This document shows, one piece after another, positions 1-40,975 of a stretch of 40,975 nucleotides of DNA. Where the stretch lies: positions 1 to 40,975 of the forward strand of contig JAGBMJ010000075.1 of assembly GCA_017634975.1 (NCBI GenBank), read 5' to 3'. The notes beneath the pieces were generated by a model, which saw nothing but the letters and a program-made list of their open reading frames with translations, ran no database searches and was not told the DNA's origin. Position numbers and translations under genes: made by a program. The stretch's first letter is position 1. The number at the start of each line of letters is the position of its first letter. This DNA is from Lachnospiraceae bacterium. GTDB taxonomy: Bacteria; Bacillota; Clostridia; Lachnospirales; Lachnospiraceae.

Positions 1-68
1 CACGGTAACACTTTCAGCCGGAGAAATGATCAACTTACAAAAATAACTTAAAAGGAGGACGGGTGCAT

Positions 69-140
69 TGGCTTTTTCTGTTCGGCTGGAATTGGTCGTT
101 TCTAGCCGACTCTGAATGGCTGTTTCTGCCCGGCGCTAAC
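69..140. repeat. Three tandem imperfect 24-bp repeats
   Basis: Three consecutive 24-bp units begin at 69, 93 and 117. Each starts with TGG, has TTTCT in the middle and a C-G/A-rich end. They lie in a 67-codon open frame (GTG at 63, stop ending 266) that has a ribosome-site-like AAGGAGG just upstream. Read as protein the units would be an 8-residue Trp/Phe/Leu repeat, which looks unlike a real secreted or cytosolic protein, so I do not call a gene. The rest of 1-313 is the leader of the large downstream gene. Confidence 0.5.
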
Positions 141-258
141 ACCAGCATTTCATGCTCGACAACGAAAGTGATTTCGTTGGCTATGTTGACGAAAACATTT
201 TTAAATTTGTACAAAATTCTGTTGGATTTTACGAGTTTTTCCCCTGAAGAAAACTTGG

Positions 259-264
259 TATACT
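259..264 (+). promoter_or_regulatory. Possible -10 box upstream of the giant secreted protein
   Basis: TATACT at 259-264 is a good -10 hexamer about 50 bases before the start codon at 314. No convincing -35 hexamer is found at the usual 17-base spacing (TTTTTC at 236-241 is weak), so this is tentative. Confidence 0.3.
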
Positions 265-313
265 AATATGCAAACGCTTCCATGAGGCGCTATGAATTTG
301 AGGGGAGAAATCT

Positions 314-3300
314 ATGAAAATCAAACATTCAAAGGTGACGCAGAAAATCACTGCGTTACTGTCTGTAGTTCTGCTTTCAGAACAACTTGCAACCACCGGC
401 GCGGTGCTTTATGCACACGCAGAAGATGTTCTGTCGGAAGATTATTCGATCGAACATCATGTAACATCGACATGGGATGGCGGCTGCAGTGCCGAGATCA
501 TTCTGACCAATCTTTCGGAAAAAGATACGGAGGATTGGAAGATCACATTCTGTTCAACAGACAGGATTACGAATTTATGGGGTGGAACAATTACAGAATG
601 CTTGGAAGAAACTGGTTCGTATGATACGGAGGAAGATGCATCGGAAGTTGAAGAAGGGGCAGAGGAAGATGAGAATGCGATCCTTTCGGAAGAGAATATA
701 GAAGCAGAAGAAAACTTCGAAGATGCTGAAACTGAAAAAAGTGCAGATGAAACTGAAGGTGCAAAAACAGAGGACGCAGCAGACGAATCTGTAGAAATGG
801 AAGAGGAAAACGAAGAAACTGTGGTGTCCGAAGAGATGGATGAGACTGTAGAAGCGGAAGAGCGGACAGAGGAAAAATCCGAAAAAGTAACCGTAGAGGT
901 AACGGAAAATGTTTACGGTGCTCCTGCGACCGGGGAAGAATATACATATTATCGTTATACGGTTGAGGCGCTGGATTATAACAGCGTTATAGCATCCGGC
1001 AGTCAGATTATGATTGGATATAATGCCTCTGGTGATGATCATGATATCTGGGATGAAAGTGCTGAGATCGTGTTTATATCCGAGAAAACAGAAGAAGAAA
1101 TAACTGAGCCACAGAGTAACGAAAAAGGCGTGGCGAACGATCAGATTGCAGATATAACATATGTTTTTGAGGGTGAAGAGTATATAGTGAATTATACGGT
1201 ACAGTCTCACTGGGACGGACATTGCAATGTAAAGATCGAAATTGAAAATCGCTCGAAAGTAAAGATGAATAACTGGAATCTGACCTTCTTTACCGAAGAT
1301 AAGATCGACAATCCGTATAATGCTGTGCTTGTTGCTGACGGAAGCGAGGAAGGAAAGATTACCTTTAAGAATGCCGGATATAATCAGGATATCGCTGTCG
1401 GTGAAAGTGTAGAATTTGGTTTTGAAGTATTATATGGAGAGAGATTTGATCGTCCGGAGGCGTTCTATCTGGGGGATGAGACATCTATCGTTTCCGAGGA
1501 TCTCTATACCTTTACTAACACGATCACAAGTGAGTGGAATGATGGATGCACAGGTGCATTAACTATTCAGAACCTTGGAGAGAACGCAATTGAAGACTGG
1601 TGTCTGGTGATTCGTGTGGACGGAAGCATCAGTTCTACATGGGGAGGCAATCTCAAGGAGATTGGCGATGGCCTCTATGAGATCGAATGCCCGGATCATT
1701 CTCAGAATATCCTGGTAGGCGGAAGCATTACGATCGGTTATCAGGCAGTGCAGAAGCCGGAGATTACACTGTTAGAGCTTCGTGAAAGGAATTCACTGCC
1801 GACAGGTCTGGGTACTTCTGTATCCAATAATGGGTTGGTAGAACCCAAAAAAAGTATACAGCACATTTTCATTGATGCGGAAGAATTCCGTTTTGAGACA
1901 GATGGCGTGTATTTTGTAGATGATGAAGTAGAACGGATGGAAGGCCATGCAGATTATGAAAAAGATCTTAAAACGGTTAAATTGAGGATTGAGGATATTT
2001 ATGGCGAAATTATCTGGGAAGGTGAGGTAATATCGGAAGATGGTTTTAAGACTTGGTGCGTAGACTCGCTGGGTTTATTGCCTTGCGCAAATATTCTTAT
2101 TTTTTCAATGACTGATGGAGAGGATAAGAAGACAGAAGAAGCCATTATTGTTATTAATAGTGAATTGAACAATATGGAAAGAACGGTTGCAGGACTTGCA
2201 GATACGGATAATGACAGCGTCTATGACTATTTCGAAAAATATTATGACACGGATCCACAAAACGCAGATACTGATGGCGACGGATTAAATGATGATGTGG
2301 AGATATTTGCGCTATTTACAGATCCGACAAGTGCAGACTCTGATGGCAACGGGGTAGCAGATGGAGATGAAGATAGGGATGGGGATGGTTTGACTGTTGC
2401 AAGGGAGTCTGAATTTGGAATATCGGACGAGTGTGATGATTGCGATGCGGATGGACTGAAGGATGGAGATGAAGTAAACATATACGGAACAGATCCGATG
2501 GAGTACGACTCTGATCAGGATGGTTTTTCTGATGGAGAAGAAATTAGACTTGGTCTTGATCCAATCAGTAAGGATAGTAATGGTGATGGAGTTCCTGATG
2601 GAGAGGAAGTATTTTATCAGACAAGAACCTTCGAGACAGGAGTTGCAGATAATCCGCTTAAAGCTGTTTTGGTGAATATCAATTGTAAGGGTAGTGTGCT
2701 GGAACAGGTGCATATTATAGAAAATCAGAATACCATTATTAGAAAAACGCCAGGTATTATCGGAATGCCGATGGATATTGAGGCAGACTTTGAATTTGAT
2801 ACAGCTGAGATAACTTTTGTTTATGATGAGAGTATACTGGGAGATACGTCAGAAGAAAATCTTCGCATTATGTGGTATAACGAAGCAGACGATGAATATG
2901 TGCTTCTGGAAGATTCTGTATGTGATCCAGAGAATAATACGGTGACGTATACGACTACTCATTTTTCAACGTATTTTATTATTGATTGGTTTAAGTGGGA
3001 GGAGTATTCAACAACGGCAATCGATTATACTGACTATACAAGAACGGTAAAAGAAAACTATGATTTTATAGTATTTATTGATTACACGTTATCAAAGCAG
3101 GATCTTGAGAAAGAAGAAAGAATAGCTTCATCTATTATAAGTAACATGGAAAATGGGGATAGAGTACTCTTTTTCTATGTAGTAAATAATAATCTTAGAA
3201 TGTTCACAGAAAATGGAAAATATAAATGGTATACAAATAAGGAACAGGCATTGATATGTATAGATCCCAATAGAGCAGATCCATTGGCTATGTTCAGGTC

Positions 3301-4600
3301 AGGTGGAATGTCAGCAAGTAATTCATACAATGGAAGGGCCGATATGGCAATTGAAGCGCTTAATGCCGCCCAAAGTAATGGCAATAAAAAGATAGGGTAT
3401 CTTTTGTATCCGGGAGCATCATATGATAACTTATTTAAAAAGGAATCATCGTATATGATAGCACAGACAAGTAAGGCCTTATCGGATGGTTCAGTTTTAA
3501 ATGCAATTCCAATAACGGAAGAGCCAAGTGAAGAATTAGAGATTTATATTAACCGAATGGGAGGTAAACAGTATAATGGCGATGAATACGCGATTATGGA
3601 TGCAATTGAACTGGATTTAGCTCAACGTCTTGAACTTACTGATGGTTATTTCAACGATATAGATACAGATGATGATGGCTTGCTTGATGTGTGGGAAGTA
3701 AAAGGAATGCGTGCATCAAATGGGATGGTTGTATATTCAGATCCGAATTTAAGAGATACTGATTATGATGGATATAGGGATGGTGAAGAAGTGGGCGAAC
3801 AGGATCCTGAGACAGGTGATTTTAAAGTTTACAGTGATCCATGGGACTCATTTTCGACGCCACATACTGTATGGCCCGTGTATATTATAGCATGGTCATA
3901 TGGTAAACGTGATGTGAAGCAATTTGAGGACAGTTATCAAGATCAGTTTCATTTTTTGGATGGGGATCCAAAAACTACTAATGAGTGGACAGAAGATGTA
4001 TGGAAAATATTTGAGTTAACAAATTCTTTTTCTCGTGCGGCACAAACAAAGCGGAGAGAACTTTTGGCTGCAGGAGTTGATCCACGACAGATAGTTTTGC
4101 AACGTTTGGATGGTGATGGAGATGAAATAAACTCATTTCACAAAATATGGAATAATGAATGGACAAACTATTCAATGATTAAAGAATTACATGTTTTTTC
4201 ACATGCGTATGAAGGGCGTCCGGGTATGTATAATACAGATGAATCACATGTTGATAATTTGGAATTATTCTCAAAACTGAATTTTGATGAATACGGCAAG
4301 GCGTATTTTTATGGATGCCATTCTGCTCAATCAGAAAAGGATGGTACATATCCTTTGCAAGATTTTGCTAATAATCAGGGTGTGGTAACATTTGGAAGTG
4401 TGAATTATGCTAGATTTTCAAGTGATATGGATAAACGTGAACGGCTTAATCCGTTTGGTATAGAGTATTCAGTATATTTAAATAGCTATGGTGTTCCTTT
4501 AACAGAGGTGAAAAGAGATATAGGATCTATTCCGAATTCCATTTGGACGATGTCGGAGGGATCATTGTATACCCCGATGAAGGCTTTTTCGCCACAGTAG
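314..4600 (+). CDS. Giant secreted modular protein: CBM2-like modules, Ca-binding repeats, vWA-like domain, candidate cysteine-protease C-terminus
   Basis: 1428 residues; start chosen after GAGGGGAG. A signal peptide ends near residue 36 (AHA|ED). Three beta-rich modules resembling family 2 carbohydrate-binding or similar Trp-rich modules follow: about 44-255, 282-380 and 396-482, each with a W(D/N)xxC motif. The first is split by a roughly 100-residue Glu-rich insert (about 100-200). Residues 631-766 are thrombospondin-type-3-like DxDxDG calcium-binding repeats. Then come a beta domain ending in a THFSTY motif (about 780-905) and a vWA-like domain from about 916 whose metal-site motif is altered (DYTLS, not DxSxS). 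A second short calcium-repeat stretch follows. The C-terminal 200 residues contain His1297 (FSHAYEG) and Cys1335 (YGCHSA), spaced like a caspase/CHAT dyad. Role is inferred: surface or secreted adhesin/toxin. No cell-wall sorting signal is visible. The gene is more AT-rich toward its 3' end than the core genes. Confidence 0.8.
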   Translation: MKIKHSKVTQKITALLSVVLLSEQLATTGAVLYAHAEDVLSEDYSIEHHVTSTWDGGCSAEIILTNLSEKDTEDWKITFCSTDRITNLWGGTITECLEETGSYDTEEDASEVEEGAEEDENAILSEENIEAEENFEDAETEKSADETEGAKTEDAADESVEMEEENEETVVSEEMDETVEAEERTEEKSEKVTVEVTENVYGAPATGEEYTYYRYTVEALDYNSVIASGSQIMIGYNASGDDHDIWDESAEIVFISEKTEEEITEPQSNEKGVANDQIADITYVFEGEEYIVNYTVQSHWDGHCNVKIEIENRSKVKMNNWNLTFFTEDKIDNPYNAVLVADGSEEGKITFKNAGYNQDIAVGESVEFGFEVLYGERFDRPEAFYLGDETSIVSEDLYTFTNTITSEWNDGCTGALTIQNLGENAIEDWCLVIRVDGSISSTWGGNLKEIGDGLYEIECPDHSQNILVGGSITIGYQAVQKPEITLLELRERNSLPTGLGTSVSNNGLVEPKKSIQHIFIDAEEFRFETDGVYFVDDEVERMEGHADYEKDLKTVKLRIEDIYGEIIWEGEVISEDGFKTWCVDSLGLLPCANILIFSMTDGEDKKTEEAIIVINSELNNMERTVAGLADTDNDSVYDYFEKYYDTDPQNADTDGDGLNDDVEIFALFTDPTSADSDGNGVADGDEDRDGDGLTVARESEFGISDECDDCDADGLKDGDEVNIYGTDPMEYDSDQDGFSDGEEIRLGLDPISKDSNGDGVPDGEEVFYQTRTFETGVADNPLKAVLVNINCKGSVLEQVHIIENQNTIIRKTPGIIGMPMDIEADFEFDTAEITFVYDESILGDTSEENLRIMWYNEADDEYVLLEDSVCDPENNTVTYTTTHFSTYFIIDWFKWEEYSTTAIDYTDYTRTVKENYDFIVFIDYTLSKQDLEKEERIASSIISNMENGDRVLFFYVVNNNLRMFTENGKYKWYTNKEQALICIDPNRADPLAMFRSGGMSASNSYNGRADMAIEALNAAQSNGNKKIGYLLYPGASYDNLFKKESSYMIAQTSKALSDGSVLNAIPITEEPSEELEIYINRMGGKQYNGDEYAIMDAIELDLAQRLELTDGYFNDIDTDDDGLLDVWEVKGMRASNGMVVYSDPNLRDTDYDGYRDGEEVGEQDPETGDFKVYSDPWDSFSTPHTVWPVYIIAWSYGKRDVKQFEDSYQDQFHFLDGDPKTTNEWTEDVWKIFELTNSFSRAAQTKRRELLAAGVDPRQIVLQRLDGDGDEINSFHKIWNNEWTNYSMIKELHVFSHAYEGRPGMYNTDESHVDNLELFSKLNFDEYGKAYFYGCHSAQSEKDGTYPLQDFANNQGVVTFGSVNYARFSSDMDKRERLNPFGIEYSVYLNSYGVPLTEVKRDIGSIPNSIWTMSEGSLYTPMKAFSPQ

Positions 4601-4617
4601 GTTAGGAGGAATTAGGG

Positions 4618-5115
4618 TTGAGGAAACTGAATTTTGATCCACTAAAAAGATCCTGTCTTATTATACTTCTATTGGGCTGCTTTTTATTTGTCGTAGATAA
4701 AATTGTTATTATCCGAATAAAGTATGATTTGGATGGCGATAGAGGATGTACCATAGACTATAATCCCGCTGGGGATATTTCAGTAGGAAAGGGAGATGTA
4801 AATGATTGCCCGGATTATTGCTGGGGATATAAAAAGGGGCTAAATGATGGAATTCTGTTTATCGGATTTAGTATGGATGGTCTGAGGGTCTACTCTATTG
4901 ATGATATATGCTATGTTGAAGGGATTAAGAAAAAAATATACTATAACATTATATTTCCAAAGGGAATGATTCATTTTTTTTGGAATGCAAACATTCAGGT
5001 CAGCTTTGATAAGGACGATGAAGGGGGGATTCATAGTGTAATAAAATGCAAAGCAAGCGACATAATTGATCAGCAGGAAGCCGGAGATAGTATTTTTTGC
5101 GATGTATATAAATGA
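4618..5115 (+). CDS. Small membrane-anchored protein, possible partner of the upstream secreted protein
   Basis: 165 residues from a TTG start at 4618, preceded by TAGGAGGA at ideal spacing and only 17 bases after the previous stop, so the two genes are probably co-transcribed. The N-terminus has a basic stretch and one hydrophobic segment (about residues 12-32), without a lipobox. The remainder (33-165) is a Cys-containing, mostly beta-predicted domain that would face outside. I recognise no family. A short anchored protein immediately after a large secreted protein with a toxin-like tail fits an immunity or tethering role, but that is inference from position only. A strong hairpin terminator follows at once. 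Confidence 0.65.
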   Translation: MRKLNFDPLKRSCLIILLLGCFLFVVDKIVIIRIKYDLDGDRGCTIDYNPAGDISVGKGDVNDCPDYCWGYKKGLNDGILFIGFSMDGLRVYSIDDICYVEGIKKKIYYNIIFPKGMIHFFWNANIQVSFDKDDEGGIHSVIKCKASDIIDQQEAGDSIFCDVYK

Positions 5116-5118
5116 ACT

Positions 5119-5147
5119 ACAAACCACCAGCGCTGCTGGTGGTTTGT
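5119..5147 (+). terminator. Intrinsic terminator hairpin after the two-gene unit
   Basis: A perfect 13-bp stem, ACAAACCACCAGC with its complement, encloses a 3-base loop and is followed by a short T-rich stretch. It begins 4 bases after the stop codon at 5115. Confidence 0.75.
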
Positions 5148-5150
5148 TTA

Positions 5151-5226
5151 AGAAGTAGGTGACCGGTTACCGTTACAAAAGTGTTAAGAATCTTAACAAA
5201 TCCGTAAAGGTACGCGGTTACCTGCT
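5151..5226. repeat. 76-bp palindromic repeat, copy 1
   Basis: Identical over all 76 bases to 6520-6595. The outer arms (5155-5176 and 5205-5226) form an imperfect 22-base inverted repeat, and the centre holds GTTAAGAATCTTAAC, itself palindromic around one base. The nested-palindrome design is typical of REP/MITE-like elements or regulatory hairpins. It lies between the terminator and the next gene, so it would be in or near that gene's leader. Confidence 0.85.
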
Positions 5227-5273
5227 AAGTGGCGAGAATATAGGAGTTATATTTTTACAGGGGAGTAAATAAG

Positions 5274-6053
5274 ATGGGATTATTCGACTTGTTTAAAAAG
5301 AACAAAATGGAAGAAGTTATTGAAGGAAACGGTAATATCTTACTAAAACATTTTGGAGCAAAGTGTAAAATAAATACGGATCATGTTGCTTATTCAGATA
5401 ATGATACTGCCAGAATTGAAAAGAACTGTGTCATTCTGGAAAAAATGGGAATGCCTGCCTATAAGGAATTGAAACTCGTACCGGTGGACTCTGTTGTGGA
5501 AATAGAGGAAAAACAGGAATTGGTATTACATCTAATCTTTGATTTCTTTGTAGGAAGAAAAGCTTTCAACAGATTAAACGGCAGAGGGGATGCAGATGAT
5601 GCGGATGTTATGATGTTGGCATTGAAATATGCTCCGGAGCTGCAGCCGTTAGCAAGTCATCTGTCCGCAATATCCAAAGGCGAGATCGGGGAAGATAAAT
5701 TAAACGATCTGGCATTTCTGGGGGAACAGGCTGTGGTGCTGGCATGGGCATTGGGATTGGCTGAGAAACCGACGGAGAATAAACTGACGTTAGGAAGTAA
5801 TTTGGTATATATATTTGAGAAATATAACGGGATACAGGAGCTGATTGACGGAAGCAATCTCTTGCCGAAAGAGGAAATCATGGAGTATGCGGATTATATT
5901 TCCAGACTGGATTTCTATTGTATGGAGCTCACATTAGCCAAAAAAGGTATGGAATCGTTACAGAATCTGAAATTCGATTGCATTCGTGAACATAAGTCTG
6001 CAATTGACAAAGTAACCTCTTTCAGTATGGATACGTATCTAAGTGCAAAGTAG
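5274..6053 (+). CDS. Hypothetical cytoplasmic protein between the 76-bp repeats
   Basis: 259 residues, ATG at 5274 after a GGGGAG ribosome site. No signal peptide or membrane segment; the opening MGLFDLFKKNK is charged and amphipathic. The middle (about 75-200) is helix-rich with many Leu/Ala, and there are no Cys clusters, nucleotide-binding loops or catalytic motifs I recognise. It stands alone, with the 76-bp repeat upstream and non-coding DNA downstream. Proteins of this look often accompany secreted polymorphic toxins as accessory or immunity proteins, but nothing in the sequence proves that. Codon use and AT content resemble the preceding accessory genes rather than the core genes to the right. 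Confidence 0.7.
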   Translation: MGLFDLFKKNKMEEVIEGNGNILLKHFGAKCKINTDHVAYSDNDTARIEKNCVILEKMGMPAYKELKLVPVDSVVEIEEKQELVLHLIFDFFVGRKAFNRLNGRGDADDADVMMLALKYAPELQPLASHLSAISKGEIGEDKLNDLAFLGEQAVVLAWALGLAEKPTENKLTLGSNLVYIFEKYNGIQELIDGSNLLPKEEIMEYADYISRLDFYCMELTLAKKGMESLQNLKFDCIREHKSAIDKVTSFSMDTYLSAK

Positions 6054-6063
6054 TTCATTTTTG

Positions 6064-6092
6064 AAAAACCATGAGGTCCGTCCCCCTGGTTT
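6064..6092. repeat. Partial copy of the GGGGACGG palindrome family
   Basis: AGGTCCGTCCCCCTGGTTT at 6074-6092 matches the right arm of the complete palindrome at 10935-10994. The left arm is reduced to AAAAACCA, as if the inner part of the element had been deleted. Confidence 0.6.
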
Positions 6093-6165
6093 CGTCTCGA
6101 CGCAAGTAATCATATACAATGTCGTCCGCATCCGCGCGAGATTAAGATAGTGGATCTCCTTTTAT

Positions 6166-6312
6166 GGAACTTTTTAATGAGATTAGCACTAAAAGTTCCC
6201 TAAAGCACTGTTGGAGTATAAATTATTCATACTCATCAAAAAGCAATATGCAGAAAATGCATATTGCAAATCACGAAAGCTTCAACTATCGCAAATCTTG
6301 CGCTAGTTGAAG
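6166..6312. other. Cluster of four consecutive hairpins, possible structured RNA
   Basis: Stems seen directly: 6166-6174 with 6191-6199 (9 bp); 6214-6219 with 6229-6234 (6 bp); 6243-6252 with 6258-6267 (10 bp perfect, loop GAAAA); 6280-6294 with 6298-6312 (15 positions, one mismatch). No open frame covers this stretch. It could be a structured RNA, a chain of element ends, or decayed mobile DNA. I do not recognise a known RNA family. Confidence 0.4.
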
Positions 6313-6340
6313 TCTATATATTCACCAACCTTCATCGGTT

Positions 6341-6520
6341 TTATTCAGGGCTGCCTAGAGAGTGTAATTGAGAAGCGTAGGCAGATAGTCTTTTAATCAT
6401 GTCATTATTCGTTTTTTTACATAAATCTATTAATTCGAACAATTCTGGCTCGTCGAATTTAGATATGGTATACGAAACCGACTGCGAATTATCAGACTGA
6501 ACAGTCAGATATTCAATAGA
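6341..6520 (-). pseudogene. 3' fragment of a gene, 5' end cut off by the 76-bp repeat
   Basis: On the minus strand about 59 sense codons run from the edge of the repeat (6520) to a TAA at 6341-6343. The product is charged and protein-like, including the stretches SKFDEPELFELIDLC and NDMIKRLSAYA. Reading upstream into the repeat, the frame reaches a stop codon with no start. The only ATG is internal, leaving about 21 residues. This looks like the C-terminal remnant of a lost gene whose front was removed when the repeat or a rearrangement arrived. The family is not recognisable. Confidence 0.4.
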
Positions 6521-6595
6521 GAAGTAGGTGACCGGTTACCGTTACAAAAGTGTTAAGAATCTTAACAAATCCGTAAAGGTACGCGGTTACCTGCT
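6520..6595. repeat. 76-bp palindromic repeat, copy 2
   Basis: Perfect direct copy of 5151-5226. Flanking bases differ on both sides (TTT versus TAG before, AAGT versus GAAA after), so the repeat boundary is sharp. The two copies bracket 1293 bp carrying the 259-residue gene, the hairpin cluster and the gene fragment. Confidence 0.85.
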
Positions 6596-6752
6596 GAAAA
6601 GTCCTCCGGGGGATGCGCACTTCTTCACTACGTTACGCATAGTGATTTTCTAACGGTAAAACCGTAAGAAAATCATCTATCGCGCGTAAGGAAAGTGTTG
6701 CTGCCGCAACCGCGCTCGGCGCGAGCGTTCTGCAAGCAGAACGCTTTTTTTT
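6596..6752 (+). ncRNA. Candidate small RNA ending in an orphan terminator
   Basis: No open frame fits here. The stretch holds a 14-bp stem with one mismatch (6644-6657 with 6661-6674, loop AAA), a CGCGC/GCGCG hairpin near 6710, and a textbook intrinsic terminator at 6725-6752 that terminates no visible gene. A short transcript ending there is therefore plausible. No promoter is clear, so this remains a candidate. Confidence 0.3.
6725..6752 (+). terminator. Orphan intrinsic terminator
   Basis: GCGTTCTGC, a 2-base loop, GCAGAACGC and eight Ts. It lies about 90 bases before the next coding start and would isolate that gene from upstream transcription. Confidence 0.8.
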
Positions 6753-6785
6753 AATGCGCTTGCACTTTGCTTGCACATAGTGCGC

Positions 6786-6791
6786 TATAAT
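6786..6791 (+). promoter_or_regulatory. -10 box for the tandem-kinase gene
   Basis: A perfect TATAAT at 6786-6791. The best -35 is TTGCAC at 6760-6765 with a long 20-base spacer; a duplicated CTTGCAC motif lies between. The box overlaps an in-frame ATG at 6790, which makes that ATG unusable and supports the start at 6844. Confidence 0.5.
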
Positions 6792-6843
6792 GGGAAAAAA
6801 TAAAAAACAGGATCATTGCAGACAGAGCGCAAAGGAGGCAATT

Positions 6844-9800
6844 ATGGCAGGAAACGGAACCAGGGAAGTAAATTTGACGGAAATTCAGAAATCTTATCTG
6901 GCAATCTCAAGACAGATAAGCAATACCGTATTGACGGAGGAAGATAGTGAAAGATACAGCGGGTTTGTAATGTGGCTGCGAAACATTAACCAGCTCGCGG
7001 AGGATTTTTATACCCCGGATGAGAACGGAAATTATCCGGTAATGGATCAGGTGAGTCTGAATGCTTTTCAGGATTCCTATAAAAGAGCGTTGGAAGAGTG
7101 TGATGATGTACTTGCGCAAAACAGCAATGACGGCATTTCCGGAAGGATGAAGGAGATCGCCGGGGAGGTGCGCAAGCACTTGCTCCGGGACAGCGCGGGA
7201 TTTGAATCCATCGTTCTGGAGGAGGGCAAGACCTATACCCTTGATGAAGTGATCTCGCTGGGAAGAACCCTTACCGTTGATATCGGACAGCAGCAGTTTT
7301 CCGGAATGGGCGGACAGATGTCATCCCGAATCCCCATTCAGGTACCGGATGCACCCGGGGGCAGTATGGATGGTTTCTTTACCAAGTCTTCCAATGTCAA
7401 TACGGATGTTTCAATGAAGCGACTGCGCCAGAAAATGCAAAATGAACATCCGGCGATGATGGAACTGTTTGATACACTGGAAAAAACCGACAGCAAAAAA
7501 CTCGTGACAAGCGGCCTTGCAAATATCGATATGTATACTGCCATCGCAAAGGGTGTCTCCAGAGCACATGCACCGTGGCCGGAAACAAAAGAAGATATGG
7601 CAAAATATGCCTGCGCTTTCTTCAAGCAGGCATTTTCCGAAATCCTCCCGAAGGAAAAGGTGGAGCAGCTGATAGCGCAGCCGGATTTTCTGCCGGCTTT
7701 GGATGAGTATTTCCGGGAGAAACAGCTGATCAACAATAATCGAAGCATTTATACCGCGCCTTCCGAGGAATGGCTGGGAGTAAAGGAAGGTTCCAATATC
7801 GACAAACGAAATGCAGCTATGGCTTCTGTTTCTGAGCTGCTCGGAAAGAAGGGACTGATCGCGGATGCGAAGCCGATGATCGTACTGATTGACGGACAGC
7901 CTACGGCAGGTACCTTTATGAACCGTGCGGACGGATATAATGCCCGTGACGGAAGACAGGATAACCCTATGCGGGAGGCGGAAACAGATGCCTACAACAA
8001 TCCGGAGATCTTTGATGATGTGGCTTCCATGCAGGCGATCGATTTTATCTGCGGCAATCTGGACCGGCATGACGGAAACTTTATGCTGCATTTCTCCGAG
8101 AAGGACGGGAAAAAGAAGGTGGACAGTATCGTTGCCATCGACAATGATCTGGCCTTTGGATTGAATGTACCGAAACCCGGGGATAAGACATCCTATGGAA
8201 ATAAGTTTATCCTGCCGGAAAACATGGGCGCCATCGGAGAGCAGACGGCCCAGAAGATTTCGGATCTGACCGAAGATGAATTGAAGATCGTGCTGCGTGG
8301 TTACGGACTCTCGAAAGAGGAGATGGATGCAGCATGGGAAAGAACCAAGATCCTGCAGCAGGCGATCCTGGAAGGAAAAGAGTTTTACAAGGATGCAGAG
8401 GAAGGTGTTATTACCGCAGGACATCTGAGAGTGGTACCGGAAAAGGATTGGAACAAGTACGATCTGAAGGATCTGGCCAATGATACCGCAACGACCAGGG
8501 ACATGAACCAGTTTGCCACTCTTCTGAATATGAAATCCATTGTCCAGAAAAATGAGGAGAATGAGAAGATGAAGGCAACCAGGAAAGCGCGGACAAAACA
8601 GATCCGTGAAGTCCTGTTTGAGGAGGCACCGAAGGCGGCTAATGCGGAGCCGGTAACGGCAGTTCCTGTCGGTACGGGGATCCGTTATCAGGTGAGCAAA
8701 AGAGACCGCCTGGGTGTAGAAAATCCGGAGAATGTCCGTGTAGTGATACCGGAGAACAGCAAGCTTTCTTCCATGAGTGGCAGTAATAATGAAAGAATTC
8801 CGCTTTCCTACCCCGGGGCGGACGGAAATCCGGTGGAAGGATTCTTTACTTCATCGGTTAAGATTGACGGAAAAGCGCAGGTGCGGAAAATTTTTGAGAA
8901 GCATATCGCGCAGCAGATGGGAGAAAACGGCGATCCGGTCCGTGCGGATATCCTTCGCCGTACCTATGAGTATTGGAAACAGAATCCAGGAAAGCGTTAT
9001 ACAACAAGCAATTTTGACTTCGTAAAGATCGGTTTTGATCCGGAGACGGCGGCGCAGTTTAAGGCGGATAAGAAGCTTATGGCATATTATCGCCAGGTTC
9101 TGGGAAATGTCATACTTACGGACAAAATGTATCGTGAAAACTATACTGAGATCGGCGCCAATATGGAAGGGGATATCGATAAGCGTAATATCGCCATGTC
9201 CAAGATGAGTGATCTGCTGGGAGTATCAAAGTGCATAGCGCATGCGACTACCATGCAGGTGCAGGGTGCGGAAGGAAAGATCACAGAAGGTATCTTTATG
9301 CGGAAAGCTCCCGGGACAAGTTTTATGGGCATTGAGCCGGGGGATGAAGTGGCAAAACTCAAGACGGCAGTTTTTGATGGCTCTCCGGCACTGAAGGATC
9401 TTGCGGATATTCAGATCATGGATTACATCTGCATGAATGTGGACCGAAATGAGAGCAATCTGTTTTATGAGTTTTCCGAAGACGGGAAAAAGTGCCTTGG
9501 CGTGACCGGGATTGATAATGATCTCTCCTTTGGTACGGTACGGCTGGCACCGGATCGCTCGATCAACCAGGATACCGCGCTCAATGATATCAAGGTGATC
9601 TCGGCGACGATGGCGGAAAAGATCAGCAATATGAGCGAGAGTGCACTGAGGAATACGCTGGATGGTCAGGACCTGACCGATAAGGAGATCGAAGCAGCAA
9701 TGGACCGTCTGGTCAATATTCAGGAAAAGGTTAAAGCAGGACAGATCCGTGTGGTGCAGGACAACGAGTGGGAGAATATGAAACTTTCCGAGCTGGCAGA

Positions 9801-10896
9801 AGGCGGGAATAATATCTTTGGAAAAGTGAATCATACTTTTACGGAATCTCTGGATGAGGTTTTGCGCTCCAGGCAGAGAGGCGAAGAACCGGAAAAGCAG
9901 AAGGTGGAATTTCCGGAGTGTACAAAGGTGGAGAACTTCAGCAAAGAAGCTCTGAAGGCGACCGAAGAGGACAGGATCATTCGTGAGGAGGAGCAGAATT
10001 TCCTGAACGGACTGAAAGATCAGTATAGGGATGTTGCGGCAAATCAGCCGATGGAAGATGCCGATGTTCTTAAGAATCTGAAGACTTTTGCAAAACTGTA
10101 TGGCCGTCGCATTGAGGATGGAAACAGTGTTTTCCATGGAGCATCGCAGTTTTATGTGGATCTGAATAGCCGGGTGCGTGAATTCAGCGAGCAGATTCAG
10201 CAGCTGGATGAAAAGGCAGGAAGAAACGAGAAACTGACAGGAGAAGATCTTTCGGCGGTCATCGGCGGACTCAACCGCATCCGTACCGCGGCAGCAAACT
10301 ATACCGGACATGTGGAAGCACAGGAACATCCCAGCCGGACACAGAGAAAGCGTTTGGGGATCGTTAACGAACTGTCCGGCAGTCTGGACAACATCAGTCA
10401 GTTGGCGCAGATCAATACCGATAAGCGGGAACTGCTCAAGAAACCGGAAGAGGTATTGTTCCGCAAGCTTCATACCAGACAGGAGATGATCGCGCAGAAT
10501 GCGAACGATGAGGAGAAATTCAAAAAGGATGTGGCCGGAATGATCTATCTGACCGGTATCTCCCAGAATGTGGTGAGCCTGACCAAAGAGAAGAAACTGA
10601 CCAATGCATTGTTGTTGCCGAATTACAACAAAAATGTGGAGGAGATCATGGCGGATCCGGCATTCGCGGAAATGATGACGAAAAACGGAAAGGATGATAT
10701 CAAGCGTATGGCAGCAGCCGGAAACGGGGAAGAGCTGCTTCGGTCTTATACAAGGCAACGGGCTGCAAAGAAGACCAGTATCAATGATATGATGCAGCAG
10801 GATAACCCGGGACGGCAGTCGGTCGGAAGACGGGAGCAACCGATACAGGGACAGCCGGTACAGGAGCATGTTGCCGGCGGCAGAAAAATCAAATAG
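6844..10896 (+). CDS. Large protein with two tandem HipA/PI3-4-kinase-like domains
   Basis: 1350 residues from the ATG at 6844, after a perfect AAAGGAGG; the earlier in-frame ATG at 6790 sits in the -10 box. Two homologous halves are visible. In the first (about 155-540), FFTK has Lys181 as candidate ATP-binding lysine, NLDRHDGN has Asp407/Asn412 as candidate catalytic and metal residues, and IDNDLAFG has Asp433/Asp435. This order matches HipA and phosphatidylinositol-kinase-like folds. In the second (about 640-1000), FFTS replaces the lysine (Ser670) and DRNESN replaces DRH (Asp867, Asn869), while IDNDLSFG is kept, so it is probably a pseudokinase or altered enzyme. Residues 1030-1350 are helical and charged, with no catalytic motif I recognise. 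No signal peptide. Substrate unknown; protein kinase, lipid-kinase-like or AMP-transferring activity are all possible. It appears to be a single-gene unit with its own promoter and terminator. Confidence 0.75.
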   Translation: MAGNGTREVNLTEIQKSYLAISRQISNTVLTEEDSERYSGFVMWLRNINQLAEDFYTPDENGNYPVMDQVSLNAFQDSYKRALEECDDVLAQNSNDGISGRMKEIAGEVRKHLLRDSAGFESIVLEEGKTYTLDEVISLGRTLTVDIGQQQFSGMGGQMSSRIPIQVPDAPGGSMDGFFTKSSNVNTDVSMKRLRQKMQNEHPAMMELFDTLEKTDSKKLVTSGLANIDMYTAIAKGVSRAHAPWPETKEDMAKYACAFFKQAFSEILPKEKVEQLIAQPDFLPALDEYFREKQLINNNRSIYTAPSEEWLGVKEGSNIDKRNAAMASVSELLGKKGLIADAKPMIVLIDGQPTAGTFMNRADGYNARDGRQDNPMREAETDAYNNPEIFDDVASMQAIDFICGNLDRHDGNFMLHFSEKDGKKKVDSIVAIDNDLAFGLNVPKPGDKTSYGNKFILPENMGAIGEQTAQKISDLTEDELKIVLRGYGLSKEEMDAAWERTKILQQAILEGKEFYKDAEEGVITAGHLRVVPEKDWNKYDLKDLANDTATTRDMNQFATLLNMKSIVQKNEENEKMKATRKARTKQIREVLFEEAPKAANAEPVTAVPVGTGIRYQVSKRDRLGVENPENVRVVIPENSKLSSMSGSNNERIPLSYPGADGNPVEGFFTSSVKIDGKAQVRKIFEKHIAQQMGENGDPVRADILRRTYEYWKQNPGKRYTTSNFDFVKIGFDPETAAQFKADKKLMAYYRQVLGNVILTDKMYRENYTEIGANMEGDIDKRNIAMSKMSDLLGVSKCIAHATTMQVQGAEGKITEGIFMRKAPGTSFMGIEPGDEVAKLKTAVFDGSPALKDLADIQIMDYICMNVDRNESNLFYEFSEDGKKCLGVTGIDNDLSFGTVRLAPDRSINQDTALNDIKVISATMAEKISNMSESALRNTLDGQDLTDKEIEAAMDRLVNIQEKVKAGQIRVVQDNEWENMKLSELAEGGNNIFGKVNHTFTESLDEVLRSRQRGEEPEKQKVEFPECTKVENFSKEALKATEEDRIIREEEQNFLNGLKDQYRDVAANQPMEDADVLKNLKTFAKLYGRRIEDGNSVFHGASQFYVDLNSRVREFSEQIQQLDEKAGRNEKLTGEDLSAVIGGLNRIRTAAANYTGHVEAQEHPSRTQRKRLGIVNELSGSLDNISQLAQINTDKRELLKKPEEVLFRKLHTRQEMIAQNANDEEKFKKDVAGMIYLTGISQNVVSLTKEKKLTNALLLPNYNKNVEEIMADPAFAEMMTKNGKDDIKRMAAAGNGEELLRSYTRQRAAKKTSINDMMQQDNPGRQSVGRREQPIQGQPVQEHVAGGRKIK

Positions 10897-10899
10897 GCA

Positions 10900-10933
10900 A
10901 AACGCCGCCCGGCGAGAGTCGGGCGGTGTTTTT
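10900..10933 (+). terminator. Terminator of the tandem-kinase gene
   Basis: ACGCCGCCCG at 10902-10911 pairs with CGGGCGGTGT at 10920-10929 (one G-T wobble), followed by TTTT. It starts 4 bases after the stop codon. Confidence 0.75.
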
Positions 10934-10934
10934 A

Positions 10935-10994
10935 AAAACCAGGGGGACGGACCTAGTGGTACTGAAGTACCACTAGGTCCGTCCCCCTGGTTTT
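10935..10994. repeat. Perfect 28-bp-arm palindrome, GGGGACGGACC family
   Basis: Arms at 10935-10962 and 10967-10994 are perfectly complementary around a TGAA loop. It lies between two convergent genes. Related palindromes occur at 6064, 16451, 18805 and 34278 in this window, all carrying a GGGGACGG or GGGGATGG core. This fits a dispersed REP-like intergenic repeat, which may also help end transcription from the minus-strand gene. Confidence 0.85.
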
Positions 10995-11021
10995 ACCCTG
11001 GTTTTCCGCTGATTTTCTTAG

Positions 11022-11756
11022 TTATATCAGTTCCTTATTCTTTTCGTATACGGCCGCCATCTGTGAGCGTACCATCTCCGGCAGATTCTTGCGTTCTTCG
11101 CGGTCTAAGGCAGCCACGTCGATGGGCGGCAGATATTCGATGATCACGTGCTGCTTGCGGACCATCGGCAGGTGGTCTTCAAAGATCGCGGAAGTGTTGT
11201 TCAGCACTACCGGAATGATCTTGCAGTTGCTCTTTTCGGCAATCTTGAAACTACCCTTATGAAATTCCAATAATGGTTCTTCTGTCTTGTTGCGTGTCCC
11301 TTCCGGGAAGATGGCTATGGAGATGCCTTTTTTGATGCGTTCCGCGCAGGTGTTCATGGATTGCATGCCCTTTCGCAGATCGGAACGGTCGAGCAGTTCG
11401 CAGTGCAGAAGAAGCATCCACCAGGTAAGGGTCAGATATTTGCCCAGTTCTTTCTTGGCTACATAGCCGGTAGGACGCGGCATCCGCGGATAGGTCAGTA
11501 CCACATCAAAGATACTGCGGTGGTTCATTACATACATTACGGCTTCATCTTTCGGAACATTTTCTTCTCCGATGATGGTCTGCCTGGTACCGGCGATGCC
11601 GATGCACCATTTGAATGCATTGCCTACGATGGACAGGCATAAACGGTCTTTTGCTTTTTTGCTGAACAGACCGATCAGCAGCATGATGGGCTGCAGGATC
11701 AGCGAAAACAGCAGAAAAAGAAAGACAACGATACCAATAATGATAATGCGGATCAT
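11022..11756 (-). CDS. plsC: 1-acyl-sn-glycerol-3-phosphate acyltransferase
   Basis: 244 residues. It makes phosphatidic acid by acylating lysophosphatidic acid at the membrane, the second acylation step of phospholipid synthesis. An N-terminal hydrophobic segment (about 1-22) anchors it. The catalytic NHxxxxD motif is present as NHRSIFD near residue 77, and the acceptor-binding motif FPEGTR near residue 147. Length is normal for the family. The start follows AAGGAG. It lies 24 bases downstream of the chemotaxis receptor on the same strand and may share its transcript. Confidence 0.92.
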   Translation of the reverse strand: MIRIIIIGIVVFLFLLFSLILQPIMLLIGLFSKKAKDRLCLSIVGNAFKWCIGIAGTRQTIIGEENVPKDEAVMYVMNHRSIFDVVLTYPRMPRPTGYVAKKELGKYLTLTWWMLLLHCELLDRSDLRKGMQSMNTCAERIKKGISIAIFPEGTRNKTEEPLLEFHKGSFKIAEKSNCKIIPVVLNNTSAIFEDHLPMVRKQHVIIEYLPPIDVAALDREERKNLPEMVRSQMAAVYEKNKELI

Positions 11757-11780
11757 ACAATAACTCCTTATAATGTAGTA

Positions 11781-13490
11781 TTATTCGAGACGGAATTTAC
11801 CGACTTCAGTCTTTAATTCGTCAGAAACCGTTCTGCCGGCTTCGGCATCTTCATCGATCAGGGACATTTTGTTGGACATCTCAATGGATCTGTCCGCGGT
11901 TTCGGATACGTTTCTGGCAGCATCCTCAACAGCAAGATTTACGGAATCTGTTGATGCCTTAATGCGGTCGATATTCTTCTGGATTTCCGTGGAAGCCGCA
12001 GCAAACCGTGCCATCATTTCATCAATACTTTCGGCGGACTGTTGGAAATCTTCGCTGATCTTTACGAGATTGCTGTAGCCCTCCAGAGTAGTTTCATTGA
12101 CAAAACGGATTAGCGTCTGTGCTTCCGTTGCCAGTTCGTTAACGGCAGAGATGACCTCCGCGGATACGGTTTTGATCTCAGCAGCGGCAATCTGGGAGTT
12201 GGAGGCCAGCTGTCCGATTTCGGTTGCCACAACAGCAAAACCACGTCCTGCATCGCCGGCGCGTGCAGCTTCAATGGATGCATTCAGCGCCAGAAGGTTC
12301 GTCTGATTGGAGATCGCAATGATATTTTGTGTCAGGTCATCGATGCGGCTGACAGCCTGTGACTGCTCGATTTTTTCAGAGACAGACTGTGCCATTTTTG
12401 ATACTTTGTCTTCTGTGACACTGCGTTCCTTTTTTGCAGTCTCGCCGGTATCTGCAGCAGAATTCTTTACCTCGCGTGAAAAACTGCGGCCATGATCGAT
12501 CTCTTTTACGATATCATCAAACGAAGAAGTGATCTCGTTCATCAATGTATTGATCTCATTCATAGAGGCAGCGGTTTCTTCCATCACGGAACTAATATCG
12601 GTCATCGTTTCCGAGATCAGTTCGGCGTTGCTGCGTGCATTCCGTACATTCTCCGCAATACCGGCAGAGGAGGTATTCAGGCGGTTGGATTCGGAATGAA
12701 TGGATAAAAGTACGTCGCGGATAAATTCGATCAACTTGTTGATGTTTCCGCCGATCACTTCAAATTCATCCCCGGAATTCAGTTCTACAAGCCGTGTCAG
12801 GTCGCCGTCTCCGTTGGAAAGTTCTGAGATCTTGTCATTCAGTGTGACAAACTTGCGTTTTAGTGCATTGCCTACAAGAACAAAAAGCACACTGCCGAGC
12901 AGAATTATGATAACGCAGATAATGATGATGGAACGCAATAATGCACCTGTCTGTTCCCGGATCCCTTCCATACTGACGTCCACACCTACGGCGCCTACTA
13001 CTTTTCCGTTTGCATATATCGGGCAATAGGCGGAGATGTGTTCTCCCCATTCATCCGTATAGGGTTCACTGGAAGCCACACGCGTGCCGTTCAGTGCAGG
13101 TGCGGCCTCAGGGTCAGTAAATTCATCTCCGATCGCGGAATAATCTTCGATCTGGGCATCGATGGCATACTCGATCCCGCCATTGGCAGAAGGGCGGATG
13201 GTATAGACATACTCCACACCGGTCTCGTTCAAAAAAATGGTAAGCATGTTACTGACTTTCAGATATTGTTCCGTGGTTTCTTCACCGGGTTGTACGGAAG
13301 CAACAATATCTCCGTCCGTAAAGGCCGCGACGCTGGCCGCAATGCTTATGGTATCACTCTTGATCTGCTCGTTCAGCATTTGTTTGGAACGGCTGTAGGT
13401 CACGACTCCAAAGATAATATCAGAAAGAATAAACAGAGCGATCACGATCACGATCAGTTTACTGGTTACGCTGACTTTTCGTACTTTCAT
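11781..13490 (-). CDS. Methyl-accepting chemotaxis receptor
   Basis: 569 residues. Membrane segment 1 lies at about 11-31 and segment 2 at about 188-208, enclosing an extracellular sensor of about 155 residues that resembles a Cache-type domain (contains [19 protein letters not shown] near its end). A HAMP linker follows, then the cytoplasmic signalling hairpin, whose conserved tip is clear around 390-430 ([27 protein letters not shown]). It should couple to CheA/CheW and steer flagellar motion; the ligand is unknown. Start after GGGGGG. It is divergent from the deacetylase/pyr operon and upstream of plsC. Confidence 0.93.
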
Positions 13491-13511
13491 ATCGGAAGCC
13501 CCCCTTGCATA

Positions 13512-13531
13512 TATATAGTTTTATAACTATA
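13512..13531. other. Inverted repeat in the receptor leader
   Basis: ATATAGTT and AACTATAT flank a short A/T centre in the untranslated leader of the chemotaxis receptor. It may be a hairpin or a protein-binding site. Confidence 0.35.
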
Positions 13532-13564
13532 TGACCGTCCTCACAGGTACTGACATATACGTTT

Positions 13565-13593
13565 ATTATACTGATTTAGGGAGGATTCTGCAA
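13565..13593 (-). promoter_or_regulatory. Promoter of the chemotaxis receptor gene
   Basis: On the minus strand, TTGCAG (13588-13593), a 17-base spacer and a perfect TATAAT (13565-13570). This is a normal housekeeping-sigma pattern rather than a flagellar-sigma one. Confidence 0.6.
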
Positions 13594-13618
13594 TAGAGAA
13601 CATCCAGACGGACAGCGG

Positions 13619-13647
13619 TTGACAAAGGGCTCAGAGATGGGTAAAGT
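13619..13647 (+). promoter_or_regulatory. Promoter of the deacetylase-pyrC-pyrK-pyrD operon
   Basis: TTGACA (13619-13624), a 17-base spacer and TAAAGT (13642-13647), about 36 bases before the GTG start. No PyrR attenuator-like long leader is visible. Confidence 0.6.
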
Positions 13648-13682
13648 AAGAGAATAAAATAGGAAAAGGGGGGACTTTCGTA

Positions 13683-14309
13683 GTGGGAAAAAAGCAGATG
13701 GCTCTGACATTTGATGACGGACCGACTCCCGGGATTACGGACCGGGTGCTGGACCTTTTGGAACAGGAAGGTGTACGTGCGAGTTTCTTCCTGATCGGAC
13801 AGCAGGTGATCCCGGAGACGGAGTATCTGGTGAAACGTGAGGTAGCAATGGGGTGTTCTATCGAAAACCATTCCTTTACCCATCAGGACATGACGAAGTT
13901 TTCAAAGGAAGAGATTAAGGAAGAAATTGAAAAAACATCGGCGATCATCCGCGAACTGGCCGGGGAGGATCCGCAGTTTTTCCGCCCGCCGTTTCTTTCA
14001 GTGGACGATAAGATGTATGAGACGATCGATATGCCATTTATCAGCGGACGTAGTTGTCAGGACTGGGTGCCGGAAGTGACGGCGGAAGAGCGCTGCCGCA
14101 TGATACTGGATGCTGCAGGCGATGGAGTGATGATCCTGGTTCATGATCAGCCGCACAATGAGAATACGGTGGAGGCGCTGAAGGCCGCGATCCCGGAACT
14201 GAAGAAGCGCGGCTATGAACTGGTGAACATCCGGGAACTGTATGAGAATGCCGGTGTGAAGCCGGTACGGAATAAATTGAACTTCTGTGTATATGACACC
14301 ACGAATTGA
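13683..14309 (+). CDS. Polysaccharide deacetylase (NodB-type), probably cytoplasmic
   Basis: 208 residues from a GTG start after GGGGGG. The protein is a bare NodB-type carbohydrate esterase 4 domain. Motif 1 is TFDDGP (Asp11, Asp12) at the very N-terminus, motif 2 is HSFTH (His63 and His67, metal ligands), motif 3 is RPPF near residue 101, and a late LVHDQP carries the usual catalytic His. No signal peptide or membrane segment is seen, unlike wall-modifying peptidoglycan or chitin deacetylases, so a cytoplasmic sugar- or nucleotide-sugar-like substrate is possible. Only 12 bases separate it from pyrC, making it the first gene of the pyrimidine operon. Confidence 0.85.
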   Translation: MGKKQMALTFDDGPTPGITDRVLDLLEQEGVRASFFLIGQQVIPETEYLVKREVAMGCSIENHSFTHQDMTKFSKEEIKEEIEKTSAIIRELAGEDPQFFRPPFLSVDDKMYETIDMPFISGRSCQDWVPEVTAEERCRMILDAAGDGVMILVHDQPHNENTVEALKAAIPELKKRGYELVNIRELYENAGVKPVRNKLNFCVYDTTN

Positions 14310-14321
14310 GAGGAAGAGACT

Positions 14322-15599
14322 ATGGCAACACTTTTGATCCAGGGCGGGCAGGTTGTGAACCCTGCCGGAGACAACGGACATTTGGATATTCTGATCGAGG
14401 ACGGCGTGATCAAACGAATGGAGCCGCTATTGTTTGAGACAGCGGACGAAGTCATTGATGCCGGCGGATGCGTTGTATCACCGGGGTTTGTGGATGTACA
14501 CTCGCATTTCCGGGATCCCGGACAGACATATAAAGAAGATATTCTGACGGGGGCGGCCGCTGCCAAACGGGGCGGATATACGAGCATCGTGATGATGGCC
14601 AATACCGTACCACCGATCGATAATGCGGAAACGCTCCGGTATGTATTGGATAAGGGAAAAGAAACCGGCATACATATCCATGCCTGCGGGACTGTGACCA
14701 GGGGGATGCAGGGGAAGGAGCTCTCCCCGCTGGAGGAACTTTGGGAGAACGGTGCGGTAGGTTTTACGGATGACGGCAAGCCGCTTATGGATGCACAGAT
14801 CGTAAAAGAAGTGATGCAGACGCTTGCTTCCTGGGGCAAGGGTATCGTGAGTTTTCACGAGGAAGATCCGGCGTATATCGAAACACCGGGCTACAACAAA
14901 GGCCGGGCATCGGAACATTACGGCATCGGCGGTGCAGATCGGGAGGCCGAGATCGTGATGATCAAACGGGATATCGAACTGGCGATGGAAACCGGTGCGC
15001 ACATAGACATTCAGCACATCAGCACCAAAGAAGGTGTGGAACTGGTACGACAGGCACGGAAGGACAAACAGAACATTCACGCAGAAGCGACACCGCATCA
15101 TTTTTCCTTAACGGAAGAGGCGGCGATTGAATACGGAACGCTGGCAAAGATGAACCCGCCACTGCGTACGGAAGAAGACCGGCAGGCGATCATCGACGGA
15201 CTGGCAGACGGGACGATCGAGATGATCGCAACGGATCATGCACCGCACAGCAGTGAGGAAAAAGCCAAAGGGCTGACCGAAGCACCGAGTGGTATTATCG
15301 GACTGGAGACCGCGCTGCCGCTGGGGTTGATGCATCTGGTCGGTAACGGAGCGCTCACGGTGGAAGATCTGGTAGACCGTATGAGTACCGGTCCTGCAAG
15401 GATCTATGATCTGGATGCCGGCGTACTGGCCCCCGGAAGACCGGCGGATCTGGTGATCTTTGATCCGGAGGAACGCTGGACCGCGGGAAACTATGCATCC
15501 CGGTCGGAAAATACGCCGTTCACCGGAATGACAATGACCGGTAAGGTGAAGTACACCATATGCGGCGGTAAAGTAGTGTACAAGGACGAAGAAAACTAA
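14322..15599 (+). CDS. pyrC: Dihydroorotase
   Basis: 425 residues, the usual size for the Gram-positive-type enzyme. It cyclises carbamoyl-aspartate to dihydroorotate, the third step of pyrimidine synthesis. The zinc-binding start of the amidohydrolase barrel is VDVHSHFRDPG (about residues 58-68), and the late ATDHAPHS motif carries the catalytic Asp. Further His ligands are expected in the IQHIST region. It precedes pyrK and pyrD, which act on its product. Confidence 0.96.
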   Translation: MATLLIQGGQVVNPAGDNGHLDILIEDGVIKRMEPLLFETADEVIDAGGCVVSPGFVDVHSHFRDPGQTYKEDILTGAAAAKRGGYTSIVMMANTVPPIDNAETLRYVLDKGKETGIHIHACGTVTRGMQGKELSPLEELWENGAVGFTDDGKPLMDAQIVKEVMQTLASWGKGIVSFHEEDPAYIETPGYNKGRASEHYGIGGADREAEIVMIKRDIELAMETGAHIDIQHISTKEGVELVRQARKDKQNIHAEATPHHFSLTEEAAIEYGTLAKMNPPLRTEEDRQAIIDGLADGTIEMIATDHAPHSSEEKAKGLTEAPSGIIGLETALPLGLMHLVGNGALTVEDLVDRMSTGPARIYDLDAGVLAPGRPADLVIFDPEERWTAGNYASRSENTPFTGMTMTGKVKYTICGGKVVYKDEEN

Positions 15600-15659
15600 G
15601 GAACCGGCACCCGCAAGGGGAAGGCAGGGTGTATCGGAAAAGAAACGGAGACGGGAAAT

Positions 15660-16442
15660 ATGAAAAGCAAGCAAAAAGCAACGATCGTATCGCAGGAACA
15701 GCTCGCACCGGGCATCTGGTCTATGTGGCTGAAGACGGATATGGCAGCGGATGCTCATCCGGGGCAGTTCGTAGGGGTGTATCCGAAGGACGGCAGCCGC
15801 CTGCTGATGCGCCCGATCAGCATCTGTGATGTAAGTGACGACAGGACACAGATGCGTCTGGTGTACCGTGCCGGCGGCAGTGGTACAAAGGAGATCTCCT
15901 CTTATGCGGCAGGCGAGGAAGTATATCTGCTGGGCGTACTCGGCAACGGCTATGATCTGACGAAGATGCAGGGGAAGAAGGTGATCCTTTTGGGAGGCGG
16001 TATCGGCATCCCGCCGATGCTCCGTCTGGCGAAGGAGCTGGATGCGCAGGGGATCCGGACGATCACAGTGCTCGGGTATGCGGATGCGCAGCTCTTTTTG
16101 AATCAGGATTTTGAACAGGCATCGGATTTTGTCTATGTGGCAACGATGGATGGCAGTGCCGGAACAAAAGGTACCGTGATCGATGCGATGAATGCGGGGA
16201 TGATCATGGGCGATGTGATCTGTGCCTGCGGCCCGATGCCGATGCTGCGTGCGGTAAAGCAGTATGCGGCAGATATGGGGATGAAGGCATACATCTCCCT
16301 GGAAGAGCGTATGGCCTGCGGCGTGGGTGCATGCCTCGGCTGCGTGACCAAAACCAAAGAAAAAGACGAGCATACGCATGTGAACAATACCCGGATCTGT
16401 GTGGAAGGTCCGGTATTTGATGCGGATGTCGTGGATATTTAG
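15660..16442 (+). CDS. pyrK: Dihydroorotate dehydrogenase electron-transfer subunit
   Basis: 260 residues. It carries FAD and a 2Fe-2S cluster and passes electrons from dihydroorotate, via PyrD, to NAD. The FAD-binding barrel includes RPISICD, the nucleotide-binding part starts at LLGGGIGIPPM (about residue 110), and the C-terminal iron-sulfur ligands are the Cys in CGVGACLGC plus a later Cys in TRICVEG. Together with PyrD it forms the heterotetrameric class 1B enzyme typical of Gram-positive bacteria. It sits 60 bases after pyrC. Confidence 0.95.
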   Translation: MKSKQKATIVSQEQLAPGIWSMWLKTDMAADAHPGQFVGVYPKDGSRLLMRPISICDVSDDRTQMRLVYRAGGSGTKEISSYAAGEEVYLLGVLGNGYDLTKMQGKKVILLGGGIGIPPMLRLAKELDAQGIRTITVLGYADAQLFLNQDFEQASDFVYVATMDGSAGTKGTVIDAMNAGMIMGDVICACGPMPMLRAVKQYAADMGMKAYISLEERMACGVGACLGCVTKTKEKDEHTHVNNTRICVEGPVFDADVVDI

Positions 16443-16450
16443 ATGACGAA

Positions 16451-16534
16451 GAACCATGGTGAGAACCATGGGGACGGACCTTGTGGTTCCTTTAGGACCA
16501 CAAGGTCCGTCCCCGTGGTTCTCACCGTGGTTTC
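16451..16534. repeat. Long palindrome between pyrK and pyrD, GGGGACGGACC family
   Basis: Two arms of about 39 bases (16451-16490 and 16494-16534) pair with only a few mismatches and one bulge. The inner sequence GGGGACGGACC is shared with 10935-10994. It fills most of the 120-base gap inside the operon, so the RNA would carry a very stable stem between the two subunit genes. That could reduce read-through or protect mRNA ends, though there is no T-run. Confidence 0.8.
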
Positions 16535-16562
16535 GTGAATCATATAGGAGAGGAGTACATCT

Positions 16563-17465
16563 ATGAATACAAAAGTGACCATCGCAGGTATTGAACTGAA
16601 AAATCCCGTGATGACGGCGTCCGGGACCTTCGGTTCCGGCATGGAATACAGTGAGATGACGGATCTGAACCGTCTGGGCGCGATCGTGACTAAGGGTGTG
16701 GCGGACAAGCCCTGGGAGGGCAACCCGACCCCGCGTGTGGCAGAAGTCTACGGCGGTATGCTCAATGCCATCGGTCTGCAGAACCCCGGCGTGGATGTCT
16801 TTATGGAGCGGGATCTGCCGTTTTTGGAAAACTATGATGTGCCGGTGATCGTCAATGTATGCGGCCACACGGTGGAAGAATACTGCAATGTGGTGGAGAA
16901 ACTCAATGGCAGCAAAGCAGCGATGTATGAGATCAACGTATCCTGCCCGAATGTAAAGCAGGGGGCGCTGGCTTTCGGTCAGGATGCAAAGGTGCTGGAA
17001 GAGACGACAAAGGCGATCAAGGCGATCGCAAAGAAGCCGGTGATCATGAAGCTTTCGCCCAATGTGACCAGCATCAAAGATATGGCGCTGGCCGCAGAGG
17101 CGGGCGGCGCAGATGCGGTATCCCTGATCAATACGCTGATCGGTATGAAGATCGATATCGAGCGGAAATGTTTTGTACTGGCAAATAAGACCGGTGGTTT
17201 TTCCGGACCTGCGGTAAAGCCGGTGGCAGTGCGTATGGTCTATGATGTGGCACACGCCGTGAAGATCCCTGTGATCGGTATGGGCGGTATTGCGACCGGG
17301 GAAGATGCGATCGAATTTCTGATGGCCGGCGCGACAGCGGTATCCGTGGGAACGATGAACTTCATCGATCCGCAGACTACAGCAAAGGTGGCAGACGGCA
17401 TCGAGGCCTACATGAAGCGCAAGGGTGTGGAAGACATTCACGAACTGATCGGCTGTGTGGGATAA
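16563..17465 (+). CDS. pyrD: Dihydroorotate dehydrogenase B, catalytic subunit
   Basis: 300 residues, standard for class 1B. It is an FMN-containing barrel that oxidises dihydroorotate to orotate. The catalytic cysteine is in NVSCPNVK (about residue 130), characteristic of class 1 enzymes, and the FMN-phosphate site is GMGGI with a following MAGATAVSVGT. Start after GGAGAGGAG. Last gene of the pyr operon; orotate phosphoribosyltransferase is not in this window. Confidence 0.96.
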   Translation: MNTKVTIAGIELKNPVMTASGTFGSGMEYSEMTDLNRLGAIVTKGVADKPWEGNPTPRVAEVYGGMLNAIGLQNPGVDVFMERDLPFLENYDVPVIVNVCGHTVEEYCNVVEKLNGSKAAMYEINVSCPNVKQGALAFGQDAKVLEETTKAIKAIAKKPVIMKLSPNVTSIKDMALAAEAGGADAVSLINTLIGMKIDIERKCFVLANKTGGFSGPAVKPVAVRMVYDVAHAVKIPVIGMGGIATGEDAIEFLMAGATAVSVGTMNFIDPQTTAKVADGIEAYMKRKGVEDIHELIGCVG

Positions 17466-17481
17466 TAACAGGATGCCACCG

Positions 17482-17554
17482 TTACGATCACAGCACGAAG
17501 GGCTGTGAATAGTAACATGCAACCCCACGTTGCAAAGATGCGCACCGGGGTTGC
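17482..17554. terminator. Two hairpins after pyrD
   Basis: GTTAC/GTAAC arms with inner ACAGC/GGCTGT pairing form the first stem (about 17482-17516). GCAACCCC (17519-17526) and GGGGTTGC (17547-17554) form the second. Neither has a T-run, so terminator function is moderate-confidence. Confidence 0.45.
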
Positions 17555-17583
17555 TTGCATTCCGTAGTACGGTATGCTAGAAT
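17555..17583 (+). promoter_or_regulatory. Extended -10 promoter of the small membrane protein
   Basis: TTGCAT (17555-17560), a 17-base spacer and TAGAAT (17578-17583), preceded by TGC, which gives an extended -10. Confidence 0.6.
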
Positions 17584-17653
17584 GAATCCTGCAACAAGAG
17601 GGAAAGTACCGTATTTTCGGTACAAAACAGGGATAAACAGGGAGGATTTAACT

Positions 17654-17977
17654 ATGGATAAAAAGGTGACCGGTATTCTTTCGTATTTTGGTATCATTCT
17701 GTGGCTGGTGGCTTATCTGGCCGGGGATAAGGAAGGCGCGAAGTTTCATTTGAACCAGAGTCTGGTACTGACACTGATCAGTTTTATCTGGGGAGCCTTT
17801 ACCGGTATTGCCGGCAGGATCTTCGGCGCGATCCCGGTGATCAGGGTCGTATTTGCGCTGGTATGTTTAGCTGTCAGCATTGCAATGTTTGTATTCTGGA
17901 TCATGGGGCTGGTTTCCGCGATCAAGGAAGAAGAAAAGCCGCTGCCGTATATCGGTGGGGTTCAGCTGCTGAAATAA
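17654..17977 (+). CDS. Small membrane protein, DUF4870/Tic20-like
   Basis: 107 residues from the ATG after GGGAGGA; an in-frame upstream GTG lacks a ribosome site and falls at the promoter. Three to four hydrophobic segments span about 5-22, 38-58 and 65-95. The pattern of a short N-terminus, KFHLNQSL between the first two segments and a small C-terminal tail resembles the DUF4870 family of small bacterial membrane proteins, whose function is not established. Own promoter and terminator, so a single-gene unit. Confidence 0.75.
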   Translation: MDKKVTGILSYFGIILWLVAYLAGDKEGAKFHLNQSLVLTLISFIWGAFTGIAGRIFGAIPVIRVVFALVCLAVSIAMFVFWIMGLVSAIKEEEKPLPYIGGVQLLK

Positions 17978-17998
17978 GCACAGGATAAGTTGAAAAGG

Positions 17999-18033
17999 AA
18001 CCGCTCGTAAATCGGATTTACGGGCGGTTTTTT
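17999..18033 (+). terminator. Intrinsic terminator after the small membrane protein
   Basis: A 14-base stem (17999-18012 with 18016-18029, one wobble), loop CGG, followed by a run of six Ts. Confidence 0.85.
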
Positions 18034-18163
18034 ACATTATAGGAATATCGTTTGAAACGCTATTATCGTTGACAAACAGGGAGGAAAATGAGAACATGAA
18101 AGAGGGGTATTTCATCTGCAGGGAAAACAGATGATTTCAGAGGAAAGAAACGGGGGTGGCATT

Positions 18164-18799
18164 ATGGCAGAAAAAAGATTTGTTGTAACGTTGACGCGTA
18201 CCTGCGGCAGTGGGGCGACTTACATCGGACAGATGCTGGCGGAAGAGTTCGGGGTGGATTTTTATGATAAGAAGATCCTGCGGATGGCAAGCGATGACAG
18301 CGGTATCAGTGAGGAACTGTTTGCGCAGGCAGATGAAACCATGAAGAAAAGCCTGTTATACCGGGTAACACGGAAAGTGTATAACGGTGAGACAATCCCA
18401 CCCGAAAGTCCGGATTTTACCAGGAACGACAATCTGTTTGCTTTTCAGGCTAAGGTACTCCGGGAACTGGCGGAATGCGAATCCTTTGTCTGCATCGGAC
18501 GGGCGGCGGATTATGTATTGCGGGATTTTCCGAATGTAGTGAGCGTTTTCGTTTATGCGCCTATGGAACAGTGTATCCAGACCGAGATGAAGCGACTGGA
18601 GCTGACGCGGAAGGAAGCGGAGAAGCATATCGCGGAGATGGATAAGCACCGCCGGCTTTACTATAAGCATCATACCGGAAAAGAATGGGAAAGTCCGTAT
18701 AATTATGATCTGTGCTTAAACACCGGAAAACTCAGCTATGAGCAGTGCGTGGAGATCATTAAAGAATACCTGCGTGTGAAATATGATATAGTACCTTAA
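18164..18799 (+). CDS. Cytidylate-kinase-like family protein
   Basis: 211 residues from the ATG at 18164 after GGGGGTGG; an in-frame ATG at 18131 would add 11 residues not expected for the family. The P-loop region is TRTCGSGATYIGQML near residues 9-23, an altered form of the GSGGxxI pattern seen in cytidylate-kinase-like proteins that are distinct from Cmk. The middle has CIGRAADYVL and a helical lid with RLELTRKEAEK and DKHRRLYYKHHTGKEW. The C-terminus YDLCLNTGKLSYEQC is typical of the group. It is probably a cytosolic nucleotide-dependent kinase; the substrate is not established for this group. Confidence 0.8.
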   Translation: MAEKRFVVTLTRTCGSGATYIGQMLAEEFGVDFYDKKILRMASDDSGISEELFAQADETMKKSLLYRVTRKVYNGETIPPESPDFTRNDNLFAFQAKVLRELAECESFVCIGRAADYVLRDFPNVVSVFVYAPMEQCIQTEMKRLELTRKEAEKHIAEMDKHRRLYYKHHTGKEWESPYNYDLCLNTGKLSYEQCVEIIKEYLRVKYDIVP

Positions 18800-18804
18800 A
18801 ATGC

Positions 18805-18844
18805 GAGCCATGGGGATGGTTCTTGTGGGCCATCCCCGTGGCTC
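18805..18844. repeat. Short palindrome, GGGGATGG variant of the repeat family
   Basis: GAGCCATGGGGATGG (18805-18819) pairs with CCATCCCCGTGGCTC (18830-18844) with one wobble. It lies between convergent genes, 5 bases after one stop and 5 bases before the other gene's end, so it may serve as a shared terminator. Confidence 0.7.
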
Positions 18845-18848
18845 ACCT

Positions 18849-20750
18849 TCATTTATCGTTTTTGTGTGCTTCCTGTTTCATCTCATACATGGCTTCGTCA
18901 GCCATACGGAAGTATTCCTCATTCTTGAGATTGTTCCCGGGATCGATCATCACATATCCGACGCTGACACTCAGTTTATAGGGGATCAGCAGATCGTCGG
19001 ACTGCTGTTTGATGTGATGGAACACGGCTTCCTTAATCTTTTCCATATTTACGGAGCTGCCGGCATCCCCGATGATCACGTATTCGTCACCGCCGTAGCG
19101 TACGGCTTTCCAGCTTTTCGGTATGGAAGCCTTCAGGGCATTTGCTACGATCCGGATGGCCAGATCGCCCTGCAGATGTCCGTATTTATCGTTGATCACC
19201 TTCATCCGGTTGATGTCGGCCACCATGATCACGGAAGGTGTTTTTTTGCGGCGGAGCGAATCCAGATACGGGATCACGATCTTCTCGTACCCCATACGGT
19301 TGTACAGACCGGTCAGCTCATCCCTTACCGAGATCTCTTCGAGCAGCTTGTTTAAGTTTTCCAGCCGGATATTCTGGCGTGCGCGTTCCAATGCGGCTGA
19401 GATGTGTCGCGTCAGGGAGTTTAGATAGAAATCCCGGATGATCTTCAGATTGTTTTTCATAACAAAATATCCGAGACACTCGGCTTCCGAATGGAGCGGC
19501 ACAAAAAGATACATCGCACTCTGCGGGGATTCCGGATCATAGAACGGCACCAGGAGCTTTGCGGGTATTTTGTGTCTGGAAACGGTCGCTCCGGCCTTCA
19601 TTCCGTAGATCACGTCCAGTTTGCTGCTGTATCCTTTCGCTCTGTGAGAGGTTTCTTTCTCCATGGAATCCACGAATTTTTTATCCAGGCATACGAAAAA
19701 CTCGTCTCCTTCATAGGAATGGTTCTTTTCCCACAGGGCAGAAAAAGCCGCATGGATATCGTCGGGAGTTTCTACGTGAACCACGGAGTCATCCAGTTCG
19801 ATCAGATGCCAGTCGAAGATCGTTCGCTCGACCGGTACCAGAAATGTTCTGCGGCTGGCTTCCTTTTGGATACGGAGTGCTTCTTCATTGACGGTACATC
19901 CGCAGCTTTCACCGGGATCAAAGGTGGAGTTGAATACTTTATCTCCAAAATCCGGAGCGCCGTTCATCAGCTCGATCAGACTGTCCATCGCCTGATAGCT
20001 GCGGGTATTCCAGCCGCGGTCGACGGAGGAGAGGATCGGGGAGTAATGATTTCCGCCGGCCAGGTTGTCGAATCCGGTTACTTTGACATCCTGCGGAACC
20101 CGGATCCCTGCCTTATCCAATACAGAGCAGACCGCCAGGGCCATCGAATCGTTGGCGCAGATAAAGGCATCCGGCATTTTGGTCATACTCCAGATCACAT
20201 CCGGCAGCTGTTCTTCTACGATCGCATAACTCCAGCATCCGTCAAAATACTGATCCCGATCGAAGGGGAGCCCATGCTTCTGCATCGTTTCGATGACGGC
20301 CTGATAGCGTTCATTGTTGTCTGCATTATTCCGCGGACCGCCTACCCAGAAAATGTTTTTTACTCCATGAACGGTGATCATGTGCTCCATCAGTTCCTTC
20401 ATACCGGTCACGTTTTCGGTCCGGATGCAGTTGATGCCATCCAGTTCATATTCCAGGCAAATGGAAGGAACCGGTACCTTCAGAAGTTTTTCACGCAGGA
20501 TCACGTTTTCTGCGGCATTGTTCAGGGTATTTCCGAGCAGAAGTATCCCGTCAAAGTCCTTCAGCTGCGGAAGGTTCAGAATATTCAGTTCGCCGTTCAG
20601 TTCGGCTTTTGTTTTGTCGTAGGAAGTATAGTCCAGAAAAATGAACACATCGATATTGTCTTCTGCAGCACGTCGGCGTATTCCTTCCAGAGCAAATTCC
20701 AGATACTCGTCATTCCATCCGTTCGTAAATACGGCAACTTTTCTTTTCAT
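18849..20750 (-). CDS. Cytosolic LacI-fold sensor fused to a GGDEF domain
   Basis: 633 residues from MKRKVAVFTN, whose ATG follows GGAGGGTATCGT; the upstream in-frame extension lacks a ribosome site. Residues 1-280 look like the effector-binding half of LacI-type regulators (KVTGFDNLAG, PDAFICANDSMALAVCSVL), but no helix-turn-helix precedes them. Residues 290-450 are a linker/sensor region with Cys-Gly-Cys. A coiled-coil (about 455-475) leads into a GGDEF domain (about 480-633), with GGDEY near residue 552, so diguanylate cyclase activity is plausible. No signal peptide or membrane segment. It probably links an intracellular small molecule, perhaps a sugar, to cyclic-di-GMP; the ligand and activity are inferred. 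Confidence 0.85.
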   Translation of the reverse strand: MKRKVAVFTNGWNDEYLEFALEGIRRRAAEDNIDVFIFLDYTSYDKTKAELNGELNILNLPQLKDFDGILLLGNTLNNAAENVILREKLLKVPVPSICLEYELDGINCIRTENVTGMKELMEHMITVHGVKNIFWVGGPRNNADNNERYQAVIETMQKHGLPFDRDQYFDGCWSYAIVEEQLPDVIWSMTKMPDAFICANDSMALAVCSVLDKAGIRVPQDVKVTGFDNLAGGNHYSPILSSVDRGWNTRSYQAMDSLIELMNGAPDFGDKVFNSTFDPGESCGCTVNEEALRIQKEASRRTFLVPVERTIFDWHLIELDDSVVHVETPDDIHAAFSALWEKNHSYEGDEFFVCLDKKFVDSMEKETSHRAKGYSSKLDVIYGMKAGATVSRHKIPAKLLVPFYDPESPQSAMYLFVPLHSEAECLGYFVMKNNLKIIRDFYLNSLTRHISAALERARQNIRLENLNKLLEEISVRDELTGLYNRMGYEKIVIPYLDSLRRKKTPSVIMVADINRMKVINDKYGHLQGDLAIRIVANALKASIPKSWKAVRYGGDEYVIIGDAGSSVNMEKIKEAVFHHIKQQSDDLLIPYKLSVSVGYVMIDPGNNLKNEEYFRMADEAMYEMKQEAHKNDK

Positions 20751-20867
20751 ACGATACCCTCCGGGATCATACTGCGCTGAGGCTTTCAGATGCTTGCTGT
20801 CGGGATAAGCGGGCAAACATAGGGGTCGGGTATTTAAGAACCATTATACCGGCCCATTCGCTCTAAT

Positions 20868-20897
20868 ATTATAGCATAAGGAGCAGGGGTTATTCAA
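20868..20897 (-). promoter_or_regulatory. Promoter of the LacI-fold/GGDEF gene
   Basis: On the minus strand, TTGAAT (20892-20897), an 18-base spacer and TATAAT (20868-20873). The leader is about 110 bases. The rest of 20751-21168 holds the divergent transporter promoters; I see no other gene in it. Confidence 0.55.
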
Positions 20898-20958
20898 GTT
20901 GCGGGAGGGGATAAGACAGGGTGCATATATTATTGTATAATTTGCCCATAATAAAGAG

Positions 20959-20987
20959 TTGCCTTTTGGACAAAATGGTGGTAGGAT
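20959..20987 (+). promoter_or_regulatory. Possible distal promoter of the liv operon
   Basis: TTGCCT (20959-20964), 17-base spacer, TAGGAT (20982-20987). Weaker than the proximal promoter. Confidence 0.35.
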
Positions 20988-21064
20988 ATTCTACAGTTTA
21001 ATATCTGCATGGAGACAAGGGGGTTTCGTATCGGCGTCGGAGAGCGTGGTTACTTTCCGGGGGA

Positions 21065-21093
21065 TTGACATGAACCCTTTTTTACCATATATA
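21065..21093 (+). promoter_or_regulatory. Strong proximal promoter of the liv operon
   Basis: A perfect TTGACA (21065-21070), 17-base spacer and TATATA (21088-21093). Transcription would start near 21100, just before the ribosome site of the upstream small frame. Confidence 0.7.
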
Positions 21094-21122
21094 AACAGTT
21101 CCTTAAATGAGGAGGTTGTTTT

Positions 21123-21257
21123 ATGAGCTTTGTGCAGATGGAAGAACTGCAAAAAGGAGGAAAAAACTATGAAAAAGAAAGCAGTGAGCGCTGTTCTCGC
21201 AGCAGTACTGTCCATGTCTATGATGGCAGGCTGTGCCGATGCAACAGCAACAAGTAA
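21123..21257 (+). CDS. Possible upstream ORF overlapping the binding-protein gene
   Basis: 44 codons from an ATG at 21123 with an excellent GAGGAGG ribosome site at ideal spacing. The frame is +1/-1 relative to the binding-protein gene, contains that gene's own ribosome site and start, and ends at a TAA at 21255-21257, inside it. The first 19 residues (MSFVQMEELQKGG...) read like a peptide; the rest is a shadow of the signal-peptide coding region. It may be a regulatory leader that couples or limits translation, or a chance frame. Confidence 0.35.
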   Translation: MSFVQMEELQKGGKNYEKESSERCSRSSTVHVYDGRLCRCNSNK

Positions 21258-22476
21258 CACAGGCAGCACCGGTACGCAGGACGGATCGACAGCGGCAGCT
21301 CCGGCAACCGATGCGGGTGAGACCGGTACCACCGATGCAGGATCAGCAGACGCAGGTACAACGGATACGAGTGCAGCATCCGGCAGTCTGACCGGTACCC
21401 TCAAACTGGGTATGATCGGACCTCTGACCGGCGGTGCAGCGATCTACGGAAATGCCGTAAAGAACGGTGAGCAGATCGCAGTAGATGAGATCAACGCGAT
21501 CAGCGGTGATTTCCAGATCGAGTATAATCCGCAGGATGATGAGCATGACGCAGAAAAGTCCGTAAATGCTTATCACAATCTGCAGGATTGGGGCGTACAG
21601 GTGATTGCAGGTACCGTTACTACGACACCCTGCGTAGCAGTAAGTGCAGAGGCAAATGCAGACCGTATCTTTATGCTGACACCGTCCGCATCTTCCCCGA
21701 CGGTAACCGAGGGTAAGGACAATATGTTCCAGCTGTGCTTCTCCGATCCGAACCAGGGATCTGCTTCCGCACAGTATATCTCTGATAACAAGATGGCATC
21801 CAAGGTTGCTGTGATCTATAACAACTCCGATGCATATTCTACCGGTATCTACCAGACATTTAACACCAAGGCTTCCGAGCTGGGACTGGAGATCGTTTCC
21901 ACCACCACCTTTACGGATGATACCGCAAACGATTTCTCCGTACAGCTTGCAGACGCAAAGGACAAGGGCGCGGAACTGGTATTCCTGCCGATCTATTATC
22001 AGCCGGCATCCCTGATCCTGCAGCAGGCTAAGGGTATGGGCTATGAGCCGACTTTCTTCGGCGTAGACGGTATGGACGGCATCCTTACGATGGAAGGTTT
22101 TGATGCATCTCTGGCTGAGGGCGTTATCCTGTTGACTCCGTTCTCTGCAGATGCGACCGACGATCTGACCAAAAACTTTGTAGCTACCTACAACACCAAC
22201 TATGGTGAGACTCCGAACCAGTTCGCGGCAGACGGTTATGACTGCCCTTACGCGATCTATCGTGCGCTGCAGTTTTATGCGGACAAGAACGGCGGGCTGG
22301 ATGTGACCGACAAGAGTGCAGACGAGCTGTGTGAGATCCTGATCTCCGTATTTACCGATCCGGCATTCTCTTCGGATGGTGTGACCGGTGCCGGTATGGT
22401 ATGGACGGCAAACGGTGAAGTAAACAAGGCACCGAAGGCGATGGTGATCGAGAACGGTGTTTATGTAGGTCTGTAA
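21169..22476 (+). CDS. livJ: Branched-chain-type amino-acid ABC transporter binding lipoprotein
   Basis: 435 residues, start after AAAGGAGG. The lipoprotein signal peptide ends at MMAGC (Cys22). A Thr/Ser/Ala/Gly-rich linker (about 25-75) leads to a periplasmic-binding type 1 fold beginning LKLGMIGPLTGGAAIYGN, as in Leu/Ile/Val-binding proteins. The ligand-contacting region (TPSASSPTVTEG) and the hinge-type IYQTFNTKASELGLE segment are typical. It captures the substrate outside the membrane for LivHMGF. The exact amino acid cannot be read from sequence; the gene symbol gives the family role. Confidence 0.9.
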   Translation: MKKKAVSAVLAAVLSMSMMAGCADATATSNTGSTGTQDGSTAAAPATDAGETGTTDAGSADAGTTDTSAASGSLTGTLKLGMIGPLTGGAAIYGNAVKNGEQIAVDEINAISGDFQIEYNPQDDEHDAEKSVNAYHNLQDWGVQVIAGTVTTTPCVAVSAEANADRIFMLTPSASSPTVTEGKDNMFQLCFSDPNQGSASAQYISDNKMASKVAVIYNNSDAYSTGIYQTFNTKASELGLEIVSTTTFTDDTANDFSVQLADAKDKGAELVFLPIYYQPASLILQQAKGMGYEPTFFGVDGMDGILTMEGFDASLAEGVILLTPFSADATDDLTKNFVATYNTNYGETPNQFAADGYDCPYAIYRALQFYADKNGGLDVTDKSADELCEILISVFTDPAFSSDGVTGAGMVWTANGEVNKAPKAMVIENGVYVGL

Positions 22477-22506
22477 GTCAACCGAACTGTTGATGGATTA
22501 TGTGGA

Positions 22507-22545
22507 TACCCGTGCGGTGCAAATTTATTTGCACTGCTACGGGTA
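22507..22545 (+). promoter_or_regulatory. Intercistronic hairpin between livJ and livH
   Basis: TACCCGT...GGTGCAAAT pairs with ATTTGCA...ACGGGTA, a stem of about 18 bp with minor mismatches. It has no T-run. It probably stabilises the abundant binding-protein message or partly stops transcription. Confidence 0.6.
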
Positions 22546-22557
22546 AACGTGTATAAT
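22529..22557 (+). promoter_or_regulatory. Internal promoter before livH
   Basis: TTGCAC (22529-22534), 17-base spacer, perfect TATAAT (22552-22557). The -35 lies in the right arm of the hairpin, so the permease genes may also be expressed independently. Confidence 0.5.
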
Positions 22558-22594
22558 AGGATAGATTTTAATTTCTAAATGCAAGGAGTAGTTT

Positions 22595-23467
22595 ATGCTG
22601 GCCAATTTGATCAACGGGATCAGTCTGGGAAGTGTGTATGCGATCATCGCATTGGGGTATACCATGGTATATGGTATTGCAAAGATGCTTAATTTTGCAC
22701 ATGGCGACGTCATTATGGTGGGCGGATATATTGCGTTCTGTTCCATTATGTATCTGGGATGGCCGCCGGTGCTGGCAGTGGTTGCTGCCATGGTTGTCTG
22801 TACGGTGCTCGGTATCGTGATCGAGCGTCTGGCGTATAAGCCGCTTCGCAATGCTACAAGTCTTGCAGTTCTGATCACCGCGATCGGTGTCTCCTATTTC
22901 CTGCAAAATGTTGCATTATTGATCTGGTCTGCAAATACAAAAGTATTTCCGAACATTTTTGAGAAACTGCCGGGGATCCCGCTGGGGGACAGCACGATCG
23001 CACCGGTGAACCTGATCACGGTGGTTGCAAATATCGTGATCATGGTAGTACTTACGTTGTTTACCACCAAAACAAAAATGGGCAAGGCGATGCGTGCCGT
23101 TTCGGAGGATAAGGGCGCAGCGACACTGATGGGGATCAATGTAAACCGCACTATTTCGCTGACGTTTGCCATCGGTTCCGGTCTGGCAGCGATCGCGGGC
23201 GTACTGCTTTGCACGGCCTACCCGACACTGATGCCGACAACCGGTGCTATGCCCGGTATCAAGGCATTTACCGCTGCGGTATTTGGCGGGATCGGTTCCA
23301 TTCCCGGAGCAATGCTGGGGGGGATTCTGCTCGGCGTGATCGAGATCTTCGGTAAGGCATATATTTCCACGCAGCTTTCCGACGCGATCGTTTTTGCGGT
23401 CCTGATCATCGTGCTGCTGGTAAAACCGACCGGTCTGCTGGGCCATAAGGTCCATGAGAAAGTATAA
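22595..23467 (+). CDS. livH: Branched-chain-type ABC transporter permease 1
   Basis: 290 residues with about eight hydrophobic segments. The opening NLINGISLGSVYAIIALGYT and the MLNFAHGD motif are hallmarks of the LivH/BraD family. The cytoplasmic coupling region includes TKTKMGKAMRAVSEDKGAA, which contacts the ATPases. Start after CAAGGAG. It overlaps the upstream end of the livM ribosome-site region and forms the membrane channel with LivM. Confidence 0.95.
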   Translation: MLANLINGISLGSVYAIIALGYTMVYGIAKMLNFAHGDVIMVGGYIAFCSIMYLGWPPVLAVVAAMVVCTVLGIVIERLAYKPLRNATSLAVLITAIGVSYFLQNVALLIWSANTKVFPNIFEKLPGIPLGDSTIAPVNLITVVANIVIMVVLTLFTTKTKMGKAMRAVSEDKGAATLMGINVNRTISLTFAIGSGLAAIAGVLLCTAYPTLMPTTGAMPGIKAFTAAVFGGIGSIPGAMLGGILLGVIEIFGKAYISTQLSDAIVFAVLIIVLLVKPTGLLGHKVHEKV

Positions 23468-23480
23468 GGAGGGAGGAGAG

Positions 23481-24554
23481 ATGGATAAGCTTAAGAATCT
23501 GAAAAAATCGACCAAAGTCTCCTTTCTGAATTATGGTTTGGTACTGCTTTTCTTTATCATAGTGACGGTCCTGGCAAATACAGGGCATCTTTCAAGGAGT
23601 CTTCAGGGACAGCTGATCCCGATCGTATCCTATATCATAATGGCACTGGCACTCAATCTGGTGGTTGGCATTTCGGGCGAACTGAGCCTTGGGCATGCCG
23701 GCTTTATGTCGGTTGGTGCTTTTTCCGGGGTGGTCGTTTCCATGACTGTGGCAGACAGCATTCCGAACGGCGGACTGCGTCTTTTGCTGGCGATCGTGAT
23801 CGGTGCGCTGCTGGCGGGGATCGTCGGCGTGATCATCGGTATCCCGGTATTGCGGCTGAACGGCGACTATCTGGCGATCGTAACCCTGGCATTCGGGGAG
23901 ATCATCAAGAATGTGATGAACTGTCTGTATGTTGGCGTGGATGGCGCCGGTCTGCATATGTCCTTTAAAGATACGACATCCCTTGGGATGGCGGCAGACG
24001 GAAAAGTACTGATCAACGGACCGATGGGTGCGACCGGTATTCAGAAGCTTTCGACATTTACCGGCGGGATCCTCCTGCTGCTCCTGGTACTGGTGGTGAT
24101 CCAGAATATGGTGAACAGCCGTACCGGACGTGCGATCATGGCGATCCGCGACAACCGTATCGCAGCTGAGGCATCGGGCGTACCGGTGACCAAGCACAAG
24201 CTGATCGCGTTTGTAACTTCTGCAGCGATGGCAGGCGCGGCCGGTGCATTATATGCACTGAACTATTCCACGATCGCTCCGAAAAAATTTGACTTCAACA
24301 CTTCGATCCTGATCCTGGTGTTTGTTGTACTCGGCGGTATCGGTAATATGACCGGTTCTATCATTGCAGCGGCTCTTCTGACCATTCTTCCGGAAATGCT
24401 GCGTAAATTTGCGGATTACCGTATGCTGATCTATGCGATTGTTTTGATCGTGGTAATGCTTGCGACCAACAACGAAAAGATCCGGGCATTTTTCCGGGGG
24501 CTGGGAAAGAAAGGGAAAGAGGCCGAAGTGAAGGAGGGTACCGCAAATGAGTGA
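23481..24554 (+). CDS. livM: Branched-chain-type ABC transporter permease 2
   Basis: 357 residues from the ATG after GGGAGGAG, 13 bases after livH; an earlier in-frame ATG at 23454 overlaps livH and lacks a ribosome site. About nine to ten hydrophobic segments. LVVGISGELSLGHAGFMSVGA and RLNGDYLAIVTLAFGEI are LivM signatures. The coupling loop is NSRTGRAIMAIRDNRIAAEA. The last residues are charged and overlap the livG start by 8 bases. Confidence 0.95.
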   Translation: MDKLKNLKKSTKVSFLNYGLVLLFFIIVTVLANTGHLSRSLQGQLIPIVSYIIMALALNLVVGISGELSLGHAGFMSVGAFSGVVVSMTVADSIPNGGLRLLLAIVIGALLAGIVGVIIGIPVLRLNGDYLAIVTLAFGEIIKNVMNCLYVGVDGAGLHMSFKDTTSLGMAADGKVLINGPMGATGIQKLSTFTGGILLLLLVLVVIQNMVNSRTGRAIMAIRDNRIAAEASGVPVTKHKLIAFVTSAAMAGAAGALYALNYSTIAPKKFDFNTSILILVFVVLGGIGNMTGSIIAAALLTILPEMLRKFADYRMLIYAIVLIVVMLATNNEKIRAFFRGLGKKGKEAEVKEGTANE

Positions 24555-25353
24555 AAAAGCTATGACTCCGGTACTGGAAACTTCACATCTGGGCATTGAC
24601 TTCGGTGGCCTGACGGCGGTGGATGAGTTTAATATCCGGATCGCACCGACCGAGATCAAAGGTCTGATCGGACCGAACGGTGCCGGAAAGACTACGATCT
24701 TTAACCTGCTGACCAAGGTGTATCAGCCGAGCCGCGGCACGATCCTGCTGGATGGTAAGGATACCCGCAGCATGTCGCCGGTACAGGTGAACCATGCGGG
24801 CATCGCCAGAACTTTCCAGAACATCCGTCTGTTTGATAAACTGACGGTGGAGGAAAACGTCAAGATCGGTCTGCACGAGCATATTTCCTACGGGATGTTT
24901 TCCGGCATTCTCCGTCTGCCTTCCTACTGGAAAGAGGAGAAGCGGGCACACGAAAGAGCACTGGAACTGTTGGATATCTTCGGAATGGCGGATCAGGCGG
25001 ATGTGCGGGCGGACAGCCTGCCGTATGGTGCGCAGCGGCGTCTGGAGATCGTGCGTGCTCTGGCGACGGAGCCGAAACTGCTGCTTCTGGATGAGCCGGC
25101 AGCCGGTATGAACCCTTCCGAAACCGAAGAACTGATGAACAATATCAAGAAGATCCGGGACGAGTTTCAGATCGCGGTCATGCTGATCGAGCACGATATG
25201 AATCTTGTTATGGGGATCTGTGAGAATATTGTGGTGGTGAACTTCGGAAAGATCATTGCGGAAGGAACTCCGACACAGATCCAGAATGACCCGCAGGTGA
25301 TTGAAGCGTATCTGGGCAGCGGCAGCAAAGAATCGAAGAAGGAGGAGAAATAG
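24547..25353 (+). CDS. livG: Branched-chain-type ABC transporter ATPase 1
   Basis: 268 residues. Walker A is GPNGAGKTT (about residue 42), Walker B ends LLLLDEPAAGMNP, and the LivG-type switch is LIEHDMNLVMGIC. The ABC signature is LPYGAQRRLEI, a known-style variant of the LSYGxQR seen in LivG proteins. Start after GAAGGAGGG, overlapping livM by 8 bases. It hydrolyses ATP with LivF to drive import. Confidence 0.95.
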   Translation: MSEKAMTPVLETSHLGIDFGGLTAVDEFNIRIAPTEIKGLIGPNGAGKTTIFNLLTKVYQPSRGTILLDGKDTRSMSPVQVNHAGIARTFQNIRLFDKLTVEENVKIGLHEHISYGMFSGILRLPSYWKEEKRAHERALELLDIFGMADQADVRADSLPYGAQRRLEIVRALATEPKLLLLDEPAAGMNPSETEELMNNIKKIRDEFQIAVMLIEHDMNLVMGICENIVVVNFGKIIAEGTPTQIQNDPQVIEAYLGSGSKESKKEEK

Positions 25354-25358
25354 CGCGT

Positions 25359-26069
25359 ATGGGTACGATGCTGAAAGTGGAAGACTTACAGGTGTATTAC
25401 GGCTCCATTCACGCGATCAAGGGTGTCTCCTTCGAAGTGAACGAGGGCGAGATCGTCACGCTGATCGGAGCAAACGGTGCAGGAAAATCTACGACACTGA
25501 ATACGGTAGGCGGGCTGCTTAAGGCACGCAGCGGACGCATTACCTTTGAAGACAAGGATCTGCATGGGGTACCGGCCAACAAGGTGGTCGCGGAAGGGAT
25601 GGCACTCTGTCCGGAAGGCCGACGGGTATTCCAGCATATGACCGTGCTGGAGAATCTGGAGATGGGCGCTTTTACCAGAAGCAGTGCGGAAGCCGCAGAA
25701 ACGCTGGAAAAAGTGTATGGGCTGTTTCCGAGACTGAAGGAACGCTACCGTCAGGTGGCGGGAACCTTATCCGGTGGTGAGCAGCAGATGCTGGCGATGG
25801 GACGGGCTCTGATGTCGCGTCCCAAGCTGATGATGCTGGATGAGCCTTCCATGGGGCTGGCACCGATCCTGGTGCAGCAGATCTTTGACATCATCGTGGA
25901 TATGAACCGGCAGGGCACGACGATCCTTCTGGTGGAACAGAATGCGCAGATGGCACTGTCCATCGCAAACCGTGCGTATGTACTGGAGACCGGGCGGATC
26001 ACAATGAGCGGAGACGCAAAAGAACTGGCAGCAAGTGAAGAAGTAAAGAAAGCATATTTAGGCGGTTAA
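25359..26069 (+). CDS. livF: Branched-chain-type ABC transporter ATPase 2
   Basis: 236 residues, normal for LivF. Walker A is GANGAGKST, signature is LSGGEQQMLAMGRAL, Walker B is MLDEPSMGLAP, and the switch region is LLVEQNAQMALSIA. Six bases after livG; its ribosome site (AGGAGG) lies in the livG end. It pairs with LivG on the cytoplasmic face of LivHM. Confidence 0.95.
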   Translation: MGTMLKVEDLQVYYGSIHAIKGVSFEVNEGEIVTLIGANGAGKSTTLNTVGGLLKARSGRITFEDKDLHGVPANKVVAEGMALCPEGRRVFQHMTVLENLEMGAFTRSSAEAAETLEKVYGLFPRLKERYRQVAGTLSGGEQQMLAMGRALMSRPKLMMLDEPSMGLAPILVQQIFDIIVDMNRQGTTILLVEQNAQMALSIANRAYVLETGRITMSGDAKELAASEEVKKAYLGG

Positions 26070-26084
26070 CGAAAGGGGAGAAAA

Positions 26085-29000
26085 ATGGCTAAGAGAACAG
26101 ACATCCACAAAGTATTGATCATCGGTTCCGGACCGATCATCATCGGACAGGCTTGCGAATTTGACTATTCCGGTACACAGGCGTGCAAGGCACTGCGCAG
26201 CCTGGGTTATGAGATCGTGTTGGTAAACTCCAACCCGGCGACTATTATGACAGATCCGGAGATGGCGGATGTGACTTATATCGAGCCGCTGAATGCGGAC
26301 CGGCTGGAGCAGATCATCGCAAAAGAAAGACCGGATGCGCTGCTTCCGAACCTGGGCGGACAGTCCGGCCTGAACCTTTGCGCAGAACTGAACAAAAAAG
26401 GCGTTCTGGACAAGTACGATGTGAAGGTGATCGGTGTACAGGTAGATGCCATTGAGCGTGGTGAGGACCGCGTGGAATTTAAGCAGACCATGGAAAGCCT
26501 CGGCATCGGCATGGCACGCAGTGAGGTTTCCTACAGTGTGGATGAGGCACTGAAGATCGCAGATGAGCTGGGTTATCCGGTGGTATTGCGTCCGGCATAT
26601 ACCATGGGTGGTACCGGCGGCGGTCTGGTATATAACAAAGAAGAGCTGAAGACCGTGTGTGCACGTGGTCTGCAGGCATCTCCGGTAGGACAGGTACTGG
26701 TAGAAGAGTGTGTAGCCGGCTGGGAAGAGCTGGAACTGGAAGTGGTACGTGATAAGGAAGGTAAGATGATCACGGTCTGCTTCATCGAGAACGTGGATCC
26801 GATGGGCGTACATACCGGTGATTCCTTCTGTACCGCACCGATGCTGACCATTTCTGAAGACCTGCAGAAGCGTCTGCAGGAGCAGGCATACAGGATCGTA
26901 GATAAGATCCAGGTGATCGGCGGTACCAACGTGCAGTTTGCACACGATCCCAAGACCGATCGTATCATCGTGATCGAGATCAACCCGCGTACCTCCCGTT
27001 CGTCCGCGCTGGCGTCCAAGGCGACCGGTTTCCCGATCGCACTGGTATCCGCTATGCTGGCTTCCGGACTGACCCTGTCCGAGATCCCCTGCGGCAAGTA
27101 CGGCACACTGGATAAATACGTTCCGGGCGGCGACTATGTGGTAGTGAAGTTTGCACGCTGGGCATTTGAAAAGTTCAAGGGCGTCGAAGACAAGCTGGGC
27201 ACACAGATGCGTGCGGTCGGCGAGGTTATGAGCATCGGCAAGAACTATAAAGAAGCCTTCCAGAAGGCGGTGCGTTCTCTGGAGAAAGGGCGTTACGGTC
27301 TGGGACACGTGAAGGGCTTTGACAAACTGTCCAAGGAGGAACTGCTGCAGAAGCTGATCACTCCCAACAGCGAGCGTCACTTCCAGATGTACGAAGCGAT
27401 CCGCAAGGGCGCTACCGTGGATGAGATCCACGAGATCACCAAGGTAAAGAAGTATTTCATCGAGCAGATGAAGGAATTGGTAGATGAGGAAGAAGCGCTG
27501 ATCGCGAAATATGCGGGCAAGGTGCCCACAGGCGCAGATGCCGATTGGGATGCGGCATTGACGCAGGCGAAGAAAGACGGCTTCTCCGATCTGTACCTGG
27601 CACAGATCCTGGATACCACGGAGGATGCGATCCGCAACCGCCGTACGGCTCTGAATGTGGTAGAGCACTGGGACAAGGTGCACGTATCCGGTACCGAAGA
27701 GAGCTGCTATTACTACTCCAGCTACAACCTGGACAAGGATATCGCGGAAGCAACCGACCGTCAGAAGATCATGATCCTGGGCGGCGGACCGAACCGTATC
27801 GGCCAGGGTATCGAGTTTGACTACTGCTGTGTACACGCAGCAATGTCGCTGAAAAAGCTGGGCTTTGAGACCATCATTGTCAACTGCAATCCGGAGACCG
27901 TATCGACCGACTATGATACCTCCGATAAGCTGTATTTTGAGCCGCTGACCCTGGAAGATGTACTGAGCATCTATCACAAGGAAAAGCCGGTGGGTGTGAT
28001 CGCGCAGTTTGGCGGCCAGACACCGCTCAACCTGGCAGCGGATCTGGAAAAGAACGGCGTAAAGATCCTGGGTACTTCTCCGGCAGTCATTGATCTGGCA
28101 GAAGACCGTGACCAGTTCCGTGCGATGATGGATAAGCTGGAAATCCCGATGCCGGAATCCGGTATGGCTACCACCGTTGAGGAAGCAACCGCGATCGCAG
28201 CACGCATCGGTTATCCGGTCATGGTACGTCCGTCTTATGTTCTCGGCGGCCGTGGTATGGAAGTGGTTTATGACGAGCAGAGTATTGCAGAATATATGAA
28301 GGCAGCGGTTGGCGTGACACCGGATCGTCCGATTTTGATCGACCGTTTCCTGAATCACGCGCTGGAGTGCGAGGCCGACGCGATCAGCGACGGTACCCAC
28401 GCATATGTACCGGCAGTTATGGAGCACATCGAGCTGGCAGGTATCCACTCCGGTGACTCCGCTTGTATGATCCCGTCCAAGCACATTCCGGACGAGCAGT
28501 TAAAGACGATCAAGGAATACACCAGAAAGATCGCCGAAGAGATGCATGTAGTAGGTCTTATGAATATGCAGTATGCGATCGAGAACGGTAAGGTATATGT
28601 GCTGGAAGCCAATCCGCGTGCATCCCGTACCGTGCCTCTGGTATCCAAGGTATGCGGTATCCGTATGGTGCCGCTGGCAACCGATATCATCACTTCCGAA
28701 CTGACCGGACGCAAGTCTCCGGTACCGGAACTGACCGAAAGAACGATCCCGTATTACGGTGTGAAGGAAGCGGTATTCCCGTTCAATATGTTCCAGGAAG
28801 TAGACCCGATCCTCGGGCCGGAAATGCGTTCCACCGGTGAAGTGCTGGGTATCTCCAAGTCGCTGGCAGGCGCATTCTACAAGGCAGAGGAAGGCGCAAA
28901 TGCAAATCTTCCGCTGGAAGGCACCGTACTGATCTCCGTAAACCGCAAGGATAAGCCGGAAGTGGCAGAGGTCGCAAAAGCGTTTAAGGAAGCGGGCTTC

Positions 29001-29324
29001 AAGATCCTGGCAACCGGTTCGACCTATGATCTGATCAGGGAAAACGGCATCGAGGCAGAAAAGGTGAACAAGCTGTACGAAGGCCGTCCGAATATCTTAG
29101 ACTTGATCACCAACGAGCAGATCCAGCTGATCGTGAACACACCGGTCGGTAAGGACAGCGTTCACGACGACAGCTACCTGCGTAAGGCGGCGATCAAAGC
29201 GCGCATTCCGTACATCACTACGATGGCAGCAGCAAAGGCGGCAGCTGACGGCATCCGCCACGTCAAGAAGCACGGCCAGAGCGACGTGAAGAGCATCCAG
29301 GAATGGCATAGAACAATTTCTTAA
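26085..29324 (+). CDS. carB: Carbamoyl-phosphate synthase large subunit
   Basis: 1079 residues, full length. It makes carbamoyl phosphate from bicarbonate, ammonia and two ATP, feeding pyrimidine and arginine synthesis. Two homologous halves are clear: the first opens IGSGPIIIGQACEFDYSG and the second GGGPNRIGQGIEFDYCC (about residue 565). Each has an ATP-grasp domain with paired glycine-rich loops (GGTGGGLVYN; VLGGRGMEVVYD). The C-terminal MGS-like allosteric domain (about 940-1079) includes ATGSTYDLI and VNTPVGKDS. It is only 15 bases after livF, so probably in the same transcript. The small subunit carA is not in this window. Confidence 0.97.
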   Translation: MAKRTDIHKVLIIGSGPIIIGQACEFDYSGTQACKALRSLGYEIVLVNSNPATIMTDPEMADVTYIEPLNADRLEQIIAKERPDALLPNLGGQSGLNLCAELNKKGVLDKYDVKVIGVQVDAIERGEDRVEFKQTMESLGIGMARSEVSYSVDEALKIADELGYPVVLRPAYTMGGTGGGLVYNKEELKTVCARGLQASPVGQVLVEECVAGWEELELEVVRDKEGKMITVCFIENVDPMGVHTGDSFCTAPMLTISEDLQKRLQEQAYRIVDKIQVIGGTNVQFAHDPKTDRIIVIEINPRTSRSSALASKATGFPIALVSAMLASGLTLSEIPCGKYGTLDKYVPGGDYVVVKFARWAFEKFKGVEDKLGTQMRAVGEVMSIGKNYKEAFQKAVRSLEKGRYGLGHVKGFDKLSKEELLQKLITPNSERHFQMYEAIRKGATVDEIHEITKVKKYFIEQMKELVDEEEALIAKYAGKVPTGADADWDAALTQAKKDGFSDLYLAQILDTTEDAIRNRRTALNVVEHWDKVHVSGTEESCYYYSSYNLDKDIAEATDRQKIMILGGGPNRIGQGIEFDYCCVHAAMSLKKLGFETIIVNCNPETVSTDYDTSDKLYFEPLTLEDVLSIYHKEKPVGVIAQFGGQTPLNLAADLEKNGVKILGTSPAVIDLAEDRDQFRAMMDKLEIPMPESGMATTVEEATAIAARIGYPVMVRPSYVLGGRGMEVVYDEQSIAEYMKAAVGVTPDRPILIDRFLNHALECEADAISDGTHAYVPAVMEHIELAGIHSGDSACMIPSKHIPDEQLKTIKEYTRKIAEEMHVVGLMNMQYAIENGKVYVLEANPRASRTVPLVSKVCGIRMVPLATDIITSELTGRKSPVPELTERTIPYYGVKEAVFPFNMFQEVDPILGPEMRSTGEVLGISKSLAGAFYKAEEGANANLPLEGTVLISVNRKDKPEVAEVAKAFKEAGFKILATGSTYDLIRENGIEAEKVNKLYEGRPNILDLITNEQIQLIVNTPVGKDSVHDDSYLRKAAIKARIPYITTMAAAKAAADGIRHVKKHGQSDVKSIQEWHRTIS

Positions 29325-29490
29325 TGAGACCAAGCGTAAGCGCCGGGCGAATTTAGAAATTGTCTACACCTGAACACTTAACGAGACCGAGCACCGGAAA
29401 CGGTGCGAAGGTCGAGTTTAGTGGGCACGGTGCTACCCGTGGAAAAGTGCGAGCATAGTAATACATGGCGTTACCCGCAGAAAAGTCCGG
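29312..29490. other. Repeat-rich, structured intergenic region downstream of carB
   Basis: ACAATTTCT at the carB end pairs with AGAAATTGT about 40 bases on. A second, related unit (29378-29423) starts with a similar TTAACGAGACCGAGC and folds as a stem with CACCG-GAAA-CGGTG at its tip. Two further imperfect direct repeats share TACCCG..GAAAAGT.CG.GCA at about 29431-29455 and 29474-29498. No open frame is credible. It looks like structured RNA or decayed repeats ahead of the next operon; I recognise no riboswitch. Confidence 0.4.
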
Positions 29491-29555
29491 GCAGATGAAT
29501 GAAGTAATATATTCTCCATCGGGGAGAGTATGTATAATTAAGGGAGGAAAGAATT

Positions 29556-30461
29556 ATGAAAAAGAAATTGGCAGCAGTATGTATGGCAGCAGTGATGAGC
29601 GTCAGCGCGCTTACGGCATGCGGTGGTGAGACAGTACCCGCAGCAGGCGGCAGTGCTCCGGCAGCACAGGCAGGTCAGGAGACTTCCAGCAAGCTTACCG
29701 CAAAGGTGATCGATGTGGATCTGACCACCGAGGAGTATGCGTTCGGTATTGACAAGGATCAGCCGGAACTGCTGGAAAAGACCAACGAGTACATCGCACA
29801 GATCATGTCCGACGGTACCTTTGATGAGATCTGTAACAAGTATTTCGGTGACGGCACTCCGACACCGGTAGTTTCCGCAGCAGAGGATTCTTCCAAGGAT
29901 CAGCTGCTGGTAGCGACCAATGCAGCATTTGCTCCGTTTGAGTACATGGAAGGTGACAGTTATCTGGGCATCGATATGGAGATCGCAGCCGGTCTTGCAG
30001 AGTACCTGGGCAAGGAACTGGTGATCCAGAACATGGAATTCGACGCGGTATGTCTGTCCGTTGGCCAGCACAAGAGTGATATCGCAATGTCCGGTCTGAC
30101 CATCAAGGAAGAGCGTAAAGAGTTTGTATCCTTTACCGATCCGTATTATGAGGCTTCCCAGAAACTGGTGGTACGTTCCGACAATACCGAGTTTGACGGC
30201 TGTGCGGATGCCGCAGCGATCGAAGCGATCCTGAATGCAAAGGACAGCAGTGTATCCGTAGGCGTACAGAACGGTACGACCGGCCAGCTGTATTGTGAAG
30301 GCGATGAAGAGTGGGGGTTTGCAGGCTACCAGATGACATGCAAGGGCTACAAAAACGGCTCTCTGGCTGTACAGGATCTGCTGAACGGAAACCTGGACTA
30401 TGTGGTGATCGATGCCGCTCCGGCGAAATTTATAACAGAATCCATCAACGCATTACAGTAA
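29556..30461 (+). CDS. Amino-acid ABC transporter binding lipoprotein, apparently circularly permuted
   Basis: 301 residues, start after GGGAGGAAAG. Lipoprotein signal ends at LTAC (Cys22). The type 3 solute-binding fold is present in an unusual order. Residues 46-100 (DLTTEEYAFGIDKDQPELL and SDGTFDEICNKYFG) match what is normally the C-terminal end of such proteins. A linker (101-114) then leads to the usual N-terminal part (LLVATNAAFAPFEYMEG, GIDMEIAAGLAEYLGK). The protein ends at VVIDAAPAKFITESINALQ, just where the missing end would normally follow. It probably binds a polar amino acid for the permease and ATPase encoded next; which one is not readable. Confidence 0.88.
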   Translation: MKKKLAAVCMAAVMSVSALTACGGETVPAAGGSAPAAQAGQETSSKLTAKVIDVDLTTEEYAFGIDKDQPELLEKTNEYIAQIMSDGTFDEICNKYFGDGTPTPVVSAAEDSSKDQLLVATNAAFAPFEYMEGDSYLGIDMEIAAGLAEYLGKELVIQNMEFDAVCLSVGQHKSDIAMSGLTIKEERKEFVSFTDPYYEASQKLVVRSDNTEFDGCADAAAIEAILNAKDSSVSVGVQNGTTGQLYCEGDEEWGFAGYQMTCKGYKNGSLAVQDLLNGNLDYVVIDAAPAKFITESINALQ

Positions 30462-30470
30462 AAATTGTTT

Positions 30471-30506
30471 GGGCAGGGAGAGTATCGTATTTCCCTGCCC
30501 TGTTTT
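30471..30506 (+). terminator. Intercistronic hairpin, partial terminator
   Basis: GGGCAGGGA (30471-30479) pairs with TCCCTGCCC (30492-30500), followed by TGTTTTC. It lies between the binding-protein and permease genes, a place where such hairpins often keep permease expression lower. Confidence 0.65.
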
Positions 30507-30533
30507 CAAATCAGGTAAGGATAGCATAGAGTT

Positions 30534-31244
30534 ATGGACGGCTTTGGGCGTAAAATAGAACGGTTTATACAATATTTCTTTGATTACGGCGGATACAACA
30601 AAGTACTGGAAGGTCTGAAAAACACGCTGACCATTGCAGTGCTAGGTCTGATCATCGGTATCGTGATCGGTACGGTGATCGCAGCGGTAAGAGTAGTGCC
30701 GAAATACAAGGTGCTGCCGAGGGTGCTGAATGCGATCTGCTCTTTCTATGTGGGACTGTTCCGTGGTACGCCGATGGTCGTACAGCTTTTGATCTTTTAC
30801 TATGTACTGCTCCCGCTTCTGGGGGTAAAGATGACCGGCGTGCAGGTGTCCATCTGGGTATTCGGACTCAACAGCGGCGCTTATATCTCCGAGATCATGC
30901 GAAGCGGTATCCAGTCCGTGGATCCCGGGCAGATGGAAGCCGGCCGGGCATTGGGCTTGAGCTTTACCACTACGATGCTGCAGATCGTGATCCCGCAGGC
31001 AGTGAAAAATATCCTGCCGACACTGGGAAATGAGTTTATCGCGCTGATCAAGGAGACTTCGGTTGTCAGCTTTGTAGGTGCAAACGATCTGTATGTGGCG
31101 TTCAGCTATATCGGAAGCAACAGTTATGAATTTATGGTGCCGTACCTGGTGATGGCGATCATCTATATTTTGCTGGTGGTGATCATATCCCTGCTCATCA
31201 AACTGATGGAACGGCAGCTGGGCAAGAGTGACCGCAGGAAGTAG
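30534..31244 (+). CDS. Polar amino-acid ABC transporter permease
   Basis: 236 residues of the HisM/GlnP type. About five hydrophobic segments span 22-48, 60-85, 90-110, 160-180 and 200-225. The family motif for binding the ATPase is present as SGIQSVDPGQMEAGRALGLS (about residues 122-141). FYVGLFRGTPMVVQL is the typical segment before it. Probably works as a homodimer. 73 bases after the binding protein and 38 before the ATPase. Confidence 0.94.
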   Translation: MDGFGRKIERFIQYFFDYGGYNKVLEGLKNTLTIAVLGLIIGIVIGTVIAAVRVVPKYKVLPRVLNAICSFYVGLFRGTPMVVQLLIFYYVLLPLLGVKMTGVQVSIWVFGLNSGAYISEIMRSGIQSVDPGQMEAGRALGLSFTTTMLQIVIPQAVKNILPTLGNEFIALIKETSVVSFVGANDLYVAFSYIGSNSYEFMVPYLVMAIIYILLVVIISLLIKLMERQLGKSDRRK

Positions 31245-31281
31245 CAAAGTTGCGCGAAGCGCCGGATGAGGGGTATATACT

Positions 31282-32079
31282 ATGGCAGAAAAAGAAACCA
31301 AACAATTAATCCTGGATGTCAAAGGTCTTAAAAAGTCTTTTGACAGCAAACAGGTCTTAAACGGGATCGATGTACAGATCTATAAAGGCGATATCGTTTG
31401 TGTGATCGGACCTTCCGGCTCCGGGAAGAGCACCTTTCTGCGCTGCTTAAACTGTATGGAAGACCCTACCGGCGGACAGATCATGTTTGACGGTGTGGAT
31501 ATTGCGGATATGAGCGTAGATATCAATGTGCACCGCCAGAAGATGGGAATGGTGTTCCAGCATTTCAATCTGTTTAACAACAAAACCGTGATCCAGAACA
31601 TTATGCTGGCGCCGGTGCATACCCATACCAAGGCGTTCCAAAAGAACAAAGCGGCATCAGGGTACACTTCGGCAGCCCAGATCAAAGAGCAGGCGAAAGA
31701 GGAAGCGATGACGCTGCTGAAGCGCATCGGTCTGGAGGATAAAGCGGATGTGTACCCGTCAACACTTTCCGGCGGACAGAAGCAGCGTGTGGCGATCGTA
31801 CGGTCCCTGGCAATGAAGCCGGATGTGATCCTTTTCGATGAGCCGACCAGTGCGCTGGATCCCGAGATGGTCGGGGAAGTGCTGGATCTGATGCGGGATG
31901 TAGCGCATGAAGGAATGACGATGATCATCGTAACGCACGAGATGGGGTTTGCAAGAGAAGTGGCGAACCGGGTGCTGTTTATCGATGGAGGCAGGATCCT
32001 GGAAAGCGGTGACCCAAAGACCTTCTTCGGGAACCCGCAGAACCCGCGTCTTAAAGAATTTTTATCGAAGGTATTATGA
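31282..32079 (+). CDS. Polar amino-acid ABC transporter ATPase (GlnQ/HisP type)
   Basis: 265 residues. Walker [10 protein letters not shown] (about residue 43), signature [11 protein letters not shown], Walker [14 protein letters not shown], switch [11 protein letters not shown]. Between the Q-loop and the signature there is an extra stretch of roughly 15-20 residues rich in Lys/Ala/Gln (around [19 protein letters not shown]) that most GlnQ proteins lack. It overlaps the next gene by 4 bases (ATGA). Confidence 0.95.
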
Positions 32080-33386
32080 TCGGTATTGTTCGAAAACGAT
32101 TAATCGAAATGATGTATCCGAAAGGTATGCCGAATCCTTTCTTGCGGAAAGCGACGGAAAAATCGTCTGCGTTCCCGCTGAAGGAAAAGATCTCGCAGCA
32201 GTATCGGAAAGTTCTGCTGCTGCTTCTTGCGGCGGCCTTTTTTCTGTCCGTGTTGTTTCTGGCTGACCGCATTCCGGCACCGAAGCTGAAAATCGGGGAA
32301 AGCAGTCGGGAGGCCCTGACGGAAACGGCGCCGACAAAGAAAAAGAGTCATGGGAAGCAGATCCTGCTCGGAACTGTGATCGCACTTTTGATGATCGCGG
32401 CAGTCGGTGCCGGTATCTGGGCGGTGGTGCAGAGCCGCGGCGGCAGGAGCGCCAAGGAGAGTGTCGGTATGGAGGAGAGCCTGATCACAGAAGGAGAGCC
32501 GGCGGAGAGCGGGCAGGATCTGTGGACGATCACCTCCGATGCGACCTTTGAGCTGCCGGAAGAGGAGGTCGAAGAGATAACGGAAAGCGTATCGGAGAAT
32601 GCGGTGGAAGAGGAGCCGGAAGAGGAGCTGGATGCGGATGATCTGGTCATGCCGGGACGGCAGGCGATCCAGGGAGATGTGATCTTTGTCGGAGATTCCC
32701 GCTTTGTGGCTATGTCGACGGCAGTACGTTTTGACGACCTGTATATTGCCCGGGTAGCGATCGGTTATGACTGGTTTCGTGATACGGCAATACCGGAGCT
32801 GGATCGTGCAGCCGTGCCGGGAGCAAGGGTCGTGATCAATATGGGCGTCAATGATCTGGAAAATGCCGGACGATATGCGGAACTGATCAATGAAAATATG
32901 GACCGCTGGACGGCAGCGGGGTTGATCCTATACTATATGTCAGTCAATCCCGTGATCGACGGCAAATCCTATGCGACCAACGAGATGATCGAGAACTTTA
33001 ACGCAAAGATGCAGGAGACACTGGATCCCAGGGTATACTGGATCGATACATACACGCCGCTGATGGAAAGCGGAATACAGTCTCCGGACGGAGTGCATTA
33101 CCGGGATGAGACCAGTCGTCTGATCTATGAGTATTGCAGGAAAGCGCTGGAAGAAAACGCGCCGGAGCAGCCGGCGATCCGTCAGCTGGAGCTGCAAACG
33201 CCGGAAGAAGGTTTGCCGGAAGGTGTTTTGCCGGTTGGAGGAGAAGTGCCGCTGCCGGATACACAGCCGACTGTATTACCGCAGGCAGTGACTCCATCGG
33301 AAGAAGCACCGGTGCAGCCGGATATACAGCCCCCGGCGGATGTACAAGAGCAGCCGGCATTGGAAGCTGTTCCGGTACAGCCATAG
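32076..33386 (+). CDS. Membrane-anchored SGNH-hydrolase-like protein
   Basis: 436 residues. The start overlaps the ATPase stop (ATGA) with a GAAGG ribosome site, so translation is coupled. Two hydrophobic segments lie at about 44-63 and 90-113, followed by an acidic linker (about 120-195). The SGNH fold comes next: FVGDSRF with candidate nucleophile Ser208, INMGVNDL with Asn259, and DGVHY with Asp338/His341. The C-terminus (375-436) is Pro/Glu/Gln-rich, wall-spanning in style. SGNH proteins de-esterify or acylate carbohydrate or peptidoglycan; the true substrate is unknown. Two membrane segments would place the catalytic domain on the same side as the basic N-terminus, which conflicts with an outside enzyme unless one segment is not used. 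Confidence 0.8.
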
Positions 33387-33399
33387 ACAGTCCTAAAAA

Positions 33400-33432
33400 A
33401 TCCCCTCCGCGAAATGCGGAGGGGATCGTTTT
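33400..33432. terminator. Bidirectional terminator
   Basis: ATCCCCTCCGC (33400-33410) pairs perfectly with GCGGAGGGGAT (33416-33426). It is followed by CGTTTT on the plus strand and a run of six Ts on the minus strand, so it can serve both convergent genes. Confidence 0.85.
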
Positions 33433-33457
33433 GTGTAACAACCGATTTTTATGCTGT

Positions 33458-34106
33458 TTATGCAGTAGTGGTTTCAGCTTTCATCTGTTCTGCATAGTTA
33501 TCAAACAGGCTCTGGACTGCACCGTAGGTTCTCTGGCTGATCTCCGGAAGATCGTCGCCCCAGGCATTGGTTGCCTGCTTAAAGCCCTTTTCAAAAGCCT
33601 TGCGCATATCCTCCATCTTGGAAGGATCTCCGCCGGTCAGCGCCTTTGCAAAATCAAAGATGCGCTCGGAGGTCTGCTTCACGCCCCAATAGCCGTCTTC
33701 GGCGATGTCCGCCTGGGCCTGCGCTTTGGTGGCAGCATCCACTTCAATGCCTTCAAACATCGATTTTAAGTTCTTGCCGTTTGCGATGTCAAAGGTCATC
33801 CCCTGTTTTGTAAACAACTGGTTTACGATGTTCTGCAGCTGCTGGGTATGCGCTTCGGCATCGGCCTTTAGCTGTGCGATCAGCTTCGGATCCTGCTTGT
33901 AGGTCTTTTTGTTTTCTGCTGCAGATTTCTCCGCTGCAACATCTGCGCTTCGCTCGTATTTTACGCCCTCGCTGGCAGCGCTGCTCTTTGCGGATACTTC
34001 TTCGGTGGTCTTCTGGTTCACCGTACCGGTTGGCTTGGAAGCGGTATAATTATACGCGCTTGCCGCACTGGTTGCTACACTTCCCGTAAGTCCGTTTACG
34101 CTCATG
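33458..34106 (-). CDS. Hypothetical protein, possibly DUF5610-like
   Basis: 215 residues from MSVNGLTG, whose ATG follows AGAAAGGA; an upstream in-frame ATG lacks a good ribosome site. The N-terminal 75 residues are Ser/Thr/Ala-rich and look disordered. A basic helix (KKTYKQDPKLIAQLKADAEA) follows, then a helical domain (about 90-215) with DFAKALTGGD and GFKQATNAWGDDLPEISQRT. The last segment recalls DUF5610-type proteins, an uncharacterised group; this is a weak recognition. No signal peptide or membrane segment. Single-gene unit with its own promoter. Confidence 0.7.
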
Positions 34107-34165
34107 TTCACCATTCCTTTCTGATCTTTCAATGTAGCTGAATAGCGCCTATAGATACATAATTA

Positions 34166-34195
34166 TTATATCACGCCGCACGTGCAAGTGTAAAG
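34166..34195 (-). promoter_or_regulatory. Promoter of the minus-strand hypothetical gene
   Basis: On the minus strand, TTTACA (34190-34195), 18-base spacer, perfect TATAAT (34166-34171), about 60 bases before the start. Confidence 0.5.
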
Positions 34196-34277
34196 CACAA
34201 TTCAAAGAAATGTCGTACAATTTACCGACATCTTTTCAGGCATTTTTCATTTACATAAATTCTTGTTTATCGAACAG

Positions 34278-34308
34278 TGAGGACGCGGGGACGGTCCTTC
34301 TGTCCTCA
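34278..34308. repeat. Short hairpin with GGGGACGG core
   Basis: TGAGGAC (34278-34284) pairs with GTCCTCA (34302-34308); the loop contains GGGGACGGTCC, the core of the repeat family seen at 10935 and 16451. Confidence 0.5.
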
Positions 34309-34336
34309 TGAATTTCCCGAAATCTGGGTTTATAGT

Positions 34337-34365
34337 TGACAAAAGCCGCGGAAACTCCTAAACTC
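34337..34365 (+). promoter_or_regulatory. Promoter of proS
   Basis: A perfect TTGACA (34337-34342), 17-base spacer and TAAACT (34360-34365), about 60 bases before the start. The leader is too short for a T-box. Confidence 0.6.
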
Positions 34366-34423
34366 TAATACGAATGCTATAAACATAAGAAGTAACAGGG
34401 ATTTACCCGGAATGGAGAGTAAG

Positions 34424-35863
34424 ATGGCAGAACAGAAGAAACTGGTGGAAGAGATCACATCGATGGATGTGGATTTTGCCCAGTGGTACACGGACATTGT
34501 GAAGAAGGCGGAGCTGATCGATTATGCCAGCGTGAAGGGCTGCATGGTGATCAAGCCGGCAGGCTATGCGCTGTGGGAGAATATCCAGAAGGCGCTGGAT
34601 GCAAAGTTTAAGGAGACAGGCGTAGAGAACGTGTATATGCCGATGTTTATCCCGGAGAGCCTGCTGCAGAAGGAAAAGGATCACGTGGAAGGCTTTGCAC
34701 CGGAAGTGGCATGGGTGACCTATGGTGGTCTGGAGCCGCTGCAGGAGAGACTTTGTGTAAGACCGACCTCCGAGACTCTGTTCTGCGATTTCTATAAAGA
34801 CGCGATCCAGTCGTATCGTGATCTGCCGAAGCTGTATAACCAGTGGTGCAGCGTGGTACGTTGGGAAAAGACGACCAGACCGTTTCTGCGCAGCCGTGAG
34901 TTTTTGTGGCAGGAAGGCCATACCGCTCATGCAACTGCAGAGGATGCAGAGGCACGCACCATTCAGATGCTGAACCTGTATGCGGATTTTTGCGAACAGG
35001 TACTGGCGATCCCGGTGATCAAGGGCCGCAAGACGGATAAGGAAAAATTTGCCGGTGCGGAAGCAACCTATACGATTGAAGCACTGATGCACGATGGTAA
35101 GGCACTGCAGTCCGGTACCAGCCACAATTTCGGCGACGGATTTGCAAGAGCATTCGGCATTCAGTATACGGATAAAGAGAACAAACTGCAGTATGTACAC
35201 CAGACGTCCTGGGGTATGAGTACCCGTATCATCGGCGGTATCATCATGGTACACGGTGATGATTCCGGTCTGGTACTGCCGCCGAAGATCGCTCCGACCC
35301 AGGTGATGGTGATCCCTATCCAGCAGCGCAAGGAAGGTGTGCTGGAGAAGGCTGCGGAACTGAAATCCGAACTGTTGGAAAAGGGCTTCCGTGTGAAGCT
35401 GGATGACAGCGACAAGAGTCCGGGATTTAAGTTTGCCGATCAGGAAATGCGCGGTATCCCTCTGCGTGTGGAGATCGGCCCGAAGGATATGGAAGCAGGC
35501 CGTTGCATTGTCGTTCGCCGCGATACCAGAGAAAAGACGGAAGTAGCATTAACCGATCTGGCGGCTAAGGTTGGCGAACTGCTGGAGCAGATGCAGAAGG
35601 ATATGCTGGAGCGTGCTAGAAACCACGTGAAGAACCATACCTACGAAGCAAAGAACTACGAAGAGTTCTGCGATACGATCAACAATAAGCCGGGCTTTGT
35701 AAAGGCAATGTGGTGCGGAGATCTGGCTTGCGAGGAGAAGATCAAGGAAGATACCATGGCGACCAGCCGCTGCATGCCGTTTGAGCAGGAGCAGATCAGT
35801 GATGTCTGCGTATGCTGCGGCAAGCCCGCCAAGAAGATGGTTTACTGGGGTAAGGCATACTAA
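34424..35863 (+). CDS. proS: Prolyl-tRNA synthetase, archaeal/eukaryotic type
   Basis: 479 residues from MAEQKK after GGAGAG; an in-frame ATG at 34412 is less well placed. It charges tRNA-Pro with proline. Class II motifs are clear: RPTSETLF, the motif 2 loop [27 protein letters not shown], and motif 3 near [17 protein letters not shown]. The usual bacterial editing domain between motifs 2 and 3 is absent, as in archaeal/eukaryotic-type ProS. The C-terminal domain ends with a Cys-rich segment (CMPF...CVCCGKPA) and a terminal Tyr, typical of this type. Confidence 0.97.
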
Positions 35864-35886
35864 AACGACAGGAGCGGGTAGACGAA

Positions 35887-36306
35887 ATGAAAAAGCGTAC
35901 CTTATTGCTGTTTAGTTGTCTGGTGCTGTCCGGCGTTATGCTGGGGGCATGCCAGAAGAATACGGATGTTTCGTCTGTAGATACGGGTTCGCAGACCGGG
36001 GAAGTATCCGGGATTACAGCACAATGGGAACTGGTGCAGTTTACGGTGAACGACCAAACGACCATGGCGAAGGATATGGATGCGGATATGCGTAAAAATG
36101 CTCCGGGTTTTATCTGTGAAGACGGAGCGAAATGTGTCGTTTCCCTTAGCGGTAAGGATCATCCGGGAACCGTAACGGAACAGGACGGAACGTATGTGAT
36201 CGACTTTGATGATACGGATCAGGATATGACTGGTACTATTGAAGGGAATACCCTGACGCTGGTCAATACAAAGGGAACGGTCACCTTTGTGTTTGAAAAG
36301 AAGTAA
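35887..36306 (+). CDS. Small lipoprotein, function unknown
   Basis: 139 residues, 23 bases after proS. The lipoprotein signal ends at LGAC (Cys22). A short Ser/Thr/Asp linker precedes a beta-rich domain (about 45-139) with GTVTEQDGTYVIDFDD and ending MTGTIEGNTLTL..GTVTFVFEK, the look of the lipocalin-like or DUF-type small beta proteins common in Clostridia. It would sit on the outer face of the membrane. No specific function can be assigned. Confidence 0.85.
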   Translation: MKKRTLLLFSCLVLSGVMLGACQKNTDVSSVDTGSQTGEVSGITAQWELVQFTVNDQTTMAKDMDADMRKNAPGFICEDGAKCVVSLSGKDHPGTVTEQDGTYVIDFDDTDQDMTGTIEGNTLTLVNTKGTVTFVFEKK

Positions 36307-36315
36307 AGACCATAA

Positions 36316-36344
36316 AAAATGCCTTCCCGACGGGAAGGCATTTT
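36316..36344. terminator. Bidirectional terminator between the lipoprotein and mecA
   Basis: AAAATGCCTTCCC (36316-36328), loop GAC, GGGAAGGCATTTT (36332-36344). T-runs are present on both strands. Confidence 0.85.
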
Positions 36345-36368
36345 ACATTTCTTAAGCTTTTCGAAATC

Positions 36369-37175
36369 TCAACCGGCTTTGCACAACTGCTGCAGTGCCT
36401 GTTCCTCAATGAGGATCTCGTAGTGTTCTTCCATATAGGCTTCCAGCGATCTCGCATTGAATGCCCGGTCGCAGAAATCCATCAATACCGTGCAGAGTTT
36501 TTTATAGGCGAGCGGGGTAAGGTAATCTGCATAAAGCAGCAGATAATACATACCGTCCGCCGGATTCTTATACAGGATGCTTTCGCCCATCTCATAGGAT
36601 TTTACTGCCAATGCGGCATCAATGGTGGATCCCAGATCGGAGAAACAGAAAATCCGGTTTTCCTGACGAACGTTCTGCTGTGCCTTCGGATCCTGCTTGC
36701 CGCCATTCGCGGCAGCCGGTCTGGTGGCTGTGAACATCTCTGTGAACAGATCCCGCAGGGTTTTTCCGACGGAAGGAATATTGCCGTTGTTATCTGCAGT
36801 ACTGTTAATGGAAATGGAGATACTGTTGCTGTTCTCATTCTCATCTGCAGCATCGTTATCTTCATCGGTCACGATGTTTCCGGTCAAAGCAGTTGCAAAC
36901 TGAGCCAGCTTGGACTCCAGTTCATCCGGAGCCTCTACCTTGGTGATGACAAATACGATCACACCGGACTGCATCGGTACTGCCTCGATCATCAGCGGGG
37001 ATTCATCCGGTTCAAAGCCAAATTGAAAATGAGCCTCCTGCATCACATCGCGGAAGAGGCGGTTTGCTTTCTCGCTGCCATAGGTCAGTTCGCTGAACTT
37101 GATCTTACGTTCTTCGAGGTCTTCCCTCGTCAGAATGCAGCGGATCTGGTTTTCATTCACCTGCTCAATCTTCAT
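36369..37175 (-). CDS. mecA: MecA-family adaptor protein
   Basis: 268 residues. MecA delivers substrates to the ClpC/ClpP protease and regulates stress and competence factors in Firmicutes. The N-terminal substrate-binding domain opens MKIEQVNENQIRCILTREDL and includes SELTYGSEKANRLFRDVM and PLMIEAVPM. A low-complexity Asn/Ser/Asp/Lys linker (about 105-170) separates it from the C-terminal ClpC-binding domain (about 172-268, with IFCFSDLGSTI and YYLLLYADYLTP). No ribosome site precedes the ATG, and a promoter (37184-37212) would start transcription only a few bases upstream. Confidence 0.92.
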   Translation of the reverse strand: MKIEQVNENQIRCILTREDLEERKIKFSELTYGSEKANRLFRDVMQEAHFQFGFEPDESPLMIEAVPMQSGVIVFVITKVEAPDELESKLAQFATALTGNIVTDEDNDAADENENSNSISISINSTADNNGNIPSVGKTLRDLFTEMFTATRPAAANGGKQDPKAQQNVRQENRIFCFSDLGSTIDAALAVKSYEMGESILYKNPADGMYYLLLYADYLTPLAYKKLCTVLMDFCDRAFNARSLEAYMEEHYEILIEEQALQQLCKAG

Positions 37176-37183
37176 AATATTAT

Positions 37184-37212
37184 AGTATATTTCTCTGCAA
37201 GGGGTAAGTCAA
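37184..37212 (-). promoter_or_regulatory. Promoter of mecA, predicting a near-leaderless message
   Basis: On the minus strand, TTGACT (37207-37212), 17-base spacer and TATACT (37184-37189). The expected start is near 37177, about 2 bases before the mecA ATG at 37175. Confidence 0.5.
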
Positions 37213-37260
37213 TAATAAAGTTGCACAATTCTGAAAGATCTGACGCTATGTTCCGGTGGC

Positions 37261-37289
37261 TTGAACGAGCTGCCACTTTTTGTTATAAT
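37261..37289 (+). promoter_or_regulatory. Promoter of the XRE regulator
   Basis: TTGAAC (37261-37266), 17-base spacer, perfect TATAAT (37284-37289) preceded by TGT (extended -10). The start codon is about 70 bases downstream. Confidence 0.65.
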
Positions 37290-37361
37290 CGGGGCAGTTG
37301 AAAGTGTAGGAAGCACCTTTATAAAGGATCGCAGTGGAGAAATATTTAAGGGAGAAATGAA

Positions 37362-37706
37362 ATGTCGATTGGTGAACGAATCCATCAAATTATGCATGAT
37401 AAGGGGATCACGCAGAAAGATTTTTGCAAAAAAACCGGATTTGCGCAAAGTACGGTGAGTGAATGGAAGTATAAGAAGATCAGTCCCGGCGCGGATAAGG
37501 TTCTTGCAATTTGTGATGCGTTGGATATTACACCTTATGAATTATTGCAATCTGATAGTGTTAAAAAGGGACAAATGCTTGATTATATAGTCGTCAGCGA
37601 AAAATCAGACGGATATGAGCTGCTGATAGAATTTGCAGAATTGAATTCAAATCAGAAAGCACGTGTAATGGGATATATCGCTTCTTTGAAAGAAAAAAAA
37701 GATTGA
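37362..37706 (+). CDS. XRE-family transcriptional regulator
   Basis: 114 residues; start after AAGGGAG. The N-terminal helix-turn-helix (about 5-60) has ITQKDFCKKTGFAQSTVSEW with recognition helix QSTVSEWKYKK, the Cro/C1 pattern, and continues ADKVLAICDALDITPYELLQ. The rest (65-114) is helical and may dimerise. It is encoded 160 bases ahead of the two GHKL-like genes, and palindromic sites lie in that gap, so it probably controls them. It may be a repressor, perhaps also of its own gene. Confidence 0.9.
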   Translation: MSIGERIHQIMHDKGITQKDFCKKTGFAQSTVSEWKYKKISPGADKVLAICDALDITPYELLQSDSVKKGQMLDYIVVSEKSDGYELLIEFAELNSNQKARVMGYIASLKEKKD

Positions 37707-37730
37707 CAAGATCTTTTTATGTGATACGAT
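37703..37730 (+). promoter_or_regulatory. Promoter of the GHKL gene pair
   Basis: A perfect TTGACA (37703-37708), which overlaps the end of the regulator gene, a 16-base spacer and TACGAT (37725-37730). The first CTATATATAG site begins right after it. Confidence 0.45.
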
Positions 37731-37742
37731 AACTATATATAG
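37729..37742. promoter_or_regulatory. Operator-like site 1, ATAACTATATATAG
   Basis: A 14-base sequence containing the perfect palindrome CTATATATAG, overlapping the -10/start region of the promoter. It is repeated exactly at 37823-37836. Confidence 0.45.
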
Positions 37743-37822
37743 TAAACATAACGATATACAGTATCTTGCCGGCAATAGTGTACTATGCGGATTAGTATAT
37801 TTTCGTGTGTTTATACAACAAA

Positions 37823-37836
37823 ATAACTATATATAG
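37823..37836. promoter_or_regulatory. Operator-like site 2, ATAACTATATATAG
   Basis: Exact copy of site 1, 94 bases downstream and 30 bases before the start codon, next to the ribosome site region. ATAGTGTACTAT near 37777 is a further, looser palindrome between them. Confidence 0.45.
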
Positions 37837-37865
37837 GAGTTAAAACTAAATAAAAAAGGTGCAAT

Positions 37866-39398
37866 ATGGCTGTTAAAGAATTAAATTTGTTGATGACCTA
37901 TCCGGTTAAGTGGTCTATTTATAAAGTTATGAGGGATTATATACAGAACTTTTATGATGCGATTGGTTTTAATCGTTTTTCTGATGACTTTAAGTATTTT
38001 TATAATGAAGAGAAAAAAGAATTGGTGATGATTTCACAGGTAGATTTTGATAAGGAATGGTTACTGTATATCGGAACATCTTCGAAGAGGGGGACAGATA
38101 CCGGCTATGCCGGAAAGTTCGGTGAAGGATTTAAAATAGCATCCCTTGTCGCATATAGGGATTTTCATCTGTCGGTTACAATGGAATCAAGAACCTGGAA
38201 AATAAAGGTCACAGAAAAAGAAAAGAAGATAGATAACAAGAGTGTTTTCTGCCTGGCTTATGATATTACAAAACAACCGGCAATAGAAGGAGCACGACTT
38301 GTTCTGGATGGGGTGGATAAGGAGAATTATGAGATATTCTTGAGTGTCTTGAAGGATTTTTATTATATAGAGAATCCTCTTTTTGGTGAGTTGATTGCTG
38401 AGAACGATTCCTGCGCGGTATATGGTACAAAGAAGACGGAAAAAGGAGTATATCGCCGGGGGCGGGTATATGTAGGATATCAATACCGTGAGTCCATCTG
38501 TTTTCCGATCATTGTATGTAATCACACATATTCTGTTTCCGGGGATGACCGTGATAGAGATCATCTGAATTCACGGCAGACAGAAGAATGTGTAATGGAT
38601 GTAATCGATCAACTGGATAGTGCACAGGCTTTTGAAGTATTACAACGTCTCCGAAAGTTTTGGAACGGAAATCGCAGAGATGGTTGTAAGATTTCACCGA
38701 AGGAGATCGTGGAGCGGCTGATAGAGATTGCTTCGTCAAATGATGAGGTAAAAGATAAATTCAAAGCTATGTATGATGAGGAAGTTGTGGCTGATATAAC
38801 AAAAAATTATTGGCTATCGGATCACAAAGTGAGGATAGCGAAACTATGGTTTCGGGACTCAAAATATTACGGGAAACGGGCTGTTGTGCTTCCTGAATTT
38901 GTTGATATGGGAATCAAAGATATTCATATGATGTGCAGGGAAGCGAATGGATATGAAGTTACGGAAGAGCCGGGCAACAGAGAATGGAAATTCATATCTT
39001 TGTTGGAAAAAGTAGCTACGAAGTATTTTTCTGATATATACCAATATGATGAATTGCCCTATTGTATGATGTTTACAAAGACGGATCTGGCATTAGAAGG
39101 ATTGGCGGAAACGAGGAAATTGCGAACAAAATCCAGAAATGCATTTGGATTGACGACAAAAAGAAAAATTGATACGGTATATCTTTTAAAAGATGTTCTC
39201 TGGGGAGACAGTTTTGGTACTGCTTTATCAGTTTATCTACATGAATTACTGCACCAGTACGGAGGGGATAGTTCAATGCAGTTTCATAAAGCACTTTATA
39301 TAATGAATATGCGAATGCTTGAAAAAGCAGAGGAACTGAAAGTTTATTCGGAACGGTGGAAACGTATTCATAAAAGAGGTGGGAGAAAGCATGCATGA
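37866..39398 (+). CDS. GHKL-ATPase-like protein with C-terminal HExxH zinc-protease motif
   Basis: 510 residues, start after AAGGTG. The N-terminal half resembles the GHKL ATPase fold (Hsp90/MutL/histidine kinase): the N-box MRDYIQNFYDAIG has Asn28 and Asp31, and the glycine-rich lid motif is GKFGEGFK (Gly83-Gly88). Residues 180-400 show no family I recognise. Near the C-terminus, HELLHQYGGDSSMQFH has His459, Glu460, His463 and a possible third ligand His474, a zincin-type metalloprotease motif. No signal peptide or membrane segment. It is followed by a paralogue overlapping by 8 bases and preceded by an XRE regulator. A stress- or infection-triggered protease gated by ATP is a reasonable inference, not shown. 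Confidence 0.75.
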   Translation: MAVKELNLLMTYPVKWSIYKVMRDYIQNFYDAIGFNRFSDDFKYFYNEEKKELVMISQVDFDKEWLLYIGTSSKRGTDTGYAGKFGEGFKIASLVAYRDFHLSVTMESRTWKIKVTEKEKKIDNKSVFCLAYDITKQPAIEGARLVLDGVDKENYEIFLSVLKDFYYIENPLFGELIAENDSCAVYGTKKTEKGVYRRGRVYVGYQYRESICFPIIVCNHTYSVSGDDRDRDHLNSRQTEECVMDVIDQLDSAQAFEVLQRLRKFWNGNRRDGCKISPKEIVERLIEIASSNDEVKDKFKAMYDEEVVADITKNYWLSDHKVRIAKLWFRDSKYYGKRAVVLPEFVDMGIKDIHMMCREANGYEVTEEPGNREWKFISLLEKVATKYFSDIYQYDELPYCMMFTKTDLALEGLAETRKLRTKSRNAFGLTTKRKIDTVYLLKDVLWGDSFGTALSVYLHELLHQYGGDSSMQFHKALYIMNMRMLEKAEELKVYSERWKRIHKRGGRKHA

Positions 39399-40851
39399 TA
39401 AGGAAAAGCTGATACATCTGGGAATAGCAATGGATTATGCGGTAGAATGGGATTTTGACAGGATTCTTCGTGATCTTGTACAGAATTTTTATGATAGTAT
39501 CGGGTGGAGAGATTTTGAGAAAGATTTTCATATACATGTAGAAGAGAGAAAAGGAAATGATAATATTCTGATCATGGAAACGGAAGGACGGCCTTTTTCT
39601 TATGAATGGCTTACCAATATCGGAGGAAGTACAAAGACTGAATCTCCGGGAAAGTATATCGGAATGTATGGTGAGGGATTTAAAATCTGCGCATTATGTC
39701 TCTTCAGACAAAGAAAAAAGATCCGGATGGAATCTTCGGATTGGGAGATATCGGTTTGCCGGTATACGAAAAAAATTGACGGAAACCGAATGGCGATGCT
39801 TGGATATCGTTTGAAAAAAAGGATAGATGATGGAACCACAAGATTATGGATTTCAGGGTTAAGTCAGGAGGAAATACAACGAGTTGATGAAGCAAAACTG
39901 AATTTTTACTATCCGGAAAATCCGCTGTTGGGAAAGGTAATTGTTAATAAACAAGACTATGCGATATATGAGAGGAGTACAGTGCCTGTTCCTTGCAGGG
40001 ATGGTACGGCAATTCGTGGGATTTTGTTTTGCAATCGTCTGGCCAGAGGACGTCTTCCCCTGGAACTCGTGATTGTAGTAAACTGCGACATGAGAAAAGC
40101 AGATAAACGAAAAAGATCAAATTTTGAGGAATACGAGAGCATTCTGTTTTTGAATCGCAGAGTCAGAATGTTTGATGCAAAGACATCGTATCAGTTGTTA
40201 CTGAAGATGATAAAGTATTGGAATGATATTCCTCAAAGAATTGCGGATCCGGATACATGGTATTACGTTGTGTGTGAGTTGGTAAGGAAAGTTGCATCCG
40301 AGCAGAAATATAAACGAAGATTTATGAAGAAATACTTAAATCTGGTGTATCTTGAGCGTGTTCGATCCGATGTGGTAAAAAATAGTATGATAAAAGAATG
40401 TGAAGAATGGATTCGTTTTAATCCGCTATATCAGGGAAAACGTTTTGTGAATCCTGTATTTCGGCTGCTTGGAGCTAAATCGGTATTGGAAGATTATGCC
40501 TGCATGAAGAGTATAGAAAGAAAAGAAATGGGGATACGGGAAAAGGAACTTTGTAGAATACTCGTTGACAGTTTTGAAATGATATATCCATATAAAATTT
40601 ATGATCAGTTTCCGGAAATTGTTTTGACAAATGGGAAGTATTTGGATGGTCTGCAATATTGTGAGAGGGATTACAGAAAAAAACGGAATGGTAGAAAGTA
40701 CAAAATTCATAGGCTCGTTCTAAATACGGAACTGTTTGTGGAGAATGGATTTGAGAAGGCGTTGATGGATATGGCAGAAAAAATGTTGCTTGTATATGGC
40801 AGATTCAGGAGTTCCCGAAATAATGTGGCAATGATGTTAGCACCCTCATAG
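39391..40851 (+). CDS. GHKL-ATPase-like paralogue lacking the HExxH motif
   Basis: 486 residues from the ATG at 39391, which overlaps the previous stop by 8 bases and follows GGTGGGAG. It is homologous to its neighbour along its length: N-box LRDLVQNFYDSIG (Asn32, Asp35), lid motif MYGEGFK (Gly94-Gly96), and similar spacing of LNFYYPENPLLGKV and the middle region. The segment matching the neighbour's protease motif reads LMDMAEKMLLVYGRF, so both His and the Glu are lost. ATP binding may be kept. It probably forms a complex with, or regulates, the first protein. The middle is rich in Lys/Arg and may bind nucleic acid, though no domain is recognisable. Confidence 0.75.
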   Translation: MHDKEKLIHLGIAMDYAVEWDFDRILRDLVQNFYDSIGWRDFEKDFHIHVEERKGNDNILIMETEGRPFSYEWLTNIGGSTKTESPGKYIGMYGEGFKICALCLFRQRKKIRMESSDWEISVCRYTKKIDGNRMAMLGYRLKKRIDDGTTRLWISGLSQEEIQRVDEAKLNFYYPENPLLGKVIVNKQDYAIYERSTVPVPCRDGTAIRGILFCNRLARGRLPLELVIVVNCDMRKADKRKRSNFEEYESILFLNRRVRMFDAKTSYQLLLKMIKYWNDIPQRIADPDTWYYVVCELVRKVASEQKYKRRFMKKYLNLVYLERVRSDVVKNSMIKECEEWIRFNPLYQGKRFVNPVFRLLGAKSVLEDYACMKSIERKEMGIREKELCRILVDSFEMIYPYKIYDQFPEIVLTNGKYLDGLQYCERDYRKKRNGRKYKIHRLVLNTELFVENGFEKALMDMAEKMLLVYGRFRSSRNNVAMMLAPS

Positions 40852-40874
40852 CATGACACTTTTTTATTCTGTTT

Positions 40875-40967
40875 GATTGTCGCTGGAATGATTGATATAC
40901 TGTCAATCAGTCTGTAGAAAGGAAGATTCCGAAGGGAGTCTCTTGGCGGCGACAATCCTTCGGAATC
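40875..40967. other. Predicted pseudoknot-like structure at the window edge
   Basis: GATTGTCGC (40875-40883) pairs with GCGACAATC (40949-40957). GATTCCGAAGG (40925-40935) pairs with CCTTCGGAATC (40957-40967). The two helices cross, giving a pseudoknot or two mutually exclusive states. A small inner hairpin, GATTGA/TCAATC, lies at 40890-40908. No open frame is visible in 40852-40975, and the element may continue beyond the window. Confidence 0.45.
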
Positions 40968-40975
40968 CATGGTAA

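Follow-up and report, generated by a model that had tools for sequence, protein, structure and literature searches.

A window of 40,975 nucleotides from a Lachnospiraceae bacterium ends in three genes, here called X, A and B, which encode an XRE-type regulator and two proteins that resemble one another, and the question is what such genes might do together. The reading that we prefer, with about as much reason to believe it as to doubt it, is that A would be a zinc protease gated by nucleotide and paired with an inactive B, the two being carried on an accessory cassette.

Gene order and boundaries of the cassette

The initial annotation placed an XRE gene and two adjacent, overlapping and homologous genes at 37362-40851, and the open reading frames, together with alignment of the two products, confirm this arrangement. 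All three genes lie on the + strand. Regulator X (37362..37706) is an open reading frame of 114 amino acids with a Cro/C1-type helix-turn-helix (Pfam HTH_26, E = 1.2e-13). Gene A (37866..39398) encodes 510 amino acids that make up a GHKL-like domain, a helical linker and a C-terminal zincin-like domain. Gene B, an open reading frame that starts at 39391 (ATG) or 39379 (GTG) and runs to 40851, encodes a GHKL-like paralogue of 486 or 490 amino acids in which the protease residues are missing.

On the left, the cassette has an edge at 37238..37240, where DNA similarity to relatives ends upstream of mecA, as we take the adjoining gene at 36372-37175 (- strand) to be. The similarity ends at 37238 in relatives L108 and L109, at 37229 in L110 and at 37231 in L111, and in these four the site is empty, mecA being followed directly by a gene of 449 or 439 amino acids. 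A sister copy of the locus, L015, is 99.7% identical. On the right, a repeated element, starting near 40835, supplies the last codons of B in the window; the contig stops within this element, leaving 141 bases of its end (40835..40975). Elsewhere in this genome those 141 bases recur with 100% identity at the ends of contigs C23, C117 and C111. They had no match in 34 other genomes of the genus, and L015 lacks the element at the equivalent position. The island had been described as A+T-rich relative to its left neighbours: this holds against the 7-37 kb interval (G+C 0.37-0.40 versus 0.47-0.56), but the window opens with 7 kb of similar A+T richness (0.36-0.44).

Predicted GHKL-like and zincin-like domains

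The predicted structure of A is confident (pLDDT 90.5) and consists of an Hsp90-like domain, a helical linker and a C-terminal domain in zincin order. Fold searches match A to Hsp90, and match the uncut, 520-amino-acid B of L015, which is predicted to fold with the same order of elements, to Hsp90 and MutL. By sequence the resemblance is weak, with HATPase_c_3 matching A (E = 0.004) and the sacsin N-terminal domain matching B (E = 6.7e-4), each under its model cut-off; by predicted structure it is strong. The motifs by which A and B had at first been recognised as GHKL-type, QNFYD and GEGFK, are found in both, and the N-terminal fold predicted for them is of the Hsp90/MutL type.

The GHKL-like part of A, delimited by predicted structure and conservation, covers approximately residues 1-220 (37866..38525, + strand), with QNFYD at 27-31 and GEGFK at 86-90. 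When 51 members of the family are aligned, N28 and D31 are kept in 50 rows, the other being gapped, and G86, E87, G88, F89, K90, R229 and R231 in all 51; both counts include the copies that lack the protease residues (dead copies), 10 of 10 of which keep the N-box and lid residues. At the position of the GHKL catalytic Glu the same rows have Asp in 48 cases, with one Glu, one Asn and one gap, and a DxGxG adenine box is not recognisable around residues 55-61. This non-canonical pocket makes ATP turnover by the A family doubtful. The conserved R229 and R231 follow the GHKL-like part of A.

The zincin-like part (approximately residues 365-505; 38958..39380, + strand) was assigned from the order of its predicted elements and from weak SprT and WLM matches in relatives. 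It is composed of a helix, three strands (399-404, 412-424 and 430-441), a helix at 450-465 that bears HELLH, and two further helices. Judged on this order only, the HExxH helix follows a beta-sheet with an edge strand, and the HExxH that had been taken to mark a zinc peptidase falls into zincin order. Its longer form, HELLHQYGGD, occupies residues 459-468 (39240..39269, + strand) in the sequence and in the alignment of A with B. Alignment rows were counted as active by the pattern HE..H.[FY]G, which makes the conservation of His and Glu among them a matter of construction. Asp468 lies outside that pattern (HExxHx[FY]GxD), and is kept in 41 of 41 HExxH rows and in 2 of 10 dead rows; its invariance is confined to the rows with HExxH, which suggests that a metal site is under selection. 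The identity of the third zinc ligand of A is a guess. Searches with the whole model against solved structures returned lists filled by Hsp90-type chains, and in Pfam the C-terminal 170 residues of A have no zincin match, and none of the 51 members passes the cut-off of a curated zincin model. Weak matches are seen to SprT-like (three members, best 0.02), WLM (two, best 0.011) and Zincin_1 (one, 0.059), with weak matches of this kind also in two phage relatives.

Pairing of HExxH-bearing and dead copies in the family

A and B are 26% identical over 494 aligned positions (E = 4e-39). The initial annotation gave HELLHQYGGD to A alone and described B as having lost all three catalytic residues, and the alignment agrees: HELLHQYGG of A faces EKMLLVYGR of B (EKMLL, 40777..40791, + strand), with the loss of both His residues and the Glu. 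On the family tree dead copies occur at three places, and well-supported branches force three changes, with the L054 rows forming long branches. On this tree about three losses of HExxH took place next to a copy that kept it, one of them being unsurely placed. The clade of A (99% support) adjoins a clade of B (100%); all five of its judgeable members adjoin a B, as does one split member that is off the tree. Recurrence of the pair, which had been proposed as a check, is thus seen within the clade of A, but most members of the family have no dead partner adjoining. None of the outcomes that had been named as refuting the idea was seen, the zincin-like part being judged by the order of its elements. 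Viewed as a natural experiment, the repeated loss of the active site from one of two adjoining copies points to asymmetric heterodimers.

The family of A is real and rare; it comprises 62 loci spread over 12 named phyla, and no family model matches it well. Residues beside the HExxH and in the GHKL-like part are conserved across these phyla, so the feature is more than chance. Annotation hardly detects the family, since the best Pfam match among the 51 members is no better than 0.003 and NCBIfam models, searched at E up to 1, find nothing in A. Plasmid and phage records gave no close relative of A in a tblastn search (E up to 1e-5); in viral contigs a single-sequence scan confirmed none and a profile scan confirmed six. 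The phage relatives are mostly labelled hypothetical among the best 25 of 108 records. Sequence searches of solved structures returned nothing useful for an A/B profile, one phage relative or X, and no GHKL-metallopeptidase protein of A's layout is among the literature matches listed.

A small gene whose product has a GYxxG motif is present at 13 of the 62 loci, and G[YFM]xxG occurs in 13 of 60 adjacent small open reading frames as against 53 of 2374 others. It is absent from the window contig and present twice, in a divergent form, in L015, where the 520-amino-acid B is followed by two small genes. None of 10 small partners tested reached a Pfam cut-off. The idea that these partners are linked to the C-termini of Rpn nucleases found no support.

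A check for defence genes beside the pair had also been proposed. We compared the 95 nearest genes (one per side, 110-700 amino acids) with all 86 genes in the fourth and fifth positions on either side, drawn from 57 loci with five near-copies left out; the far set comes from the same contigs and is no neutral background, and both sets include some spurious open reading frames. Among the families listed by PADLOC there is no clear enrichment. The nearest genes match above all the HTH-type models HTH_VI (8), RmrA (7) and capH (7), then PDC-S01 (up to 3) and SoFic (once) among the best 25 of 63 families, and the farther genes match Jet, AbiE, methyltransferase and Mrr-type families, mostly with one gene each, among the best 25 of 121. 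Matched over most of its length, no PADLOC core protein corresponds to A, and B has only TmtA (1.1e-4), through its GHKL part alone; over the 51 members one TmtA model matches three and four other models match one each.

Proposed mechanism and its alternatives

In the mechanism that we propose, A would be a zinc metalloprotease of the cytoplasm: its N-terminal GHKL (Hsp90/MutL-like) domain would dimerise in a nucleotide-dependent way and thereby switch the zincin-like domain at the C-terminus. B would be a conserved partner that has retained its GHKL part and is unable to cut, giving a heterodimer with one active site and one half that binds substrate or trigger. X would repress the A-B promoter through its AACTATATATAG sites, the small helical GYxxG protein would probably be an adaptor or substrate, and the module, carried as an accessory cassette, would cleave a specific protein under some signal of stress or invasion. 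The ATP-dependent proteases known to us use AAA+ motors, and a GHKL-gated protease, if it exists, would be a different solution. It is possible, and in our view rather doubtful, that a GHKL domain in place of an AAA+ ring gates a zincin in an asymmetric heterodimer of one cutting and one non-cutting subunit, a design that evolved about three times, acts in phage conflict or bacterial stress and has a parallel branch in phages. The alignment, the motif and the prediction of a small partner make direct tests possible.

The pairing of A with B would extend a theme of GHKL domains joined to effectors, here to a probable zinc-protease domain with a dead copy repeatedly kept. In the type I Shedu protein VcSduA, which is reported to protect against phages, an N-terminal GHKL domain is likewise proposed to control a C-terminal effector enzyme, in a dimer or clamp model, and the protein is accessory, occurring in some 1.2% of the genomes surveyed (PMC12137116). 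It differs from A in that its effector is a PD-(D/E)xK nuclease and conserved GHKL motifs I-IV are reported, and the parts of that account consulted mention no dead paralogue, XRE regulator or small gene (PMC12137116). A search of both A and B for the Shedu DUF4263 nuclease, at E up to 1, gives no match. The paraMORC-HEPN fusions, as far as described in the portion consulted, also join a GHKL ATPase to a C-terminal effector domain, with HEPN in place of a protease, and are found in conflict-type neighbourhoods with a restriction-modification context (PMC3710099).

The position of X raises an alternative, that the HExxH protein, once triggered, cleaves the XRE repressor encoded next to it and so turns the cassette on. 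The gene for X was confirmed where it had been placed, just upstream of A, but its claimed promoter (TTGAAC-17-TATAAT with TG, 37261-37289) is weakly supported, the scan giving 6 promoter-like sites versus 4.0 (sd 1.5) in shuffled sequences. Another promoter-like site (TTGACA-16-TACGAT, 37703-37730) stands directly before the first of two exact copies of AACTATATATAG in the window, both of them between X and A on the + strand (37731..37742 and 37825..37836, the second 29 bases 5' of A). These repeats are operator-like, their function being inferred; with at most one mismatch there are 4 matches against 0.10 expected, three of them in the X-A gap, two of which overlap. HExxH proteins are known as neighbours of XRE regulators in the ImmR/ImmA, IrrE/DdrO and CapH/CapP pairs, where ImmA, IrrE and CapP cleave XRE-type repressors. 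HTH_3 is found in 9 of the 95 nearest genes and in at most 1 of the 86 farther ones, and an X-like XRE adjoins the A homologue in the window, in L017 (divergent), in L020 (with a small gene between), in the near-copies L037 and L061 and in L056; X shares 41% identity across 111 positions with the XRE that adjoins the homologue in L010. At most loci, however, no XRE adjoins. X has a weak match to capH (7.9e-6), which says little because helix-turn-helix models match one another broadly, and in its 114 amino acids a separate cleavable domain is not evident. ImmA, IrrE and CapP are small, M78-type proteases with neither a GHKL domain nor a dead twin, and the M78/ImmA domain has no match to A at E up to 1 or to the 51 members at E up to 0.5. 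We regard such a switch as unlikely.

Decidedly unlikely, in our estimate, is a chaperone or scaffold related to phage rIIA, in which the HExxH domain would bind metal or be structural and would not cut. A viral fold search with A gives uncharacterised phage proteins first and then many RIIA proteins (TM-scores approximately 0.2-0.4), and the best phage family match, phrog_6077, whose function is not known, lies within the N-terminal part. Dead copies persist over long branches of the tree, and three of five phage or prophage relatives have no HExxH. The rIIA-like proteins, in the part of the source consulted, share with A an N-terminal GHKL ATPase and a variable C-terminal domain (PMC7824862), whereas the A family consists of cellular genes with a C-terminal HExxH domain and Asp at the catalytic Glu position, one clade having a paired dead copy. 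The layout of A is also seen in phage GHKL-HELAH proteins (L077-L079, 442 amino acids; L081, 430 amino acids), which have the same two parts, a DRxR motif and a weak SprT-like C-terminal match; they differ in having the catalytic Glu, in being shorter and in the residues after HELAH. An Asp468 that stays invariant only in rows with HExxH counts against this reading.

A DNA-linked protease, in which the GHKL clamp closes on DNA and a SprT/Wss1-like domain cuts host or phage proteins that are bound or crosslinked to DNA, is very unlikely. MutL and MORC do act as DNA clamps, and the SprT-like and WLM families, to which the weak zincin matches point, include DNA-dependent proteases, but those matches are below curated cut-offs where these were shown, no DNA-binding domain was seen, and the acidic residue that follows the second His by five places presumably differs from the SprT ligand.

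Finally, that the window copy is decaying cargo, a broken leftover with no present role, is highly improbable: the element cuts B, the small genes are absent from the contig and several homologues are split (L017, L053, L060, L062 and L070), but the homologues may look split through errors of assembly, the family is strongly conserved, and A itself is intact and 99.6% identical to its L015 copy.

Genes X, A and B and their proposed function

The window is an entire contig (C23, 40975 bases) from a genome of 4.36 Mb and 147 contigs (99% complete, 7.5% contaminated). The three genes lie on the forward strand within its last 3.6 kb. X (37362-37706) encodes an XRE regulator with a match to HTH_26 (1.2e-13), gene A occupies 37866-39398, and gene B starts at an ATG (39391) or a GTG (39379) and ends at 40851. 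The A and B proteins share 26% identity across 494 aligned positions (E 4e-39); both contain QNFYD and GEGFK, and the HELLHQYGG of A is aligned with EKMLLVYGR in B. The ORFs, the HTH_26 match, the alignment and the motifs thus bear out the initial annotation, which had described paired homologous genes with these two motifs, HExxH in A only and an XRE gene upstream.

Most likely, A would be a zinc protease governed by a GHKL dimer that closes in a nucleotide-dependent way, B a partner that does not cut, and X a repressor. The ATP motifs are non-canonical, so it is quite possible that nucleotide is bound without turnover. The XRE gene context would also suit an ImmA-like self-cleavage switch, which we regard as unlikely, and hints of SprT/WLM could point to a DNA-linked protease, which we consider more improbable still.

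An accessory cassette beside mecA

Thirteen regions around the neighbouring gene, which we take to be mecA, were taken from relatives and five were compared gene by gene. A gene of 449 or 439 aa directly follows mecA in four of the five (genomes G032, G021, G006 and G010), and a different gene is found at that position in the fifth, G028. Similarity of the window DNA to the first four ends at 37229-37238. This boundary and the sites without the cassette in relatives show that X-A-B is an accessory insertion. A search of 34 other genomes of the genus turned up no family member. The cassette had been called an AT-rich island, and this holds against positions 7-37 kb of the window (G+C 0.37-0.40 versus 0.47-0.56) but not against its first kilobases, which are equally AT-rich; there, within 314-6053, lie a 1428-aa ORF whose start resembles a signal peptide and two smaller ORFs.

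Locus L015, from Lachnospiraceae bacterium RUI197, is 99.7% identical to the window from 37812, where L015 starts, to 40834, and diverges thereafter. The last 141 bases of the window (40835-40975) are the end of a repeated element, and the same stretch ends contigs C117 and C111 of the window genome; together these observations show that B has lost about its last 35 residues to the element, within which its stop codon (40851) lies. Among 35 genomes of the genus, the 141-base stretch occurs in the window genome only. In L015 the uncut B reaches 520 aa; next come two small genes, of 120 and 116 aa, and then what we take to be an ADP-ribosylglycohydrolase-like gene. The small genes (L015, 3117-3479 and 3488-3838) are in tandem, are alike at 76% over 66 bases and are absent from the window contig.

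The window genome has its counterpart of the 449/439-aa gene on contigs C42 and C106, adjoining the same ADP-ribosylglycohydrolase-like gene (96% identity, 727 bases), beyond which C42 carries further, different genes. Different genes occupy the place of the L015 cassette on C42. The two contigs have 3.9 kb of identical sequence in common, up to the C106 end, so the assembly may contain two strains or a duplicate.

Family distribution and active/dead pairing

A profile of four rows, searched against genome contigs, found 62 loci in 12 named phyla, near-copies and fragments counted: Bacillota 27, Spirochaetota 6, Pseudomonadota 6, Fibrobacterota 5, Thermodesulfobacteriota 5, Actinomycetota 3, Planctomycetota 3, Cyanobacteriota 2, four further phyla with one each and one locus left unassigned. 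The family is rare. With the window genome included, it was present in 6 of 392 genomes at order level (G333 and G264 as weak or fragment matches), in 4 of 397 at family rank with a B profile (one in fragments) and in 3 of 398 at phylum level, where the other two matches were partial and weak.

Of the 51 rows in the family alignment, 41 carry HExxH and 10 lack it. The alignment omits split rows, rows truncated at a contig end and the near-copies A of L015 and L061, and retains the near-copy B of L015. In a tree made by a quick method with SH-aLRT support, eight B-type rows (two near-copies) form a single group (support 100%) and six HExxH rows, A among them, form a separate one (99%). Well-supported branches force three changes between HExxH and dead forms. 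Dead copies in L034 and L054 fall outside the B group, each beside an HExxH neighbour. The two genes of the L034 pair (3971-7548) are divergently oriented, and the site in the second, HELCY, has decayed less; L054 (1520-4831) is a tandem active/dead pair with long branches and unsure placement.

In the A clade B adjoins A, in either order, in the window, L016, L018, L019 and L020; L022 starts inside A and is not judgeable. The same pairing is found off the tree in L015 (a near-copy), L017 (A split in pieces) and L066 (B, then the start of A), the last being from the same isolate as L021, which starts inside A. The two genes are closely spaced or overlap; the exception is L019, in which a small ORF on the opposite strand lies in the roughly 450 bases that separate them. 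Fragments of both genes occur in L072, and L073 carries a truncated B-like gene but no A. All five judgeable A-clade members, and L015, L017 and L066 besides, have the pair. Most other family members occur without such a partner, which makes the pair a derived form rather than the rule.

Neighbouring genes and known relatives

Some family genes have a small ORF on the same strand that overlaps or adjoins them and carries a G[YFM]xxG motif. Among the 60 adjacent ORFs with a length of 50-160 aa, 13 have the motif (13 of 62 loci) versus 53 of 2374 other ORFs at the same loci, with a Fisher p of 2.4e-9 that is too good, the motif having first been spotted on these loci and L037/L061 being near-copies. 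Versions in L015, L017, L019 and L035/L041 that are imperfect, distant or on the opposite strand did not count as adjacent hits. None of ten such proteins matched Pfam at the cut-off. At L047 (3871-5998) an ATP-binding gene, presumably AAA-type, and a second gene precede a small partner and a GHKL-HExxH gene on one strand, possibly as one operon.

HTH_3 was found in 9 of 95 nearest neighbours; of 86 genes farther away, at most 1 has it. An X-like gene adjoins the family gene at five places (the window, L017, L020, L037/L061 and L056) and lies at greater distance in L026 and L027. The gap between X and A contains two exact copies of the operator-like repeat AACTATATATAG (37731 and 37825), whereas only 0.10 matches would be expected in the whole window even with one mismatch allowed; the copy at 37731 is immediately 3' of a promoter-like site. 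The suggestion that defence genes accompany the family was not borne out by PADLOC, which gave no clear enrichment among the matches listed for near versus farther neighbours.

Published accounts of GHKL relatives describe VcSduA, a GHKL-nuclease defence protein (PMC12137116), rIIA proteins with GHKL and variable C-terminal parts (PMC7824862), paraMORC-HEPN fusions (PMC3710099) and CapK/CapS, with a GHKL kinase upstream of immune operons (PMC13373217). Given these relatives, and with no GHKL-metallopeptidase protein of the A-type layout among the literature matches listed, the A family is a previously undescribed variation on the GHKL-plus-effector theme. Viral contigs encode proteins of 442 aa (L077-L079, 5977-7305) and 430 aa (L081, 6001-7293) with GHKL and a C-terminal HELAH domain that has a weak SprT-like match. 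The L077 protein has partial-length matches in 108 phage records, and the best 25 of these are mostly hypothetical, some being named 'histidine kinase-like ATPase' or RIIA.
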